Shown here: in pieces, positions 1 through 64,000 of the stretch
Numbering within the stretch: the stretch's first letter is position 1
Layout: each line of letters begins with the position of its first letter
Source of the DNA: Methanolobus tindarius DSM 2278
Lineage (GTDB): Archaea > Halobacteriota > Methanosarcinia > Methanosarcinales > Methanosarcinaceae
DNA: 64,000 nt
NCBI RefSeq assembly: GCF_000504205.1
Contig: NZ_AZAJ01000001.1
Coordinates: 1,462,879 to 1,526,878, forward strand
Direction: 5' to 3'
The notes under the pieces: generated by a model
What the model saw: only the letters and a program-made list of their open reading frames with translations
What the model was told of the DNA's origin: nothing
Databases searched by the model: none
Program-made: the position numbers and the translations under genes

Positions 1-595
1 TTACAACTACAAAAGCAATTATAAGTGAGAATGTAGCAAGCATGATGAATTGTATCATGTCAGTCCAGATAACTGCGGAGAAACCTCCAAGTGTTACGTA
101 AACTGAGATTGCAAGAGCTACAATTGCCGCTGCGTATATTGGTTCAAGACCAAAGAATATGCTTAGTACAAGTGAGAAACCCTTGATATCGGCAACAGCG
201 AAAAGAGCCATTACGATTGCGATAACAACGGCAACAGGCGCACGTATTGAACTACTGAACCTCTGTTCAAGTAATTCAGGCTGTGTGATTGCAGGCAGGT
301 GTTTTATTTTACCTACAAGCAGAGCGATCAACAACAGTGCAATGATGTTTGGGGCTACAAAGCTCCAGATGGAGCCCATTCCAAGCAACATGTAAAGTGC
401 AATGACTGATAGAATTCCACCAGCAGTCATCCATGAAGATGCTGCGGAGAAACCAATTCCCACTGAACTGATCTTACGGCCTGCAAGCCAGAAATCAGTT
501 ACAGATTTTTGCTTTTTTGTAAAATATAATCCTATACCAATGAGTCCAAGCAAATAGACTGCCATTAATATAAGGAATATCTGATAACTTTCCAT
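1..595 (-). CDS. sodium:solute symporter (SSF family), truncated by window edge
   Basis: Reading the minus strand from an ATG at 595 gives an open frame of 198 codons that runs off the left edge. The N-terminus is a membrane segment followed by the SSF signature around DFWLAGRKISSVGIGFS and SSWMTAGG, and a later segment reads VTLGGFSAVIWTDMIQF, another family hallmark. About five membrane helices are visible of the usual 12-13. Members co-transport sodium with small organic solutes such as proline, pantothenate or compatible solutes; the substrate cannot be told here. A TATA-like box lies about 60 bp upstream. The C-terminal half is outside the window. Confidence 0.9.
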   Translation of the reverse strand, partial: MESYQIFLILMAVYLLGLIGIGLYFTKKQKSVTDFWLAGRKISSVGIGFSAASSWMTAGGILSVIALYMLLGMGSIWSFVAPNIIALLLIALLVGKIKHLPAITQPELLEQRFSSSIRAPVAVVIAIVMALFAVADIKGFSLVLSIFFGLEPIYAAAIVALAISVYVTLGGFSAVIWTDMIQFIMLATFSLIIAFVVV

Positions 596-934
596 AATTA
601 CTACCTCTTAACCTCTTATAATGATTTAAAACTCCGATACAGACTATCGAAGGCCTTTATATATGTGTTATAACTCTTATTTTAGTAAGTATATAAGGGT
701 TTTCAAAAAATCCACTTTATGTTTAATCAATTTAATTTACCCTCACAAATTAAACATACTCTATTGATGGCTATTTTAATAAATTCATTCCAAGATACAA
801 AATTAAATTGAGTTAATAAAATGGGATTTCCCATCTTAAATAACTAAATTGAATATTAATTCTCTGCTTAAATTCTATGATCAATTCAATACTCAATACA
901 AAATAATATTATCATTCAGATACTATTTCCTAGC
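596..934. promoter_or_regulatory. intergenic region with SSF promoter
   Basis: This 339-bp AT-rich stretch separates the divergent symporter and nurA genes. On the minus strand a TATA box (CATATATAAAGG, 653-665) sits at a suitable distance for a leader of about 35 nt before the symporter ATG. On the plus strand TATATAAG at 690-697 is TATA-like but is about 240 bp from nurA. No open frame or RNA gene is apparent. Confidence 0.5.
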
Positions 935-2218
935 ATGACCCTTGAGCCGGTTCACATAAAAGAGATACATGAAATAGTCGACCGTATTGATAAATGTTTC
1001 AAAAAAGATGAAAACGACAGCGATGATAATGAAAAAGTAAGAAACATACTTGAAAGGCTCAGGAAACTTGAATACAACGGCAAGGTAGTGTTAAGATCTA
1101 TCGGACCGGTCAGACGTGGAAAAGCAAGTATTGAGAGAATGCTGCATTCTGAAGATCCTTTCCCGGTATCTTATTCCTGCGACAGTGGAAGCACTACTGC
1201 CAAGACATTTGATAATGGTCTGTACATCGATTTCTGCCACTGTGCTATGGCATGTACGCCTACTGACCTTGACGTTCACAGCAAAAGGACAATTGTTGCA
1301 GCGGCTTATACTTTGAGTGATAAGGTGTATCTTAATACCAGTAACGACTGGGAATCTTTTGATGAAGGATGTGGAAGAAAAAAGATAATTCAAGTACAAC
1401 CCGGGCTGCTCAACAAAAAAGTCACTGACATATTACACGACATCGCTCTCTATCTTTCTGAATCAGAGCACATACTCTGGATGCTTGACAGCATTGGAAA
1501 TGATGATTTTTTCATAATGGATGGTCCCATTTATCCTAAAAGAATAATGTACTGGATGGTGGTCAATTCCGAAGATGTGAATATAAGCATCGACCCCAGT
1601 AGCAGGAAAATAATTCAGAATTACATTGACATAATGGACCATCATATTGAAAATATGAAGCCTCTAGTGGGTTTTGTAAAGAACCCGGAGGACATGCAGA
1701 TAATGCTGGCACTAAGGAAGCAGGAGCCTGAACTTGACCTCCCATGGCTTGTAGATGCACAATTCTTCAAGAATGCACTTTCTCTTGAAAGAACAGGTAT
1801 GAAGAGACGGGAAGCTGAGAAATATATCACCTACACAAACTGGTTCGTGCAGCCAAACCAGTTCTACGAAAAGATGCTGAAATCAACTTCGCCGCTTGTG
1901 GCGGAACTTGCCGACAGCAAATTCGATGCAGAGGATTATGCCCTTAGTTTTTTCATGGCGTATGTTCCAAAGCTTAATACAATTTTTAAAATAGAATCAC
2001 CTTACGGGCTTGTTAAGAACGAAGAACTGAGAAACCGCATGACGAGAAAAGTGCTCTACGACCTGGCACTTAACGGAATACCAAAGACACTTTCAAAGGC
2101 AGATTCAATAGCAAAGATACCGGTGCCTGAAAGAAAGAATATCATTGACAGATTCAGGAATTCTAAAATTGATACTAATTATAACAGTGTAAGATGGGAT
2201 GAGAAGGATGAGAGATAA
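935..2218 (+). CDS. nurA: DNA double-strand break repair nuclease NurA
   Basis: The 427-residue product has a NurA-domain motif I around CDSGST (residues 82-87), where Asp83 would be a catalytic metal ligand, followed by a beta-strand core (LYIDFCHCAM). NurA is a 5'-3' nuclease and single-strand endonuclease that works in a complex with the HerA hexamer to resect DNA ends in archaea. The stop overlaps the start of herA by 20 nt, so the two are translationally coupled as expected for partners. Mre11 and Rad50, often in the same operon, are not in this window. Family assignment is by motif and context. Confidence 0.85.
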   Translation: MTLEPVHIKEIHEIVDRIDKCFKKDENDSDDNEKVRNILERLRKLEYNGKVVLRSIGPVRRGKASIERMLHSEDPFPVSYSCDSGSTTAKTFDNGLYIDFCHCAMACTPTDLDVHSKRTIVAAAYTLSDKVYLNTSNDWESFDEGCGRKKIIQVQPGLLNKKVTDILHDIALYLSESEHILWMLDSIGNDDFFIMDGPIYPKRIMYWMVVNSEDVNISIDPSSRKIIQNYIDIMDHHIENMKPLVGFVKNPEDMQIMLALRKQEPELDLPWLVDAQFFKNALSLERTGMKRREAEKYITYTNWFVQPNQFYEKMLKSTSPLVAELADSKFDAEDYALSFFMAYVPKLNTIFKIESPYGLVKNEELRNRMTRKVLYDLALNGIPKTLSKADSIAKIPVPERKNIIDRFRNSKIDTNYNSVRWDEKDER

Positions 2219-4031
2219 GGACATACTTTCTTTTGCAGGCGACATGGATGATGAAATGGATGTCGAGATTCCGGCAATTGACAAAAAACTGAGTGCAACG
2301 GGTGAAGATGATTTTGAGGAACTTGTACCTGAAACAGATAGCAATGCATACATGCAGAACGGAGTTTCAGATGATGCTTTCGGTATAATCACCACAGGAA
2401 TTGACCCGCTGGAAATAACAGAAGCCGGAGCAAGAATTACCGGATATATTACAACATCACACCGCCAGAAAGTGAGACTTGGAACCTATGTCATGGTCCC
2501 GTATGGAGATGAAGACCTGTTCGCAAGAATATGGAAACTCCAGTACCTTCAGGAATATGCTGTTGATGATGCGACCGAGATCCACTCTCGCAGGATGCTG
2601 CAGTCCAATACTACAGATGAGGTTGACTACAAGTTCCTGGCTTACCTTGACCCTATTTGCATCCTTTACGAACCAAGGGGAAAGGGAATCCTTGACAGGA
2701 GAATGAGCGACAGGATACCACGTCCAAATACTCCTATTTTTCCTGTAACTGATAAAAAGAAGATACAGACCGGTCTCAATATTCCTGAGGAAGGAATCTT
2801 CATGGGACACCTGAGCGTTGGCGGGGAACTTGTAAAGACACACGCTGTTCCTCCTACTGTCCCATATTACCTGAGAAATGACTACTTAATGGGAGACCCT
2901 CTGATATTCAGGCACATGCTTGTATGTGGAAGTACAGGTACTGGAAAGACCTTCCTGACAAAGAACCTGCTGCGTCAGTTCATGAGTGAGAATAACCGTT
3001 ACAAGCTCCGTGGTTCAGAGGAAAGGAGAAATCCCTGTCTTGTGATAATGGATCCACAGGATGAGTATTCCCAGCTCTTTGAGGACAATCCTGAGATAAC
3101 AGATGATGATGATTTCAAATTCAGGGCCGAAAAAGTTAATTTCGGTGCATGCAGGAATACGAAAACCTTTGTTGCAAAAATAAATGGTGAAGCTTACACT
3201 GGCAGGTCAAGAGCAGAGCAGATAGAGTTCACAATTCCCTTTGAAATAGTGCAGAACAACTCGTGGCTCATTGCACCAGTAGGCATGACCGAATTGCAGT
3301 ATGTAGGAGTTGACCTGCTGCTTGAAGATTACTTCAAGAAACCCGGACAGCACACTTACAGCGGTTTCATGGATTTTATTGATAACGATGTAACCAGAGA
3401 CCTGTATGTTGAAAGTGGTAAGATACACGAATCTTCCTATGATGGTATCGTGCGAAGGGTAAAGAACCGGGCTCTTGCAAGAGTATTTGACCAGCCTGCA
3501 AGACCGATAAGTGAGATTCTCGGACAGATATTCAAACCGGGACAGGTTAGTGTGTTTCCTACCGAGTATATCACAAACTCAAGAATACGTGACATTATTA
3601 CTCTAACTTTGATGAGCACGATAGTCGATAACAAACTGAACACTTCAGGAGAGGCCGCTGTGAAGGAAACTCCAATTATCCTTGGACTTGATGAAGCTCA
3701 CCGTTATCTTGCAAAGGCAGGTGGAGAGCACTCAAGGAGACTCATTTCCAAGTTTGCTGATGCTGCACGTCAGGGAAGAAAGGAAGGACTTGGACTTTTC
3801 CTTATTACACAGGATCCACAGGATATTGATGATACAATTTTCAAGCAGATCAATACGCGTGTGATTCTTAATCTCAGTAATGATGCTGCAATCAGCACCA
3901 TGAAGGTGAAAAAGGAATTTGAGAAGAGAATTCCTTACCTGAAGAAAGGGCAGATGATTGTTCAGAGCCCTGATAACAGTGATATGGTTGAGATTATGGG
4001 GCTTTCAAGGTGTGTTGTTAAACACATTTAA
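2199..4031 (+). CDS. herA: HerA-type hexameric DNA translocase/helicase
   Basis: The 610-residue protein has an N-terminal beta-barrel region, a Walker A motif GSTGTGKT at about residues 244-251, the HerA-type segment LVIMDPQDEY, Walker B IILGLDEAHRYL near 495-505 and an arginine-finger region RQGRKEGLG near 530. HerA translocates DNA and drives NurA during end resection. It starts inside nurA. An ATG nine bases downstream (2208) is an alternative start. The last 26 codons are repeated at 4642-4719, beyond the next gene, which suggests the 3' end was rearranged. Confidence 0.92.
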   Translation: MRRMRDKDILSFAGDMDDEMDVEIPAIDKKLSATGEDDFEELVPETDSNAYMQNGVSDDAFGIITTGIDPLEITEAGARITGYITTSHRQKVRLGTYVMVPYGDEDLFARIWKLQYLQEYAVDDATEIHSRRMLQSNTTDEVDYKFLAYLDPICILYEPRGKGILDRRMSDRIPRPNTPIFPVTDKKKIQTGLNIPEEGIFMGHLSVGGELVKTHAVPPTVPYYLRNDYLMGDPLIFRHMLVCGSTGTGKTFLTKNLLRQFMSENNRYKLRGSEERRNPCLVIMDPQDEYSQLFEDNPEITDDDDFKFRAEKVNFGACRNTKTFVAKINGEAYTGRSRAEQIEFTIPFEIVQNNSWLIAPVGMTELQYVGVDLLLEDYFKKPGQHTYSGFMDFIDNDVTRDLYVESGKIHESSYDGIVRRVKNRALARVFDQPARPISEILGQIFKPGQVSVFPTEYITNSRIRDIITLTLMSTIVDNKLNTSGEAAVKETPIILGLDEAHRYLAKAGGEHSRRLISKFADAARQGRKEGLGLFLITQDPQDIDDTIFKQINTRVILNLSNDAAISTMKVKKEFEKRIPYLKKGQMIVQSPDNSDMVEIMGLSRCVVKHI

Positions 4032-4069
4032 TTTTTTTGAACTATAGTTCACCCTTCCGAAAGTAAATG

Positions 4070-4091
4070 AAAGCTTCCTTTGAGAAGCTTT
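4070..4091. terminator. hairpin between convergent herA and RDD gene
   Basis: Perfect 8-bp arms AAAGCTTC and GAAGCTTT with a 6-nt loop lie between the convergent genes and run into the stop codon of the RDD gene. A 12-bp perfect palindrome GAACTATAGTTC (4039-4050) and a T7 run precede it. It is probably a transcript-end structure usable from both sides. Confidence 0.45.
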
Positions 4092-4584
4092 ATTTATAAA
4101 CCACAAAAGTTTCAGCCGCCATGTCATAGAGTCCCTGTTTCTTTTCAGAGAATGGAATGGCTATGTAACCAATTCCAAGCATCAACGCGGTTACATCTTT
4201 GACTATGGATCTAACAACTGCTTTTCCAAAGGATATTCTATTTCCTTCATAATCTATTACTTTAATTCCAACTACTTGTTTGCCAATTGTTGCTTGTTTT
4301 TCTGAACTCTCAAAGCCTGCGAAATAACTAATTCCAACAATAATAGAACTTAGCAGAATAAAAACTAGTGATCCCTGGAACAAAACACCTGCAATTACAC
4401 CAATAATTAAACCAAATATATACAAAAAAACTCCATCAATAAATCTTGCAGCAAATCGTATCCAAAATCCTGCATAAGGTAATTGGCCATTGTTTGGAGA
4501 ATTAATAGAACTCAAATTTGCATTACATTCACTACATGAAACAGCAGTGTCTTCATTAAAATTACCACATTTAGGACAATACAT
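4090..4584 (-). CDS. zinc-ribbon RDD-family membrane protein
   Basis: The 164-residue protein starts with a zinc ribbon (Cys3, Cys6, Cys17, Cys20), followed by an RDD domain: the arginine-containing first helix GFWIRFAARFIDGVF, a second hydrophobic helix pair, and the C-terminal ISFGKAVVRSIVKD segment. RDD proteins are small polytopic membrane proteins of mostly unknown transport role. The gene stands alone, opposite herA, and lies between two copies of the herA 3' end, as if it arrived with an insertion or duplication. Confidence 0.8.
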   Translation of the reverse strand: MYCPKCGNFNEDTAVSCSECNANLSSINSPNNGQLPYAGFWIRFAARFIDGVFLYIFGLIIGVIAGVLFQGSLVFILLSSIIVGISYFAGFESSEKQATIGKQVVGIKVIDYEGNRISFGKAVVRSIVKDVTALMLGIGYIAIPFSEKKQGLYDMAAETFVVYK

Positions 4585-4641
4585 TATAAAAACTCCAAGG
4601 GGAAAACTACATTTATTTATAAATAAGTGTTTCTATTTTAT

Positions 4642-4719
4642 CTGATAGTGCAGAGCCCTGATAACAGTGATATGGTTGAGATTATGGGACTCTCGAGGTG
4701 TGTTGTGAAGCATGTATAA
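4642..4719 (+). repeat. detached duplicate of the herA 3' end
   Basis: This 78-bp stretch matches herA 3954-4031 in frame and ends in the same stop position. The first part is identical over about 39 nt. The remaining differences are almost all at third codon positions (ggg/gga, ctt/ctc, tca/tcg, gtt/gtg, aaa/aag, cac/cat), with only the last residue (Ile/Val) clearly changed. It has no start codon or upstream coding frame, so it is a remnant. It lies 688 bp downstream of the original copy, with the RDD gene between them. Confidence 0.85.
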
Positions 4720-4832
4720 CCTTTAATGCTGCAATAGGAAGTATTTCTCCATTGATTCTTCAAAAACTTATTATAGCAATAAATAATTTACTTAGATAAG
4801 TTTGTTTTTATTTTTCACTATGTGAAATCTGG

Positions 4833-5699
4833 ATGAATATATGTTTGGGAAAAAATATGACTAATGTGCCTACTTTGGGATTTGTTATTGTTTATGTAAT
4901 GATATTGGCAGTCATTCCGTTTATAATGGGACTCATTCCCGCTCAGTTTTTATTTAAAAATACAAAAATATCTATCATTGCAGGAATAAGTTCACTTTTT
5001 TTCTATATTGTTTTAATTAAACTCTCGTTCTCTTCTTTTGTAACTTCATTAATAGCAGCTTTCATTTCATGCATCCTGATAGGAATTACTCTTTACAGCA
5101 TCAAAAAATTGAATATACCTGTCATCAATTTGAATATCGCAGAGAAACTGAGTTTTATAAATCGTAAAACAATTACTGTACTGGTTGTTTTTTTACTGCT
5201 CATTACACTGCTTGGTTACGGTCAAAGTCAGAAAATGGAAAAGGAAATAGAATTCGATGTGAAAGACCGAATACATGATATTGACTATCAGGGAATGCCA
5301 GGAGCCGAACTTAGCGGGTATGAGCATGTAGATATTGTCCGACTGGACTCTGAAATAGTCAGAGACTCGGTTGTTCTGGAAATGAAACTTGCTGGGAATG
5401 TGTCAGAAAAAGAGACTGTTGACTATAACTTCTTCATACACACCACCCAATACGGAACACCCAGCATAACAATTTCAAAATGGGAAATGGAAAAAGAAGG
5501 AAATATCCTGAGAGGCTATGTTCCTTTGGAGATAGCACAGAATGGAAAAATGTTCGATGTCCAGGCAGTTGCATCCGAATCAAATTTCAGTCCAAGCCAG
5601 GGGATTGATGGAATTTATGATTCATGTTCAAAAGAAAAATATCAAGCTGGTATTCTGAAAATACTGGATTCTTTAATGAGATTGTTTCTGGGAGCATGA
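4833..5699 (+). CDS. hypothetical membrane protein
   Basis: The 288-residue product has about four hydrophobic helices in residues 1-130, then a soluble domain of about 150 residues (from FDVKDRIHDIDY to the C-terminus) rich in beta-strand-like segments, probably extracytoplasmic. I do not recognise the family. ATG codons at 4833 and 4857 are both possible starts; the second begins directly with MTNVPTLGF and the first helix. The gene lies just after the herA-tail remnant and before a tRNA. Confidence 0.65.
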   Translation: MNICLGKNMTNVPTLGFVIVYVMILAVIPFIMGLIPAQFLFKNTKISIIAGISSLFFYIVLIKLSFSSFVTSLIAAFISCILIGITLYSIKKLNIPVINLNIAEKLSFINRKTITVLVVFLLLITLLGYGQSQKMEKEIEFDVKDRIHDIDYQGMPGAELSGYEHVDIVRLDSEIVRDSVVLEMKLAGNVSEKETVDYNFFIHTTQYGTPSITISKWEMEKEGNILRGYVPLEIAQNGKMFDVQAVASESNFSPSQGIDGIYDSCSKEKYQAGILKILDSLMRLFLGA

Positions 5700-5812
5700 T
5701 GAAACTTACAGCTTTTATTCAGTGGTTCTACACAAAATGAGCTGGACACATAAGAAATCTATAAACAGAGGCATTGATTTGATGAAGAATAGTCACATAT
5801 AGTGCGGATTAA

Positions 5813-5828
5813 CCGAAACGTATATATG
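5813..5828 (+). promoter_or_regulatory. BRE/TATA box of tRNA-Lys
   Basis: CCGAAACGTATATATG is a strong archaeal BRE plus TATA element. Initiation about 25 bp downstream would leave a short 5' leader before the tRNA at 5874. No other gene starts here. Confidence 0.75.
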
Positions 5829-5873
5829 AGGCTAGTACGTATGGGTGTCTCGCTCAACTTAGCAAGACAACGC

Positions 5874-5947
5874 GGGCCGGTAGCTTAGCCAGGCAGAGCG
5901 ACGGACTCTTAATCCGTAGGCCAGGGGTTCAACTCCCTTCCGGCTCG
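5874..5947 (+). tRNA. tRNA-Lys (anticodon CTT)
   Basis: The 74-nt sequence folds into a full cloverleaf. The acceptor stem GGGCCGG pairs with CCGGCTC (one G-T pair), the D arm is AGCTTAGCC..., and the anticodon stem ACGGA/TCCGT encloses loop CTCTTAA with anticodon CTT. The T arm is AGGGG-TTCAACT-CCCTT and the discriminator base is G. CCA is not encoded. No intron is seen. It decodes AAG. Confidence 0.95.
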
Positions 5948-6193
5948 CATTTTACAATCTCTTTTCTGGTGACACTAACTGCTTGATAGCAATTGCTGTA
6001 TTCAATTACAAATTTAAATCATGTTTTTACCACAAAAGTTCTGAATCTGTTGTTCAGAACTTTGTTTCTTAACATTATAAGTCGGTGCACAGAATTCTTG
6101 TATTCGGAGAAAACTCAATTATACACAGGGTGGGGTGTACGGCTTGCTTACTTTAAACCATACAGTCCTGATGCCCTTTTTACAGGTGGAAAA

Positions 6194-7033
6194 ATGAAAT
6201 ATTACAGGGAGATTACAGGCTCGATTATCGTATCAATTCTACTAATTGCTGCTATATCTACATGTATAGTATGCGGAGCTGTATCTGAGGACACATCTGA
6301 TTCGGATAAAGCATATTATGCTTTGGCAAGTATCATGCTAAACCCGAAAGAAGATGATAAAACTACCATGATGCAGTGGATTGATGAAACTGAACTCTTA
6401 TCAGAAGATGAAAAACCCGAACTAAAACAGAATTTACTTGATGCCTGGGAAAGATTCCCTGATAATACAGATGAGGATCTTGAAGCTGCAAAACTGGCTC
6501 TTGATATTGCAGTAGATGTTGCAGCAAAGGAAAAAGCGGCAGAAAAAGATGATTCTGATCTGGCACCAGAAGAAATAGCAGCTATAAGTTATTCTAATAC
6601 ATACAGCATTAAAGAAAGTCCCGGTCTAATTGAGATAAGAGGAGATTTGCCAGTTTTTTCTTCTGATGAAGAGAAACAAGAAGTGTATTCGATTCTTGAT
6701 GTCCTGCATAATGATATTCGTGAAGATATTGAACCCTACGTTTATCCTAATGGACCAATCATTAGCAATGGATGGAATATAGAAGGCTGCTATAGTATAA
6801 CATTTAGTAAAGATATGGAAGTCACAGATTCCCAAATAGATGAAATCTATGAACTGATAATCAAAAAATCAATGGAACTCTCTGGAAAAGAAGTCACTGT
6901 TGCATTCCTAGAAGGGAATATTGAAAATGAAATGGCAGTTGAAGAAGAAACAACTCAATCTGCAACTCCCGGCTTCTCAGCTTTGAGTCTTGTTTTTGTA
7001 ATCTTACTCATTTTGCTTAGAAGGAACCGGTAA
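6194..7033 (+). CDS. surface protein with PGF-CTERM-type anchor
   Basis: The start at 6194 follows a GGTGG element and opens a signal peptide (MKYYREITGSIIVSILLIAA); the frame extends upstream to 5993 but without signal-like features. The mature part has an acidic helical region, then a domain of about 100 residues containing YPNGPIISNGW and IDEIYELIIKKS. The C-terminus is a TPGF motif, one hydrophobic helix and RRNR, the arrangement of archaeosortase-processed PGF-CTERM proteins. The domain also occurs in the window's proteins at 47225 and 52139. An inverted repeat (AACCGG/CCGGTT) spans the stop and could terminate transcription. Function unknown. Confidence 0.75.
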   Translation: MKYYREITGSIIVSILLIAAISTCIVCGAVSEDTSDSDKAYYALASIMLNPKEDDKTTMMQWIDETELLSEDEKPELKQNLLDAWERFPDNTDEDLEAAKLALDIAVDVAAKEKAAEKDDSDLAPEEIAAISYSNTYSIKESPGLIEIRGDLPVFSSDEEKQEVYSILDVLHNDIREDIEPYVYPNGPIISNGWNIEGCYSITFSKDMEVTDSQIDEIYELIIKKSMELSGKEVTVAFLEGNIENEMAVEEETTQSATPGFSALSLVFVILLILLRRNR

Positions 7034-7144
7034 GTTTTAGACTTTAACCGGTTTCCATTTTCTTATTTTTCAATTGCTGTCCTGGAAAACATTCCATTAG
7101 CCTTATCTATCTTTGAATTTTATTTGGTTGAAAAAGGTGAAACA

Positions 7145-7315
7145 ATGCCAAAAGTGAGTCTTGACATTCCCCAGGAGCTTCTTGACGACCTCAACAAACA
7201 TGTCGGAGATAACAAGAAGTTCGTTACACAGGCTGATGCCATAAGGACAGCTGTGCGCAAAATGCTTGACCAGCTCGATGATATCGACCGCAGGCACGGC
7301 AGGCTGGATGAGTAA
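7145..7315 (+). CDS. ribbon-helix-helix (CopG/Arc-type) DNA-binding protein
   Basis: The product is 56 residues: a beta-strand (PKVSLDIP), helix (QELLDDLNKHV) and second helix (TQADAIRTAVRKML), the RHH fold that dimerises to read DNA with paired strands. The start at 7145 is chosen because AAGGTGA lies 5 nt upstream; the frame extends to 7124 without a better site. It is a monocistronic small regulator, with no toxin gene beside it. Confidence 0.8.
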   Translation: MPKVSLDIPQELLDDLNKHVGDNKKFVTQADAIRTAVRKMLDQLDDIDRRHGRLDE

Positions 7316-7380
7316 AATAAAATAAAATAAAAAAAGAAGTTTTCTTATTTTGTGCCTGTTGGCACTTTCAAGCTCAGTGT

Positions 7381-8163
7381 TCAGAGGCTTTTCAAATACT
7401 CAATACACTGCCTGCCTTCATCGAGGTTCATCATTTCAGTTACCATCATACCTTTGTAACCTGAAATGTTTTCCATGAACTTTTTCCAGTCCACTGTTCC
7501 CTGTCCAAGAGGAAGATGCTCATCACGTTTTCCATGGTTATCGTGGATGTGCATGTGTTTGATCTTTACGAGGCACTTTTCCACAAATTCATCAACAAAT
7601 CCATTAGTATTGGCATGGCCTACATCAAGAGTTATTCCAACGTTTTCCCTGTTGACATCTTTCAGAATATCCAGCATTTCATCAGGGTTCATGCCGTAGA
7701 TCTTTGGCATTTTTGGCATATTCTCAACAGCAATTACAATTCCCATGTCTGCTGCATAATCACAAAGCTGCTGGATTGACTCGACATTTGTCTTCCAGGC
7801 CTGATCCTGAACCTGACTTCCGTATGGTGAAAGATAACCCGGGTGAACCACAGCAAGGTTTACAAAATCAGAACCCATGTCAAGACATTTTTTCATCTGA
7901 CGCATAATCTCATTATGAATGCCTTTATTGAGACCTGCAAGGTTCATATCAGAGAACGGCAGGTGCATTGTAAGAGTAAGGTTTGTGGTTTCGGAAATCT
8001 GACGAACCAGATGGATATTCTCATCACTAAGTGTCTGTGAACCTTCCTGGACAATCTCCCAGCCAGCGTATCCCATATCCTCAAGTTCATAGGCCCAGTT
8101 GAACTGATCTCCTACTGCTGCACGTGATGAAAAACTCAGGTTCGTGACATTCATATTAAACAT
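7381..8163 (-). CDS. TIM-barrel sugar-phosphate isomerase/endonuclease IV-like protein
   Basis: The 260-residue protein has the AP-endonuclease-2/xylose isomerase-like TIM barrel. Metal-ligand motifs appear in order: AVENMPKMPKIYG, TLDVGHANTNG and HMHIHDNHGKRDEHLPLG, which supply Glu, Asp/His and His ligands for divalent metals. Members include sugar epimerases and endonuclease IV. The short length and sequence fit the epimerase-like archaeal group better than true Nfo. It overlaps the upstream UPF0201 gene by 8 nt, so it is co-translated with the UPF0200/UPF0201 pair. Substrate unknown. Confidence 0.75.
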   Translation of the reverse strand: MFNMNVTNLSFSSRAAVGDQFNWAYELEDMGYAGWEIVQEGSQTLSDENIHLVRQISETTNLTLTMHLPFSDMNLAGLNKGIHNEIMRQMKKCLDMGSDFVNLAVVHPGYLSPYGSQVQDQAWKTNVESIQQLCDYAADMGIVIAVENMPKMPKIYGMNPDEMLDILKDVNRENVGITLDVGHANTNGFVDEFVEKCLVKIKHMHIHDNHGKRDEHLPLGQGTVDWKKFMENISGYKGMMVTEMMNLDEGRQCIEYLKSL

Positions 8164-8599
8164 CCCTTATATTCATTTCAAAATCAGGAACACCATCTTC
8201 TGTTGGAGGTGTCAGCCACTCGAAGAACCTTTGCATTTCTCCTTCGTTGTCAGCTGTCACGTTGATATTGATAGAACCAAGTGGTTCTTCCTGTGCAGGA
8301 TAGTTCAGGCGGCCAACACTTGCAACCTGCTTGCTGATGATAAAGGAAGTAGACAGTCCGTCATCTGACAAACCGACATTAAGTCTTGTACGTGAAGTAT
8401 CAATAATCTCCTCCTCCCTTATCTGGAAGTGGATATTCTTCAGCGCATAGATGTCGCTGTCACCTGTGAACTTCCCGCTGTACTCTGAGCTTTCCTCGTA
8501 ATCAAAATCCATCTCAGGGAAAAGACGGTCCAGAGCTGAGAAAACTTTGTCCTTGCTCTCTGTTGGGTTCACAACTGCTGAAACTGTAATTTTTATCAT
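8156..8599 (-). CDS. UPF0201 family protein (RNA-binding-like fold)
   Basis: The 147-residue protein starts MIKITVSAVVNPTES and includes the FFEWLTPPTEDG segment typical of the archaeal UPF0201/COG1325 family. The family is predicted to have an RNA-binding ferredoxin-like fold and has no firmly established biochemical role. It lies 24 nt after the UPF0200 kinase-like gene and overlaps the TIM-barrel gene, so the three make one operon. The UPF0200-UPF0201 adjacency is conserved in archaea, and some genomes fuse the two. Confidence 0.75.
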   Translation of the reverse strand: MIKITVSAVVNPTESKDKVFSALDRLFPEMDFDYEESSEYSGKFTGDSDIYALKNIHFQIREEEIIDTSRTRLNVGLSDDGLSTSFIISKQVASVGRLNYPAQEEPLGSININVTADNEGEMQRFFEWLTPPTEDGVPDFEMNIRDV

Positions 8600-8623
8600 G
8601 ATAACTTTCCTGCCGGTTGATTA

Positions 8624-9160
8624 TTACTTCACAAGTGCCATGATTTTATCTCTGAAATCATCAAGGGTGCCATTGTTCTCAACAACAACATCTGCAATCT
8701 CCATTGCTTCACCCATTCCCCATCCAAGTTCACGATCATCCCTGACCTTCAGTTCACTTATATCTTTCATGTCATCACTTCTCTTGCGGGCAAGCACACG
8801 ATTGAACCTTATTTCAAGAGGTGAATCCACGGAAACAAGCGTGAAATCTGAGCCAAACGCCTCTTTGAAACGCTCAACTTCAGGAACACTGCGAACACCA
8901 TCGATTCCAATGAAATCCTCATTTGTAGCCTGGATTTTAGGGATACATCTCTTTGCAACAGCATCCCTGCCTTCCTTTTCACGCAGGTCTGTGCCCACGC
9001 CACCGGTATTGGCGTCTGTTGGCTCAAGTCCCCTGCAGACTACCTCTTCCCTGATGACATCTCCCATATTGATTACAGTGATACCTTTCTGGCGCAGAAC
9101 AGATGCTGCCTCTGATTTGCCCGAGGCCGGCATTCCAACAAAAGCTAAAATCTTAGTCAT
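8624..9160 (-). CDS. UPF0200 family P-loop nucleotide kinase-like protein
   Basis: The 178-residue protein has a P-loop GMPASGKS (residues 9-16) near its start, a MGDVIREEV segment resembling the NMP-binding region of adenylate kinases and dephospho-CoA kinase, and a lid-like RFNRVLARKRSDD region. UPF0200 members are annotated as nucleotide-kinase-like proteins of unknown substrate. It is the first gene of the three-gene minus-strand operon. The promoter region is shared back-to-back with the dihydrouridine synthase gene. Confidence 0.75.
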   Translation of the reverse strand: MTKILAFVGMPASGKSEAASVLRQKGITVINMGDVIREEVVCRGLEPTDANTGGVGTDLREKEGRDAVAKRCIPKIQATNEDFIGIDGVRSVPEVERFKEAFGSDFTLVSVDSPLEIRFNRVLARKRSDDMKDISELKVRDDRELGWGMGEAMEIADVVVENNGTLDDFRDKIMALVK

Positions 9161-9251
9161 AAATGAACCTGTCTTGTTTTATTAATATTAGTAAAGGATA
9201 AGTGTTAAAACTTAATTTCTGGTGATTTAATAGAGTTTTCCATAGATCCTA

Positions 9252-9260
9252 CTTATATAT
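9252..9260 (+). promoter_or_regulatory. TATA box of dihydrouridine synthase gene
   Basis: CTTATATAT is centred about 30 bp before the ATG at 9288. Initiation at the usual 22-27 bp spacing would leave only a few nucleotides of leader, so the mRNA is probably leaderless or nearly so. Confidence 0.6.
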
Positions 9261-9287
9261 TAGTATACCCTTCGATAGGACATTCCC

Positions 9288-10244
9288 ATGAAAATTGCTG
9301 ACATCAAGATTTCAGGAAATATCCTGCTTGCACCCATGTCCAATGTGACAAATCTGCCTTTTCGCCTCATGTGCAAAAAATACGGTGCATCATTTACATA
9401 CTCAGAAATGATTAGCTCAGATGCTGTCATCTACGAGAATGAGAAAAGCATAAACCGTGGAATGAGCTGTGAAGAGGAAAGACCACTTGGGATTCAGATT
9501 TTTGGAAACTCTGCTGAAAACATGACAAAAGCAGCTCTCCGGATAGAAGAGATCTACCAGCCGGAAATTATAGATATCAATTTTGGCTGTCCTGCAAGAC
9601 TCCTGACAAAAGACGGGTGTGGGTCTGCGCTTTTAAGATCACCTGAACTTATTCATGAAATCATCACAGGACTTACAGACAACCTGTCAACTCCTGTGAC
9701 TGCAAAGATTCGTGTTCTTGAATATATGGAAAAAACCCTGGAAATAGCACACCTGATAGAAGATGCAGGTGCGGATGCATTAACTGTTCATGGAAGGACA
9801 AGGCAGCAGCAGTATTCAGGAAAAGCTGACCATTCTTATGTAAAAAAAATAAAGCAGGAACTCAGTATTCCTGTTATTGCTAACGGTGATATCATTGATG
9901 AGACATCTGCACGGCAGGTTCTGGATTATACTGAATGTGACGGGATAATGATCGGCAGGGCTGCAATGGGTAATCCTTTCCTTTTCAGGAGGATTTCTCA
10001 CTACCTTGAAGCCGGGGACATACTTGATTATAATGAATGCAGCCAGAGAATTTCAGACCTCAGGGAATATTTTGGGCTTTTAGAAGAATATGACCTGATG
10101 CATACTGTCAACATAAAGGCGCAAGCACAGTGGTTCACCCGTGGGATGAGAAATGGCAGACATATAAGGAGGAGCATTGCCAGCTCAAAAACTATAGACG
10201 AGATTTTGCGAAGTCTGAGTGAGATGTGCAAACATGCCGATTGA
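9288..10244 (+). CDS. dus: tRNA-dihydrouridine synthase
   Basis: The 318-residue flavoprotein matches the Dus family. The N-terminal ILLAPMSNVTNLPFRLM is the FMN-binding strand, INFGCPA near residue 101 carries the catalytic Cys, and LTVHGRTRQQQYSG, IPVIANGDI and GIMIGRAAMGNPFLF follow as expected. Dus reduces specific uridines in the tRNA D-loop with NADPH. It has a nearly leaderless promoter and no co-directional partner within 270 bp. No missing residues noted. Confidence 0.92.
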   Translation: MKIADIKISGNILLAPMSNVTNLPFRLMCKKYGASFTYSEMISSDAVIYENEKSINRGMSCEEERPLGIQIFGNSAENMTKAALRIEEIYQPEIIDINFGCPARLLTKDGCGSALLRSPELIHEIITGLTDNLSTPVTAKIRVLEYMEKTLEIAHLIEDAGADALTVHGRTRQQQYSGKADHSYVKKIKQELSIPVIANGDIIDETSARQVLDYTECDGIMIGRAAMGNPFLFRRISHYLEAGDILDYNECSQRISDLREYFGLLEEYDLMHTVNIKAQAQWFTRGMRNGRHIRRSIASSKTIDEILRSLSEMCKHAD

Positions 10245-10440
10245 TAGCATAAATATATCAATTTAACCAATTTTAATATGTATATTTTTATTAATTTTCA
10301 ACACATTAACGGTGTAAATTACCGAAAGACTAAATAGTAATTAACCGATTCTACACAATTAAACATTGCATTTAACGTCAGTTGACGAAAAATCTGATGC
10401 TTTCAAGTATCTTTTTTCGACACCTTACGCGCGATGTTAC

Positions 10441-10465
10441 CCGATAAAAACGTATAAAAAATCGG
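10441..10465 (+). promoter_or_regulatory. por operon promoter with flanking inverted repeat
   Basis: The TATA box GTATAAAAA (10452-10460) lies 62 bp before porG and is bracketed by CCGAT (10441-10445) and ATCGG (10461-10465), which form a symmetric site that could hold a repressor over the TATA box. The wider 10245-10513 gap also contains several AT-rich tracts but no gene. Confidence 0.5.
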
Positions 10466-10513
10466 AATAATTTGTTATATCTATTATTACACATGGTTTA
10501 TGGAGAATTCTAG

Positions 10514-11062
10514 ATGAAAGAAATACGCATACACGGCCGTGGTGGTCAGGGCTCTGTCACAGCTGCTGAACTTTTGGCCGTTGCTGCTTTTGCAGACGGT
10601 AAATTCAGCCAGGCCTTCCCCGCATTCGGTGTCGAAAGGAGGGGTGCACCGGTCCAGGCATTCACAAGGATCAACAATGAACCAATCAGGCTCAGAAGCC
10701 AGATCTACGAACCTGATTACGTTATTGTACAGGACCCTACACTCCTTGAAGTAGTCGATGTTGCAAGCGGTCTCAAGGAAGATGGAATACTTATTATCAA
10801 CAGTGATTTTGATGCAGACAAGTTTGACCTTGACACCAAGGCAAAGATAATGACTGTCAATGCAACAAAGATTGCACTGGACATTATTGGAAGACCTATA
10901 GTTAACACAGTCCTTCTGGGTGCTTTTGCAGGAGCAACAGGCGAAATCGAACCAGAATCAATTATGGAAGCTGTTAAGGAAAGGTTCCCTGGTAAAGTAG
11001 GAGACAGGAATGCTGAAGCTATCCAGGAAGCATACACAATGATGAAGGAGGCTAAGAAATGA
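10514..11062 (+). CDS. porG: pyruvate:ferredoxin oxidoreductase, gamma subunit
   Basis: The 182-residue product has the gamma-subunit signature [15 protein letters not shown] at its start and [16 protein letters not shown] after it. The gamma domain binds coenzyme A and closes the 2-oxoacid oxidoreductase catalytic site. It is the first gene of a porGDAB operon, overlapping porD by 4 nt. In methanogens the enzyme mainly runs towards pyruvate synthesis from acetyl-CoA and CO2 with reduced ferredoxin. The four-subunit layout with this porA/porB pair fits POR better than the vor or kor relatives. Confidence 0.9.
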
Positions 11063-11319
11063 AGATTCTTCCAGGTGGAGTCTGCGACGCAGGCACAACC
11101 AGAGTAAACAAGACTGGTGGATGGAGAACTTTCAAGCCGGTTTACGATTACGACAAATGCATTAAATGTAAGTTATGCGAACTCCTGTGTCCTGACAGTT
11201 CAGTGAACCCAAGAGATGACGGATATTTTGAGTTTGACTATGATTTCTGCAAGGGTTGCGGAATATGTGCAAACGAATGTCCAAAGAGCGCAATCACAAT
11301 GGTTCTGGAGGAGAAATAA
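11059..11319 (+). CDS. porD: pyruvate:ferredoxin oxidoreductase, delta subunit (2[4Fe-4S] ferredoxin)
   Basis: The 86-residue protein has two CxxCxxCxxxCP motifs ([12 protein letters not shown] and [12 protein letters not shown]) that bind two [4Fe-4S] clusters and relay electrons from the thiamine site to external ferredoxin. It starts within porG (4-nt overlap) and ends directly before porA, so subunit synthesis is coupled. The N-terminal [15 protein letters not shown] is typical for PorD. Confidence 0.93.
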
Positions 11320-12534
11320 ATGGCACCAGAAAACAAACTTGACAAAAGCAAGATGGTCGTTGTCGAAGGTTCATACGCTGTTGCACACGCTGCAAAAGTC
11401 TGCAGACCAAATGTAATTTCAGCATACCCTATCACACCACAGACCCACATTGTTGAGGACCTCTCACAATTCATGGCAGACGGTGAAATACCAAACTGTG
11501 AATACATCAACGTGGAATCTGAGTTCTCAGCTCTCTCAGCCCTTGTAGGTTCTTCAGCTGCAGGAGCAAGATGTTACTCTGCAACAACCTCACAGGGTCT
11601 TGAACTCATGCACGAGGTACTGTTCAACATTTCAGGTATGAGACTGCCTGTTGTAATGACAATCGCAAACAGGGCTGTCAGTGCACCAATCAGCATATGG
11701 AATGACCACCAGGACGCAATCTCCCAGAGAGACACCGGATGGCTTCAGCTCTACGCAGAGAACACACAGGAAATCTCAGATATGACCGCTCAGGCATACA
11801 AGATCGCTGAGGACAAGGACATTCTTATGCCTGCAATGACCTGTATGGACGGTTTCATTCTTTCACACGTTTACGAACCTGTTGTACTTCTTGAACAGGA
11901 CCTTACAGATGAATTCCTGCCTACCTACGAACCAGAAAATGTTCTGGATCCAAAGAACCCACTGAGTTTCGGTGCTTTTGCAGACCCTAACTACTACACA
12001 GAGTTCAGGTTCCTGCAGGAACAGGCAATGCAGAAAGCTCTTAAGAAAATAGAGGATGTAGCAAATGAATTCTACGACGTATACGGAAGATACTACGGAG
12101 GACTTATTGACGAGTATCGAACAGATGATGCAGACATCATCATCATGGCAATGGGATCCATTGTCGGAACCATTAAGGACGTCATTGATAAACTCAGAGA
12201 CAGGAATGTGAGAGTAGGTCTTCTTAAGGTCAGATCATTCAGACCATTCCCTGTTGAAGCTATTAAGAATGTTGTCAAGGATGCAAAGGTTGTTGTCGTA
12301 CTTGACAAGAACATCTCACTTGGACTTAACGAAGGTGCACTCTTCACCGAAACAAAGTCTTCCCTCTACAACACCGACATCAGAATACCTGTAGTTGGTT
12401 ACATGATCGGTCATGGTGGACGTGACATCAAGGTGGACACCATCACAAAGATTATCGATGAAGCTACAGAGGTTATGAAGACAGGTATCAAGATCGAGAG
12501 CCAGTTTACCGATGTGAAGGAGGAACTACTATGA
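11320..12534 (+). CDS. porA: pyruvate:ferredoxin oxidoreductase, alpha subunit
   Basis: The 404-residue protein has the domain I motif [16 protein letters not shown] and the [20 protein letters not shown] segment that contacts thiamine diphosphate in trans, then a C-terminal transketolase-like domain II ([27 protein letters not shown]). It follows porD without a gap and overlaps porB by 4 nt. Together with PorB it forms the thiamine diphosphate site that decarboxylates pyruvate to hydroxyethyl-TPP and then acetyl-CoA, reversibly. Confidence 0.94.
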
Positions 12535-13406
12535 AATCATTGTTAGCCCCGGGACACAGAGGATGTGCAGGTTGCTGTGACGCAATGGCTGCAAAGTTTG
12601 CACTTATGGGCGCCGGCGAGGACTGTATTGTCATCAACCCGACCGGATGTCTTGAAGTTATGACCACCCCTTTCCCTGAAACTGCATGGGATGTACCATG
12701 GGTACACTCACTTTTCGAGAATGCAGCTGCAGTAGGAGCTGGTGTTGAAGCTGCCCTTAAGGCACTTGGTAAGAAAGAAAACACCAAGGTACTTGTAATG
12801 GGTGGAGATGGTGCAACACTCGATATCGGTATGCGTTCCATTTCCGGTGCATTCGAAAGAGGTCACGACCTCACTTACGTTTGTATCGACAATGAAGCTT
12901 ACATGAACACTGGTGTTCAGAGAAGTGGTGCAACACCATACAATGCTTCAACCACAACAAGTCCTTCAGGAAAGGTTTCATTCGGAAACCCAAGACCAAA
13001 GAAGAACATGCCAGCTATCATGGCTGCACACGGTGCACCATATGTTGCAACAACTTCAATCGGTTTCCCAAAGGACATGATCAAGAAAGTCGCAAAGGCT
13101 ACTGAGATTGAGGGACCAACCTACATCCACGCACATGCTCCATGTACAACCGGATGGGGATTTGACACTTCAAAGACAGTGGAAGTTGCAAAGGCAGCTG
13201 TTAATACCGGTCTCTGGCCACTCTACGAAATGGAGGATGGCGAGGTTACAAAGGTCAGAAAGCTCGGAAAGAACATTAAACCTGTTGAGGACTACCTCAA
13301 GATGCAGCGTCGTTTCAGCCACCTCTTCAAGATGGAAGGCGGCGAAGAAGAGATCGCAAAGATCCAGGCTATTGCTGACAAGAACATTGAAGTTTACGGG
13401 CTCTAA
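12531..13406 (+). CDS. porB: pyruvate:ferredoxin oxidoreductase, beta subunit
   Basis: The 291-residue protein binds thiamine diphosphate through [13 protein letters not shown] ending in [14 protein letters not shown]. It carries Cys residues near the N-terminus (GCAGCCDAM) for the proximal [4Fe-4S] cluster. The substrate-specificity segment [14 protein letters not shown] is characteristic of pyruvate rather than indolepyruvate enzymes. Last gene of porGDAB; its stop codon lies in the loop of a terminator hairpin. Confidence 0.94.
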
Positions 13407-13440
13407 ACCCGTATCTTTTCTTATTTTTATTTTCTCTTTT
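13396..13440 (+). terminator. por operon terminator
   Basis: ACGGG (13396-13400) pairs with CCCGT (13408-13412), with the porB stop in the loop, followed by a long T-rich tract. Archaeal termination depends on such T tracts, so the operon very likely ends here. Confidence 0.65.
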
Positions 13441-13601
13441 TCATTCGTAATCCTTATATCACAATACTCACTTTCTGTGAGTTCCCACCATACCTGTTTC
13501 AGATATGTCACCGGGATGTTTATTTCATTAAATTGTATTTACAACAATATATTGGAAGAATTCTATTCTTGACAAAATATTGTTTCTGTTATTATTTTTA
13601 G

Positions 13602-13622
13602 TTCTAGTGGAAACACTGGGGT
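13602..13622 (+). other. isolated ORB-like sequence
   Basis: TTCTAGTGGAAACACTGGGG plus T resembles the origin recognition boxes found at 62.9-63.5 kb (the reverse complement of the box at 62959 reads CTCCAGTGGAAACCATGGGG). About 17 of 21 positions agree. It lies in the 256-bp gap between porB and nth, about 49 kb from the origin. It could be an Orc1/Cdc6 binding site outside the origin or a chance match. Confidence 0.4.
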
Positions 13623-13662
13623 ACTCAATAAAGCTAAAAAGTATCAAATTATAATTCATCCC

Positions 13663-14316
13663 ATGACCATTCAATCACCTGTCCCTGACAACAGAGAAAA
13701 TTTTGACGAAATATTTAAGCTTCTGCAAAAAGAATACCCCAATGCAGAACCTATGCTTCATTTCAATAATCCTCTGGAACTGCTGGTTGCAACTATTCTA
13801 TCAGCCCAGTGCACTGATAAACAGGTGAACAAGGTTACACAGGTTTTATTCAAAAAATATCAAAATGTAGAAGATTTTGCCAACGCTGACCTCACAGAAC
13901 TTGGAAAAGACATCTACACCACAGGATTTTACCACCAGAAGGCAAAGCACATTATCGGCAGTGCACAGCTTATCATTACAGAATTCGGTTGCAGAGTTCC
14001 CGATAATATGGAAGACCTGCTTAAACTTCCGGGAGTTGGCAGAAAAACCGCAAACATTGTCCTTGCAAGAGGTTATGATATTATTGAAGGAATCGCGGTT
14101 GATACCCATGTAACAAGATTATCCCAGAAGCTTGGGTTTACAAAAAATAATGACCCAAAAAAGATAGAGATAGATCTTATGGCTCTTGCTGAGAAGAAAG
14201 ACCTTGAGAATCTTTCCATGACACTGATACTTCATGGCCGGAATGTGTGCATCGCAAGAAGACCGAAGTGTGGGGCTTGTGTTGTGAGCGAATTGTGTCC
14301 TTCAAGTGAAGTTTGA
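13663..14316 (+). CDS. nth: endonuclease III (DNA glycosylase/AP lyase)
   Basis: The 217-residue protein is a complete Nth. The helix-hairpin-helix LPGVGRKTANIVLA carries the catalytic Lys, VDTHVTRLS carries the catalytic Asp, and the C-terminal Cx6Cx2Cx5C motif (CIARRPKC, then CVVSELC) holds a [4Fe-4S] cluster. It removes oxidised pyrimidines and nicks the abasic site in base excision repair. It is monocistronic, with its own short upstream region. Confidence 0.95.
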   Translation: MTIQSPVPDNRENFDEIFKLLQKEYPNAEPMLHFNNPLELLVATILSAQCTDKQVNKVTQVLFKKYQNVEDFANADLTELGKDIYTTGFYHQKAKHIIGSAQLIITEFGCRVPDNMEDLLKLPGVGRKTANIVLARGYDIIEGIAVDTHVTRLSQKLGFTKNNDPKKIEIDLMALAEKKDLENLSMTLILHGRNVCIARRPKCGACVVSELCPSSEV

Positions 14317-14427
14317 AATTCTATTTTTATCATTCTTAGTAGAGGTTCCTGTTTTTCAAAATTAGAAAATATTTACTTAAATTATATTTAAATTATTTTG
14401 TTTCTTCAACTAATAAATACGTGGCAT

Positions 14428-14439
14428 GCATATAATAAA
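14428..14439 (+). promoter_or_regulatory. TATA box of the 14475 gene
   Basis: GCATATAATAAA lies about 40 bp before the ATG, and GGAGGGTGG is a strong ribosome binding site 5 nt upstream of it. Confidence 0.55.
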
Positions 14440-14474
14440 TTATTAAAAAGAGCAAAATTAAAGGAGGGTGGAAA

Positions 14475-14759
14475 ATGTTGTTCATGGACATTATGACGTG
14501 GGATCCAAAAGACAACGAAGAAATAGAAAAGAGGTACATGTCATGGGAGTATCCTGAAGGCTACAATATGATATCAGAGTGGTCTGATGTATCCTCATGT
14601 AGGGTCTTTATTGTTTACGAGCTCGAAAATGAGGAAGCATATGCCAGAGCTGCATTCCCATGGAGAGATATAGCAAAGCTTGAAACCATTCCTATAATGG
14701 ATACAAAGAAAGCTGTTGGACTCGGCGAGAAGATGGAAGCTGAAATGGCAATGGCCTGA
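14475..14759 (+). CDS. small conserved protein, DUF3303-like
   Basis: The 94-residue acidic protein has a beta-alpha-beta-like pattern (MLFMDIMTWDPKDNEEIEKR, then CRVFIVYELENEEAYARAAF), the arrangement of small ferredoxin-like barrel (DUF3303-type) proteins. No catalytic motif is visible. It has a strong ribosome binding site, a clear TATA box and a strong terminator, so it is an independent, probably well-expressed gene. Function unknown; family assignment tentative. Confidence 0.7.
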   Translation: MLFMDIMTWDPKDNEEIEKRYMSWEYPEGYNMISEWSDVSSCRVFIVYELENEEAYARAAFPWRDIAKLETIPIMDTKKAVGLGEKMEAEMAMA

Positions 14760-14777
14760 TAGTTAGAGAAAAGATAA

Positions 14778-14804
14778 CCTGACATTCCTGTCAGGATTTT
14801 TTTT
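14778..14804 (+). terminator. hairpin-T8 terminator
   Basis: Perfect 7-bp arms CCTGACA and TGTCAGG with loop TTCC are followed by A and eight T residues. It ends the 14475 transcript and lies before the convergent AlkD-like gene. Confidence 0.8.
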
Positions 14805-14848
14805 ATTATGAGAAAACAAAAAACTGAGACTTGAACTTATGTTAGTTA

Positions 14849-15556
14849 CTATTTTTCCATCGCCTTAACTCTCATTTCCTTCGGCATTTTCTCAATAGCG
14901 TACCTGAGAGCTGTCCTTGGCATAACTTTCCTGTTAGCCACCACGTAGTCAAATACTTCCTGCTGGTGCTGCTTACTTGCTTCCTTGAGCATCCACCCGT
15001 AGCCTTTCTGAACCAGATCATCTTCATCGGTCAGCAGCATATCAGCAATCTCAAAAATATCATCCAAAAACTCTCCCCTGCGAGCCGCTAAAATGAGTGT
15101 TACAGCAGCGGCACGCCTGTACCAGCGATTCTCAGATGCTGTCCACTTTTTGAGTGAATCAATGTACTGAGGATACATGTCGATGAATGTACCGATGGTG
15201 TGATTGCAGAGAGTGTCACATTTTGCCCAGTTGTTGACATAATCCCCGACCCATCTCTCAAACATAGCAAAATCCTCAGGTTCATACTGTTTTCTCAGGT
15301 TGTACGACCACTCGAATGCAATGAACGCCTCCTCCATGTAATCTGAACTGAGGAGTTCCTCGCAGAGTGAGAATATCTCCTGCTTGCTTTTGCCTGATAT
15401 TTGTTTGTAATAGGTCTTGGCTATTTTTCTGGCAACTGGAGTTTTCATGCCATAGCATTTTATCGGTTCTTTGAAGAAGCGGTTTGAACTTTCTCTGGCT
15501 TCTTCATCAGAGTTTTGTTCTAGCTCGGCTCGGAGTTGGGAGATTATTGGAGTCAT
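14849..15556 (-). CDS. AlkD-like DNA alkylation repair protein
   Basis: The 235-residue protein is built of HEAT-like helical pairs and matches the AlkD/AlkC group: KCYGMKTPVARKIAK, EEAFIAFEWSY, DYVNNWAKCDTLCNH and ENRWYRRAAAVTLILAARR. The conserved Trp/Asp/Arg residues around WAKCD and RRAAAV are those that hold the flipped-out lesion in AlkD. These enzymes excise positively charged alkylated bases such as 3-methyladenine. The gene is alone on the minus strand, convergent with the 14475 gene. Confidence 0.88.
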   Translation of the reverse strand: MTPIISQLRAELEQNSDEEARESSNRFFKEPIKCYGMKTPVARKIAKTYYKQISGKSKQEIFSLCEELLSSDYMEEAFIAFEWSYNLRKQYEPEDFAMFERWVGDYVNNWAKCDTLCNHTIGTFIDMYPQYIDSLKKWTASENRWYRRAAAVTLILAARRGEFLDDIFEIADMLLTDEDDLVQKGYGWMLKEASKQHQQEVFDYVVANRKVMPRTALRYAIEKMPKEMRVKAMEK

Positions 15557-15688
15557 AGGGTTTTATTGGGTTGGGTGGGAGATAATTGTATGGATAAGAG
15601 AAAACTAGATAGAGAAAAAAATGAAAGTATCTTGGAAATTTCACTCGAATATAAGTTATTTCAAATACAATAGAGTTAAAGAAATATT

Positions 15689-16258
15689 ATGAAAACAATA
15701 GATTTTTTACTAAAAAATATCCTTGCTCCGTTAATAGTCGCTTTTTTAACTCCATTTGTAATTTCATTATATTCTCAGATAACAACAGATAATTGGAAGT
15801 ATCTATTGGAACAGGTATCATTTACTCAAATGTACTTATTTTTAGCAGTTATTATTTTTTGGGAGATGGGGATCATATTGAAAAATAGATATGATACTGT
15901 TAAGAGGGAAAACTTAAAGGCCGGAGCTTTAACAAGACATTTTCCAATTGATGGTTATGAAACAATATTTCAGATACAATATAATGGTGTTCTATGGGAC
16001 ATTCGTGTTCCAAAAGGAATAGATTCATTTTTGGTATCATCCAAAACAGTCGATAGAATAGATGTAAAATTACCACCAAAGTGTCCACTATGTAAAACTG
16101 AGCTTGAGCAAACAAGATCTTTTATCAAAGGATACAAATGGAAATGTGTTTCTTGTGGTTTTACAAAAAGAAACAATGATATCTGGCATAAAGAAGCAGA
16201 GAGAGCTAAGAAAATTGCTAAAAGAAAATTAGAATTCCATATTGATGAAAATAAATAA
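15689..16258 (+). CDS. hypothetical membrane protein with zinc ribbon
   Basis: The 189-residue protein has two N-terminal hydrophobic helices (residues 8-25 and 48-65), a central soluble region and a CPLC...CVSC zinc ribbon near residue 130-155, ending in a Lys-rich tail. I do not recognise the family. It may be a membrane-anchored sensor or scaffold. It is more AT-rich than the neighbouring alkD and sulP genes. Confidence 0.6.
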   Translation: MKTIDFLLKNILAPLIVAFLTPFVISLYSQITTDNWKYLLEQVSFTQMYLFLAVIIFWEMGIILKNRYDTVKRENLKAGALTRHFPIDGYETIFQIQYNGVLWDIRVPKGIDSFLVSSKTVDRIDVKLPPKCPLCKTELEQTRSFIKGYKWKCVSCGFTKRNNDIWHKEAERAKKIAKRKLEFHIDENK

Positions 16259-16385
16259 TTTAACCATTTTTTCATAATTTCCAATACCATCTATAACTTA
16301 TTTTCATTATCAATCGGTTTTATATATTTAATAACACTTTTACCCACCATCAGAACATTTTTGACGCGGGTCAGCTGGCTTTCAA

Positions 16386-18041
16386 ATGGATATTCAAAAC
16401 AGAGTCTCAAATTACCTTAAAGAATCGTTTACGAGTGATTTAAAGGCCGGATTTATCACGGCTGTTGTGGCATTGCCACTTGCTATTGCTTTTGCTATTG
16501 CTTCAGGTGTAGAGCCCCAGATGGGTTTATACACAGCCGTCATCGCAGGTATTTTGGTAGCATCAACCGGAGGCTCACGGTACTCCATATCCGGACCAAC
16601 CGGAGCGATGACCGTAATCATACTTTCAACACTGCACAGCTTCGAGCTTGAAGGACTCCTCCTTGCAGGCTTCCTCGCTGGTGCATTTCAGATACTGTTC
16701 GGAATCCTGAAACTTGGTAAAGTAGTCAAATACATCCCTCTACCCGTCATATCAGGATTCACGAGCGGTATCGGTGCAATCATTCTCATAGGTCAGATAC
16801 CAAACGCACTTGGACTTGTCATCCCTTCAAAAGAACATGTATGGGAAACACTATACGCCATAATCTCCAGTGCAAATCTCATCAGCACAACAGCAATAAC
16901 AATCTGTGTCACCACAATTCTCCTTCTCTTATTCCTGCCAGGACTTATGGCCAGAATAAAATATATCAACAGCCTCCCACCGTCAATAATCGCACTCATT
17001 CTCTCAGTTATCATAGTATACCACTTCGGATTTGAGATACCACTTGTAGGCAGCATCCCTGCCGGACTTCCACAAATCCGGATGATAAACTTCAACCTTG
17101 AACTGCTCATGAATGTCCTCCCGGCAGCTCTCACCATAGCACTTCTCGGAGCAATCGAAGCACTACTCTGTGCCGTGGTCTGTGACGGTATGACCAACAG
17201 CAGACATGACAGTAACAAAGAACTCATAGGTCAGGGAATCGCCAACATGGCACTGCCCTTCTTTTCAGGAATTCCATGTACAGCAGCAATTGCAAGAAGT
17301 GCAGTCAACATCAGGGAAGGTGCAAAGACCCGGATGTCAGGAATAATTCACGCCCTGATACTTCTTATGATACTCGTTTTCCTCGGTCCAGTTGCTGCTT
17401 TCATCCCTAAGGCATACCTTGCAGGTGTGCTCATTCTGGTTTCCCTGAGAATGATAAACATTGACGAGTTCAAAACCACCATGAGCATCAGCAAAATGGA
17501 CACCGCAGTTCTGCTTGTAACTTTTCTGCTTACCGTACTCACTGACCTTGTATTCGCTGTCCAGATGGGTATGTTCCTCTCAATTATACTACTCTTCATA
17601 AGACTCACAAACGTTATCGACATCCAGACAATGGAGAACTACGACAGGACAAAAGGCATCAATGCCACCATCTTTGCTGACCCATACCTTGAGAAAAACG
17701 TCTCCGTCTACACCATTAACGGACCATTCTTCTTCGGAGCCATGAACGTCTTTGAGAGCAAAATAAATGAGCACATGGCAATAAGCAAACCTCACATAAT
17801 CCTGCGTATGCGCTATGTCCCTTTCATCGATACAACAGGAATCGAGCGCCTCAAAAGCTTTATCAAGGCAAGCAGGAAACAGCACCAGAGGGTATATCTT
17901 ACTTCAGTACAGCCCGAGGTCATGAAGAGAATGGAAAGCGACCTGGAACTGACAGAACTCATGGAAAAGCAGCATGTGCATATTTGTGAGAGCAGCCAGA
18001 AAGCTCTGGAGTTTGTTAAAAAAGAAAATGACAAAAAATAA
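16386..18041 (+). CDS. SulP family anion transporter with STAS domain
   Basis: The 551-residue protein has about 12 membrane helices with the SulP motifs TAVVALPLAIAFAIASGVEP at residues 25-44 and SGPTGAMTVI near 70. A C-terminal STAS domain (about 435-545) contains the loop FIDTTGIERL. SulP proteins transport sulfate, bicarbonate or other anions, often with protons or sodium. It is monocistronic; substrate not decidable from sequence. Confidence 0.92.
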   Translation: MDIQNRVSNYLKESFTSDLKAGFITAVVALPLAIAFAIASGVEPQMGLYTAVIAGILVASTGGSRYSISGPTGAMTVIILSTLHSFELEGLLLAGFLAGAFQILFGILKLGKVVKYIPLPVISGFTSGIGAIILIGQIPNALGLVIPSKEHVWETLYAIISSANLISTTAITICVTTILLLLFLPGLMARIKYINSLPPSIIALILSVIIVYHFGFEIPLVGSIPAGLPQIRMINFNLELLMNVLPAALTIALLGAIEALLCAVVCDGMTNSRHDSNKELIGQGIANMALPFFSGIPCTAAIARSAVNIREGAKTRMSGIIHALILLMILVFLGPVAAFIPKAYLAGVLILVSLRMINIDEFKTTMSISKMDTAVLLVTFLLTVLTDLVFAVQMGMFLSIILLFIRLTNVIDIQTMENYDRTKGINATIFADPYLEKNVSVYTINGPFFFGAMNVFESKINEHMAISKPHIILRMRYVPFIDTTGIERLKSFIKASRKQHQRVYLTSVQPEVMKRMESDLELTELMEKQHVHICESSQKALEFVKKENDKK

Positions 18042-18317
18042 ATTGAATTTCTGTAAGAAGAGAAATAAAAATTGTCTCTGTAGAAATGATTGAAATAATA
18101 CGTTCGGGACTACAATTATCTATATTGGTGTACGAACAGATATTTGCTTAACTCGCCGATATTGATCTCATCAGAATTTCTACAGAGGCGAGTAGTTACG
18201 TTTTATTGTTGGGTTAAAGAAGATAAAAGATTTTCCCCTGTAAAATTTACACAGCGTGATGTTTTAGTAAATCGCTAAAATTGTCAGATCAATAAATTAT
18301 CAGGAAATTGTGGATAG
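18042..18317. other. intergenic region with inverted repeats
   Basis: This gap between the convergent sulP and ABC genes contains CTCTGTAGAAAT (18076-18087) and its exact inverse ATTTCTACAGAG (18176-18187), plus CTCGCC/GGCGAG and GTTCG/CGAAC pairs inside. The same ATTTCTACAGAG 12-mer is found near 43381. It may be a structured RNA or a decayed element; no coding frame is supported. Confidence 0.35.
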
Positions 18318-19712
18318 TCAAATTTCCCACTGATCCCACTTTACAAAACTCTTTTTAAGCACAAACAAAGAAACCGGCATCAGTAGAACAGACACAAGCA
18401 CCAGATACAAGTTTACCTGAGCAAGAAAAATAGTTCCCAGAACAATAGGACCGATAGCCAGCACATAGCTTGCAAACGTGCCTGCACTGTATAGTGAAAA
18501 TGTTGTGTTAAGACCTGTCAGGTAAACAGTCACCGAAACAACATACATGGAAATTGCAACAAACAGAATTGCCATGTGAACAATGTCAGTCAATCTCCCT
18601 GCATAAATAGTAGCTATCACAACCACCAGAAAAGGAACTACATTGAGCAGCGAATAACTGTTGAGCTTACTTCTAAGAACATCAGCAACCGTTAGCGGAA
18701 GGAAGGAGTATGAGCTGAACATGTCGAACTCAACCAGCCAGTTATACATTGAAGATGCCATCATGCCTACAACCACTGTGAAAACCACAAGAGTGTCCAG
18801 TCCAGGAACAGCTTTAAGCAACTGGGGCAGGAACAGCCATACAAGCAAAACAGGCACAAGGAACGAGAATACTATTTTTCCTGCACCTCCCTCACTGCGG
18901 CTGAAATCCAGATAGTCCTTTGCCATAAAGTGAGAGTAAGCATAGAAATTCAATCTCTCAGAAATTTCACTGAACTGGTTTTTGTAATGTTTCTGAGATT
19001 GCGGATAATCCACTTTCAGGAATATCAGGGATATTATTGATGGCACAAGAACAAGAGCAAAACAGGTAATTAGAATATTCAGGGAAGGCTCAGTATAGAA
19101 AACAAATGATGGAAGCCTGTAGAATACTTCAAATTCGAGTCCCTGAAAGAAAATCAGGAACAGTACTGGAATCAATAGCAACAGGAAAAGAGCCTTCTTT
19201 CCAAGATTTGCATAGATGGTGGATAATAAGAATACAAATGAAAGTCCGATGCAGAATGACAGGAACAGTGTCATCAGCAGCAGGAAGAAAGAATAATGAA
19301 TATCAATAATTATGGCTCCTGCCACAAATCCAACTGTGAAAGGCAGCACGTACAGGAAGAAATAATAGAGAACATCCTTGACAATGAAATTAGCAAAAAT
19401 GACTCTCTCAGATATTGGAAGCGTCCTTGAGGAATAAGCCAGCAGACTTGCCTGTCCGAAACGCCTGTTCATGACTTCCCTGCCAAGCAAGCCGAAACCT
19501 CCAACCATTGAACCCATTAAAAGCAGGAGGTAATGGATTCCCAGAAGCACATCGGTCTGGCTGATAATCCTCCAGAATATAATCATGGAAAGTGAGAGTA
19601 ACATGGAAACTGCTGCAATCACAACAGGAAAGAGAGCAAAGCCCCTGTCTCCAAAGAATGCGGAATGCATCCTCCATTCTTCTTTCATCATGTTCCTGAA
19701 CAGCTCAAACAT
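18318..19712 (-). CDS. ABC-2 type transporter permease
   Basis: The 464-residue protein has about 12 hydrophobic helices and no ATPase motifs, typical of a long ABC-2 permease. ATG at 19712 is preferred over GTG at 19721 because GAGGTG precedes it at good distance. It follows its ATPase gene within 10 nt, so they form one two-gene exporter operon. Substrate unknown. Confidence 0.85.
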   Translation of the reverse strand: MFELFRNMMKEEWRMHSAFFGDRGFALFPVVIAAVSMLLSLSMIIFWRIISQTDVLLGIHYLLLLMGSMVGGFGLLGREVMNRRFGQASLLAYSSRTLPISERVIFANFIVKDVLYYFFLYVLPFTVGFVAGAIIIDIHYSFFLLLMTLFLSFCIGLSFVFLLSTIYANLGKKALFLLLLIPVLFLIFFQGLEFEVFYRLPSFVFYTEPSLNILITCFALVLVPSIISLIFLKVDYPQSQKHYKNQFSEISERLNFYAYSHFMAKDYLDFSRSEGGAGKIVFSFLVPVLLVWLFLPQLLKAVPGLDTLVVFTVVVGMMASSMYNWLVEFDMFSSYSFLPLTVADVLRSKLNSYSLLNVVPFLVVVIATIYAGRLTDIVHMAILFVAISMYVVSVTVYLTGLNTTFSLYSAGTFASYVLAIGPIVLGTIFLAQVNLYLVLVSVLLMPVSLFVLKKSFVKWDQWEI

Positions 19713-19722
19713 TACCGGCACC

Positions 19723-20424
19723 TCAGTTTACAAGTTCAAGGAAGAAATCTTCAAGTGGCCTGTCACCGATTGCAGGGTCGTCCATGTTTCCTGAAAAAAC
19801 CAGCTTTCCCTTGTAGATTATACCCATGCTGCTGCATATTTCCCTGGCAATTTCCAGAATGTGGGTTGATATGAAAACAGTGCCACCTTTGCTAACATAA
19901 TCCTTAAGATAATCCTTGACCTTGCGCTGCATCAGCGGATCGAGATTGATGAGAGGCTCATCGATTATCACAAGCTCAGGCTCGTGCAGGAATGCCTGTG
20001 CAAGCATCAGTTTCTGTCTTGTTCCCCTGGAAAGGTCTTTGCAGAGTACATCCTTCTGGCCTGCAAAATCAAGATACGAAAACCACCACTCACACTTATC
20101 TTTAAAAGCTTCAAGCTTTCTTATTTTAGCAACAAAGTACAGGTATTCTTCAGCCGTAAGGAAACTTGGTGGCGTTTCCTGTTCAGGAATGATACCGGTA
20201 AGCTCTTTTACTCTCAAAGGATTGGCAAGCACATCGACTCCAAGCACTGAAACCTCACCTTCAGTTGGTTTGATCTGGCCGGTGAGCATCTTGATAATTG
20301 TTGTTTTGCCTGAACCGTTCGGACCAAGAAGTCCGAATAGTTCACCTTTTTTGACTTCAAGGTCAACGGCATCCACAGCCTTGAGGTCACCGAAATTCTT
20401 TGAGAAATTCTTTACGGTTATCAT
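19723..20424 (-). CDS. ABC transporter ATP-binding protein
   Basis: The 233-residue ATPase has Walker A GPNGSGKTT, Q-loop region GIIPEQETPP, signature LSRGTRQK (a variant of LSGGQ), Walker B LVIIDEPLINLDP and the H-loop FISTHILEIA. This is the CcmA/drug-exporter type subfamily. ATG at 20424 (MITVKNF) is chosen because GGTAGG precedes it; an in-frame ATG at 20439 would add five residues. It partners with the permease directly downstream. Confidence 0.92.
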   Translation of the reverse strand: MITVKNFSKNFGDLKAVDAVDLEVKKGELFGLLGPNGSGKTTIIKMLTGQIKPTEGEVSVLGVDVLANPLRVKELTGIIPEQETPPSFLTAEEYLYFVAKIRKLEAFKDKCEWWFSYLDFAGQKDVLCKDLSRGTRQKLMLAQAFLHEPELVIIDEPLINLDPLMQRKVKDYLKDYVSKGGTVFISTHILEIAREICSSMGIIYKGKLVFSGNMDDPAIGDRPLEDFFLELVN

Positions 20425-20452
20425 TGCACCTACCTGCAATCATCATTTTATT

Positions 20453-21658
20453 TTAGCAACTGTCATCAGCAAACAACTGTTTTGCAAAAGCAATTCTCTC
20501 CCCAAGTCCCGGACCTTCAAATTCTTCTGCAACTTTCTCAAGCATGTCAGGTATTGGAATATGCTGAGGGCATGCATCCAGACACTGGCCACACTGCACA
20601 CACTGTGAAGCAAAATTTGTCTCTGCACCTCTGAGAATTCCACCCATTTTCGCAGCATACATCATCTTAAGTCTGTCTTCACCACCGAACATGTGCAGGT
20701 TGTTGTAGACATCAAAACATGCAGGGATATCGACTCCTTCAGGACATGGCATACAATATCTGCACCCGGTACAGTTGATCTTCATGAGCTCACCGTACTT
20801 CTCTGCAACTCTTTCCACAAGTTGAAGTTCTTTTTCGGTCAGTGAATTTGCAAGACCTTCTTCTGCAATTTTCAGGTTTTCTTCAACATGTTCCGGTGCA
20901 CTCATACCTGAAAGAATAACAGTAACTTCCGGGTGGTTCCACACCCATCTAAGGGCCCACTCAACAGGACTGCGTTTTACATCTGCCTCGTTCCAGATAT
21001 CCAGAACTTCCTGTGGAACGGGGTCTGCAAGATTTCCACCACGCAGGGGTTCCATAATTACAACACCAAGACCTTTTGATGCAGCATATTTGAGACCTGC
21101 TGTTCCTGCCTGAACATTGATATCCAGGAAATTGTACTGAATCTGACAGAAATCCCAGTCATAAGCATCGACTATCGGTGCAAAATCTTCAGGGTCGCCA
21201 TGATAGGAAAAACCTGCATTGATTATGCGACCATCGGCCTTTGCTTTGTCAAGGAATTCAAGTACGCCGATTTCTTTAATTGTTTTCCAGCTACTGCCTA
21301 CAAGACTGTGTATAAGATAGTAATCGATATGATCGGTATTGAGTTTCTCAAGCTGTGCGTTGAGGAACTTATCCATATCCTCTGGCTTTTTAACCATCCA
21401 TTGTGGCTGCTTTGTGGCAAGTTTTACCTTTTCCCTGTATCCATCTGTAAGTGCACAGCCAAGAAAAGTCTCACTTTCTCCCATGTGATAGGGCCATGCG
21501 GTATCAATATAGTTCACTCCATTATCAATAGAATTTCGAACCATGTCAGTTGCCGTCTTCCTGTCTATACTTCCATCTTCATTTAATGGCAGACGCATGG
21601 CGCCAAAACCCAGTATTGAAATTTCATCTCCGTTTTTTGGCATTTTTCTGTATAACAT
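20453..21658 (-). CDS. aldo/keto reductase with [4Fe-4S] ferredoxin domain
   Basis: The 401-residue protein has an aldo/keto reductase TIM barrel (ILGFGAMRLP, YIDTAWPYHMGESE, YLIHSL) and a C-terminal ferredoxin-like region with CTGCRYCMPCPEGVDIP and CVQCGQCLDACPQHIPIP. This fused class is common in anaerobes and is thought to link substrate reduction to Fe-S electron carriers. The gene is monocistronic on the minus strand. Substrate unknown. Confidence 0.9.
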   Translation of the reverse strand: MLYRKMPKNGDEISILGFGAMRLPLNEDGSIDRKTATDMVRNSIDNGVNYIDTAWPYHMGESETFLGCALTDGYREKVKLATKQPQWMVKKPEDMDKFLNAQLEKLNTDHIDYYLIHSLVGSSWKTIKEIGVLEFLDKAKADGRIINAGFSYHGDPEDFAPIVDAYDWDFCQIQYNFLDINVQAGTAGLKYAASKGLGVVIMEPLRGGNLADPVPQEVLDIWNEADVKRSPVEWALRWVWNHPEVTVILSGMSAPEHVEENLKIAEEGLANSLTEKELQLVERVAEKYGELMKINCTGCRYCMPCPEGVDIPACFDVYNNLHMFGGEDRLKMMYAAKMGGILRGAETNFASQCVQCGQCLDACPQHIPIPDMLEKVAEEFEGPGLGERIAFAKQLFADDSC

Positions 21659-21770
21659 CCTCTTATTCTCCGATTTTAAATATCAAAATGACTAATCAGT
21701 CATTTGATTCTTACATTACTTAAAGTCTCTGCAAAGGAAATATAAAGAATGAAATGTTCCATTTTGCTAT

Positions 21771-22472
21771 ATGCCTTCTGCCAAGGATCCAGAAAATAAA
21801 ACCCCTCATCTTCCAGAGGATTACGACAATAAAATATCCACTGTCCTTCCATATTACAGATCCTTCCATGAGGAAACCATAAATCTCGTCGCATCGCTAC
21901 CGGAAAAACCAAAGGTATGGATGGATACCGGATGTGGAACAGGTACATTCATTTCAAAAACCATTGAACATTTCCCTGACACAAAATTCCTGATGCTTGA
22001 CCCTTCAGAAGGAATGCTGAAGCAGACAAGGGAAAAACTCTCATCATGCACCTGTGACAGGGTGAAAATTCTCGAAGCTTCTGCAACCCAGGATTTCACA
22101 CAGGAGCTAAGCGAAAAGCCTGATGTAATTACTGCAATCCAATGCCACCATTATCTTGACATGCAAAACAGGAAAAAAGCAGTGGAGAAATGTTATGAAC
22201 TTCTCAAAGAAGGTGGATTTTTCATCACTTTTGAGAACATCAGCCCACTTACAGAAGAGGGTATCAGCGTTGGTAAAAGATACTGGGGAGATTTCCAGAG
22301 AGTTCACGGGAGAACTGAGGATGAAATCAAAATCCATCTTGAACGTTTTGGAACTGAATATTTCCCCATCACAGTTGAACAGCACCTCAAACTGCTCAGG
22401 GAAACCGGATTCAGAACTGTGGAACTGTTCTGGTACTCTTACATGCAGGCTGGTTTCTACTGCATTAAGTGA
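21771..22472 (+). CDS. class I SAM-dependent methyltransferase
   Basis: The 233-residue protein has motif I WMDTGCGTGTFIS, the acidic strand-2 end FLMLDPSEGML, motif IV VITAIQCHHYLD and LLKEGGFFITFENI. These mark a Rossmann-fold methyltransferase of small molecules or protein. The substrate is not inferable. It is divergent from the aldo/keto reductase and convergent with the His-rich repeat protein. Confidence 0.85.
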   Translation: MPSAKDPENKTPHLPEDYDNKISTVLPYYRSFHEETINLVASLPEKPKVWMDTGCGTGTFISKTIEHFPDTKFLMLDPSEGMLKQTREKLSSCTCDRVKILEASATQDFTQELSEKPDVITAIQCHHYLDMQNRKKAVEKCYELLKEGGFFITFENISPLTEEGISVGKRYWGDFQRVHGRTEDEIKIHLERFGTEYFPITVEQHLKLLRETGFRTVELFWYSYMQAGFYCIK

Positions 22473-22495
22473 AAAACCGGAAATTCGTTCGATAC

Positions 22496-22813
22496 TTAGT
22501 GATTACCGTGGCACCCATGATTAACATGATGGGGGTCATCCGTTCCGTGTGGATACTTCTCTTTCAATATTTCATGATATGTCTGCATTTCCTCAGGACT
22601 CAGTGCATCAGATGCTTCTTTTACGCTTTTATCTGCCTCATCCAGTGTCAGTTTCAATGTGAGCATTTCAGGAGTAATCTTTTCCATTATTTCATGATAT
22701 GTCTGTATGTCCTCAGGACTCATGTCCTTATGTGCTTCTTTTATGTTTAGATGTGCCTCTTCTATTGCTTTTTGTAATGCAGCCATTTTAGGGGTCATTC
22801 TTTTATCTGTCAT
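22496..22813 (-). CDS. two-repeat helical protein with His-rich tail
   Basis: The 105-residue protein consists of two similar helical repeats of about 40 residues (EAHKDMSPEDIQTYHEIMEK and EASDALSPEEMQTYHEILKE) and ends in DDPHHVNHGCHGNH, a likely metal-binding tail with Cys and five His. The repeats are nearly identical at DNA level (22568-22602 and 22688-22722, exactly 120 nt apart), so the duplication is recent. No signal peptide is seen. Function unknown; metal chaperone or storage is only a guess. Confidence 0.65.
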   Translation of the reverse strand: MTDKRMTPKMAALQKAIEEAHLNIKEAHKDMSPEDIQTYHEIMEKITPEMLTLKLTLDEADKSVKEASDALSPEEMQTYHEILKEKYPHGTDDPHHVNHGCHGNH

Positions 22814-22939
22814 TTTTGTACCTCTACATAATCTATTTATTTAAACACCACTTATGAGTTGTGTCTATCTAATTACTTAAATAGAAATCAATATTTAAAC
22901 GGTTTACACTCTGGATAACACATACAATGGGTTTCAAAG

Positions 22940-23764
22940 ATGCTGGAAAATAAATTGATAAAACTGGGATTGAACAAGTACGAAGTTGATGCCTACCTTT
23001 ATGTTCTGAAACATGGGATTGCGGAAGCTGGTGCTGCCCACAAAGAAACCAATATTCCTTATGGTAAAATATACGAAACTATGAATTCACTTGTAACAAA
23101 AGGCTTATTTGAAGTCCAGAACAGCAGGCCTAAAAAGTATATGACCAAAAAACCCAGCAACGCATTGAACGGACTTTATGCCGAAAAGAAGAAACAAGTG
23201 GATGAGGATCTGGAAAACACAAGAAAACTTATCATTGATATTGGAAAAGAGATCGATGAGATCAAGACCCAGAAGCCAGCAGAGAGATCATTCTGGATAA
23301 CTGCAATGGGAAATGAAATTCCAGAGATGACAAAATCAAATTTTGAAGAAGCAGAAAAAGAAATATGTATTTTGCTTTATCTACCTAAAACAGCAGCATC
23401 AGGTTTTCATTCACATTCAGATGAAACGAATGAATCTGAGACTCGACAGGAAATGATGAAAGCCTTTGAACGAGGGGTTAAATTACGAATGCTTTCTTCA
23501 AAAGAAACCGGAATGATGCACACACCGGATGATGAATCCTATGGAATGAACAACACTGCCGGTAACATTGAGATCAGATATCAGGATGAGCCATTCCCTG
23601 CATATTTCACGATCATCGACAACGATAAGGTTGTATTCAGCATAATCGATCCCGTTGAACAGAATAATGTGATAGCCATGACAAAAGTCTGGGACCAGCG
23701 ACTGGCATCCAAACTACAGGGAAAATTCGAGGAAATGTGGGAATCAGCTAAAAAACTGCATTGA
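22940..23764 (+). CDS. TrmB family transcriptional regulator
   Basis: The 274-residue protein has an N-terminal winged helix (LIKLGLNKYEVDAYLYVLKHG, then IPYGKIYETMNSL), a coiled-coil dimerisation segment (residues 85-115) and a C-terminal effector domain, the layout of TrmB regulators. TrmB proteins respond to sugars or other small ligands. ATG at 22940 follows TTTCAAAGATG. It stands alone, convergent with the PsiE-like gene, so its targets are unknown. Confidence 0.85.
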   Translation: MLENKLIKLGLNKYEVDAYLYVLKHGIAEAGAAHKETNIPYGKIYETMNSLVTKGLFEVQNSRPKKYMTKKPSNALNGLYAEKKKQVDEDLENTRKLIIDIGKEIDEIKTQKPAERSFWITAMGNEIPEMTKSNFEEAEKEICILLYLPKTAASGFHSHSDETNESETRQEMMKAFERGVKLRMLSSKETGMMHTPDDESYGMNNTAGNIEIRYQDEPFPAYFTIIDNDKVVFSIIDPVEQNNVIAMTKVWDQRLASKLQGKFEEMWESAKKLH

Positions 23765-23780
23765 TGAAAGAGCATCTTGC

Positions 23781-24251
23781 TCATTCTTCCCCTGATTTTC
23801 TATCCATTTCCAATGATTTTACATTCACATTACCGGATGCTGGAAACCTCACTGCAATCCCACGTACAATACCTAAAACTAAAAGCAATGCTGCAAATAC
23901 AAGCAAAGTCTCTGTTTCAAATTCATGACTGTAGATAAGTACGGTAATCTCACGCAAAACTATCAAAATAGTTGCGTCGGTCACATACGTAAGCCTGATC
24001 CTTTCATGGACCTGGTAATCTGCAAAAGCTTTGAAAAAATCAATAAGCACAAAAATTGTCAGTACACTGTAAACTACCTGACTGAAACCACCTTTTTTTA
24101 ACCATACCAGTCCGATATTCTGGAAAACATTAAACATTCCTACTATTATCGCCAGCAGTAGTATATACAGAACAATAATTGTCACTATGTTGATGACTTT
24201 CCTGAATATCTTCTCGTGTGTTAACATACCATATGACATGAACCCCGCCAA
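23781..24251 (-). CDS. PsiE family membrane protein
   Basis: The 156-residue protein has four hydrophobic helices with the central motif VLREITVLIYSHEF and the DATILIVLRE segment typical of the phosphate-starvation-inducible PsiE family. The molecular role is not known; the name reflects E. coli regulation, which need not hold here. ATG codons at 24251, 24239 and 24227 are all possible starts. It converges on the TrmB gene across a small GAGCA/TGCTC hairpin. Confidence 0.75.
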   Translation of the reverse strand: MAGFMSYGMLTHEKIFRKVINIVTIIVLYILLLAIIVGMFNVFQNIGLVWLKKGGFSQVVYSVLTIFVLIDFFKAFADYQVHERIRLTYVTDATILIVLREITVLIYSHEFETETLLVFAALLLVLGIVRGIAVRFPASGNVNVKSLEMDRKSGEE

Positions 24252-24414
24252 TTTTATGATGGAAATAGAGTTAGTTCATTATATGCACGTAATGTATTTC
24301 TTTTCTACCATTGTGCCCATTTGAGCGCTTTAGTATGAAGACAGAGTTTACTGTGTCAAATAAAGCAGCTAAGAAAGTATGATAAAAGTTTTTATTTTGC
24401 TGCTTATCAAAGAC

Positions 24415-25269
24415 TCATAAAAATATCTTGCTTTCCATCCCGTCTATTTCCTCTTTAGAGGTATTATGCATTTTTAATTTGTTTTCCCATGAATTTGCTA
24501 TATCATTTGTGTGCAAAACATTTTCTGGACAACTTGCAATACACCTGAAACATGCAATACAGGATTTCGGATTCACTATACCTCTTACTGCGTCCATAGA
24601 ACCTGTAGGACAAAGCTCTTCGCACTGCATGCACAAGCAACATTCCTTGCCATCCCTTGTCGGAAGTTGCGTTATCAAACGGAACCTGTATTTTTCAGCT
24701 TCATCCAGTTGTTCCACAGGATAAGGTGGTTTTTCAAAATCATTTACTTTTGTGAGCTTATCAGCCCTGAATCTTTCAAGTGTTTTGACAGTGTATTCCT
24801 CTGCTACTTTCATATCTGAATTATCCGGTCGCCCCTGAGCAGCCTCCCACCCGCTATAATTAAAGGTATGTGCTCCCAGAAATTCTGCAGTGGAAACAAG
24901 AGCGAAATCACGTTTCTCAAGTAATTCCTTGATATAATAGTGAGCTGGTTCTTTTCCGAATCCTCCATAAGTAAAAAACACCGAGCACCTCTTTGACTCA
25001 CCATTCTGGCGCATAAGCCATTCCCTGCAAACGCGTGGTGCCCTTAAAGAATAAATAGGGAATCCGAAAAAGACAGCATCATAGTCACTAAAAGAAATAT
25101 TTTTATTTCTGTCCTTGGGGGAGCTTATATCAAACTGAGTAACAGAAACTCCCAGGTCACTTAGTTTACTTTTAATTGTATCAGCAATCTTTCTTGTATT
25201 TCCCGTAGCAGAAAAGAAAACGATGATCACATTAAAAGGTGTGATATCTTCTTTTTCCATATTTTCCAT
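24415..25269 (-). CDS. EFR1 family flavodoxin-ferredoxin protein
   Basis: The 284-residue protein has an N-terminal flavodoxin-like domain with an FMN phosphate loop (FFSATGNTRKIAD) and a C-terminal pair of [4Fe-4S] motifs (CLCMQCEELCPTGS and CIACFRCIASCPENVL). This fused EFR1 arrangement suggests an electron-transfer hub between flavin and iron-sulfur partners. GGAG lies 8 nt upstream of the ATG at 25269. Single gene; redox partner unknown. Confidence 0.88.
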   Translation of the reverse strand: MENMEKEDITPFNVIIVFFSATGNTRKIADTIKSKLSDLGVSVTQFDISSPKDRNKNISFSDYDAVFFGFPIYSLRAPRVCREWLMRQNGESKRCSVFFTYGGFGKEPAHYYIKELLEKRDFALVSTAEFLGAHTFNYSGWEAAQGRPDNSDMKVAEEYTVKTLERFRADKLTKVNDFEKPPYPVEQLDEAEKYRFRLITQLPTRDGKECCLCMQCEELCPTGSMDAVRGIVNPKSCIACFRCIASCPENVLHTNDIANSWENKLKMHNTSKEEIDGMESKIFL

Positions 25270-25377
25270 TTATTATTCTCCTTTTTATTTTGCATCGAAT
25301 CTAATCTAGATTCCATATCTGATCGAAAGATAATGGGTTAAGAATTAATTCTCTTATACCCTTGAAGTCCTCTGATT

Positions 25378-26535
25378 TTAATATCTCAGAAGCGCACCCA
25401 CCACATTATCAGAGTCAAAAAAATCCTCTATTTCCACAAACTCGACTTTTGCACCGGTACGCTGTGCCATTTCATAGAGTTCTTCGACCACATTCACAAC
25501 CGATGTCGGACCTCCACATCTTTCACACTCTTTTGGAGGCTTAGCATTTGCCTGCAGGTTCTGGCATTTCTCACAAATCCATCCAGGAACAGATGAATCT
25601 TTCAGAATTACTAAGGTGTTGACTCTTGCCTGTTCAAGTGCGGTTTTTACATCTTCAAGTCCATAAGCGGCAAGACCACCTTTGAGAATCGCAGCTTTAA
25701 GTTCTTCAGCCACAGTTACTGCCTCAGAATGCTCACTTTCCTGAAGCACAGCATCTCCGGCTTCTACCAGCTCATCCCTTGAGATATCAATAGGAACGTC
25801 AATAACACCCAGAACCTTATGCTGGATTTCCTGTGGAAGCATTTCCATAAGCTGCTGCTTTGCTTCTCCTGGTCCTGCAAGAACAAAACCTCTTGTCTGC
25901 AGTTGGTCACAGGTCTCCTGAACATTTTCAGCAACTTCTGACAGGAAGGATTTGATTGCACCTTTTCTCAGGTGGTTAAAACGAGCCTGGCTCCAGCCTC
26001 CTTTTTTGTGCTTGTTCATAAGATCGGTTGAGAGGTGTTTCTTTTCTTCTGCAATATCCGAGCGTATGCATGTAAACTTAGCTTCCTGGGAATCAACCAG
26101 AAGCACGCCGTAGTCCTCATAATCTGCTCTCAGTTTCGCCAGTGGAAGCAGATATGGTGATGTGTCAAGAACGAAAGACTGCTCCGGTTCCACTGCAAGT
26201 CTGTAAACATGAAGAAAAGCTTCTTTTGAGCTTGCAAAAATGATTCTTCCTTTTTCGCCTGAAATCGGCTCGTCAAAAATTGAGGACTTTGCCATCTCAA
26301 AAGTCTTTTCAAACTCAGAGCGAAGTTCAGGGTTCAAAGCTTTTTTGATAGCACTTGCCCTTGAATCCACAAAGATATCATTCAGGTGCTCATTTTCCCT
26401 ACCTGACACAGGCAGGTAAACTGAAAGATAGATGTCCTGCTCATCATATATCTCAGACAGCGCCCTGATATCAATATCGGTAACCGGAAGCAGTTCCTCA
26501 CTTATAATCTCTTTTTGATCTTCAGATAATTGCAT
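25378..26535 (-). CDS. Vms1/eRF1-like peptidyl-tRNA hydrolase family protein
   Basis: The 385-residue protein resembles archaeal Vms1/ANKZF1 (VLRF1-type) release factors. The loop KKGGWSQARFNHLRKGA contains the Gln that in this family replaces the GGQ glutamine of eRF1, flanked by an L7Ae/eRF1-like C-terminal domain. A zinc ribbon (CEKCQ...CERCG) is inserted near residues 320-345. In eukaryotes Vms1 frees nascent chains from stalled 60S subunits, so a role in archaeal ribosome quality control is plausible. It is monocistronic. Activity inferred from motif only. Confidence 0.8.
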   Translation of the reverse strand: MQLSEDQKEIISEELLPVTDIDIRALSEIYDEQDIYLSVYLPVSGRENEHLNDIFVDSRASAIKKALNPELRSEFEKTFEMAKSSIFDEPISGEKGRIIFASSKEAFLHVYRLAVEPEQSFVLDTSPYLLPLAKLRADYEDYGVLLVDSQEAKFTCIRSDIAEEKKHLSTDLMNKHKKGGWSQARFNHLRKGAIKSFLSEVAENVQETCDQLQTRGFVLAGPGEAKQQLMEMLPQEIQHKVLGVIDVPIDISRDELVEAGDAVLQESEHSEAVTVAEELKAAILKGGLAAYGLEDVKTALEQARVNTLVILKDSSVPGWICEKCQNLQANAKPPKECERCGGPTSVVNVVEELYEMAQRTGAKVEFVEIEDFFDSDNVVGALLRY

Positions 26536-26675
26536 AAAATATCTAATGTTGTTTTCTATTTAAATTTATTTACATCATCTCTGGAAGGATGGCTTATTAA
26601 AATGTAAGCAAATAGGATATTAATTATTATAATTAACTGATTCCAGGCATAGACTGGATTTAACTTGTCATACTT

Positions 26676-26698
26676 CTCTACTGGAAATAAAGGGGTCT
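26676..26698 (+). other. isolated ORB-like sequence
   Basis: CTCTACTGGAAATAAAGGGG plus TCT closely resembles the origin box at 63434 (CTCCAATTGAAACAAAGGGG plus T). It lies in the 429-bp gap upstream of cysE, about 36 kb from the origin. A candidate Orc1/Cdc6 binding site outside the origin, unproven. Confidence 0.4.
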
Positions 26699-26910
26699 TA
26701 AAGTGCCCTGATTCTCAGTAAAAGTCCTTTAACCAGCTAAGATTGCTATTCTCTTATTCCAGATCAATACTTCGATAGCAGCTTCCAAAATCTTAAATGC
26801 AATCATTTTCAATCTTATTATGGGTTTGCTGAAAGTGGGTACTTCTGAGTGCAGTCAGAATTTAGAAATAAAAACACTATACAAAAAAAGAAGTTTGTGA
26901 TAGGGAAATG

Positions 26911-26929
26911 CTGTTAACGGTGTTAACAG
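26911..26929. promoter_or_regulatory. palindromic operator upstream of cysE
   Basis: CTGTTAAC-GGT-GTTAACAG is a perfect inverted repeat with 8-bp arms, 36 bp before the cysE start. Its size and symmetry fit a dimeric regulator. The rest of the 26536-26964 gap holds the ORB-like site and AT-rich DNA with a weak TATA-like ACTATACAAAAA at 26876-26887, so the operator would lie just downstream of that promoter and block it. Confidence 0.6.
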
Positions 26930-26964
26930 TACAAATAAATAACAGTGAAAAAGGTGTGATAAAC

Positions 26965-27927
26965 ATGACCAAAACATCATCAGAACAAAAAAGATGCTCG
27001 ATTCTGAACTCCATGGTCGACAACATATACCGCCCGGAAATTCCTGGTATCGTAGACCTTGTTGTCAACAGTTGTTCTGACAGGGGATGTTTTGACCACC
27101 TTGAAGCGGCCGTGATTCCATCCAGGGAAGCGCTTATTGAAATTATCGACCTGATTAAGGATATTCTCTTTCCCGGCTATTTCGGGGATCAGACAGTTGA
27201 TAAGAATACTCTCCCTTATCATCTGGGAAATGAGATCACCGAACTGTTTTCAAAGCTCTCGGAACAGATAACCAACAGCATAATTCATGAATGTAACCGC
27301 CACGATGAGGAGTGCACAGAATGCATAGATCGCGGCCATGAGGAAACATTACGGTTCCTGAAGAAAATACCTGAAATCAGGTCCATGCTGGCTTCAGATA
27401 TCATTGCCACTTATGAGGGAGACCCTGCAGCCAAGAATTATGATGAAATCATCTTCAGCTATCCGGGAATATTTGCAATGACTGTATACCGATCAGCACA
27501 TGAACTGCACAAACAGGGAATATCCATAATACCCCGCATCATGACTGAGTATGCTCATAGCGTTGTAGGAATCGATATTCATCCTGGCGCAAATATAGGT
27601 AAAGGATTCTTTATCGACCACGGTACAGGTGTGGTTATCGGTGAAACCTGTGAAATTGGGGACAATGTTCGTATCTATCAGGGAGTTACCCTGGGTTCCC
27701 TGAGCTTTCCAAAGGATGAAACCGGAAAGCTCATCCGGGACAAAAAAAGGCATCCTACCATTGAAAATGACGTCGTCATCTATTCCAATGCAACTATTCT
27801 TGGTGGAGATACCGTAATTGGAGCGAGAACGGTAATAGGTGGTAATGTCTGGATTACAAAATCTGTTCCACCTGATACGAAGGTAGTCATCGAAGAACCA
27901 CGACTCATTTTCAAGGAGAAAAAATGA
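26965..27927 (+). CDS. cysE: serine O-acetyltransferase
   Basis: The 320-residue protein has an N-terminal helical region and a C-terminal left-handed beta-helix of hexapeptide repeats (GIDIHPGANIGKGFFIDHG, VVIGETCEIGDNVRI, ATILGGDTVIGARTVIGG). His in DIHPGA and FIDHGTG are the family's catalytic positions. It acetylates serine to O-acetylserine, the first step of cysteine synthesis. The start at 26965 follows AAGGTGTGAT; the longer frame to 26908 would run through the operator palindrome. cysK follows 61 nt later. Confidence 0.93.
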   Translation: MTKTSSEQKRCSILNSMVDNIYRPEIPGIVDLVVNSCSDRGCFDHLEAAVIPSREALIEIIDLIKDILFPGYFGDQTVDKNTLPYHLGNEITELFSKLSEQITNSIIHECNRHDEECTECIDRGHEETLRFLKKIPEIRSMLASDIIATYEGDPAAKNYDEIIFSYPGIFAMTVYRSAHELHKQGISIIPRIMTEYAHSVVGIDIHPGANIGKGFFIDHGTGVVIGETCEIGDNVRIYQGVTLGSLSFPKDETGKLIRDKKRHPTIENDVVIYSNATILGGDTVIGARTVIGGNVWITKSVPPDTKVVIEEPRLIFKEKK

Positions 27928-27988
27928 GAGTATCTGTCATATGCTTTGAATCTCAGGAAATCAATTAATTTTAAAGGGAGCTGGTAAA

Positions 27989-28918
27989 ATCAGAATTCAT
28001 GAAGACATAACAAAGACCGTTGGAAGGACCCCTCTTGTCCGCCTGAACAGAATAACTGAAGGGTGCCATGCAACTGTGATAGGTAAAGTTGAATCCTTCA
28101 ACCCATTGAGTTCAATTAAGGACCGTATTGCCCTTAATATGATAGAGACGGCTGAAAAGGAGGGACTTCTCAATAAGGATTCTGTTGTTATAGAACCAAC
28201 ATCAGGCAATACAGGAATAGGACTTGCATTTGTCTGTGCTGCAAAAGGATATCGTCTTATTCTTACGATGCCGGAAACTATGAGCATTGAAAGAAGAAAG
28301 ATACTCAGATTGCTTGGCGCTGAGATAGTTCTCACTCCGGGAAGTAAAGGCATGAATGGAGCCATCGCGGAAGCTGAAGAGATGGCAAAGAAGACTGGGA
28401 ATTCCTTTGTTCCACACCAGTTTATGAATCCTGCAAATCCTGATGTCCACCGCCGTACAACAGCCGAAGAGATCTGGGAAGATACAGATGGTGAAGTGGA
28501 TTATCTTGTGGCAGGTGTCGGGACTGGAGGAACTATTACCGGAGTATCTGAAGTAATTAAATCCCGCAAGTCTTCTTTTAAGGCAATAGCTGTGGAACCG
28601 GAGGATTCACCTGTTCTTTCCGGTGGGAATCCCGGGCCACACAAGATACAGGGAATTGGCGCCGGTTTCATCCCTGATGTACTAAATACGGAGATCATTG
28701 ATGAGGTTATAAAAGTCAGCAATGAGGAGGCTTTTGAAACTGCAAGACAAATGGCAAAAAAAGAAGGAATTCTTGTAGGAATCTCATGTGGAGCGGCTCT
28801 TAATGCAGCATTGCAGATTGCCAAACGGGAGGAAAATACCGGAAAAATGATAGTTGTGATATTACCGGACACAGGGGAGAGATATCTAAGTACAGCACTT
28901 GCTTATTTTGAAGAATGA
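27989..28918 (+). CDS. cysK: cysteine synthase (O-acetylserine sulfhydrylase)
   Basis: The enzyme replaces the acetate of O-acetylserine by sulfide to form cysteine, with PLP bound to Lys in [10 protein letters not shown]. The PLP phosphate loop is [10 protein letters not shown] and the substrate loop is [10 protein letters not shown]. Homology begins at 27989-27991 (codons for [20 protein letters not shown]), but the expected ATG there reads ATC. AGGGAG sits 9 nt before it. The first normal start, GTG at 28076, would delete the conserved GRTPLV segment. So the product, 309 residues, probably uses a non-canonical start or a mutated one. Confidence 0.88.
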
Positions 28919-29134
28919 AAATTGTAAGGAGCTGTACATTGTAAACTATATTGATGACTGTCCCTGTATATTTTATGCATTTGAGTTTATTTATATCCAA
29001 AACCTATATATCCCATCAAATTCAATTTTTATTTGGGAGTAGTAAAATACAAAATCTGTGATGCGGAGTAATGACTCTGTTTTTCCGGGTTCCTTTGTTA
29101 CCGGGACATCTAATAAAGGATACCAGGTGATTGC

Positions 29135-30193
29135 ATGGTCAATATAAGACCTTTTAGGGAAGAGGACAACGATTCTCTGTTGAATATTGAAAAATTGTGT
29201 CCTCAGGGGAATGAAGAATGTGCAATGATCATTGACAAGGGACCGGATATTACAGCAAGATACGAAATTTATGACAACTGGGAAATCCGTGTTGCAGAAA
29301 AGAATGCCACCGCTGTGGGATGGATAGGCTGGACTATTAAAAAAGGAACGGATGAACCATATCTTTACATTGCAGAAGTAATGGTTCATCCTGACCACAA
29401 AAATCAGGGACTAGAAGTCGAACTTGTCAGGGAAGCAGAAAAGGCTGCATCTGAAGCAAAGGCTTCTTACATCTATTGTTATGCGTATGAACCTAATGAA
29501 GAGTTCATGGATCTTTTTGAAAAGCTTGGTTACATGAGGAAGAAAAGCATACAGGCTATTTCGATTTCAGCTTACAAAAAGGAGAATATGGAAAGCGGTT
29601 ATGAAATTGAAAGAATAAATGCCGAAGACATTCATGATACCATTAAACTGATCAATAGCTACTACCATGGAAATGCCCAATTTTGTCCTTTTACCATAGA
29701 GAGTTTCAAAGACTATACTGAGAGAATATTTGGATATGGTCTCGAGAATTTCATAACGGCAAAATGGAAAGGACATATTGTTGCCTGTGCTGGTTTTTGG
29801 GATGCTTCAGTCCTTATGGAAGTTACATACACTAAGGAACCGATGATGTGGAAAGTCATGGCAAATGCATACGGAATACTCAGACACTTTACAAGAGTGC
29901 CGGATATTCCAACGGAAGGTGAGGTCTGTAAAATGCATTCAATTGTAGATTTCGCATTTGAGCAGGAACACAGTCCTGCAATGGAAGAGATAATCGACTA
30001 CTGCAACAACCTTATGTTTGAAACGAACTGCAAGTTCTTCGGAGCCTATACTGACCCTGATGATCCGGTTCTAGGAGTACTGAAAAAGTTCAAGCCAATG
30101 CATGAGAACCTGTACCTCTACGCAAAACCAATTTCAGGAAAAATTCCAGACTTTAGCCGCATTTATGTGGATTGCAGGGATACGATTCTTTAA
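29135..30193 (+). CDS. GNAT family N-acetyltransferase, two-domain
   Basis: The 352-residue protein has an N-terminal GNAT domain (VNIRPFREEDNDSL, then IAEVMVHPDHKNQGLEVELV, the acetyl-CoA loop region in weakened form) and a second region of about 190 residues that looks like a diverged GNAT repeat. AGGTGAT precedes the ATG. The loop DHKNQGLE lacks the second glycine of the usual QxxGxG/A, so activity is uncertain. Substrate unknown. It lies between cysK and dinB with its own spacer. Confidence 0.75.
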   Translation: MVNIRPFREEDNDSLLNIEKLCPQGNEECAMIIDKGPDITARYEIYDNWEIRVAEKNATAVGWIGWTIKKGTDEPYLYIAEVMVHPDHKNQGLEVELVREAEKAASEAKASYIYCYAYEPNEEFMDLFEKLGYMRKKSIQAISISAYKKENMESGYEIERINAEDIHDTIKLINSYYHGNAQFCPFTIESFKDYTERIFGYGLENFITAKWKGHIVACAGFWDASVLMEVTYTKEPMMWKVMANAYGILRHFTRVPDIPTEGEVCKMHSIVDFAFEQEHSPAMEEIIDYCNNLMFETNCKFFGAYTDPDDPVLGVLKKFKPMHENLYLYAKPISGKIPDFSRIYVDCRDTIL

Positions 30194-30280
30194 GTTTCAT
30201 CCCTCAAACTTATTTTCTCATTCAATTTTCACCCATTTTTCAGTTAACCATAAAAAGCTCCTGAACATTCTTACTAACTG

Positions 30281-31369
30281 ATGGAACGTGTGATAATTCA
30301 TGTGGACATGGACTACTTCTATGCTGCAATAGAAGAGAGGGAAGACCCGACACTCAAAGGGAAAGCTGTTGTTGTCTGCATGTATTCCAATCGTGGGGAA
30401 TCAGGTGGAGCTGTCAGTACTTCTAATTATATAGCAAGGGATGCCGGAATACGTTCTGCAATGCCGTGCAAGCTTGCAAAATCCAAAAATCCTGATGCTG
30501 TTTTTCTGCCGGTACGAAAAGCGTTCTATGAAGATGTTTCTGCAAATGTGATGGAGATACTCAGGTCCAATGCAGACAGCGAGGAAGCCTTTGAAAAGAT
30601 AAGTATTGATGAGGCTTTTCTGGAGATAACCGAATCCTGCAATGGTGATTATGATATTGCAAAGGAAATCGGTCTCAGAATTAAAAAAGAAGTGAAGTCG
30701 CAGGAAAGAATAACCTGCTCAGTTGGCATCGGTCCCAACAAACTCATTGCCAAAATGGCATCATCTTTCCGTAAACCTGATGGAATAACTATTATAAAAC
30801 CAGAAGATACTGAGGACTTTCTTAAACCGATGCCGGTGAAGAAATTATGGGGAATTGGCAAGGTAACTGAGGATAAGCTATCTGAAATGGGAATAAAAAC
30901 TGTTGAAGAACTGGCTGTCTTTGATGTTATGGAACTTATCTCTGTTTTTGGAAAGAGCAAAGGCATGTGGCTGAAAAATGCTGCATCAGGTCAGGATGAC
31001 AGTCCTGTGAAGGAGAGAACTGCAAGCGACCAGATTGGCAGGATGGCATCACTTAAAAATGACAGTCGAAATGAGAATATGATTTTCTCATTGCTGGATG
31101 AGCTTATGGATGATGTTATCGGCAAGGTTGAAAAAAGGAAAGTATCATTCCGTTCCGTAACAGTAACCGTTATATTCTCAAATTTCAAAACTTCAACAAA
31201 AAGTAAAACATTCAATCATGCCGTTAATGACAGGGAAATACTTGCTGAGAATGCTGTAGAACTGATGAAACAGTTCCTTGAAGAAAGCAATATTAACTTC
31301 AGGCGTATCGGAGTGAGAGTTGGCAACCTGCAGGAAAGCACAGGACAAAAGAGCCTTTTTGATTTCTGA
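30281..31369 (+). CDS. dinB: DNA polymerase IV (Y family)
   Basis: The 362-residue polymerase has the Y-family palm motifs HVDMDYFYAAIEE (N-terminal Asp pair) and KISIDEAFLEIT (catalytic Asp-Glu), the helix-hairpin-helix thumb (LWGIGKVTEDKLSEMGIKT) and a little-finger domain. It ends in QKSLFDF, a consensus PIP box (QxxLxxF) for PCNA. It copies past lesions. The next gene begins 9 nt later on the same strand, so it may be co-transcribed. Confidence 0.95.
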   Translation: MERVIIHVDMDYFYAAIEEREDPTLKGKAVVVCMYSNRGESGGAVSTSNYIARDAGIRSAMPCKLAKSKNPDAVFLPVRKAFYEDVSANVMEILRSNADSEEAFEKISIDEAFLEITESCNGDYDIAKEIGLRIKKEVKSQERITCSVGIGPNKLIAKMASSFRKPDGITIIKPEDTEDFLKPMPVKKLWGIGKVTEDKLSEMGIKTVEELAVFDVMELISVFGKSKGMWLKNAASGQDDSPVKERTASDQIGRMASLKNDSRNENMIFSLLDELMDDVIGKVEKRKVSFRSVTVTVIFSNFKTSTKSKTFNHAVNDREILAENAVELMKQFLEESNINFRRIGVRVGNLQESTGQKSLFDF

Positions 31370-31377
31370 GGATTACA

Positions 31378-32232
31378 ATGGCTGCATATGAGGATAAATA
31401 TTCAGATAACAAACCTGATGGGAATAACTGGAGAAGCCGGCTCTATGAAGTGATATTTGAGGCAGACACTCCGGCCGGGAAGAATTTTGATATAATTCTG
31501 ATAGTGAGTATTCTCCTGAGCGTGGTAGCTGTCATGCTGGACAGCGTGAAATCATTCAGGATTGCACACGGCGACCTGCTCTACAATATAGAGTGGTTCT
31601 TCACCATTATTTTTACAATTGAATATTTCCTTCGAATGCTTTGTGTCAAAAGCAAAACAAAGTATGCAATCAGTCTTTTTGGAATTGTTGACCTGCTGGC
31701 CATAATGCCCACATACCTGAGTCTCTTCCTTCCGGGAAGCCAATTCCTGCTGGTTATTAGAATACTCAGGGTGCTGAGAATATTCCGTATTCTCAAGCTT
31801 GTTAAATTCCTCGATGAAGCTGAACTATTGGTATCAGCCATGAAAGCCAGCCGAAGAAAGATAACCGTTTTTCTTTTCACGGTACTAACTCTTGTAGTCA
31901 TTCTGGGTTCACTAATGTATCTTATAGAGGGAGAAGAGAATGGATTTACAAGTATACCCTTCAGTATCTACTGGGCTATCGTAACCCTGACAACTGTCGG
32001 ATATGGTGATGTTGTTCCGAAAACCCCTCTTGGAATCACACTTTCTTCGGTTATTATGATAATTGGTTACAGCATAATAGCGGTTCCAACTGGTATCGTA
32101 ACGGCAGAGATAAGTTTTGCCTCTATTGAAGAGAGAGAAAAGAAAAGACTTAAGATCGTCTGCAATAATTGCGGCAATGACAAAAACGATAGTGATGCAC
32201 GCTTTTGCAAGAATTGTGGAACAAAATTATAA
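31378..32232 (+). CDS. voltage-gated-like potassium channel
   Basis: The 284-residue protein has six membrane helices. The S4-like segment FLLVIRILRVLRIFRILKLVKF carries regularly spaced arginines, and the selectivity filter is TLTTVGYGDVVP. After S6 comes a short C-terminal zinc ribbon (CNNCGNDKN...RFCKNCG), an unusual cytoplasmic addition for this size class. It follows dinB by 8 nt. Confidence 0.92.
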   Translation: MAAYEDKYSDNKPDGNNWRSRLYEVIFEADTPAGKNFDIILIVSILLSVVAVMLDSVKSFRIAHGDLLYNIEWFFTIIFTIEYFLRMLCVKSKTKYAISLFGIVDLLAIMPTYLSLFLPGSQFLLVIRILRVLRIFRILKLVKFLDEAELLVSAMKASRRKITVFLFTVLTLVVILGSLMYLIEGEENGFTSIPFSIYWAIVTLTTVGYGDVVPKTPLGITLSSVIMIIGYSIIAVPTGIVTAEISFASIEEREKKRLKIVCNNCGNDKNDSDARFCKNCGTKL

Positions 32233-32535
32233 GAGAAATATCATATCTTGATTTACAGTAAATATATGAGATTAGATATATTATCACTTTATAATATTAT
32301 TGATTCTCTGCATATAGATTGTAACCATATTTTTTTAGAAGTATATATAAGAGGCTTTGATATATCACACTCATGCTCATCATCATATATGCAAATCCCG
32401 GATACATATAAATAGCAGAATTCAAGAAGTTTTCATCCTGATTCAGTATTATAACATTATACTAATGGTATAAAATTCCAGTAACAACTTACCTGCGCCT
32501 GAATCACAATAATTGAAAGTATCCGGGGGATTCAC
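32233..32535 (+). promoter_or_regulatory. upstream region of histidine kinase
   Basis: This 303-bp AT-rich gap has TATA-like boxes GTATATATAAGAGG (32341-32354) and ATACATATAAATAG (32402-32415). Both lie over 100 bp from the ATG at 32536, so a long leader is likely. No other gene is seen. GGGGGATTC is the ribosome binding site. Confidence 0.4.
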
Positions 32536-34164
32536 ATGTCAATCTATGACACAAAAAACGATGAGCTGGACAATGCAAGTAGTATGCAGCTCAACCTCTT
32601 GAAAAAAACCCTGTCATCAGTACAGGATCTCATAGTTGTAATAGACCGGAATATGCGGATTGTAACAAGCAACTGGAAGAATTGCAATTCTATACCTGCA
32701 AATGAAAAAATGGGTAATCCATTATGCTACAGTTGTCTCATGAAACAGTCAAAACCCTGCGAATCATGCCGTTTGCTGGAGGTTTTTGCCACAGGAAAAT
32801 GCTGCAGGTTTGAGATTGAAGACCCTCTTGACAACAAAACAAAACTCATTGAGCTTTCACCTCTTTTTGACGATGATGGAAATGTGTCCATGGTAGTTAG
32901 ACATGCAAAGGACATCAGCGAATGCAAATCCATTGAAAATACCCTGAAAATGAGAGAAAAACAACAGGCTGTAGTTGCAAAACTCGGACAGGAAGGACTT
33001 GCAGGAGCAGACCTTGATAAGCTTATGCAGGAATCTGTGAGACTTGTGACAGACACCCTTGATGTGGAATACTGCCGTATAATGGAAAAAGAAGGTAATG
33101 GCGCAGTCATGGTTGCTGGTGTTGGCTGGGAAGAAGAAAACAACAGCAAAAATGAGAATGAAAACAGCAAGAATGACATTGTCTGCTATACTTTGTACTC
33201 TGACCGCAATGAAGATCCAGCTATAAGTGAAGACATTTCACAGGAGAAATACAACTTTACAAGCGGGTTACCATTGCTAAAAGAGAATGGAATCGTCAGC
33301 GGTATGGATGTTACTATCGGAAGCAGGGATGATCCTTACGGTGTTATGAATGTACACACCACGCAGAGAAGGGTGTTCACTAAAGATGATATGCACTTCA
33401 TGCAATCTGTGGCCAATGTACTTGCAGAAGCTCTCAGCAGAAAAGAAGCCGAAGAGAATCTCAAAAGCTATGCAAAACGTCTTGAGGATGCAAACCACCT
33501 GAAAGTGCTTTTCACAGATATCTTAACACACGATCTTCTTAATCCTGCAAATATAATACGCGGTTTTACTGAAGAGATGATAATTGTCGAGGATGAGCAA
33601 AGTAAGCAGACTCTGCTTGATAAGATTCACAAGAACAATGAAAGAATGATCTATATGATAGAATCAGCTTCAAAGTTCATTAAACTGGAATCTGTGGACG
33701 ATATCAAATTTGAGGAGCAGGACTTTTTGCCCATTCTTGAAAAAGTAGTCAGGAACCTCAATTCTGAAATGACTAAAAAAGGTATTAATTTCGATATGAA
33801 AGCAATGGGGCCTTATCCCTCATTTGTTAACCCTATAATGGAAGAAGTATTCCTCAACCTGCTTTCCAATGCAATAAAATTCACTCCCCCAAACGGGAGA
33901 ATATCAATAGCCATTTCAGATGCCATGGATAAATGGAAAATACAGGTTACTGACACAGGTCCTGGAATCAATAATGATGAAAAGGAAATGATATTTGAGC
34001 GTTTCAGACGTGCTGATAAAGGAAGCATAAAAGGAAGCGGCCTTGGTCTTGCAATTGCAAAAAGGATAGTGGAACTTCACGGTGGGGAAATCGGAGTTGA
34101 AAACAATCCGATTGGCCGTGGAAGTGTTTTCTGGTTCACCATCAGAAAGGCTCCATGCTTCTGA
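32536..34164 (+). CDS. sensor histidine kinase (PAS-GAF, cytoplasmic)
   Basis: The 542-residue protein has an N-terminal PAS-like domain rich in Cys (CYSCLMKQSKPCESC, residues 61-75), which may bind a metal or redox cofactor. A GAF-like domain (about 150-300) follows, then a HisKA region with H-box ILTHDLLNPANIIRGF and a HATPase domain (NLLSNAIKFT, DTGPGI, GSGLGLAIAKRIVELHGG). No membrane helix is seen, so it is soluble. There is no adjacent response regulator, which is common for methanogen kinases. Confidence 0.92.
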   Translation: MSIYDTKNDELDNASSMQLNLLKKTLSSVQDLIVVIDRNMRIVTSNWKNCNSIPANEKMGNPLCYSCLMKQSKPCESCRLLEVFATGKCCRFEIEDPLDNKTKLIELSPLFDDDGNVSMVVRHAKDISECKSIENTLKMREKQQAVVAKLGQEGLAGADLDKLMQESVRLVTDTLDVEYCRIMEKEGNGAVMVAGVGWEEENNSKNENENSKNDIVCYTLYSDRNEDPAISEDISQEKYNFTSGLPLLKENGIVSGMDVTIGSRDDPYGVMNVHTTQRRVFTKDDMHFMQSVANVLAEALSRKEAEENLKSYAKRLEDANHLKVLFTDILTHDLLNPANIIRGFTEEMIIVEDEQSKQTLLDKIHKNNERMIYMIESASKFIKLESVDDIKFEEQDFLPILEKVVRNLNSEMTKKGINFDMKAMGPYPSFVNPIMEEVFLNLLSNAIKFTPPNGRISIAISDAMDKWKIQVTDTGPGINNDEKEMIFERFRRADKGSIKGSGLGLAIAKRIVELHGGEIGVENNPIGRGSVFWFTIRKAPCF

Positions 34165-34234
34165 ATCTTAATATGAATCTGAATTTAAAACAGAAACTTT
34201 GGACTATCTGAAACTCCGATAAATTAGTTTTTTC

Positions 34235-35032
34235 TTACTTTTTTCTCTTTTTACTGAGTTCAATATCTACCTTGACTTTTTTTACCGCAAGGTCTGTGGA
34301 AAGTCCCCTGAGCATCCACCTGAGTGCTGAAGCCTGTTGACTTGAATTATTGGGAAATTCCTTTTTAGCAATGGAAGAAGCTTTTGGGCCTGCTTCCTTC
34401 TGTAAAGTCTCAAGTTTTTTCCTTGAAAATGAGTCAAATCCTCCAACCTTAAGCTGTGCAAAAGATTTGAAACCAGGTGAGGGAGAAGTATTAAGTTCAT
34501 TTATCTGAAGTCTCAGTTTTGAGGATACAGAAGATGAATTCACATCTGCAACAAACTTCCTGTTCTCAGGTTTAACAGAGTTTGATTTTGATTCTGTTTT
34601 TGAATCAGATTTTGGCATGTTGTTGCGTCTGGATTTAGGAAGGGCAAGCCTGTCTGCAATACTGTTCTGTTCCCTGGGAACCCATGTGAATTTGACATTC
34701 AGATTGTGCTTTTTGATTATCTCTGAAGTTTCATTTTTTATCTCGGCCAGGTTCTCATTTTTAACTTTCCATTTCCCTGACATCTGACTAATGACAAGTT
34801 TGCTGTCACCACGAACCTGAAGAGGACCTTTCCCCCCGAGTTTGAGGTAATTCTTTATACCTTCCTTCAGGGCTGTGTATTCGGCAACATTATTGGTATT
34901 GGATTTTGAAGGTTTCTTTTCCTTGCTACCTTCCGTTGGTTTTTTGCCATTGCTCCAGTTTATAATCCATCCAAATCCCATTATCCCTCCTGGATTCGGG
35001 TCGCATGAGCCGTCAAAATTCAGTGTGTCCAT
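34235..35032 (-). CDS. RNase HI-like protein with C-terminal extension
   Basis: The 265-residue protein starts with an RNase H fold: FDGSCDPNPGG (first Asp), NNVAEYTAL (Glu), VRGDSKLVISQ (Asp), and VPREQNSIADRLA (last Asp), so all four catalytic acids are present. After residue 135 comes a Ser/Lys-rich linker and a helical C-terminal domain of about 85 residues (INELNTSPSPGFKSFAQL onwards) not typical of RNase HI. It may degrade RNA in RNA-DNA hybrids; the extension is of unknown role. Confidence 0.82.
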   Translation of the reverse strand: MDTLNFDGSCDPNPGGIMGFGWIINWSNGKKPTEGSKEKKPSKSNTNNVAEYTALKEGIKNYLKLGGKGPLQVRGDSKLVISQMSGKWKVKNENLAEIKNETSEIIKKHNLNVKFTWVPREQNSIADRLALPKSRRNNMPKSDSKTESKSNSVKPENRKFVADVNSSSVSSKLRLQINELNTSPSPGFKSFAQLKVGGFDSFSRKKLETLQKEAGPKASSIAKKEFPNNSSQQASALRWMLRGLSTDLAVKKVKVDIELSKKRKK

Positions 35033-35138
35033 ATTTACTTTAAAAAGTTAGTCATTGCTTTTGTATCTGCCGGAAAAAAAGATTTAAAAAAGAAAAATTG
35101 AGGAAAAGAGAATAAAGAAACAGAAAAAAGGAAAAGAA

Positions 35139-35768
35139 TCATGCATCTTTTACAGATTTCTTGAAACTCAATGCATCCTTTGGACAAATATCAATACATC
35201 TTCCACATTTGATACAATCAGGATTGTGTGTCATATCCACAATATTCAGGTGCATTGGACATATCTTTTCACATTTATGGCATTTGATACATTTCTCCTG
35301 ATCCATCACAAGAGGATACTTGTTCACGCCTACTATGCTCTGTAGTGTTCCCATAGGACAGAAAGTACACCATGTCCTTGGAGCTATTGTTACTCCAAGA
35401 ATAACTGCAATTGAAGACGTGGTCAGGCACATAATTACAAGAACCATGCCTATCTGATTCACGATTCCGTGAGTGTTCATGAGCCTGTAGCCCATAAAGA
35501 CCATCATGAGCATGAGAAGAGGAACTCTGATAAAGTAGCTTTTGAGAATTTTAGGTATTTTTCTTTTTTCTGAAACTTTACCCACCCAGAAATCCATGAA
35601 GCTTCCCCTTGGGCAAAGATTTCCACAGAACCAGCGACCCCTGAATGGTGCTATCAAAAAGATGGCAGCAAACACAAGTAACATGAAATAACCAAGCAGT
35701 GGGAACCATAATCCTGCAATTGAAACAATGATGACAAGCGGCCCCATATAGGGAGTTATTTTCAGCAT
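35139..35768 (-). CDS. NapH/CcoG-like membrane ferredoxin protein
   Basis: The 209-residue protein has four or five membrane helices. Cys motifs WFCGNLCPRGSFMDF and WCTFCPMGTLQS are the two CxxxCP signatures of the NapH/RdxA family. Two C-terminal [4Fe-4S] motifs follow (CIKCHKCEKICP and CIKCGRCIDICP). These proteins carry electrons across or along the membrane. It is divergent from cooS, so it may share regulation with CO dehydrogenase, but no direct link is proven. Confidence 0.85.
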   Translation of the reverse strand: MLKITPYMGPLVIIVSIAGLWFPLLGYFMLLVFAAIFLIAPFRGRWFCGNLCPRGSFMDFWVGKVSEKRKIPKILKSYFIRVPLLMLMMVFMGYRLMNTHGIVNQIGMVLVIMCLTTSSIAVILGVTIAPRTWCTFCPMGTLQSIVGVNKYPLVMDQEKCIKCHKCEKICPMHLNIVDMTHNPDCIKCGRCIDICPKDALSFKKSVKDA

Positions 35769-35871
35769 TCATTCACCTTCTGCTATATTTTTACACTTTT
35801 ATAGATATTAACTTTTGCTTATTCTTTTGAAATTTATGACTCCAAAGAGTTCTTAAAGTCTGCCACACCAA

Positions 35872-35880
35872 GTATATATG
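35872..35880 (+). promoter_or_regulatory. TATA box of cooS operon
   Basis: GTATATATG lies about 40 bp upstream of the cooS GTG start, with GGGG as ribosome binding site before the start. It fits a leader of about 10 nt. Confidence 0.55.
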
Positions 35881-35914
35881 GGTTTAAAATCCAAACATAA
35901 AATGGGGAATTATT

Positions 35915-37819
35915 GTGGAAGATGATAGAATATCATATCATGAGTCAGTGCGCACAGTATATAAAAGAATAAAAGAAGACGGTATAACCAACATCTGGGA
36001 CCGCTATGAAGCACAGGGAATGGGCAGCAGCCCGGATAGAAGATGTAACTTCTGTCAGGGAGGAATGCGTTGCGACCTTTGTTCTAATGGGCCATGCCGT
36101 GGAGATGCACTGAAGGATAAAAGAGGAGTTTGTGGAATAACTGCCGACGGAATGGCAATGCGTATGATGCTTTTGCGAAACGTTATGGGAGCTTCGACAT
36201 ATCAGTACCATACGAACCAGACAATAAAGACACTGAGAGCCACAGCAAAAGGGGAGACGCCTTTTAAAATAACCGAAGAAGAAAAACTTAGAAACTTCGC
36301 CGAAAGACTCGGAATCGATTCCAGTGGAAATATAGGAGATGTTGCCCTGGAATTCTGTGATTTTGTGGAAGAAGATTTTACAAGAGAATACGGACAGCCG
36401 AGTAAAATTGTGGAGATGCTTGCTCCAAAAGAAAGACAGGAGTTATGGAAAAAAACAGGCATCTTTCCCGGAGGTATCCAGACAGAAATTCTTAGGTCAA
36501 CAAGTTCATCCCTGACCAATGTGGACGGAAATTATGTTAGCCTTGCATTAAAGGCCATGAAGCTTGGTGTGGCAATGGCATATCAGAGCCAGATAGTCAA
36601 TGAATATTGTCAGGACATCATATTCGGATTACCCAGACCTCACAAAATGAGAGTTGACCTCGGAGTCCTCGATCCGGATTATGTTAACATTCTACCAAAC
36701 GGACATGAACCATTCCTTGGATTTGCAATGGTGCAGCTTGCAAGAAAAACTGAGTGGCAGAATAAGGCCAAGCAGGTTGGAGCTAAAGGTCTGAGGATAA
36801 TTGCTAACATTGAGACAGGACAGGAAATGATCCAGCGATGGGAAATGGATGACGCTTTCTATGGATTCACAGGTAACTGGATAATGCAGGAGGCTGTGCT
36901 TGCAAGCGGCTGTGTGGATATTTTTGTTGCGGACATGAATTGTTCTATGCCGATAGATCCTATGTATGCTGAAAAATATAAATTCAAACTTATCCCTGTA
37001 AGTGATCTTGTTTCTTTTGAAGGGGTAACCGAACGTCTTGAGTATATTCCTGAAAAAGCCAGTGAGCAGGCAGCAAAACTACTCCAGATGGGCATTGATA
37101 ACTTTAAGGAAAGAAAGGCAAGCGTTAAGCCTGTTACAGATTTGCCGATGAGTGAAGCGGTGGTGGGCTTTTCCACAGAAAGCATACTTGAAGCCCTGGG
37201 AGGAAAACTTGACCCGCTTCTGGATGCCATCAAAGACGGAACCCTACGCGGAGTTGCAGGACTTGTTTCCTGTACAACCCTGAGAGACACGGGTCAGGAT
37301 AGCCACAGCATTGCCGTTGCAAAGGAACTTATCAAAAGGGATGTACTTGTGCTTTCCATGGGATGTGGAAATGCAGCCATGCAGGTTGGAGGACTCTGCA
37401 GTCCCGAAGCAAAAGAACTTGCAGGACCCGGACTGAAGGCAATCTGTGAAACACTTGGAATTCCTCCGGTACTCAGTTACGGAACCTGCACCGATACGGG
37501 CAGAATCGCTGATCTGATAGCAGCTGTATCTGCAGCACTTGGTAATGTTCCTGTACCCGATCTGCCAGTTGTTGCAACAGCTCCTGAATATATGGAACAG
37601 AAAGCAACGATAGACGCGGTATTTGCACTGGCATTCGGTCTTTATACACACGTAAATCCTGTTCCAACTGTAACAGGAGCACCGAATCTTGTGAAACTCC
37701 TAACCGAGGATTGTAAAGATGTCACAGGCGGTGTGATGAATGTTGAAACAGATGCTGTAAAAGCAGTGGAACTCATGCTTGACCATATTGAGAACAATCG
37801 TAAAAAACTTGGAATCTGA
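35915..37819 (+). CDS. cooS: Ni-dependent carbon monoxide dehydrogenase, catalytic subunit
   Basis: The 634-residue protein is a monofunctional CODH. The N-terminal Cys set RRCNFCQGGMRCDLCSNGPC provides the B and D clusters. C-cluster ligands include His in NGHEP and Cys in SCTTLRDT, MGCGNAAMQ and YGTCTDTGR. It oxidises CO with water to CO2 and feeds ferredoxin, or works in reverse. The start is GTG. CooF and the nickel insertase CooC, often adjacent, are absent from this window. A CopB-type ATPase starts 21 nt downstream, an unusual partner. Confidence 0.94.
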   Translation: MEDDRISYHESVRTVYKRIKEDGITNIWDRYEAQGMGSSPDRRCNFCQGGMRCDLCSNGPCRGDALKDKRGVCGITADGMAMRMMLLRNVMGASTYQYHTNQTIKTLRATAKGETPFKITEEEKLRNFAERLGIDSSGNIGDVALEFCDFVEEDFTREYGQPSKIVEMLAPKERQELWKKTGIFPGGIQTEILRSTSSSLTNVDGNYVSLALKAMKLGVAMAYQSQIVNEYCQDIIFGLPRPHKMRVDLGVLDPDYVNILPNGHEPFLGFAMVQLARKTEWQNKAKQVGAKGLRIIANIETGQEMIQRWEMDDAFYGFTGNWIMQEAVLASGCVDIFVADMNCSMPIDPMYAEKYKFKLIPVSDLVSFEGVTERLEYIPEKASEQAAKLLQMGIDNFKERKASVKPVTDLPMSEAVVGFSTESILEALGGKLDPLLDAIKDGTLRGVAGLVSCTTLRDTGQDSHSIAVAKELIKRDVLVLSMGCGNAAMQVGGLCSPEAKELAGPGLKAICETLGIPPVLSYGTCTDTGRIADLIAAVSAALGNVPVPDLPVVATAPEYMEQKATIDAVFALAFGLYTHVNPVPTVTGAPNLVKLLTEDCKDVTGGVMNVETDAVKAVELMLDHIENNRKKLGI

Positions 37820-37840
37820 GAAGAAGGTTGTCGGGAAAAG

Positions 37841-40018
37841 ATGGAACATAAGGACCATGATGGCTCTGCCATAAAAGAAGAGAATGGAATGCATGAGCAT
37901 AAAACTAATCATGAGGGCGGTCATGCAGAAAATCATGAGATGAATCATGAAATGACAGAGAAAACTTATGCAGAGCATGAAAGTTCTGGCACCTATGACA
38001 AACATATGAATCATGAAGGTCATCAGGGTCATGAAGACCATTCCAGCCACCATGCAATGATGGTTCAGGATTTCAGGAAAAGATTCTGGTTATCACTTGT
38101 TCTGACGGTGCCGATTCTTCTTCTGTCTCCAATTATACAGGATTTCCTTAAATCAAGTGTTGGAATTGCCATTCCATCTTTTTCAGGTGACACATACCTG
38201 CTGTTTGTGTTCTCAACTGCGGTCTTCTTCTATGGAGGCTGGCCTTTCCTCAAAGGAATAAAGGATGAACTTACAGCAAAAAATCCAGGTATGATGACAC
38301 TTATTGCGGTTGCCATCACCGTTGCCTACGGATACAGCAGTCTTGTTGTTTTCGGACTTGAAGGGAAGCTCTTTTTCTGGGAACTGGCAACCCTGATAGA
38401 CATCATGCTTCTTGGTCACTGGATGGAAATGAAATCTGTCATGGGAGCTTCCATGGCTCTGCAGGAACTGGTAAAACTCATGCCATCAGATGCACATCTC
38501 CTGAGATCGGACGGAGGAACAGAAGATGTTCCAATTGATGAACTTAAAATGGAAGATAAAGTCCTTGTCAAACCCGGGGAGAAAATACCTGTCGATGGTG
38601 TTGTGGTTGACGGACAAAGTTCTGTAAATGAGGCAATGCTTACAGGTGAATCAAATCCTGTTCCAAAGGAAAAAGGGGACGAAGTTATTGCCGGTGCTAT
38701 TAACGGTGAAGGCTCACTGACTATTGAAGTTCGTAAAACCGGAAAAGACTCTTTCCTGTCACAAATGCTTGATCTCGTTTCACAGGCACAACAGAGTAAA
38801 TCAAAAACCCAGAACCTTGCTGATAGAGCTGCTCTGTGGCTCACAATAATTGCTCTCACAGCAGGTACACTTACTTTTTTTGCATGGCTCAGGCTGGCAA
38901 ACACTGACCTTGCATTTTCACTTGAAAGGGCCGTAACTGTTATGGTTATCACCTGTCCTCATGCCCTTGGACTTGCAATCCCTCTTGTAGTTGCAGTTTC
39001 ATCTGCAATTGGTGCACGCAACGGACTGCTTATCAGGAACAGAGGACCATTTGAGAGATCAAGGAATATTGATGCGATTGTTTTTGACAAGACAGGAACT
39101 CTCACAAAAGGAGAATTCGGAGTCAGTGACGTTGTTATCTTTGATGAGAATATGCAGGAAAAAGAATTACTCAGTTATGCAGCATCCATTGAATCTGATT
39201 CCGAGCATCCGATAGCACAGGGAATCCTGAACTCTGCTGAACCTGACTATAAGGTTGAGAATTTCAGTGCCATTTCAGGAAAAGGCGCACAGGGAACTGT
39301 TAATGGCAAAGATGTAAAGGTCGTGAGTCCTGCATATCTGAAAGAAGAAGGGATCAGTTATCCTGAGGAAAAACTGGAAAAAATAAACATTCAGGGGAAA
39401 ACCACGGTCTTTGTTCTTATTGAAGGAAACGTAGTTGGTGCTATTGCACTTGAAGATGTGGTCAGGTCTGAATCAAAGGAAGCTGTTGGCAAGTTGAAAG
39501 AAATGGGTATCAAATGTTTCATGCTTACAGGCGACCAGAAGCAGGTGGCTGAGAGAGTTGCAGACCAGATCGGCCTTGATGAATACTTTGCAGGTGTTCT
39601 GCCCGATGAGAAAGCTTCCAGAATAAAGGAAGTTCAGGAAAGGGGACTTACTGTTGCAATGGTTGGAGATGGCATTAATGATGCACCTGCACTTGCACAG
39701 GCTGATGTGGGTATAGCAATTGGAGCCGGTACTGATGTTGCAGTGGAAACAGCGGACATAGTACTTGTAAAAAGTAATCCTCTTGATGTGCTGGCCATAA
39801 TGGAACTCTCAAAGGCAACTTACAGCAAAATGAAACAGAATCTTTTCTGGGCAACAGGCTACAATGCTCTGGCAATTCCACTTGCAGCAGGGGTGTTGTA
39901 TCAACAGGGAATTTTATTGTCACCGGCAGCAGGAGCCGTACTGATGTCAATGAGCACAATTATCGTTGCTGTAAATGCAAGACTTCTATCCATAGACCGG
40001 GAACACAAGCCGGAGTGA
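37841..40018 (+). CDS. copB: CopB-type (CPH) copper/silver P-type ATPase
   Basis: The 725-residue P1B ATPase has a His/Met/Glu-rich N-terminus of about 70 residues, the intramembrane CPH motif ([10 protein letters not shown]) typical of CopB, phosphorylation motif [13 protein letters not shown], the HP motif ([11 protein letters not shown]) and [16 protein letters not shown]. It exports monovalent or divalent copper or silver from the cytoplasm. It is only 21 nt after cooS, so the two probably share a transcript, coupling metal export to CODH expression. Confidence 0.9.
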
Positions 40019-40032
40019 TTTCAATTTATGTA

Positions 40033-40266
40033 TTATTCCCGCAGAGAAAATTTATTTCTGACATTGCTCATTGAACTTTTTGTATATTTGTCAGCTATCT
40101 TTGTTACCGACACACCAAGTAAAAGACCCATAAATAATCCAATCTGAAATGTAAGTTCACCAAATCCTGATTTTGCATGTATTTCCCATTCATCGATTTG
40201 CAAAGATACAAAAAGCTGAACTGCAAGCAAAAAAATGGTAATTATTTTCCATGTTTTTATTTTCAT
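40033..40266 (-). CDS. small hypothetical membrane protein
   Basis: The 77-residue product has two hydrophobic helices (TWKIITIFLLAVQLFVSL and FQIGLFMGLLLGVSV) joined by an acidic loop and ends in a basic tail. I do not recognise it. It converges on the copB gene with 14 nt between stops. No partner is evident. Confidence 0.5.
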   Translation of the reverse strand: MKIKTWKIITIFLLAVQLFVSLQIDEWEIHAKSGFGELTFQIGLFMGLLLGVSVTKIADKYTKSSMSNVRNKFSLRE

Positions 40267-40459
40267 TTTTCTGGTCCCCCGGAGGAAAAAAGTCTGATCT
40301 CATTATCGAATTTGATTAGAATCCCCTCACATATAGAAATAAATTGCTTTATTGTATAAAAAAGTTATTATCTGTCTGTTCATACGTTCAGAAAATTTAT
40401 TCCCAAAGTTGCAGACAACAAAATAATCCGGAATACATCTCAACCGTTTGATTTCAATA

Positions 40460-40473
40460 AATATATATATAAA
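40460..40473 (+). promoter_or_regulatory. TATA box of the 40497 gene
   Basis: The AT tract AATATATATATAAATA is centred about 30 bp before the ATG at 40497. Initiation at normal spacing would give a leaderless or very short-leader mRNA. Confidence 0.5.
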
Positions 40474-40496
40474 TACAAATCAACAATATAAAAGCC

Positions 40497-42173
40497 ATGG
40501 ATATCCTCATACCTGATATTGTTGATACAGCTCTAATAAGTGGTGTAATATCACTTTTCCTTATTGCAGACATCCTGATCAAAAATTACATGAAGATCAA
40601 TCTGAGAGATGTTGGAGCTGATCTTGCTATCGGTTCTGTGGTTATCCAGTTTGGTTATATTACCCTTATACTTGTGAACCAGCAGATGGAAATCTTCTGG
40701 AATAATGTTCTCCTTGCAATATGCTTCGGGCTTTTCTGGGCCGCATGTCTCTGGCTTGCGAGCAAAAGAGATGCCCTGACAGATATGTTCTCTTACACAA
40801 TCGGAACTTTTACCCTGGCAGCATCCATAATGCATTTCCTTGGAACTTTCAAACCCATGGGAATGATTATGCTGTTTGTATATTCACTCATCCTCTCAGT
40901 ATTGGCTTTCCTTCTGGCTGATTATCTCAGAACAGAATCAGTGAAGAAAACTTATGAGAAACTTACAAAAGACCTGCAGATATATGATATGAATGAGAGC
41001 TACAGGAAACTGGAAGCAGGCAAAGAGAATATTGACCCGCTGCAACCTGTGGTTGATATAATACGTGGAGCTGTCAGGAATAATGACGACTTTACCGCAA
41101 TTGTGGGTGTTAAAACAATTCCAAAGCTGGCCTCAAAAGTTCTCATTTCCAGTGGAAAAAAGAACCTCATTATAAAGTATATCAATATACACCTGTACCA
41201 GCTTGCCATTCTTGCAAGAGAAGAAAAGAACAGGCTAGTATTGATGGAAGTGATTGATGCATTCGGTTCCATTGGAAAAGAATGTTCAGAAACCGGTATG
41301 GAAATATTTAGTTTGCAGACTCTGGACAAGATGACTGGTTTCTTTGAACTGCACAGGGAAATTGAATACTTCCCGCCGGTGGAAAAACTCACACTCATCA
41401 AACGTTCAAAGGGCATTAAGGAAATAGTCAATGTTTTCAGGAATAAGATGGTTTCAAGTCCTCTTCACAAACTTGCAATTGCAACAGGGGACATCGGGGT
41501 CGCATCAGCTAAAAAGAATATGCTGGACAGTACTGAAAAATCAGTTGTATTGCTTAAGAAGATAGCACTTGATGCAGCAATTAACAGGGATACCGCAACT
41601 CTTGGAAATATCCGGGAAGTACTGCTTGAAGTCGCAAGGACAGTTGACAGTAAAGACCAGAAGCACCTGAAAAAACTCATTATCTACACTCTGAGAGATA
41701 TCGGAATTAAAGCTGTGCAGGAGTCTCCTGAAAGAGAAAGACACGATTGTCTTGATAAAGTGATTGAAGCCCTTGAAGAAGTTGGACAGATTTTTGGAAG
41801 GGAGTCACTTGCCGATGTTACATCTGCACTGAAAGATATAGGTGTGGTTGCCGCAAGGAAACATTCAGATGAAAAGGTCTCAAGGATAATTCCTGTTATG
41901 GAACAGTTCTGTACTGTTGCGGCATCAGATAATCAGGCGGACAACGTCTCACTTGCTGTTAATGCTATTGTTGAGGTATGCGAGATATCAATTAAGGAGC
42001 AGATGGTGGAATCTACTGCCAGTTCCTCAAAGAGCCTTGCAAACCTTTCAAACATCGAATCGATTTCTGTGATTGTCAGTGAAGCTATTTTTGAGATAGG
42101 TAAGTATCAGGAAATTGACAGGGAGATGTTTGCCCTTTTTGATAAAACCTACCGCAAGTCAGGCGGAAGGTAG
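40497..42173 (+). CDS. membrane protein with HEAT-like helical domain
   Basis: The 558-residue protein starts with four hydrophobic helices (residues 10-140), followed by a long cytoplasmic all-helical region of about 400 residues. Repeating patterns such as AIATGDIGVASAKK, TLRDIGIKAVQESPERE and ALKDIGVVAARKHSDE recur at roughly 40-residue spacing, as in HEAT-like arrays. I do not recognise a named family. A scaffold or signalling role on the inner membrane surface is inferred. It is upstream of ftr by 118 nt but has its own promoter. Confidence 0.75.
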   Translation: MDILIPDIVDTALISGVISLFLIADILIKNYMKINLRDVGADLAIGSVVIQFGYITLILVNQQMEIFWNNVLLAICFGLFWAACLWLASKRDALTDMFSYTIGTFTLAASIMHFLGTFKPMGMIMLFVYSLILSVLAFLLADYLRTESVKKTYEKLTKDLQIYDMNESYRKLEAGKENIDPLQPVVDIIRGAVRNNDDFTAIVGVKTIPKLASKVLISSGKKNLIIKYINIHLYQLAILAREEKNRLVLMEVIDAFGSIGKECSETGMEIFSLQTLDKMTGFFELHREIEYFPPVEKLTLIKRSKGIKEIVNVFRNKMVSSPLHKLAIATGDIGVASAKKNMLDSTEKSVVLLKKIALDAAINRDTATLGNIREVLLEVARTVDSKDQKHLKKLIIYTLRDIGIKAVQESPERERHDCLDKVIEALEEVGQIFGRESLADVTSALKDIGVVAARKHSDEKVSRIIPVMEQFCTVAASDNQADNVSLAVNAIVEVCEISIKEQMVESTASSSKSLANLSNIESISVIVSEAIFEIGKYQEIDREMFALFDKTYRKSGGR

Positions 42174-42291
42174 TCTTCTTTTAGTCTGCATTTCGAAGAG
42201 TATATGTATTGTAATTGTGTTGTATTACTGCTATAGCTAGTGCAACATTTTGATGTTGCCTGCTAATTTTAACTTAAAACAAGGGATTATT

Positions 42292-43185
42292 ATGGAAATC
42301 AATGGAGTAGAAATCGAAGATACTTTTGCAGAAGCGTTCCCAATCAAGATCTCAAGAGTACTTATCACCGCAGCAACAAAACGCTGGGCAGAGATAGCAG
42401 CACTTGAAGCAACAGGATTCGGTACCTCTGTTATTATGTGCCCTGCAGAAGCAGGTATTGAAAAGTTCGTAGGTCCTGATGAGACTCCTGACGGAAGACC
42501 TGGTGTATACATCCAGATCTGCACCTTCGGATACGAATCACTTGAACACCAGTTACTTGAGCGCCTTGGCCAGTGTGTGCTTACAGCACCAACAACAGCT
42601 GTTTTCAACGGTATGCCAGAAGCTGAGAAGCAGTTCAACGTAGGTTTCAAATTGAAGTTCTTCGGTGACGGAATGGAATCCGAGACAGAAGTAGACGGTC
42701 GCAAGATGTACAGCATCCCAATCATGGAGGGTGACTTCCTTGTAGAAGAGAACATCGGCGCTGTAGCAGGTATTGCAGGCGGTAACTTCTTTATCTTCGG
42801 TGACAGCCAGATGACAGCACTCACAGCAGCAGAAGTTGCAGTAGACGCTATCAAGGACCTTGAGGGTACAATCACTCCATTCCCTGGCGGAATTGTTGCA
42901 AGTGGCTCAAAAGCAGGTTTTAACAACTACAAGTTCATGAAGGCAACTGCAAACGAGAAGTTCTGCCCATCCATCAGGGACAAGGTCGAAGGTACCGAAA
43001 TTCCAGAAGGTGTAAAGGCAGTTTACGAGCTTGTCATCAACGGTGTCGACGAGGATGCTATCCAGAAGGCAATGAAGGCAGGTATCGAAGCAGCTATCGC
43101 AGTTCCTGGTGTCTCAAAGATCACCGCAGGAAACTACGGCGGCAAACTCGGTAAGTACCAGTTCCACCTGAAAGACCTTTGTTAA
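42292..43185 (+). CDS. ftr: formylmethanofuran:tetrahydromethanopterin formyltransferase
   Basis: The 297-residue enzyme transfers the formyl group between methanofuran and tetrahydro(methano/sarcina)pterin, step two of CO2 reduction and, in reverse, of methyl oxidation. It starts [20 protein letters not shown] and contains [20 protein letters not shown] and [19 protein letters not shown], typical of Ftr. ATG at 42292 is chosen over the frame's 42250 start because AGGGAT precedes it and family length is 297. Codon use is strongly biased, consistent with high expression. Confidence 0.96.
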
Positions 43186-43425
43186 AAAGGCTCTTTCATT
43201 TTTCATATTTTTTGTATTTTAGTCATATTGTAATTCTGTTAATCTAAGTGGCTCCAAAATTGCTATTTTTCATCTTCACAAAAGCAACCTGTAATCTAAA
43301 AATAAAGTAGCTATCCGCCGAAGGTGGCACATTACGATTCTGCTGCACAGAATATAATTACAAAAATGATTGTATTTATACAGAGATTTCTACAGAGCCG
43401 GAAATGAAAAGATTTATTCTTCTCT

Positions 43426-43806
43426 TCATGCAATTGAATACCCAAAGTCTATGGATAAGGTTCCACTGTTATTATTAATATCCATGGAAACTTCTGCAGT
43501 AGGTTGTACTTCGAAATTATATGTGCTAGTTACATTATTTCCCAAAGTGGCCTTATATACATAACTCGTATCATTTTTATCGATTGGTGCTGACATGATG
43601 TATGTATTGGCCTCCAAATTGTATATCTCACTAAATATTGATGTTCCTGCGGAATCGAATATTTCGACTTTAATGTTATGTGAATATATGTCATTATTAA
43701 AGACTGAGAAACGTAGTGGTTCTTCTTTATTTCCTAAAGCATACATCAATATAAGAGCCAAGATTGCTATAATTATGATGGAGACAATTAGTTTATTCTT
43801 GGTCAT
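43426..43806 (-). CDS. small secreted/membrane-anchored protein
   Basis: The 126-residue product has an N-terminal signal anchor (KLIVSIIIIAILALILMYAL), then a beta-rich domain of about 100 residues resembling an Ig-like or C2-like sandwich (RFSVFNNDIYSHNIKVEIFD). GAGGAAAAA precedes the ATG. No named family is recognised. It is the first gene of the accessory surface-protein region. Confidence 0.65.
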   Translation of the reverse strand: MTKNKLIVSIIIIAILALILMYALGNKEEPLRFSVFNNDIYSHNIKVEIFDSAGTSIFSEIYNLEANTYIMSAPIDKNDTSYVYKATLGNNVTSTYNFEVQPTAEVSMDINNNSGTLSIDFGYSIA

Positions 43807-43907
43807 TTTTTCCTCAGTTTAACTTCAAATAATTATTTTATTTTTATAGTAGATTTATTAATATGTCTGCGTTTTTTAGTATATATAAATTTTGTATTAA
43901 AAAATAA

Positions 43908-43929
43908 AAATAACACCGTAGTGTTATTT
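43908..43929. promoter_or_regulatory. perfect 9-bp hairpin
   Basis: AAATAACAC-CGTA-GTGTTATTT is an exact inverted repeat. It sits just after the frame-disrupted gene at 43933-44195 and just upstream of the TATA-like AATTTATATATAC of the 43426 gene. It could be a terminator for one or an operator for the other. Confidence 0.5.
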
Positions 43930-43932
43930 ATT

Positions 43933-44195
43933 TTACTGGAAGCCTGCTACAGTAGATTTATGGGAAGAAACTATACCCGCATTGTCATGTGAATCATCAC
44001 CATGTCCTGAAGGGCCTGTTGTTGAGAATTCCATCATTGTACTAGCCACGAACATCTCAGGCATTACTGTTGTGTATGTAATTACTCCACCTGCCATATT
44101 GTAGATTCATCATATGATTGTGATTGGTAGACAGTAATATGTCCTTGAGTCCAAGTAGTTCCCTCACTATGGGTTGCAGTTTCTTTATTCTTCAT
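43933..44195 (-). pseudogene. frameshifted small secreted-protein gene
   Basis: Two short minus-strand frames abut: 44195-44082 (37 residues, MKNKETATHSEGTTWTQGHI...) and 44097-43933 (54 residues, MAGGVITYTT...STVAGFQ). A single-base shift near 44090 would join them into one product of about 90 residues, rich in Thr, Ser and Gly. Its first ATG overlaps the stop of the upstream 60-residue gene, a coupled-operon layout. A true pair of overlapping mini-genes is the alternative. No family is recognised. Confidence 0.4.
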
Positions 44196-44367
44196 GTGAT
44201 TTTTCAAGTATCTGTACAATGACTAAAATACACATAAAAACTAATGTCATAAGAGCCAGTATCGAACTGGAATTATCTTTAATCACCTCTAGATAAAAAT
44301 TAGTGGATGCAGTTATTAAAGTTATTATTCCAAGAAATCGAGACATTTTTTTACTTAAATTATGCAT
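44185..44367 (-). CDS. small two-helix membrane protein
   Basis: The 60-residue product has two hydrophobic helices (SRFLGIITLITASTNFYLEV and ILALMTLVFMCILVIVQIL) and an acidic end. The start at 44367 follows AGGTGAAAGAT, the same spacing as in the 48016 gene; a GTG nine bases upstream overlaps that ribosome binding site. It is followed by the frameshifted gene with an 11-nt overlap. Confidence 0.5.
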   Translation of the reverse strand: MHNLSKKMSRFLGIITLITASTNFYLEVIKDNSSSILALMTLVFMCILVIVQILEKSHEE

Positions 44368-44423
44368 ATCTTTCACCTATATTGTCTCCTGTGTCAGGAA
44401 CAGCATATAGTTCCTCTCTCTGA

Positions 44424-46052
44424 TTACAAAGCTTGGCTCCAATCAGAAGCACTTTGGTTTATTTGCAATACATCCATACCTAATTCTTCTACTTTTGAAT
44501 CTCCATAAGCAGGATTTGGATAATCATAAAATACTTCTGCATAAAGTTGTATAAGTACGTCCTGATTTTCTCTTTCCAGATCAAGTCTTTGTCTGTAATG
44601 ATATTCTTCCATATATTCCAGAGTCAGAGGTTCTTGATACCTCAATTCATAATTGCCACTTGGTAATCTTCTGGAACTAATGTGAATATCCGCGGACAGT
44701 ATGTCTCCAAATCCATTTGGATATGCATACTTATCATTGTAGATTAAGTCAAAGGAGAGAGTTCCTCTGGTATGAGTTTCATTTATAGCTTCATTATCCG
44801 TCCATTGCATATTTGTTATTTCCACATTTTCGGTCATTCCGGCTTCAAATGGGAAATACCATGCAAGAAGCAAAATAACTGATATTATGATCAATATAAC
44901 CAAACCAAAAAGTCCCTTCTTCAACCAGGATAAACCGAAATGAAAAGCAATTATAGTTAATACTATCAGAGTGATGATTACAATGAGAATATCCTGTAAT
45001 GGACTAAGTTTTATATTTTCAGCACGGTTGTCTGCAAATGAATTATCCTCAATGGTATTTTTATCGTCTGGAAATCGATGGTAAATAGCATATTCTTCAT
45101 TTGACCGGAACTTATTATTTTTAATAATATTGTTGTCAGTGCTTTCGATGGTTATCCCATTTAGGTTGCTGTAGAAACTATTTCGCTCGAATATGTTGTT
45201 TGAACTCAAGGAAATTAAACGTATCCCAGAGTTCTTATTTTCTGAAAAATAATTATCTGTCACTGAATTTGAGTTTGAATGCCATACATTGAGACCATAC
45301 TGATTGTTTTCATTCAGATTGTTACCAAAGACTGTGTTTTCATCAGATGATGTCAATGCCAGACCGATGTTATTGAGAACGAGTTGGTTCTCGGTAATTG
45401 TGCAGAGTGAGGATTTCCTGAGGGCTATTCCATACATCTGGTTATTACTAAATTTATTATCTTTAATGGTAATCTGATCAGATTCATCCACATAAAGACC
45501 ACGTTTGTTATTCAGAATATTGTTATTTTCCAGTTTGCTTAGCGTGGAAGCAAGAAGATACATCCCATGCTCGGTATTTGAAAGAACAGTGTTATTTTGA
45601 ATCTCATTACCTGAAGAGGACTCGATATAAAAACCGTCCTGCGTATTAGAGATAATGTTGTTACTTACATGGCAATTTTTTGACTTTTCAATAAATATAC
45701 CTGCAACAGAAGGATTGGTACTATCTCCTTTAACTGTCAGGCCACTTATCCTTACGTTATCTGCTGTTATGTGAATTATTGAAGCAGATGAATTGTTAGA
45801 TGTAATAACGACATCATCAGGTTCAAGCGAAGAAGATCTTATGCTTAAAGGTTTGTCCACCTTAAGAGTTTCAGAATATGTTCCACTGTAGATAATTATG
45901 GAATCATTCTTTTGAGCCTGATCTATTGCATCCTGTATAGAACTGAAAGAGTTATTTGTATTGCTGTTGTCACCTACTGTTATTGTAGTTGCAGAGACAC
46001 AACTAACAGTAAGAAAAAGAAAGATCATCAATGTGATTATTCTAAGATTCAC
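44424..46052 (-). CDS. NosD/CASH-type parallel beta-helix surface protein
   Basis: The 542-residue protein has a signal peptide (residues 1-21), then a right-handed parallel beta-helix of Asn-rich repeats (residues 30-325: ISNTQDGFYIESSSGNEIQN, VLSNTEHGMYLLASTLSKLE and so on). A pair of membrane helices (about 352-398) follows, then a C-terminal domain of about 145 residues outside the membrane. Such proteins sit on the archaeal surface and bind polysaccharide or cell partners. Despite the NosD label, no nitrous oxide reductase is nearby. The upstream motif at 46132 is shared with two neighbours. Confidence 0.82.
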   Translation of the reverse strand: MNLRIITLMIFLFLTVSCVSATTITVGDNSNTNNSFSSIQDAIDQAQKNDSIIIYSGTYSETLKVDKPLSIRSSSLEPDDVVITSNNSSASIIHITADNVRISGLTVKGDSTNPSVAGIFIEKSKNCHVSNNIISNTQDGFYIESSSGNEIQNNTVLSNTEHGMYLLASTLSKLENNNILNNKRGLYVDESDQITIKDNKFSNNQMYGIALRKSSLCTITENQLVLNNIGLALTSSDENTVFGNNLNENNQYGLNVWHSNSNSVTDNYFSENKNSGIRLISLSSNNIFERNSFYSNLNGITIESTDNNIIKNNKFRSNEEYAIYHRFPDDKNTIEDNSFADNRAENIKLSPLQDILIVIITLIVLTIIAFHFGLSWLKKGLFGLVILIIISVILLLAWYFPFEAGMTENVEITNMQWTDNEAINETHTRGTLSFDLIYNDKYAYPNGFGDILSADIHISSRRLPSGNYELRYQEPLTLEYMEEYHYRQRLDLERENQDVLIQLYAEVFYDYPNPAYGDSKVEELGMDVLQINQSASDWSQAL

Positions 46053-46131
46053 GGTTTTTGTCCTTTAAACTTGGATCTGATCAGAAAATCGGTCTAACTT
46101 CATACTAATTTTTTAGTATAATATATATTTT

Positions 46132-46151
46132 TTATGGCCAATGTATCCAAC
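46132..46151 (-). promoter_or_regulatory. shared 20-bp upstream motif, copy A
   Basis: On the plus strand TTATGGCCA-ATGTA-TCCAAC; on the minus strand GTTGGA-TACAT-TGGCCATAA, lying directly upstream of a TATA box (AATATATATTATA, 46117-46129) for the beta-helix gene that starts at 46052. The same motif is at 50069 and 51052. Confidence 0.6.
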
Positions 46152-46302
46152 CAATATGCTTGTCATTCCTGACTTTACCCTGCTGAAAGCATCAGTTGGA
46201 TTGTATGACCATAATTAATAAATAAATTACATGTAACTTTTAATTAATTTATGAACTAATTTTAGAATATAGTAATTTTTGTAAATAATATGGAGTGATT
46301 AA

Positions 46303-46692
46303 ATGACAGAAAACCGAGGAAGATACCTGGCAATAATTGGTGGAGTTTTAGGTATCTTTGTAAGTTTAGGACTATACGGCTTAATTGAAGGGATAATAAG
46401 TACCAATTATATAGCTATAGCCTTTATTTATGGTGCGACACCAGTACTGGGAATATCTGACCCAAAAACAGTGTTAGCAATCCATACATTTTCAGCAACA
46501 GCACTTGCATTCATTGGAATCATAGCAGCTTACAAATTATCGAAAAACGTGCGTAATTCTGCATTAATTATAATTGCATCAGGCATTGCCGGATTCATAT
46601 TCATGGGATTTTTATGGATTCCAACCGGAATTTTGTTTGTAATCGGCGGGATACTATTAATGAGAGACATGAAGGTTAGTACCTCAGCTTAG
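46303..46692 (+). CDS. four-helix membrane protein
   Basis: The 129-residue protein has four hydrophobic helices with Gly-rich turns (GGVLGIFVSLGLYGLIEG, GIAGFIFMGFLWIPTGILF). GGAGTGA precedes the ATG well. I do not recognise the family. It is followed after about 40 nt by the 46736 gene on the same strand. Confidence 0.65.
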   Translation: MTENRGRYLAIIGGVLGIFVSLGLYGLIEGIISTNYIAIAFIYGATPVLGISDPKTVLAIHTFSATALAFIGIIAAYKLSKNVRNSALIIIASGIAGFIFMGFLWIPTGILFVIGGILLMRDMKVSTSA

Positions 46693-46735
46693 CATTATAC
46701 AAATTAAGAACTGATTGAGAAAAGAAGTGGTACTA

Positions 46736-47107
46736 ATGCCAATTGAGAAAAGAAAACTCGATGAAAATAAGGAAAATCCATATATTTCTATAGCAAAAGC
46801 AGTTGGATTGTTAGTTGTTGTATTTTTCCTGCTTTTTGCAGCCTTTTTTACGTGGAGTGCTTACAACCACATGTATTCAAAAGCAATTGATGCAAGACTA
46901 CTGGATACTGTTCCCGATGAGTTCGCTGTAGTTACAGAAGAAGAACTAAATGATTATCCAGCACTCAAAGAAACAATGGATACCCAGAGTTATGTAAAAG
47001 CAAATCCTCAGGAATGGAGCAAAACAATAGATTTTCTTGACGAAAAGGGGTCTTATGTAGTCAAATTCAAGGATGAATATTATGAGATTGGGTTTATGAC
47101 TGCATAA
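46736..47107 (+). CDS. hypothetical single-pass membrane protein
   Basis: The 123-residue protein has a cytoplasmic stretch, one hydrophobic helix (VGLLVVVFFLLFAAFFTWSA) and an outside domain of about 75 residues, rich in acidic residues, starting DARLLDTVPDEFAV. ATG at 46736 is preferred to the TTG at 46715. No family recognised; co-directional with the four-helix protein. Confidence 0.55.
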   Translation: MPIEKRKLDENKENPYISIAKAVGLLVVVFFLLFAAFFTWSAYNHMYSKAIDARLLDTVPDEFAVVTEEELNDYPALKETMDTQSYVKANPQEWSKTIDFLDEKGSYVVKFKDEYYEIGFMTA

Positions 47108-47167
47108 AGGCAGACTCAAATTGTTGAATATTTTAATAGTCTGCGAACATTTAGTTCATAGCTTATT

Positions 47168-47196
47168 GTGAACTACTAATCTCCTATAGAGATGAG
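47168..47196. repeat. 29-bp hairpin-bearing repeat, copy 1
   Basis: GTGAACTACTA-ATCTC-CTATA-GAGAT-GAG; see the partner at 47907. Both copies are 29 nt, in the same orientation, and flank the 47225 gene. The stem here is ATCTC/GAGAT, while copy 2 has ATTTC/GAAAT, a compensating C-G to T-A change. Confidence 0.5.
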
Positions 47197-47224
47197 TGTC
47201 TTGGATAGTTCTCTTCAAAATCAA

Positions 47225-47863
47225 TTACGACGTTCTAGTCTTAACTAATAACACCAAACATAAAAATAATAGTGCTGAAGTAAAACCGGATGTTTGCTCT
47301 GGTTCTACCTTTTCATTGCCAATAAAAAGGCTTTCATTTGTTATTTCGATATCTTTTTCTGGAGGGTCATCCCATAGAAAAAGTGTCGGCACGTCAGTTA
47401 TACTCTCATATACTTCACAATGAGTATTGACTATCTGATATATTTCATCAATTACTGATTCAGTGATGTTTTCTTGCTGATTGGAATCAAGCTCGACCAT
47501 TATATATCCACCCCATCCAGCACCAGTCATAACAACAGGACCACCAGATGTATGCATATATGAGCCTAAGTCAAAAGAAAGATTACATGTAGATCTTATA
47601 ACTGAGTATGTCCATTCATATTTTTCACTGTCCTCCTGAATAGTAGGGAGTGTACCAACAAAAGTAATAAATTCCGGTCGATTTCTTGTATAATTCATGT
47701 CAGGAGGGCCCACACTAGGGACAGGAACAGAGTATCCAAAGCGACTAATATTAATTTCAGATTCATTTAACTCTTCATTAGTAACATTTGCATCAACAGG
47801 AGACATAATCAATATTATATACGCCAGAACAAACCATTTGTTAATTTTTCTCTGATTTAACAT
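47225..47863 (-). CDS. surface protein with shared GPV domain and C-terminal anchor
   Basis: The 212-residue protein has a signal peptide, an Asn-rich stretch and then the domain also found in the 6194 and 52139 proteins (SGGPVVMTGAGWGGYIMVEL, then VIDEIYQIVNTHC and VPTLFLWDDPP). It ends in SGF, a hydrophobic helix and KTRTS, a degenerate form of the PGF-CTERM layout. ATG at 47863 is chosen because GAGGAGG precedes it; the frame begins at 47887. Flanked by two 29-bp repeats. Confidence 0.7.
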   Translation of the reverse strand: MLNQRKINKWFVLAYIILIMSPVDANVTNEELNESEINISRFGYSVPVPSVGPPDMNYTRNRPEFITFVGTLPTIQEDSEKYEWTYSVIRSTCNLSFDLGSYMHTSGGPVVMTGAGWGGYIMVELDSNQQENITESVIDEIYQIVNTHCEVYESITDVPTLFLWDDPPEKDIEITNESLFIGNEKVEPEQTSGFTSALLFLCLVLLVKTRTS

Positions 47864-47906
47864 GATAAAACCTCCTCTCATCATCAATGGAAGTATTACT
47901 ACTGTA

Positions 47907-47935
47907 GTGAACTACTATTTCCTAAAAGAAATGAG
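47907..47935. repeat. 29-bp hairpin-bearing repeat, copy 2
   Basis: GTGAACTACT-ATTTC-CTAAAA-GAAAT-GAG lies 44 bp upstream of the 47863 start. It matches copy 1 at 47168 with a compensatory stem change, so the hairpin seems to be conserved as structure. Confidence 0.5.
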
Positions 47936-48015
47936 ATTCATAGCTATTTTTAAGTTAATAGGCTTCAGTGAAGAGAATTAAGACCATTTATATGGATTAA
48001 TTTCTTAGACTATTC

Positions 48016-48597
48016 TTATCCTGTCCACACCTGAACAACTGCACGAGTATCCATATCAATCAGGGCAGATATCGAACTATCCATCCAGGTTACACTAATC
48101 AGGGGTTTTCCGGTATAGAATTTCTCCGAGGTCTCTGGTAATATTTGTTTTACGGAAGGATCTCCGTTGGTATACATACCAGAACCCATAGCATTGGCAA
48201 CTTCTTCGTTTTGAAGAGCAAGGCTAATAGCTTCAGACCGGACAGATTCAGGGATAGCTTCAAGGATATATCCGGTGATAATTATTTCATTGTCACTGTA
48301 TACGAAATCATATCTATCCATATACTTTGAAGCTGATGTAGAGGCAGTAGCATGTATGTGGATTTTGTTATTCTTTTCTGATGTAGCGAGTGTTATGTTG
48401 TCATATTCTATACCTTGGTAAGGACTGACCAGCTGAGATATTCTTGCCTCGATCTTATCAGCATTAGAAGGAGGAGCCCCGGTCCATAGAAATTCATTAA
48501 CAGAAGAAGAATTAGTAGAATTTGTCAGGGAAATAATACCTGCAAAGAGAAATATCATAACTACCAAAGCTATGGATATTTTAGACATACCAACCAT
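48016..48597 (-). CDS. signal-anchored secreted protein
   Basis: The 193-residue protein has an N-terminal helix (SKISIALVVMIFLFAGIIS) and an outside domain of about 165 residues with alternating strands, ending WMDSSISALIDMDTRAVVQV, reminiscent of PepSY-like folds but not clearly matching. ATG at 48597 follows TAGGTGAAAT; GTG nine bases upstream overlaps the site. It is downstream of the Ig-like gene, separated by a hairpin. Confidence 0.6.
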   Translation of the reverse strand: MVGMSKISIALVVMIFLFAGIISLTNSTNSSSVNEFLWTGAPPSNADKIEARISQLVSPYQGIEYDNITLATSEKNNKIHIHATASTSASKYMDRYDFVYSDNEIIITGYILEAIPESVRSEAISLALQNEEVANAMGSGMYTNGDPSVKQILPETSEKFYTGKPLISVTWMDSSISALIDMDTRAVVQVWTG

Positions 48598-48616
48598 GTA
48601 TTTCACCTAAAAAGAT

Positions 48617-48645
48617 AGACAGGACGTACCAATACGTCCATGTCT
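48617..48645 (-). terminator. intra-operon hairpin with T-tract
   Basis: Stem GGACGTA/TACGTCC with loop CCAA is extended by AGACA/TGTCT with one bulged base. On the minus strand it is followed by TATCTTTTT, just before the ribosome binding site of the 48016 gene. It looks like an attenuator or partial terminator between the Ig-like gene and the next. Confidence 0.5.
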
Positions 48646-48650
48646 GGTAT

Positions 48651-49937
48651 TTATTCCGAGTCCCCAATGGTTATCAAATAGTCAAACTCTTCTATATTAA
48701 TCGGAAGAATGTTCAATGTCCATTCTCCAACAGCACCTGATGTTTCATATGTTTCCACATATGATTCCAGAGTTTCCTGATAAATTCCAGCACTATCGAT
48801 TTCCCATGGAGGATAGGAGGAAGCTCCAAGACTTACAGTACCGCCATAAGTTGTTCTGATCAGCTTCAGTTCAACATTACCGGATCCATTTTCAAGTTCC
48901 AGGTCAAAGGAAGGATCTTCGGTTTCTGTTTCACTGCCTGTCCCCATCCATTTGTCATAATTGTAAACACTAGAGGACAACTTAATTGTGATAGGATCGT
49001 TGGTCTGAGTTGTAAATTTCTTAGCGTAAGGCTCAACAGGCTGGGTCCATACATCAAAGTTCAATGATACTTCATCGTCCCATTCATCTATAGAAGGATC
49101 ATCAATATTCAGATCAATATCCCCGTAATATGTGCCTCTTGCATCCTCAGGTACTTCAAGGTGTACATTGACTACAGCCGTTTCTCCGGCTTTGACGACA
49201 GATGGAGCAGTAATTTCCATTGCATCACTTTCAAATGCAAATCCACTTGTTCCATATCTACTGGAAAAACTCCATTGATCATCATCAAACTCAGGATCGA
49301 TTTCAATATCATGGTCAGCTATGTTCTTAAGTGTGATCTCATAATCATATTCTTCTCCTGATTCGACACGGTCTCTTATGTATGATGTCTGTATCTGAAT
49401 GTTTGGAGGAGTCCATACTTCAATATATAAGTACATAGCATTGATATATTGTGGATAGACGGAGTATGATTGCGGCATTGTATCGTCTGTGAAAGCAACA
49501 CTAGCCCCGTAGTCTCCTATATCTGCGTCTTCAGGAATGTCCACTTTAATTGTAAATTCTACCTTTTCTTCCGGTTCCAAATCTTTGCTGGAAGGTGTTA
49601 TGCTTACCCAGTTTTCATCAATGAGATTTTGTTGATATGCCGTAGGAACCATTTTTGGCTCAAGAGTGATTGTTTTATTATCTTTGTTGGTGACTGTTAC
49701 GGAAATCTCATTATTGTCTCCCGGCTTTAAATCAATGTTTGAATAAGTCGGATTGATATTGAGTTTTGCAAAAGTTATATCCGAGTATAGTATTGCTTCA
49801 TCACTGCTTTCGATTAATATCGTTTCTGATGTGGCATATGTTTCAATATCCGCACTGGCAACAGGTGAAAATGCCATTCCGATAAGTAGCATCGAAGCAA
49901 TTAAACTGTATATTCGTATTCTTTCATTGTTGTACAT
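48651..49937 (-). CDS. secreted Ig-like beta-sandwich surface protein
   Basis: The 428-residue protein has a signal peptide (residues 1-30, ending SPVASAD) and two or three Ig/CARDB-like domains: DLKPGDNNEISVTVTNKDNK, then EPEEKVEFTIKVDIPEDADIG, and later KAGETAVVNVHLEVPEDARG, the pattern of archaeal COG1470-type surface proteins. There is no clear C-terminal membrane anchor. It is likely exported and held in the S-layer zone. It is the first gene of an operon with 48016, and motif copy B lies upstream. Confidence 0.75.
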   Translation of the reverse strand: MYNNERIRIYSLIASMLLIGMAFSPVASADIETYATSETILIESSDEAILYSDITFAKLNINPTYSNIDLKPGDNNEISVTVTNKDNKTITLEPKMVPTAYQQNLIDENWVSITPSSKDLEPEEKVEFTIKVDIPEDADIGDYGASVAFTDDTMPQSYSVYPQYINAMYLYIEVWTPPNIQIQTSYIRDRVESGEEYDYEITLKNIADHDIEIDPEFDDDQWSFSSRYGTSGFAFESDAMEITAPSVVKAGETAVVNVHLEVPEDARGTYYGDIDLNIDDPSIDEWDDEVSLNFDVWTQPVEPYAKKFTTQTNDPITIKLSSSVYNYDKWMGTGSETETEDPSFDLELENGSGNVELKLIRTTYGGTVSLGASSYPPWEIDSAGIYQETLESYVETYETSGAVGEWTLNILPINIEEFDYLITIGDSE

Positions 49938-50068
49938 ATTTTCCTCCTCTTTGATCAGATCATTTTTTTGTTGGTTTAAAATCCAAGAGCATTTTTAATT
50001 TTTATGTATCTGATGCTATATTATTTTAAATGTTAGTATGCTTAATTGGTAGCCTACTTATAAAATAA

Positions 50069-50088
50069 TTATGGCCATTGTCTAAAAC
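50069..50088 (-). promoter_or_regulatory. shared 20-bp upstream motif, copy B
   Basis: TTATGGCCA-TTGTC-TAAAAC on the plus strand, one or two bases off copies A and C in the second half. On the minus strand it lies directly upstream of TTATTTTATAAGTAG (50054-50068), the probable TATA region of the Ig-like gene that starts at 49937. Confidence 0.5.
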
Positions 50089-50113
50089 TATGAAATAAAT
50101 TTTTTATATATAT

Positions 50114-50923
50114 CTAATAGTTTTCATCAAATAACAGAGAAGCTTGTGGATAGTATTTTTTGTATCGTCCATCCTTTTTGAACTCAATCAGGTCATCTTC
50201 ATGGAGTGCTTTGATATGCCAGTGTACTGTACTTTTGTCAATGTTCAGGGTAGAGGATAATTCCTGCCCTGTGATACCCGGTCTTTCAGATATTATCTCA
50301 ATTATTTTCCTGCGGTTCTTGTTCTTCCTGTGAAGATGAAGCAATTTTGCATCTTCTGTTTTTGAATAAGTGATATGAAAGAGGCCTTTTAACTTGCCTT
50401 TTTTAAATGTCTGTATTCGATTATCAGAGGACAGTTTCGAAAGATAATAACGTAAAGTACCTCTTTTCAAATCAAGGTCTTCAGATATCTCAGACTCCAT
50501 ACAACCAGGATTTTCAGCTATGTAAGAGGCAATTTCCTGCATTTTGGGATTGGTACCTCCTGTCAGTATTTTCCCAAGAAGAAGTGGAAGACATTTAAGT
50601 AGTGTTACCGTAGAAAATACAGCTCCACTTATGACAGATAGTTGTATCCATAAAGGCAGTTCCCAGAAAGTGATTTGCTTGTCTGGACCACTGTCATCAA
50701 CTACATCACCTTCTTCAAGGGGCAAATGCCCCGGAGTGACAATATACTCGTGCTCATCACCACCACCAAATGGGTGCAATAATGCAGAAGGATGATATAG
50801 ATAGAAAAATGGACTTTTTTTAACACGGTAGCCATCATCACCATTTAAAGTGCAGACTGTCACTATCGTTCCAAAAATAATAATCAGGATTAATCCTGCT
50901 CTAACCAATGAACCAATTCTCAT
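50114..50923 (-). CDS. membrane-anchored double winged-helix regulator
   Basis: The 269-residue protein has a membrane helix at residues 8-25, an extracytoplasmic loop (28-90) rich in His and acidic residues (YHPSALLHPFGGGDEHEY), a second helix (91-118) and two winged-helix domains in the cytoplasm (127-190: MESEISEDLDLKRGTLRYYL; 200-262: ITGQELSSTLNIDKSTVHWH). This matches the archaeal COG3398-type family. It could sense an outside signal and act directly on DNA. Motif copy C upstream suggests it regulates itself. Confidence 0.85.
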   Translation of the reverse strand: MRIGSLVRAGLILIIIFGTIVTVCTLNGDDGYRVKKSPFFYLYHPSALLHPFGGGDEHEYIVTPGHLPLEEGDVVDDSGPDKQITFWELPLWIQLSVISGAVFSTVTLLKCLPLLLGKILTGGTNPKMQEIASYIAENPGCMESEISEDLDLKRGTLRYYLSKLSSDNRIQTFKKGKLKGLFHITYSKTEDAKLLHLHRKNKNRRKIIEIISERPGITGQELSSTLNIDKSTVHWHIKALHEDDLIEFKKDGRYKKYYPQASLLFDENY

Positions 50924-51051
50924 AATTTTCTAAGTTTGTCCAAATCTAACATTTTAGCATATGTAATTGTCAACTAATTTCATCAAATATTATTAGAACT
51001 TTTTATATAGCTTGTCAAGAAAATTTCTTACCTGAATATGTTATTTATTTT

Positions 51052-51071
51052 TTATGGCCATATTGTCCAAC
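51052..51071 (-). promoter_or_regulatory. shared 20-bp upstream motif, copy C
   Basis: TTATGGCCA-TATTG-TCCAAC on the plus strand. For the regulator gene on the minus strand it lies about 40 bp upstream of the strong TATA element CTATATAAAAAG (51000-51011). It has the same orientation relative to its gene as copies A and B. Confidence 0.6.
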
Positions 51072-51140
51072 TGTTCTCCACCCCAAACTTACCCGTGTAT
51101 TTTTTCTCAAATAACAGAAATCTCTACATTAGATAAAATT

Positions 51141-51740
51141 ATGACAGCAATGCAGGATTATCTGAAATCAAAATCCATCATCGACTTCAATCACCCAGTC
51201 GTCTTTAAAAAAGCAAAAGAAATAGCCGGAAACAGTCAAAACCCAATAGAAATTGCCAGACTCTGCTTCGAGTTCGTCAGGGATGAGATTAAACACAGCT
51301 ACGACTACCGTATGAATCCTGTCACCCTGAAAGGATCTGAAGTCCTTGAACATGGAACCGGTTACTGCTATGCTAAAAGCCATCTCCTTGCAGCACTTCT
51401 CAGAGCAAACTCAATTCCGGCAGGTATATGTTACCAGCGTCTGAGCAGGGAGGATAATTCAGAAGAAGGTCCATTCTGTTTACACGCTTTAAATGCAGTT
51501 TATCTGGAAAATATCGGATGGTACCGGATGGATGCAAGAGGAAATAAGGAAGGAGTAAACGCTCAGTTCAACCCGCCTTATGAACAGCTTGCATATGAAA
51601 TCAGGATCGAGGGTGAAGCTAATCTGCCGGAGATTTGGGCTGATCCACTTCCGGTTGTTGTTGAAGTATTGACTAAGTACAAGAGCTATGATGAAGTTTA
51701 CGAGAACCTTCCGGATGTTCCGTTGATTAGTAAAAAATGA
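51141..51740 (+). CDS. transglutaminase-like cysteine protease-fold protein
   Basis: The 199-residue protein has a transglutaminase-like triad: Cys in EHGTGYCYAKS, His in FCLHALNAV and Asp in YRMDARGNKEG. Such proteins cleave or crosslink peptides, often as hydrolases. Start at 51141 (MTAMQDYL) is chosen because the frame's longer version to 51054 overlaps motif copy C and has no ribosome site. The NTF2-like gene follows by 28 nt. It appears cytoplasmic, with no signal peptide. Confidence 0.8.
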   Translation: MTAMQDYLKSKSIIDFNHPVVFKKAKEIAGNSQNPIEIARLCFEFVRDEIKHSYDYRMNPVTLKGSEVLEHGTGYCYAKSHLLAALLRANSIPAGICYQRLSREDNSEEGPFCLHALNAVYLENIGWYRMDARGNKEGVNAQFNPPYEQLAYEIRIEGEANLPEIWADPLPVVVEVLTKYKSYDEVYENLPDVPLISKK

Positions 51741-51768
51741 GAGTTACAGGTAAGTAAGGATTGAGATA

Positions 51769-52128
51769 ATGCGTCCGAGAGAACTTATAGAAAAATGGGT
51801 CGAAGCCTTCAACAATGCAGACTTCGACGAACTTGGTGAAATGTATAGTGAGGATGCCGTAAACTATCAGGTTCCCGAAGAACCGGTTGAAGGCAGAGAA
51901 GCCATCAGAAAGATGTTCAAAGAAGAGTTTGCCAGAGCCGAGATGGTCTGCATAGTTGAGAATATCTTTGAGGACGGAGAGTGGGCAATTCTTGAGTGGA
52001 AAGACCCCCTCGGACTCCGTGGATGTGGATTTTTCCATGTTGTAAATGATAAGATCGTTTTTCAGAGAGGATACTGGGACAAATTGTCATTTTTGAGACA
52101 GCATGGACTTCCGATACCGGAAGAGTAG
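51769..52128 (+). CDS. SnoaL/NTF2-like protein
   Basis: The 119-residue protein has the NTF2-like cone fold: helix RPRELIEKWVEAFNNADFDE, GEMYSEDAVNY, then paired strands EWAILEWKD and GCGFFHVVNDKIVFQ. The SnoaL group includes polyketide cyclases and steroid isomerases, but many are of unknown function. It lies 28 nt after the transglutaminase-like gene, so probably co-transcribed. Confidence 0.85.
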   Translation: MRPRELIEKWVEAFNNADFDELGEMYSEDAVNYQVPEEPVEGREAIRKMFKEEFARAEMVCIVENIFEDGEWAILEWKDPLGLRGCGFFHVVNDKIVFQRGYWDKLSFLRQHGLPIPEE

Positions 52129-52138
52129 AGAGATTTTA

Positions 52139-53350
52139 TTACTTCTTTCTACTCAGAAGAAGACCAATTACTAATATAATTAAAATCACTGCCATGAAAC
52201 CTGCTGGCAACAATATTCTACTTGCACCTTCGTCGGTTGTTAGTCCCAACAAAACATCAGGAATCTCTACTTTTTCTACATCCTCTACCGGCATTGATGT
52301 ATATGAAAAAAGAACCGGAACTTCCTCAACACCATTTTTAAGAGCCTCTTCATCAATGACACTGTAAATCTCAGCCATATAACTATCATTAACTTCAGAG
52401 CCGATGAGAAGATCAACTGTTAAATATCCTTTATAATATAAACCATATCCTATTACAGGACCATCCGGGTAGAAATATGGCATAATATATTCACTTCTCC
52501 CCTTTACAATTGGTTCGAGTGAACTCAACCACTCTCTTTTTTCGTCCTCTACAAAGAACTCACGCTCTCTTCCGTAAAGGAAACTCTCTTGTGGATATTG
52601 ATTCTCCATGCTTTCAAGGGCATGTTGAGCCATGTTCCTTACATACTCATTGTCATCATCCAGTAGCTTGGTCAATGGTTCTACAACATCCGGGTTACTT
52701 GTACCTACAAGTGCTTCTGCTGCTCTACCTTGAACATTAGGATCTTCATCATCTAATAATGGTATCAAATAATCTACAGCAGGTTCACCGATCATTCTTA
52801 GATGATAAGCGGATTCAACTCTGAGTTCCGTATAAAGTAAGTCAACAAATACAGGAACTGCTGGTTCCCCTATCAACTCAAGAGCAGCCATCGCATGTCC
52901 CGCAGAACTACTATACTCTTTTCCCGCTAAAAACTCAGACAACGGTTCAACTGCCGGTTCACCAAAACTACCAAGAGCTGTTCCAAGTGCTCGACCAAAC
53001 TCCTCTTCTTCCTGTGATTCATCCCATTCCTGTTCTGAAAGAGCTGAAATCATAGGATCTATTGCTGTTTCATTACCAATCTTTCCCAGGACAAGAGCTG
53101 CATTTTCCCTGACATCGTAATTTTCATCATTCAAAGCTGAAATCAAAGGGTCAACTACAGGGTCTCCGATATCTACAAGGGTTTTAGCGGCATTTGATTT
53201 GATCGTAGTATTGGAATTACCAAGTTCCTGTATAAGCTGGTTTATTGCTTCAGAAGATACATTCTCATTACTTTGGCTTTCGATGGCTTTAACTTGTGAA
53301 GTCATCAGGAATAATGCAAAAATAACAGTAAAGAAGATTTTTCTTTTCAT
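52139..53350 (-). CDS. extracellular HEAT-repeat protein with shared GPV domain
   Basis: The 403-residue protein has a signal peptide (MKRKIFFTVIFALFLMTSQ), about six HEAT/PBS-lyase-like repeats (VDIGDPVVDPLISALNDENY, VLGKIGNETAIDPMISALSE and so on, residues 40-240), then the domain also in the 6194 and 47225 proteins (YPDGPVIGYGLYYKGYLTVD, VPVLFSYTSMP), and ends with a membrane helix and RKK. HEAT repeats outside the cell are rare. Start at 53350 is chosen; the frame extends to 53377 without signal features. Confidence 0.8.
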   Translation of the reverse strand: MKRKIFFTVIFALFLMTSQVKAIESQSNENVSSEAINQLIQELGNSNTTIKSNAAKTLVDIGDPVVDPLISALNDENYDVRENAALVLGKIGNETAIDPMISALSEQEWDESQEEEEFGRALGTALGSFGEPAVEPLSEFLAGKEYSSSAGHAMAALELIGEPAVPVFVDLLYTELRVESAYHLRMIGEPAVDYLIPLLDDEDPNVQGRAAEALVGTSNPDVVEPLTKLLDDDNEYVRNMAQHALESMENQYPQESFLYGREREFFVEDEKREWLSSLEPIVKGRSEYIMPYFYPDGPVIGYGLYYKGYLTVDLLIGSEVNDSYMAEIYSVIDEEALKNGVEEVPVLFSYTSMPVEDVEKVEIPDVLLGLTTDEGASRILLPAGFMAVILIILVIGLLLSRKK

Positions 53351-53505
53351 AGTAACATCTTCTACAATATTACTCACTAAAACTATAAATTTTTTATTTT
53401 TAGTTCTGATAAAATTATAGTTCTTTGATTTAACAAAATTATAGTTTATTCCTGTTTAAACAGAATTTAATATCAGTAACCATCTACTGTAATTTAGGCA
53501 CAATC

Positions 53506-54813
53506 ATGGTCCAGATAGACAAACTCAGCAAAATCCTGAAAAATACACCGCTTAATGCATTCGCTGGCTGGACAATGGTCCTGTTTCTGACACTGCTTGG
53601 AATAGGGAACTTCATCTACGGCAGGTTCATGTGGACCATATTGATCGCCTTTGTCATAGGCATAATAATAATACCTGCCATCAGGATGCGTAAACTCTCA
53701 GTTATGCCATCGTGGTATTTTATCTTCCTGGCAATCCTGCCAATAGTAGGGAGTTCCACAGCATGGTACTTCTTTTCCACCAGTATACCGTTTTACATTT
53801 CAGTAGCAACCATTTCACTACTTGTAGCTGCTGAAATCAACTGGTTCACCTCAGTTAAGATGACCTACAAATTTGCCATATTGCTGGTTATCGTCACAAC
53901 ACTTGCAATATCAGGACTCTGGCATCTTGTTGAATGGCTGCTGGACATTTATTTTGGAACCAGCTACCTCCTTGGTGGTATTTCACCTGATGCTATTAAT
54001 GATGCTGTGATGCACCAATTCATCTATGCCACAATATCCGGGGTTGCAGCAGGAGCTTTATTCGGATGGTATTTCAGGTCATCCAATAATACAGATCTTG
54101 TTGAGGTTCCAACTCATTTTTCGGTAGAAACAGATGATTATGTCACACACAGACCACCTGCCCCCATACGCAAACTTCTTGGAATTTCCGATAAAACACA
54201 GGTTTTAGCAGCCAGAATACTGCAGGGTGGACTTGTACTGCTGCTACTGTTTGGAATCTTAAGAAGGGACTTATCCACCACAGTGAATGCAACAACCGGA
54301 CTTATCCTCACTTTTGTACCTCATATAATCACACGCAAATATAACATCAAACAGGATACAGGAGTGGTACTCTGGCTCACTTTGGCTATCTTTCTGCACA
54401 CTATTGGAACTTTCGAATTTTATGACTACATTGACAACTGGGACCATGTAACCCATGCACTTTCAGCAAGTGTGGTTGCAGCTGCCGGATATACCCTGAT
54501 AAGAGCCATCGACATTTACGTTGATGAAATTTACATACCTCCCAGGGTGCTCTTCATTTTCATCCTCATCTTCGTACTTGCAATGGGAGTAGTCTGGGAA
54601 ATTATCGAGTTTTTAAGCGATGTGTTTACATCAACACTTGGATTTGATGCCATACTTGCCCAGCATGGAATTGGAGATACAATGCTGGATCTTATGTTCG
54701 ACCTTTTCGGAGCTGTACTTGCAGCAACCTGGGGAACTGCCTATCTCTCAAATATATCCTACAAGCTGGCAGCTAAGTTTGATGAAATGGGAAAACTCAA
54801 AAGACAAGTGTAA
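53506..54813 (+). CDS. membrane protein with two DUF2238/YjdF-like halves
   Basis: The 435-residue protein has about 12 hydrophobic helices. Two halves share a motif: residues 145-185 (LWHLVEWLLDIYFG, DAVMHQFIYA) and residues 365-420 (VWEIIEFLSDVFTS, DTMLDLMFDLFGA), with WDHVTHALSASVVAA in the second. These resemble the YjdF/DUF2238 family, so the gene looks like an internal duplication. Function unknown. It is convergent with the TraB-family gene. Confidence 0.7.
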   Translation: MVQIDKLSKILKNTPLNAFAGWTMVLFLTLLGIGNFIYGRFMWTILIAFVIGIIIIPAIRMRKLSVMPSWYFIFLAILPIVGSSTAWYFFSTSIPFYISVATISLLVAAEINWFTSVKMTYKFAILLVIVTTLAISGLWHLVEWLLDIYFGTSYLLGGISPDAINDAVMHQFIYATISGVAAGALFGWYFRSSNNTDLVEVPTHFSVETDDYVTHRPPAPIRKLLGISDKTQVLAARILQGGLVLLLLFGILRRDLSTTVNATTGLILTFVPHIITRKYNIKQDTGVVLWLTLAIFLHTIGTFEFYDYIDNWDHVTHALSASVVAAAGYTLIRAIDIYVDEIYIPPRVLFIFILIFVLAMGVVWEIIEFLSDVFTSTLGFDAILAQHGIGDTMLDLMFDLFGAVLAATWGTAYLSNISYKLAAKFDEMGKLKRQV

Positions 54814-54851
54814 AAAAGAAAGTAAAAAGGGATTAAAAGTGGTTTACTTTT

Positions 54852-56270
54852 TTAACCCAGTCCAAGAGCTGCAAATCCGGCACTTATTCCATTGCGGATA
54901 AGTTCCTGAGGATCGATTCCTGTAACCTGAATCATTACATAAACACCAAGGAAAGTACCGATCATACTTCCAAGATTTGCAAGAGCTGCAACCATTACCA
55001 CACGGAAAAGGTTGTTCTTCATCATATCCTCAGTTGTTTCGATCTCAACAAGCTCTTTGAAATTATCAGTTGTTGGAGGACGATATTTCGCTTCAGTCAG
55101 ACCCGCAAACCATCCTGCTGCCATCATCGGGTTAAGGGATGTGAGCCATGCAACAGAAAACGCGGTCATAACTGAGTATGGATGACCTCTTGCAAGTATT
55201 GCTCCTGCAGCACTGAGAACACCATTTATAATGAACCACCATGCAAATGCAATTGCAAGTGTTTCCAGTGGAACACCGGAAAGAATCAGTAATGCGAATG
55301 TTCCAAGAGCAAGTGCAACCACCAGAACACCGAAAAGCTTCATGATGCTGAATTTTTTCTTCGGAGCTTCAACTCCATAGTTAATTCTTGGAATTGACTT
55401 TGGGTTCTCAAGATAACGCTGGATACCAGCCCTGTGGCCAGCTCCTATAACGGCTACGATCTTCTTATTGCCGCCAATGGCAGCTTTAACAAGATTATTA
55501 GCCATGTATGCATCTCTTTCATCAATGAGAACTTTGACAGCATTTGGAGATGTGTCCCTGAATTCCTCAACCAGCATGGAAACCATATCCTGATTGGTAA
55601 TTGTGTCCATGTCGATATCCTGAGTGCCGCCAATACCTAAAACAGCAGCAATAAGTCCACCGAGCATCTTCAGTTTCTCGAAAAAACCCATCTTGCTCCA
55701 GAAACGCTGGAGGGTTACCTGAACATTCCTGTCAATGAGAAGAACCTGTGCGCCACTGGCTTCAGCAGCCTCTATAGCACTAATCATCTCAGCACCAGGC
55801 TGGACACCCATCTCATCAGCGAATTTCTTCTGGATATGAGCCAGCAGCATGTGAACAAGATAGAAATAAACCTTGCCTTCCTTGAGAAGCTCCTTTACCG
55901 GAATGTCAGAATTCTGAACATTACCTTTAAGAGCCTCATACCTTGCATGGCAGAGTTCGACTGCAACTATGTCCGGTTTTTCACGCTCAATAGTCTCATT
56001 AACTTCCCTGACACTTTTTTCAGAGACGTGGGCTGTTCCCACAAGAATTATCTCGCTGGGCCTGCCAGTATTTTCAGTTTCACCTTCAGATGCAGGTTTT
56101 TCAGAAATATCATCTTTGATGACCTCTTTTATAATCTGGATCTCAGAAGGCCCTGAACTGGAAAACGATGAACTCCCCGGATATTCCTCAGAATACATCT
56201 CATCATTTGTTGATGTGTAACTGTAATCCGAAGAGTTTTCCTGGGAATCACTTAAATTATCATGTTTCAA
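54852..56270 (-). CDS. TraB family membrane protein
   Basis: The 472-residue protein has an acidic N-terminal tail (1-65), a TraB/GumN catalytic-like domain (ILVGTAHVSEKSVREVN, IVAVELCHARYEAL, VAVIGAGHRAGI) and five or six membrane helices at the C-terminus. In enterococci TraB shuts down a pheromone; the TIKI relatives are metalloproteases with GxxH and ExxH-like sites, which match GTAH and ELCH here. A membrane peptide-processing role is possible. It is adjacent to a site-2 protease on the same strand. Confidence 0.8.
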   Translation of the reverse strand: MKHDNLSDSQENSSDYSYTSTNDEMYSEEYPGSSSFSSSGPSEIQIIKEVIKDDISEKPASEGETENTGRPSEIILVGTAHVSEKSVREVNETIEREKPDIVAVELCHARYEALKGNVQNSDIPVKELLKEGKVYFYLVHMLLAHIQKKFADEMGVQPGAEMISAIEAAEASGAQVLLIDRNVQVTLQRFWSKMGFFEKLKMLGGLIAAVLGIGGTQDIDMDTITNQDMVSMLVEEFRDTSPNAVKVLIDERDAYMANNLVKAAIGGNKKIVAVIGAGHRAGIQRYLENPKSIPRINYGVEAPKKKFSIMKLFGVLVVALALGTFALLILSGVPLETLAIAFAWWFIINGVLSAAGAILARGHPYSVMTAFSVAWLTSLNPMMAAGWFAGLTEAKYRPPTTDNFKELVEIETTEDMMKNNLFRVVMVAALANLGSMIGTFLGVYVMIQVTGIDPQELIRNGISAGFAALGLG

Positions 56271-56304
56271 TGTAGATCCTCTTTAAAACTTTAGAACTAC
56301 CTGC

Positions 56305-57396
56305 TCACTCGGTCAATAACATCAGTGATCTCATAAGATCAGTTCTTGAGAGGATGCCTGTAACATTACCGTCATCCACTACCAGAATACGCCCTATATT
56401 ATTGATTGTCATTATCTTGAATGCTTCTGCCGCACTGGAACTTGATGGCAGTGTTACGACATCTTTAGTCATAACATCGGATACAAGAACCGCATATCTT
56501 TCATGTGGCATTACATTTCGTATGTCTGTAAACGTTACAATCCCTTTTAAAGAATTGCTTTTTATTACAGGGTATCCCAGATGTTTGTTCTCAAACATAA
56601 AATGTGAGAGATCCTCAACTGTCATCTCCGGTTCAACTGATATTACTTCTTTGGACATGACATCAGCAACCTTGTAATTCTCAAGACCAACAGTAACAGT
56701 TGTTGATTTGTCCTCTTCGGAAGCACCCATATATACAAAAAATGCTATCAAAAGCAGCCACAGGTTTGAAACTACACCAACGAGGGCCATCAGGAAAGCA
56801 AACATCTTTCCAACTGATGCGGCGTAGTGAGTGGCCTTTACATAGCTCATCCTCTTTGCAAACATAGATCTTAGAATTCTTCCACCATCCATAGGGAAAG
56901 CCGGAATCAGATTGAAGATTGCCAGTATTATGTTTATAGTAGCAAGGATGCTTACCATAAGGAAGATCCAGGTATTACTATAAGTTGGGACATAAGCAGA
57001 AGCAACCACATTTAGTCCCAGAAGAACGAAACCTATTATCAGACTTACAAGAGGACCTGCAAATGCCATCTTAAATTCCTGTGATGGTTCTCTTGGAATT
57101 TCTTCCATGGATGAGACGCCACCCAGTAACATCAGTGTTATATCTTTTATTTCAACACCATAGCCTTTAGCTATGTATGAGTGACCAAGTTCGTGGAGCA
57201 GTACACAGACAAATAGTAATATGGTCGTTAAAAGTGAGAGACCGTATGTCATTACAGGCGAACCAATATCCGCAAAACCATAAGGTTGTGGGTTTGTTGC
57301 GAATACAAGTGCAAAAATGGGAAGTATAAACAGAAAAGTGATATGCACTTTTATGGGTATTCCCATGATGCTCCCGATCTTATATGAAGAATTCAT
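56305..57396 (-). CDS. site-2 (M50) intramembrane metalloprotease with CBS domains
   Basis: The 363-residue protease has the zinc site HELGHSYIA within a membrane helix, the second site NLIPAFPMDGGRIL, and about five membrane helices. Two CBS domains follow (residues 240-360: VADVMSKEVISVEP and VSDVMTKDVVTLPS), which bind adenine nucleotides and would regulate cleavage. S2P enzymes cut transmembrane signalling proteins. It is upstream of traB on the same strand, 34 nt apart. Confidence 0.93.
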   Translation of the reverse strand: MNSSYKIGSIMGIPIKVHITFLFILPIFALVFATNPQPYGFADIGSPVMTYGLSLLTTILLFVCVLLHELGHSYIAKGYGVEIKDITLMLLGGVSSMEEIPREPSQEFKMAFAGPLVSLIIGFVLLGLNVVASAYVPTYSNTWIFLMVSILATINIILAIFNLIPAFPMDGGRILRSMFAKRMSYVKATHYAASVGKMFAFLMALVGVVSNLWLLLIAFFVYMGASEEDKSTTVTVGLENYKVADVMSKEVISVEPEMTVEDLSHFMFENKHLGYPVIKSNSLKGIVTFTDIRNVMPHERYAVLVSDVMTKDVVTLPSSSSAAEAFKIMTINNIGRILVVDDGNVTGILSRTDLMRSLMLLTE

Positions 57397-57723
57397 GACA
57401 GTATTTTAGATGGGTTAATATTTAGTTTTAACTTATTTATGAGAATAAGCACAATATTTTTCCTGAACCTCGTTCCTGAAAATATTCTGAGAAATATTTC
57501 TGAATACTTTCACCCCGCTTGGCTCAGGAGTATAAGTAACAAACACATACTAGAATTTAGAACAGGCAAGATGAACACACGCCTTACACGCTTCAAGGCC
57601 AGGTGTCATCAAGCCTCATCCCCTCAACTTTTATTTTCAACTTTTTTCATTTTCATTATTTCCTCTCTTTTTCGTTTTATTTTTTTTATTCTGAAAACTT
57701 AAAAGGGGAAAATATAAAGGGGT
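57397..57723. other. intergenic region, no supported gene
   Basis: The 327-bp gap holds an 87-codon plus-strand frame (57439-57702) with no family signal and poor codon character, so no gene is called. On the minus strand CATAAATAAG (about 57430-57440) could be the TATA box of the site-2 protease. GGGGAAAATATAAAGGGG lies near 57703, just beyond the mfnA 3' end. Confidence 0.5.
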
Positions 57724-58917
57724 TCAAAGTGTGTTGAGGACTTTTTTTAGGTCAGCAACAAAAGAGTCAATCATCTCAAAACTGACATGAGGCATAATAA
57801 CAAGACGAAGTCCGTGTGGGTTCTGGGTTATGGAAACCTGCCAGTTAAATTCCTTTGCCAGCTTACTTCTGACAAGGTCACATTCTGGGACTTCCAGCGC
57901 AACTACGTTCATAACCGGTTTGATAAGAGGATGAATATCCAACTCCGCAAGTTTATCCAGAAGATAATCAGTAAGCTCCATACATCTGGAAACTGTTTTC
58001 CTGTAACCTTCTTTTCCAAGATAGTTCATAACAGCATAAGTTGCTGCAACTGCGGCTCCACTTCTTGTTCCTGTCAGTGTGTACTGTGTGGAAACAGTAA
58101 GATACGGAGTATCCGCCTTAAGACTTTCAAGCTGATGAGAATCACGGAAAAGAAGAACTCCTGCCGGGATTGTGCTCAGACCCATTTTATGAGGATCGAT
58201 TGCTATGGATGTTACTCCTGGCAATTTAAAATCAAAATCAAACTCACAGGAAGTTTTCATAAAAGGAAGGACAAAACCTCCGAATGCCGCATCAACATGC
58301 AGGAAAATATTTTTTTCAACAGCAATATCTGAGAGTTCTTTTATTGGGTCGACCTGGCCGAACTCTGTTGAACCTGCAATTGCAACCAGGCCAATTGTGT
58401 TCTCATCAATTAATGACTTTACAGATTCAACCGAAACTTTTAGTTCATCATCAAGACTTGCTTTCCTGAGCTCGACATCAAGAATGTCCGAAACCTTATC
58501 GAAAGAAAAATGAGCTGAATCAGGAACCACCAGATTCGGTCGTGAACATTTATTATGAGTTTTTTTATTGCTGTTTACAGATTTCTGGTACTCCGGACTC
58601 TGTAAAAAGAGATTTCTCATTGAACGAATTGCCTGAATATTAGATTCAGTGCCGCCTGTTGTCATATAGCCTACAGCATCGGCTTTATGGAGCAAATCTC
58701 CAAGTGAACCCAAAATTTCTTTCTCGAGATTATAAGTTCCTCTGAATAGACCGAAGTCACCCATATTCGATTCTATGAACTGCATGTGCGCTTGGACAGC
58801 TATTTTATGCGGATAAGTACACATGGAACTCAGTACGCGTTCGTATTTCAGGTCCTTACCTTTAGAATCACTTAAGATGCTACGTATTTCCTCTTCAGAT
58901 AGGCCGGTTTCGTTCAT
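57724..58917 (-). CDS. mfnA: L-tyrosine decarboxylase (methanofuran biosynthesis)
   Basis: The 397-residue PLP enzyme has group II decarboxylase motifs: [43 protein letters not shown] and the PLP-binding Lys in [14 protein letters not shown]. It makes tyramine, the first building block of methanofuran in methanogens. It is monocistronic on the minus strand. Some archaeal homologues prefer aspartate for CoA synthesis, so tyrosine specificity is inferred from the methanogen context. Confidence 0.9.
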
Positions 58918-59078
58918 TTGCTATATGAATAAAGGAAGATGCTTAAAACAATTGTGTTACGAAACAGCAAATATAATTATTTAAGGAATTGTTTAAGAAT
59001 TCGTTGTTAAAATCTTTCAAAAAGAGGTTATTCAAAAATAACAAAAAATAAAAAAAGAGAAGGTATAGAAAGGGAAGA

Positions 59079-59777
59079 TCAGGAAACACCTTTGTATATT
59101 TTAAGACCTTCATCGGAAACTGTGACCACCCAGGGATCCATACTATGGGTTGTAGCACGCATTTTAAGAACTCTTATGAAACGATAAGACACATTTTGCT
59201 TTGAAGCTATTCCAAGCTCAATTATCCCATCTGTAAGATAACCTTCTATACCTGATTGTGACTGGTGTGTATCAAGGGTATTGAAATTCTCGAATATGAT
59301 AAAGGAGGTAAGGTTCTCACGGCGAAGAGGCTCGAAAAGATGATACAGACGTTTACGCATTTCATCATCACTCTCTTCCATAAGAGAATACAATGCACCC
59401 AGGGAATCCAGTGCAACACAGGAAAATTTGTCACCCCACTTTCTTTTATACTGCATTATCTGGGTCTCAATTGTAGCAACAAGATCCTGTGTGTATTCAT
59501 CAAACTGCAACCGGTAATCGCTATAATCAAGGATACCAAGTCTCTCTGTGAGATTTACTCCCATATGCTCCATGTTTCTGATGTGGTTAGCCTTGCTTTC
59601 TTCAAGAGTTATATACAATCCATACTCATCAGCACCTTCCAGGTATTTTGAAAGAATAGAGAACGTCAGTCCTGATTTTAGAGTACCTGGGGCACCGGTA
59701 ATCAGAACAACACTATTTCTTGGTATATCAGTCTGGAAAACCTTGTTCAATCCCTCAATCGTATCTATGAATCTCAT
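59079..59777 (-). CDS. RecA/KaiC-like ATPase with altered P-loop
   Basis: The 232-residue protein has the RecA-like fold of archaeal KaiC-domain (HTR-like) proteins: P-loop region LITGAPGTLKSGLTFSI, YITLEESKANHIRNME, Walker B SCVALDSLGALYSLM and FIIFENFNTLD. In the P-loop, the Gly before Lys of GxxxxGK[ST] is Leu (GAPGTLKS), which may change nucleotide handling. It is last in a three-gene signalling operon with CheF-like and PAS-DUF835 genes. No circadian clock partners are present. Confidence 0.85.
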   Translation of the reverse strand: MRFIDTIEGLNKVFQTDIPRNSVVLITGAPGTLKSGLTFSILSKYLEGADEYGLYITLEESKANHIRNMEHMGVNLTERLGILDYSDYRLQFDEYTQDLVATIETQIMQYKRKWGDKFSCVALDSLGALYSLMEESDDEMRKRLYHLFEPLRRENLTSFIIFENFNTLDTHQSQSGIEGYLTDGIIELGIASKQNVSYRFIRVLKMRATTHSMDPWVVTVSDEGLKIYKGVS

Positions 59778-59793
59778 TTACATCACCTTTTCA

Positions 59794-60996
59794 TCACAAT
59801 AATTTATCCATCATCTTTTTCTTAGCATATTCCATTTCAAATTCCCTGAGCCTGTCAGATTCCACAAAACCGGTCAAAGAAGAATCTGTTAATTTCGAAC
59901 TCATGTTGTCTCTTATCATCTTAATTGCCTTGGGGGTCAGGGTAAGATCATCTTCAATAAGTTCTGTCTGCACCATATATTCAAGTTTTGAAGATACAGC
60001 AAAAGGTTCAATGGAACACAGGTAAGCCAGATCTTTTTTATCTTTAACTCCAATATAAATAGCATTGACAAGTTTATATACAGAATTATATTCACTATTC
60101 AGAATATCAAAAAGAGCAAAAGTAATTGTATCTTCAATAGAGTCAAGAGTAACTTCAACATCATGCTCAGTGTTCATTTTCAGATTTGAACCTGACTCTG
60201 AAATTTCAATGCTGACTTTTTCCAGGTGTTTCAGTGGAAGAAATTTCCAGAGATGTTCGGTATTCACATGACCTATCAATGAAGAAATATCATATTTCCA
60301 GGAAACTTTGTTCATATTTTCAGTAGCCTTGAAACTTGTAGTGTTGCTCCAGCTTTTTGCTATCTGCTTGAAAGATTTGCTAAGATCTTTTCCAATGGTA
60401 CCTTCGCCTTTCCCTTTAAGATCTTCAACCATTGCAAATCCTTTGGGAGTGACAAGAGCAAATTCATCAACAAATTTTTTCTTTTTAAGTACTGCGAATG
60501 CATGTTTCAAAAGAATCTTATCCTTATCGAAAATAGGAAGGAGTACATCCATATCGCTTATTCCTGAAGAAAGCAGGAACAATAATCTTACCTGTTCAGG
60601 ACTTAGTTGCTCATATTCTGCATCTGCGCTGAAACCCAGATATGAAAGCAGATAGGATTTTATTTTTTCAATATCATTTTTGTCTCCGGTAAAGATCATA
60701 GAAGAAGTCACATAACCTGTACCAAACATTGAGAGTTTTTTGTAATCCACGACAATATAATGAGAATGACGACTGGAAGCCATTATCCTGTTTTCTATGG
60801 TTTTTGGCAGTTTCCGGTTTACAAGTTCTATTGATTTTAAAGGAATAGTGTCCCAATCGTCTCCATTTGAAAGCCACAATTCCTGCTCACTTATGCCTAC
60901 TTTACCGCGTGTCCACTGAGAATCAGAAATAGTTATATTAGTAACAAGCTGAGGAATACCCACTATAAAGTCAAGTTCAACTTCAGAGTATTCCAT
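59794..60996 (-). CDS. CheF-like taxis/signalling adaptor protein
   Basis: The 400-residue protein begins with a PH-like segment (WTRGKVGISEQELWLSNGDD, then TIPLKSIELVN) typical of archaeal CheF (DUF439) and has winged-helix-like repeats after residue 130 (LSPEQVRLLFLLSSGISDMD) and at the C-terminus. CheF links CheY to the archaellum switch in Halobacterium. No che or archaellum genes are nearby here, so this homologue may work with the adjacent KaiC-like ATPase instead. Family call is tentative. Confidence 0.65.
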   Translation of the reverse strand: MEYSEVELDFIVGIPQLVTNITISDSQWTRGKVGISEQELWLSNGDDWDTIPLKSIELVNRKLPKTIENRIMASSRHSHYIVVDYKKLSMFGTGYVTSSMIFTGDKNDIEKIKSYLLSYLGFSADAEYEQLSPEQVRLLFLLSSGISDMDVLLPIFDKDKILLKHAFAVLKKKKFVDEFALVTPKGFAMVEDLKGKGEGTIGKDLSKSFKQIAKSWSNTTSFKATENMNKVSWKYDISSLIGHVNTEHLWKFLPLKHLEKVSIEISESGSNLKMNTEHDVEVTLDSIEDTITFALFDILNSEYNSVYKLVNAIYIGVKDKKDLAYLCSIEPFAVSSKLEYMVQTELIEDDLTLTPKAIKMIRDNMSSKLTDSSLTGFVESDRLREFEMEYAKKKMMDKLL

Positions 60997-61040
60997 GACA
61001 GATTACCTCTTGTCTTATTTTACAACTGTTTTTAGTTAAT

Positions 61041-62771
61041 TCATTCTCCGGCATCTTCCACACTGCTTTTAATATGTTTCATCCAGCGGGTCATTAAGTG
61101 AAAATCCTTTTGTTCAAGGGTTAAAGAATCAACATGAATAACCATGCTGGATGTTGAGCTCATAACCGAATCGTTTACTTCCTCAACGGCTTTTATAACA
61201 GATTTAATGTCATTGTCAAGAGCTAAATATTCCAGACCATCCAGAAATACGACTCCACGATCAACTTTTTCTATAAAATTATAAATTGCAGGCTGCAACT
61301 TGTAAAGCTCACTGGAATTTATGTACGGTTGTCCAGATTCCTGATTTTTTGTTAACCAGATAAAAGGAGTTTTTAAGAGACCATATTCTGCTCTTATTCT
61401 TTCAGGATTCTGCCTTGTTATACAAAGACCTGGTATACCGCTTTTGACCATATTTGCAAACATCGTGTAACTTTCGTCTGATTCAATCCCATCCTTGTAG
61501 TAAATGTGACCAGCTTCAAGTTCTATATATTTTGAATTGATGTTAATATCCGATATTTCTTCCTGCAAAGGATCAAAAAAGAGACTTCGAAGATCGGAAA
61601 TATTCTGGAAAGTAATTACAGCTCTTTCATCCATGCCTTCTTTTGTTACAATTGATTGTGATACATTAGCCATTAAAGAAGTTCCTTCTTTTGTGATGAA
61701 TTCAAGCACTTTAGACTTTGTAGATCCTCTTTTGAATTTTTCCGGCTTTTTCAGTAAATTCAAAAAAGAAACACCAATCAACTCATCAAATTCAAAACCT
61801 AAAGCATCAAGAGCTCTCTGGTTTATTGTTATAATTCTCATGTCATTATCCAGAGACAAAGTTGCTATGGGTGAGAGCTCCATAAGGTTATGAATAAATT
61901 CATAGGTCTGGACAAGTTCATCCCTTGATATTTTCAATGTTTCTTCAGAAATCACATGTTCTGTGACGTCACGCATTAGGGTGACGATTCCTTCCATATT
62001 TTCTTGTGAATCAAAAATCACTGTTTTTGTTACTTCAATGAATTTCTTCTCTCCTTCCTGATCAATGAAATCCATTGTTTCACGTATAGTTTCACCTGTG
62101 GTGATAGCTTCCTGATCAAGCTCAAAAAATTTGTCTGCAATATTTTGTGGAAAAAGTTGTTTATCTGTTTTACCTATAATTTCAGAGCTGGAAAGATTGG
62201 TAAATTTTTCAAATGCTTTATTGCAGATTACAGCCTGTCCCAATTTGTTTTTAAAATACACTACCGATGGAATTGATCTTACCAACGAATCAAAAGTAAT
62301 ATGAGTTTGTTCATCTTCATTCTGAAAACTGCAAAAAAAGTTTGAACTTTCAAATCTGGCAAATTCTGTAATATAACTTAAATCTCCAGTAGTTAAATCT
62401 CCGGTTGAACTATAATTAAAAGATGATTGCAGACAAATGTATTTGTCTTTCTGATCCAGATAAGCATTATATCCGAATGAATCATCTTTACGTGAAATAG
62501 TTTCAGGACAATTTTCACAGGGATTTGATTTTCCAAATATCTGAAAACATTTTTTTGTTTTTTCTTCTCCGGGATTAAAACCTGACAATATTAATCCAGC
62601 ATGGTTTAAAAAAAGAATATTGTAATTCTTATCATATATACCAATTAAATGAGGAAATGAATTTAATAATGATTTAAGTATTAGATTATTTTCTATATCT
62701 GTTTCTATAGATCCTAGTTTTGACTGGATTGTTGCATTTTCGGTTTCAATTAACATTACCCTTGTCACCAC
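61041..62771 (-). CDS. PAS-domain sensor protein with C-terminal DUF835
   Basis: The 576-residue protein has two or three PAS domains (residues 30-130 with Cys cluster CFQIFGKSNPCENC; 160-280 with PAC motif; 290-400) and a C-terminal DUF835 (about 420-570: GLCITRQNPERIRAEYGLL, GVVFLDGLEYLALDND, MVIHVDSLTLEQKDF). DUF835 resembles a RecA-type domain without a P-loop. There is no kinase domain. It leads the operon whose other products are CheF-like and KaiC-like, starting at the replication origin side. Confidence 0.85.
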   Translation of the reverse strand: MVTRVMLIETENATIQSKLGSIETDIENNLILKSLLNSFPHLIGIYDKNYNILFLNHAGLILSGFNPGEEKTKKCFQIFGKSNPCENCPETISRKDDSFGYNAYLDQKDKYICLQSSFNYSSTGDLTTGDLSYITEFARFESSNFFCSFQNEDEQTHITFDSLVRSIPSVVYFKNKLGQAVICNKAFEKFTNLSSSEIIGKTDKQLFPQNIADKFFELDQEAITTGETIRETMDFIDQEGEKKFIEVTKTVIFDSQENMEGIVTLMRDVTEHVISEETLKISRDELVQTYEFIHNLMELSPIATLSLDNDMRIITINQRALDALGFEFDELIGVSFLNLLKKPEKFKRGSTKSKVLEFITKEGTSLMANVSQSIVTKEGMDERAVITFQNISDLRSLFFDPLQEEISDININSKYIELEAGHIYYKDGIESDESYTMFANMVKSGIPGLCITRQNPERIRAEYGLLKTPFIWLTKNQESGQPYINSSELYKLQPAIYNFIEKVDRGVVFLDGLEYLALDNDIKSVIKAVEEVNDSVMSSTSSMVIHVDSLTLEQKDFHLMTRWMKHIKSSVEDAGE

Positions 62772-62958
62772 ACAGTTTCTATTAAGACTATATTTCTTTT
62801 ATTCTATATATCTATTTATAGAAAAATAAAACTATTTTAAGACTGTTTATTGATGATATAATTTAATGGATGATATTTAATTTGACAAAGTCAAGTATCA
62901 AATTTTAAATATTGATATTTTTTTCTTAGATTTTAACAGATTTTTAGATAAGATAGTC

Positions 62959-62982
62959 ACCCCATGGTTTCCACTGGAGTTT
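62959..62982 (-). repeat. origin recognition box (ORB) 1
   Basis: Minus-strand reading AACTCCAGTGGAAACCATGG followed by GGT is a near-consensus archaeal ORB for Orc1/Cdc6, with the G-rich end pointing away from the AT-rich core. Confidence 0.85.
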
Positions 62983-63041
62983 GGTTTTCGAATTCCGGAT
63001 TTTTTGGGATTTTTATTAAATCAATTTTATTAATGAGTGCA

Positions 63042-63065
63042 ACCCCATGATTTCTACTGGAGTTT
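63042..63065 (-). repeat. origin recognition box (ORB) 2
   Basis: Minus-strand reading AACTCCAGTAGAAATCATGG followed by GGT; same orientation as box 1, 83 bp away. Confidence 0.85.
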
Positions 63066-63267
63066 TTAAATTTCATTCTATTTTTGGAAATTCAATCAAC
63101 TTTATACCAACTTCAGATGTTTTTAAGTTTAATTATTAAATTAATCTTAAAAATTTTAATTAAAATTAACTTAAACTTCAGAAAAGCTTATATAGTAATA
63201 TATTGATACATACACTGCCATCTTTTTTTATTAAATTTTAAAAAAGATAGTCATATCTTTTTTTTGG

Positions 63268-63289
63268 CTTCCAGACGAAATCATAGGGT
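63268..63289 (+). repeat. degenerate ORB
   Basis: CTTCCAGACGAAATCATAGG followed by GT matches the box pattern with three or four changes. Same orientation as boxes 3 and 4. Confidence 0.5.
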
Positions 63290-63306
63290 CACTGTCTTTT
63301 ATAAAC

Positions 63307-63328
63307 CTTCCAGTTGAAACAAAGGGGT
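63307..63328 (+). repeat. origin recognition box (ORB) 3
   Basis: CTTCCAGTTGAAACAAAGGG followed by GT, opposite in orientation to boxes 1 and 2. Confidence 0.85.
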
Positions 63329-63433
63329 TTACTTCCATATGAAACTCTTTTCTTTATATCCTTTTGAATTTGCAAATCGTTAACAAAGTATACTGATGCT
63401 TTTTTACGTTCATGTTTGTTATTTTATATAAAT

Positions 63434-63454
63434 CTCCAATTGAAACAAAGGGGT
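63434..63454 (+). repeat. origin recognition box (ORB) 4
   Basis: CTCCAATTGAAACAAAGGGG followed by T. It lies just after a TATA-like TTTTATATAAATC, so Orc1 binding here could repress its own gene. Confidence 0.85.
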
Positions 63455-63666
63455 CTAAACCATAAACATTAATAACCACCACTTCCATTGTATCCTTTGG
63501 AATTGAGAGAGGAAATCCAGTCAATCATTTCAAGTTAACAATTTGTTTCCCAGTTTTATATTAAGATCCAAATTGATTTTGATTTGTTTTTGATTGGTAG
63601 TTCTTATCCATAACAACAGATGTTTGAGTACAGTTTGTAAGTTAAAGGATAGGGTGAAATAAGTAA

Positions 63667-64000
63667 ATGCAAAGTAAATCATTAGATGGCCTGTTCCAGG
63701 AATTACTGGAAAATGAACCTATTTTTAAAAACAAAGAGGTTTTAAGACATTCATACACTCCTGATTCGCTTGTCCACCGTGACGATCAAATCAATAGCCT
63801 TGCTTCTATTCTTGTTTCAGCACTCAGGGGAGATACACCTTCTAACATTCTTATTTACGGAAAAACAGGTACAGGAAAAACAGCTGTTACAAGACATGTT
63901 GGAATTGAGCTTGAAAGAAAAGGCGAGTCTCTGGGACTTTCATGTAAAGTTGTCTACCTTAATTGTGAAGTAATCGACACGCAGTATAGACTTCTTGCAA
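63667..64000 (+). CDS. cdc6: Orc1/Cdc6 replication initiator, truncated by window edge
   Basis: The open frame of 111 codons to the window end starts MQSKSLDGLFQELLENEPIF and contains HSYTPDSLVHRDDQINSLAS and Walker A YGKTGTGKTAVTRH (near residues 70-83), the N-terminal AAA+ part of Orc1/Cdc6. It loads the MCM helicase at ORB elements, which lie directly upstream. GGGTGAAATAAGTAA precedes the ATG. The C-terminal part is outside the window. Confidence 0.95.
   Translation, partial: MQSKSLDGLFQELLENEPIFKNKEVLRHSYTPDSLVHRDDQINSLASILVSALRGDTPSNILIYGKTGTGKTAVTRHVGIELERKGESLGLSCKVVYLNCEVIDTQYRLLA

Follow-up and report, generated by a model that had tools for sequence, protein, structure and literature searches.

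The main finding of this analysis is that a membrane-anchored one-component regulator with two winged helices, encoded in the genome of Methanolobus tindarius DSM 2278, probably binds an operator upstream of the BRE/TATA element and thereby activates local envelope genes as well as its own gene. The operator is an asymmetric 20-bp motif that reads GTTGGA-N5-TGGCCATAA toward the genes, and four copies of it are present in the window, the whole 64-kb stretch of DNA that was analysed. A sequence-only reading of this stretch had described the complement of the motif, TTATGGCCA-N5-TCCAAC, at 46132, 50069 and 51052, and had proposed a small dedicated regulon of surface genes that includes the regulator itself. 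All three sites were found (exact, two mismatches and exact, respectively), with the 5-nt gap and the orientation common to all, but a fourth copy at 46195-46214 on the plus strand had been missed. The proposed regulon is supported by the rarity of the sites, their conservation, their linkage to the regulator and the covariation of their subtypes, but it is larger than supposed, with eight or more promoters and three regulator paralogues in the genome.

Operator copies and promoter anatomy

Operator 1 (46132..46151, minus strand, GTTGGATACATTGGCCATAA) matches the motif exactly and faces the gene of a secreted beta-helix (NosD-like) membrane protein (44424..46052, minus strand), its predicted target; it is kept at the orthologues in G062 (Methanolobus vulcani PL 12/M), G063 (M. 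vulcani B1d), G043 and G061. Operator 2 (46195..46214, plus strand, GTTGGATTGTATGACCATAA) has one mismatch and faces a divergent gene for a small membrane protein, predicted to be its target, of 129 aa with four predicted membrane segments (46303..46692, plus strand), for which a Pfam search gave no match. This copy is kept in G043, G046, G048, G061, G062 and G063, and divergent site pairs of this kind recur, with a spacing of 63 bp in Methanolobus and of about 82 bp in Methanosarcina. The weaker operator 3 (50069..50088, minus strand, GTTTTAGACAATGGCCATAA) has its two mismatches in GTTTTA, where the consensus has GTTGGA, and its predicted target is the gene it faces, which encodes a secreted Ig-like protein with WxL-interacting/NEW3-type domains (48651..49937, minus strand). 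The G062 copy of this site is identical and the G048 copy is a better match (GTTTGATGTTATGGCCATAA). Operator 4 (51052..51071, minus strand, GTTGGACAATATGGCCATAA) is exact, lies 128 bp 5' of the regulator gene and is kept in G046, G048, G062 and G063. The motif is retained 5' of orthologues in four Methanolobus relatives (G062, G063, G046 and G048). The listed start codon of a transglutaminase-like ORF (window 51054-51740, plus strand) falls inside operator 4 (TTATGGCC), and translation probably begins further on, at an ATG near 51142.

A TATA box starts exactly 4 bp past the motif in all four copies: TATATATT at 46120-46127 (minus strand), TAAATAAA at 46219-46226 (plus strand), TTTATAAG at 50057-50064 (minus strand) and TAAATAAC at 51040-51047 (minus strand). 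The motif had been said to abut the TATA region at its first two sites, which is correct for both, but the restriction to two does not hold because the same 4-bp spacing extends the abutment to the regulator's own site. This anatomy is also seen beyond the window. The fetched loci, 820 kb in all, contain 104 distinct sites, of which 103 lie between genes; the base before the motif is A in 88% and positions 25-30 read T-W-W-A-T-A in fixed phase (T 88%, A 83% and T 90% at positions 25, 28 and 29). The operator lies upstream of BRE/TATA and overlaps neither the TATA box nor the start. Most genes downstream of the sites encode secreted, lipo- or membrane proteins, an N-terminal hydrophobic segment being found in 75 of 81 downstream genes vs 350 of 679 other genes (p=3e-14).

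The possibility that the copies reflect chance similarity or a dispersed repeat near promoters draws on the bare motif, which with up to 3 mismatches gives six window matches vs 2.3 expected, a mild enrichment only and a weak test by itself. However, when the flanking bases and the TATA box, as learned from the fetched loci, were added to the motif to give a composite pattern, four matches were found in the window vs none in 40 Markov-simulated windows, and the whole 3.15-Mb genome gave eight sites vs none for the reversed-pattern control. The motif is therefore not equally common at unrelated loci, and the eight comprise every one of the window sites, even the weak copy at 50069. Across the order, 158 composite sites (tallied from the table) were found vs one in the control, and they are distributed over 61 of 186 genomes; with up to 1 mismatch the bare motif gave 159 matches vs 33 reversed ones in 112 genomes of the family (also tallied from the table). 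Additionally, the flanks vary from site to site whereas the motif and the TATA phase are constant, which is not what a dispersed repeat predicts, and chance or repetition is extremely improbable as an explanation. A motif scan of viral contigs gave 55 scattered matches; for a pattern with 15 fixed bases, chance hits are to be expected.

Of the other four composite sites of the genome, that at 1401725 precedes a paralogous regulator, that at 1414544 a membrane protein and that at 2765932 a LolA-like lipoprotein. The site at 1408744-1408774 (L070:16754, G000) belongs to an apparent duplicate of the 1401725 promoter and part of its region; this duplicate lies in the neighbouring ABC-transporter cluster and apparently lacks an intact regulator gene.

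The regulator and its linkage to the operator

The regulator (269 aa; 50114..50923, minus strand) consists of an N-terminal hydrophobic segment, an ectodomain, a second hydrophobic segment and two winged helices. The hydrophobic segments are predicted at about residues 1-25 and 91-120, the second one directly preceded by TFWELPL, and hydropathy suggests that residues 26-90 (50654..50848, minus strand) form an outside loop. The two winged-helix domains, at about residues 124-197 and 201-258 (50150..50554, minus strand), are predicted to be cytoplasmic. The sequence-only reading had also recognized two winged helices, and this is borne out by Pfam, where HTH_24 and other winged-helix families match in two stretches. 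An AlphaFold model computed with three sequences reached a mean pLDDT of 44, which does not suffice for a fold search, though its low-confidence secondary structure agrees with this architecture. In the family alignment, only the closest relatives have the His-rich outside loop noted in the same reading, whereas all other members lack it, and because of this restriction the idea of a His-based metal sensor is unsupported and was dropped. Conservation in the ectodomain is wider for Y-x-V-x-P and for a juxtamembrane F-W-x-L-P (mostly TFW-E/D-L-P).

Sites and regulators are linked well beyond M. tindarius. The fetched loci contain 54 distinct regulator genes, and a search of the 1.3 kb upstream of each gave a sense-strand site for 39 and none for the other 15; the reversed control gave 0 of 54. 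Most distances are either short (about 45-195 bp) or longer (about 510-565 bp), and in the longer class the gene of a secreted companion of about 150 codons stands in between. Because this set was partly picked for containing regulators or sites, a blind test is more telling. In this test, eight composite sites in other families of the order were found without reference to the regulator, and for six of the eight a separate protein search showed that a regulator homologue is encoded on the same strand, less than 1.2 kb further downstream (G122, G153, G154, G163, G172 and G175). Outside the family, seven genomes have both regulator and motif, two the regulator only, one the motif only and 64 neither (p=1.6e-7); the regulator/motif table within the family reads 32, 9, 21 and 50 (p=7e-7).

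Another reading is that the element, though a genuine operator, belongs to some other, unlinked transcription factor that controls a large number of envelope promoters and has the membrane regulator as just one of its targets. This would account for G056, a genome of the genus Methanolobus with six composite sites (L178-L181, L243 and L244) in which no regulator was found by sequence or profile, and for G044, which has one composite site and one site without a TATA box and in which no regulator was found, profile search included. In such exceptions, either another factor can read the element, or the regulator was lost, or it is missing from the assemblies. The unlinked-factor reading would also fit some Methanosarcina sites (GTTYGATGATCTGGCCATAA) that precede non-envelope genes, such as that of an ArsR-like regulator. 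As a further exception to the linkage, a related Methanosarcina regulator clade that was checked for sites showed no consistent one upstream. In L202 and L210 (G080 and G074), the variant GTTYGATGATCTGGCCATAA is followed by a TATA box 5' of a soluble ArsR-like regulator, which suggests a second use of the element. However, outside the family the regulator is found together with the motif, which then stands directly 5' of its gene, and the operator subtype varies with the local regulator subclade even inside one genome (G062). Both observations speak against an unlinked factor, and this reading is quite unlikely.

The subtypes concern both base and spacing. Position 12 carries a non-T base at 12 of 13 sites in clusters of one regulator subclade (the second copy of G062, G053, G064 and G043) vs 1 of 31 in the other two subclades (the window-type and second-cluster-type clusters), with p=8e-9, though all p-values given here overstate independence because the sequences are related by descent. 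Shared ancestry inflates them, but the sites within one cluster stand 5' of unrelated genes. Two operator/regulator types lie side by side in G062. In nearly every genome examined, members of a third paralogue clade, to which one copy in the M. tindarius genome belongs, are preceded by an operator with N4 spacing. From these sequence comparisons it follows that operator subtype tracks regulator subclade, both in base 12 and in N4/N5 spacing.

Proposed mode of action and relation to known systems

In the proposed model, the N-terminal part of the regulator would lie outside the cell and the two winged helices inside, the protein encoded at 50114-50923 or a close paralogue would bind the operator directly, and an outside signal would act on it. 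With 4 bp between the end of the operator and the TATA box, the bound protein would sit directly upstream of the BRE and would most likely recruit TFB/TBP as an activator. The operators would then drive the genes of the beta-helix protein, of the small membrane protein encoded divergently from it, of the Ig-like protein and, by positive autoregulation, of the regulator. They would also drive the LolA-like lipoprotein gene and that of the paralogous regulator together with the genes next to it.

It is also conceivable that the regulator binds the same sites as a repressor that is released by an outside signal. Autorepression is common in winged-helix regulators, and the location of the sites is compatible with repression too. 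However, a fixed phase upstream of BRE/TATA and clear of the TATA box and the start is a type of position known for archaeal activators such as EarA and TFB-RF1 (PMC5512572, PMC5937170). This match favours activation with positive autoregulation, so we infer activation rather than repression and regard a repressor as unlikely.

EarA, a winged-helix protein of Methanococcus and Pyrococcus, and TFB-RF1, a TFB-recruiting factor of Pyrococcus, both act upstream of the core promoter and help TFB recruitment at weak BREs (PMC5512572, PMC5937170, PMC13286277). The operator described here has a like position directly upstream of BRE/TATA with a fixed 4-bp spacing, but the likeness concerns the way of working, and the Methanolobus regulator differs from EarA in its two predicted membrane segments. 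To our knowledge, neither EarA nor TFB-RF1 has been described as membrane-anchored.

The nearest characterised archaeal case is that of ArnR and ArnR1 of Sulfolobus acidocaldarius, one-component proteins of the membrane that activate genes for surface structures from sites upstream of the BRE (PMC6396743). The Methanolobus regulator resembles them in being archaeal and, by prediction, membrane-bound, with a site upstream of the BRE and surface genes as predicted targets. However, ArnR combines an N-terminal HTH with HAMP and sensor domains and carries its two membrane segments at the C-terminus (PMC6396743), whereas in the Methanolobus regulator the membrane segments come first and the winged helices are C-terminal. 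The ArnR box is also an inverted repeat, TCGAC-N5-GTCGA (PMC6396743), unlike the asymmetric motif found here.

More generally, the regulator shares with the transmembrane transcription regulators (TTRs), a one-component class abundant in methanogen classes, a DNA-binding domain and a predicted membrane segment in one polypeptide. The accessible portion of the TTR survey names no family, operator or regulon of this kind (PMC10269533), and the Methanolobus regulator is distinguished by a pair of winged helices at the C-terminus that follow a short ectodomain. The Pfam families HTH_24 and HTH_HVO_0163_N match both winged helices, with whole-protein scores that exceed the curated cut-offs, but these are general DNA-binding domains that imply no function, operator or membrane architecture. 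The genome G044, which we take to be a strain of Methanolobus psychrophilus, has few sites and no regulator, and it therefore looks unlikely that the motif is identical with the 'cold box' known from that species (PMC5378194). A literature search on the motif sequence, on COG3398 and on related subjects, in which subscription journals were thinly covered, gave no description of the regulator family, the operator or the companion. This agrees with the sequence-only reading, which knew of no such regulon; the TTR class is known, while the regulator family, its operator and the frequent secreted companion are apparently undescribed.

Few membrane-bound transcription factors have been characterised in archaea, and the 2019 ArnR paper describes itself as the first biochemical analysis of archaeal ones (PMC6396743). 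If the model is true, it provides a family of regulators whose operator is defined, whose promoter architecture is fixed and whose targets can be predicted throughout the order, including the genetically tractable Methanosarcina. Control of the archaeal surface from the membrane could then be tested directly, and the operator subtypes of the paralogues would form a natural specificity series.

Secreted companion and possible signalling

The companion is a secreted and conserved protein, about 150 residues long, whose gene stands directly before that of the regulator, in operon order with it, in L154, L161, L235, L239, L261 and others. It follows the pattern TITQGETNWH...VDLNWGDTSDSLRL...GTW.YEVYGYSVSGTEDY, had no match in a Pfam search and shares Y-x-V-x-P, at its mature N-terminus, with the regulator ectodomain. 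We tentatively suggest, at somewhat less than even confidence, that the two form a two-part outside-in module of Methanosarcinales, in which the companion, under the same operator, would modulate the regulator and paralogous modules would keep surface regulons separate through their operator subtypes. The window also encodes, about 5 kb from the regulator, a CBS-domain protein that resembles a membrane metalloprotease (56305-57396, minus strand) and, judged by eye, looks to be of the site-2-protease type. Proteolytic release of the membrane-anchored regulator would be one way of signalling.
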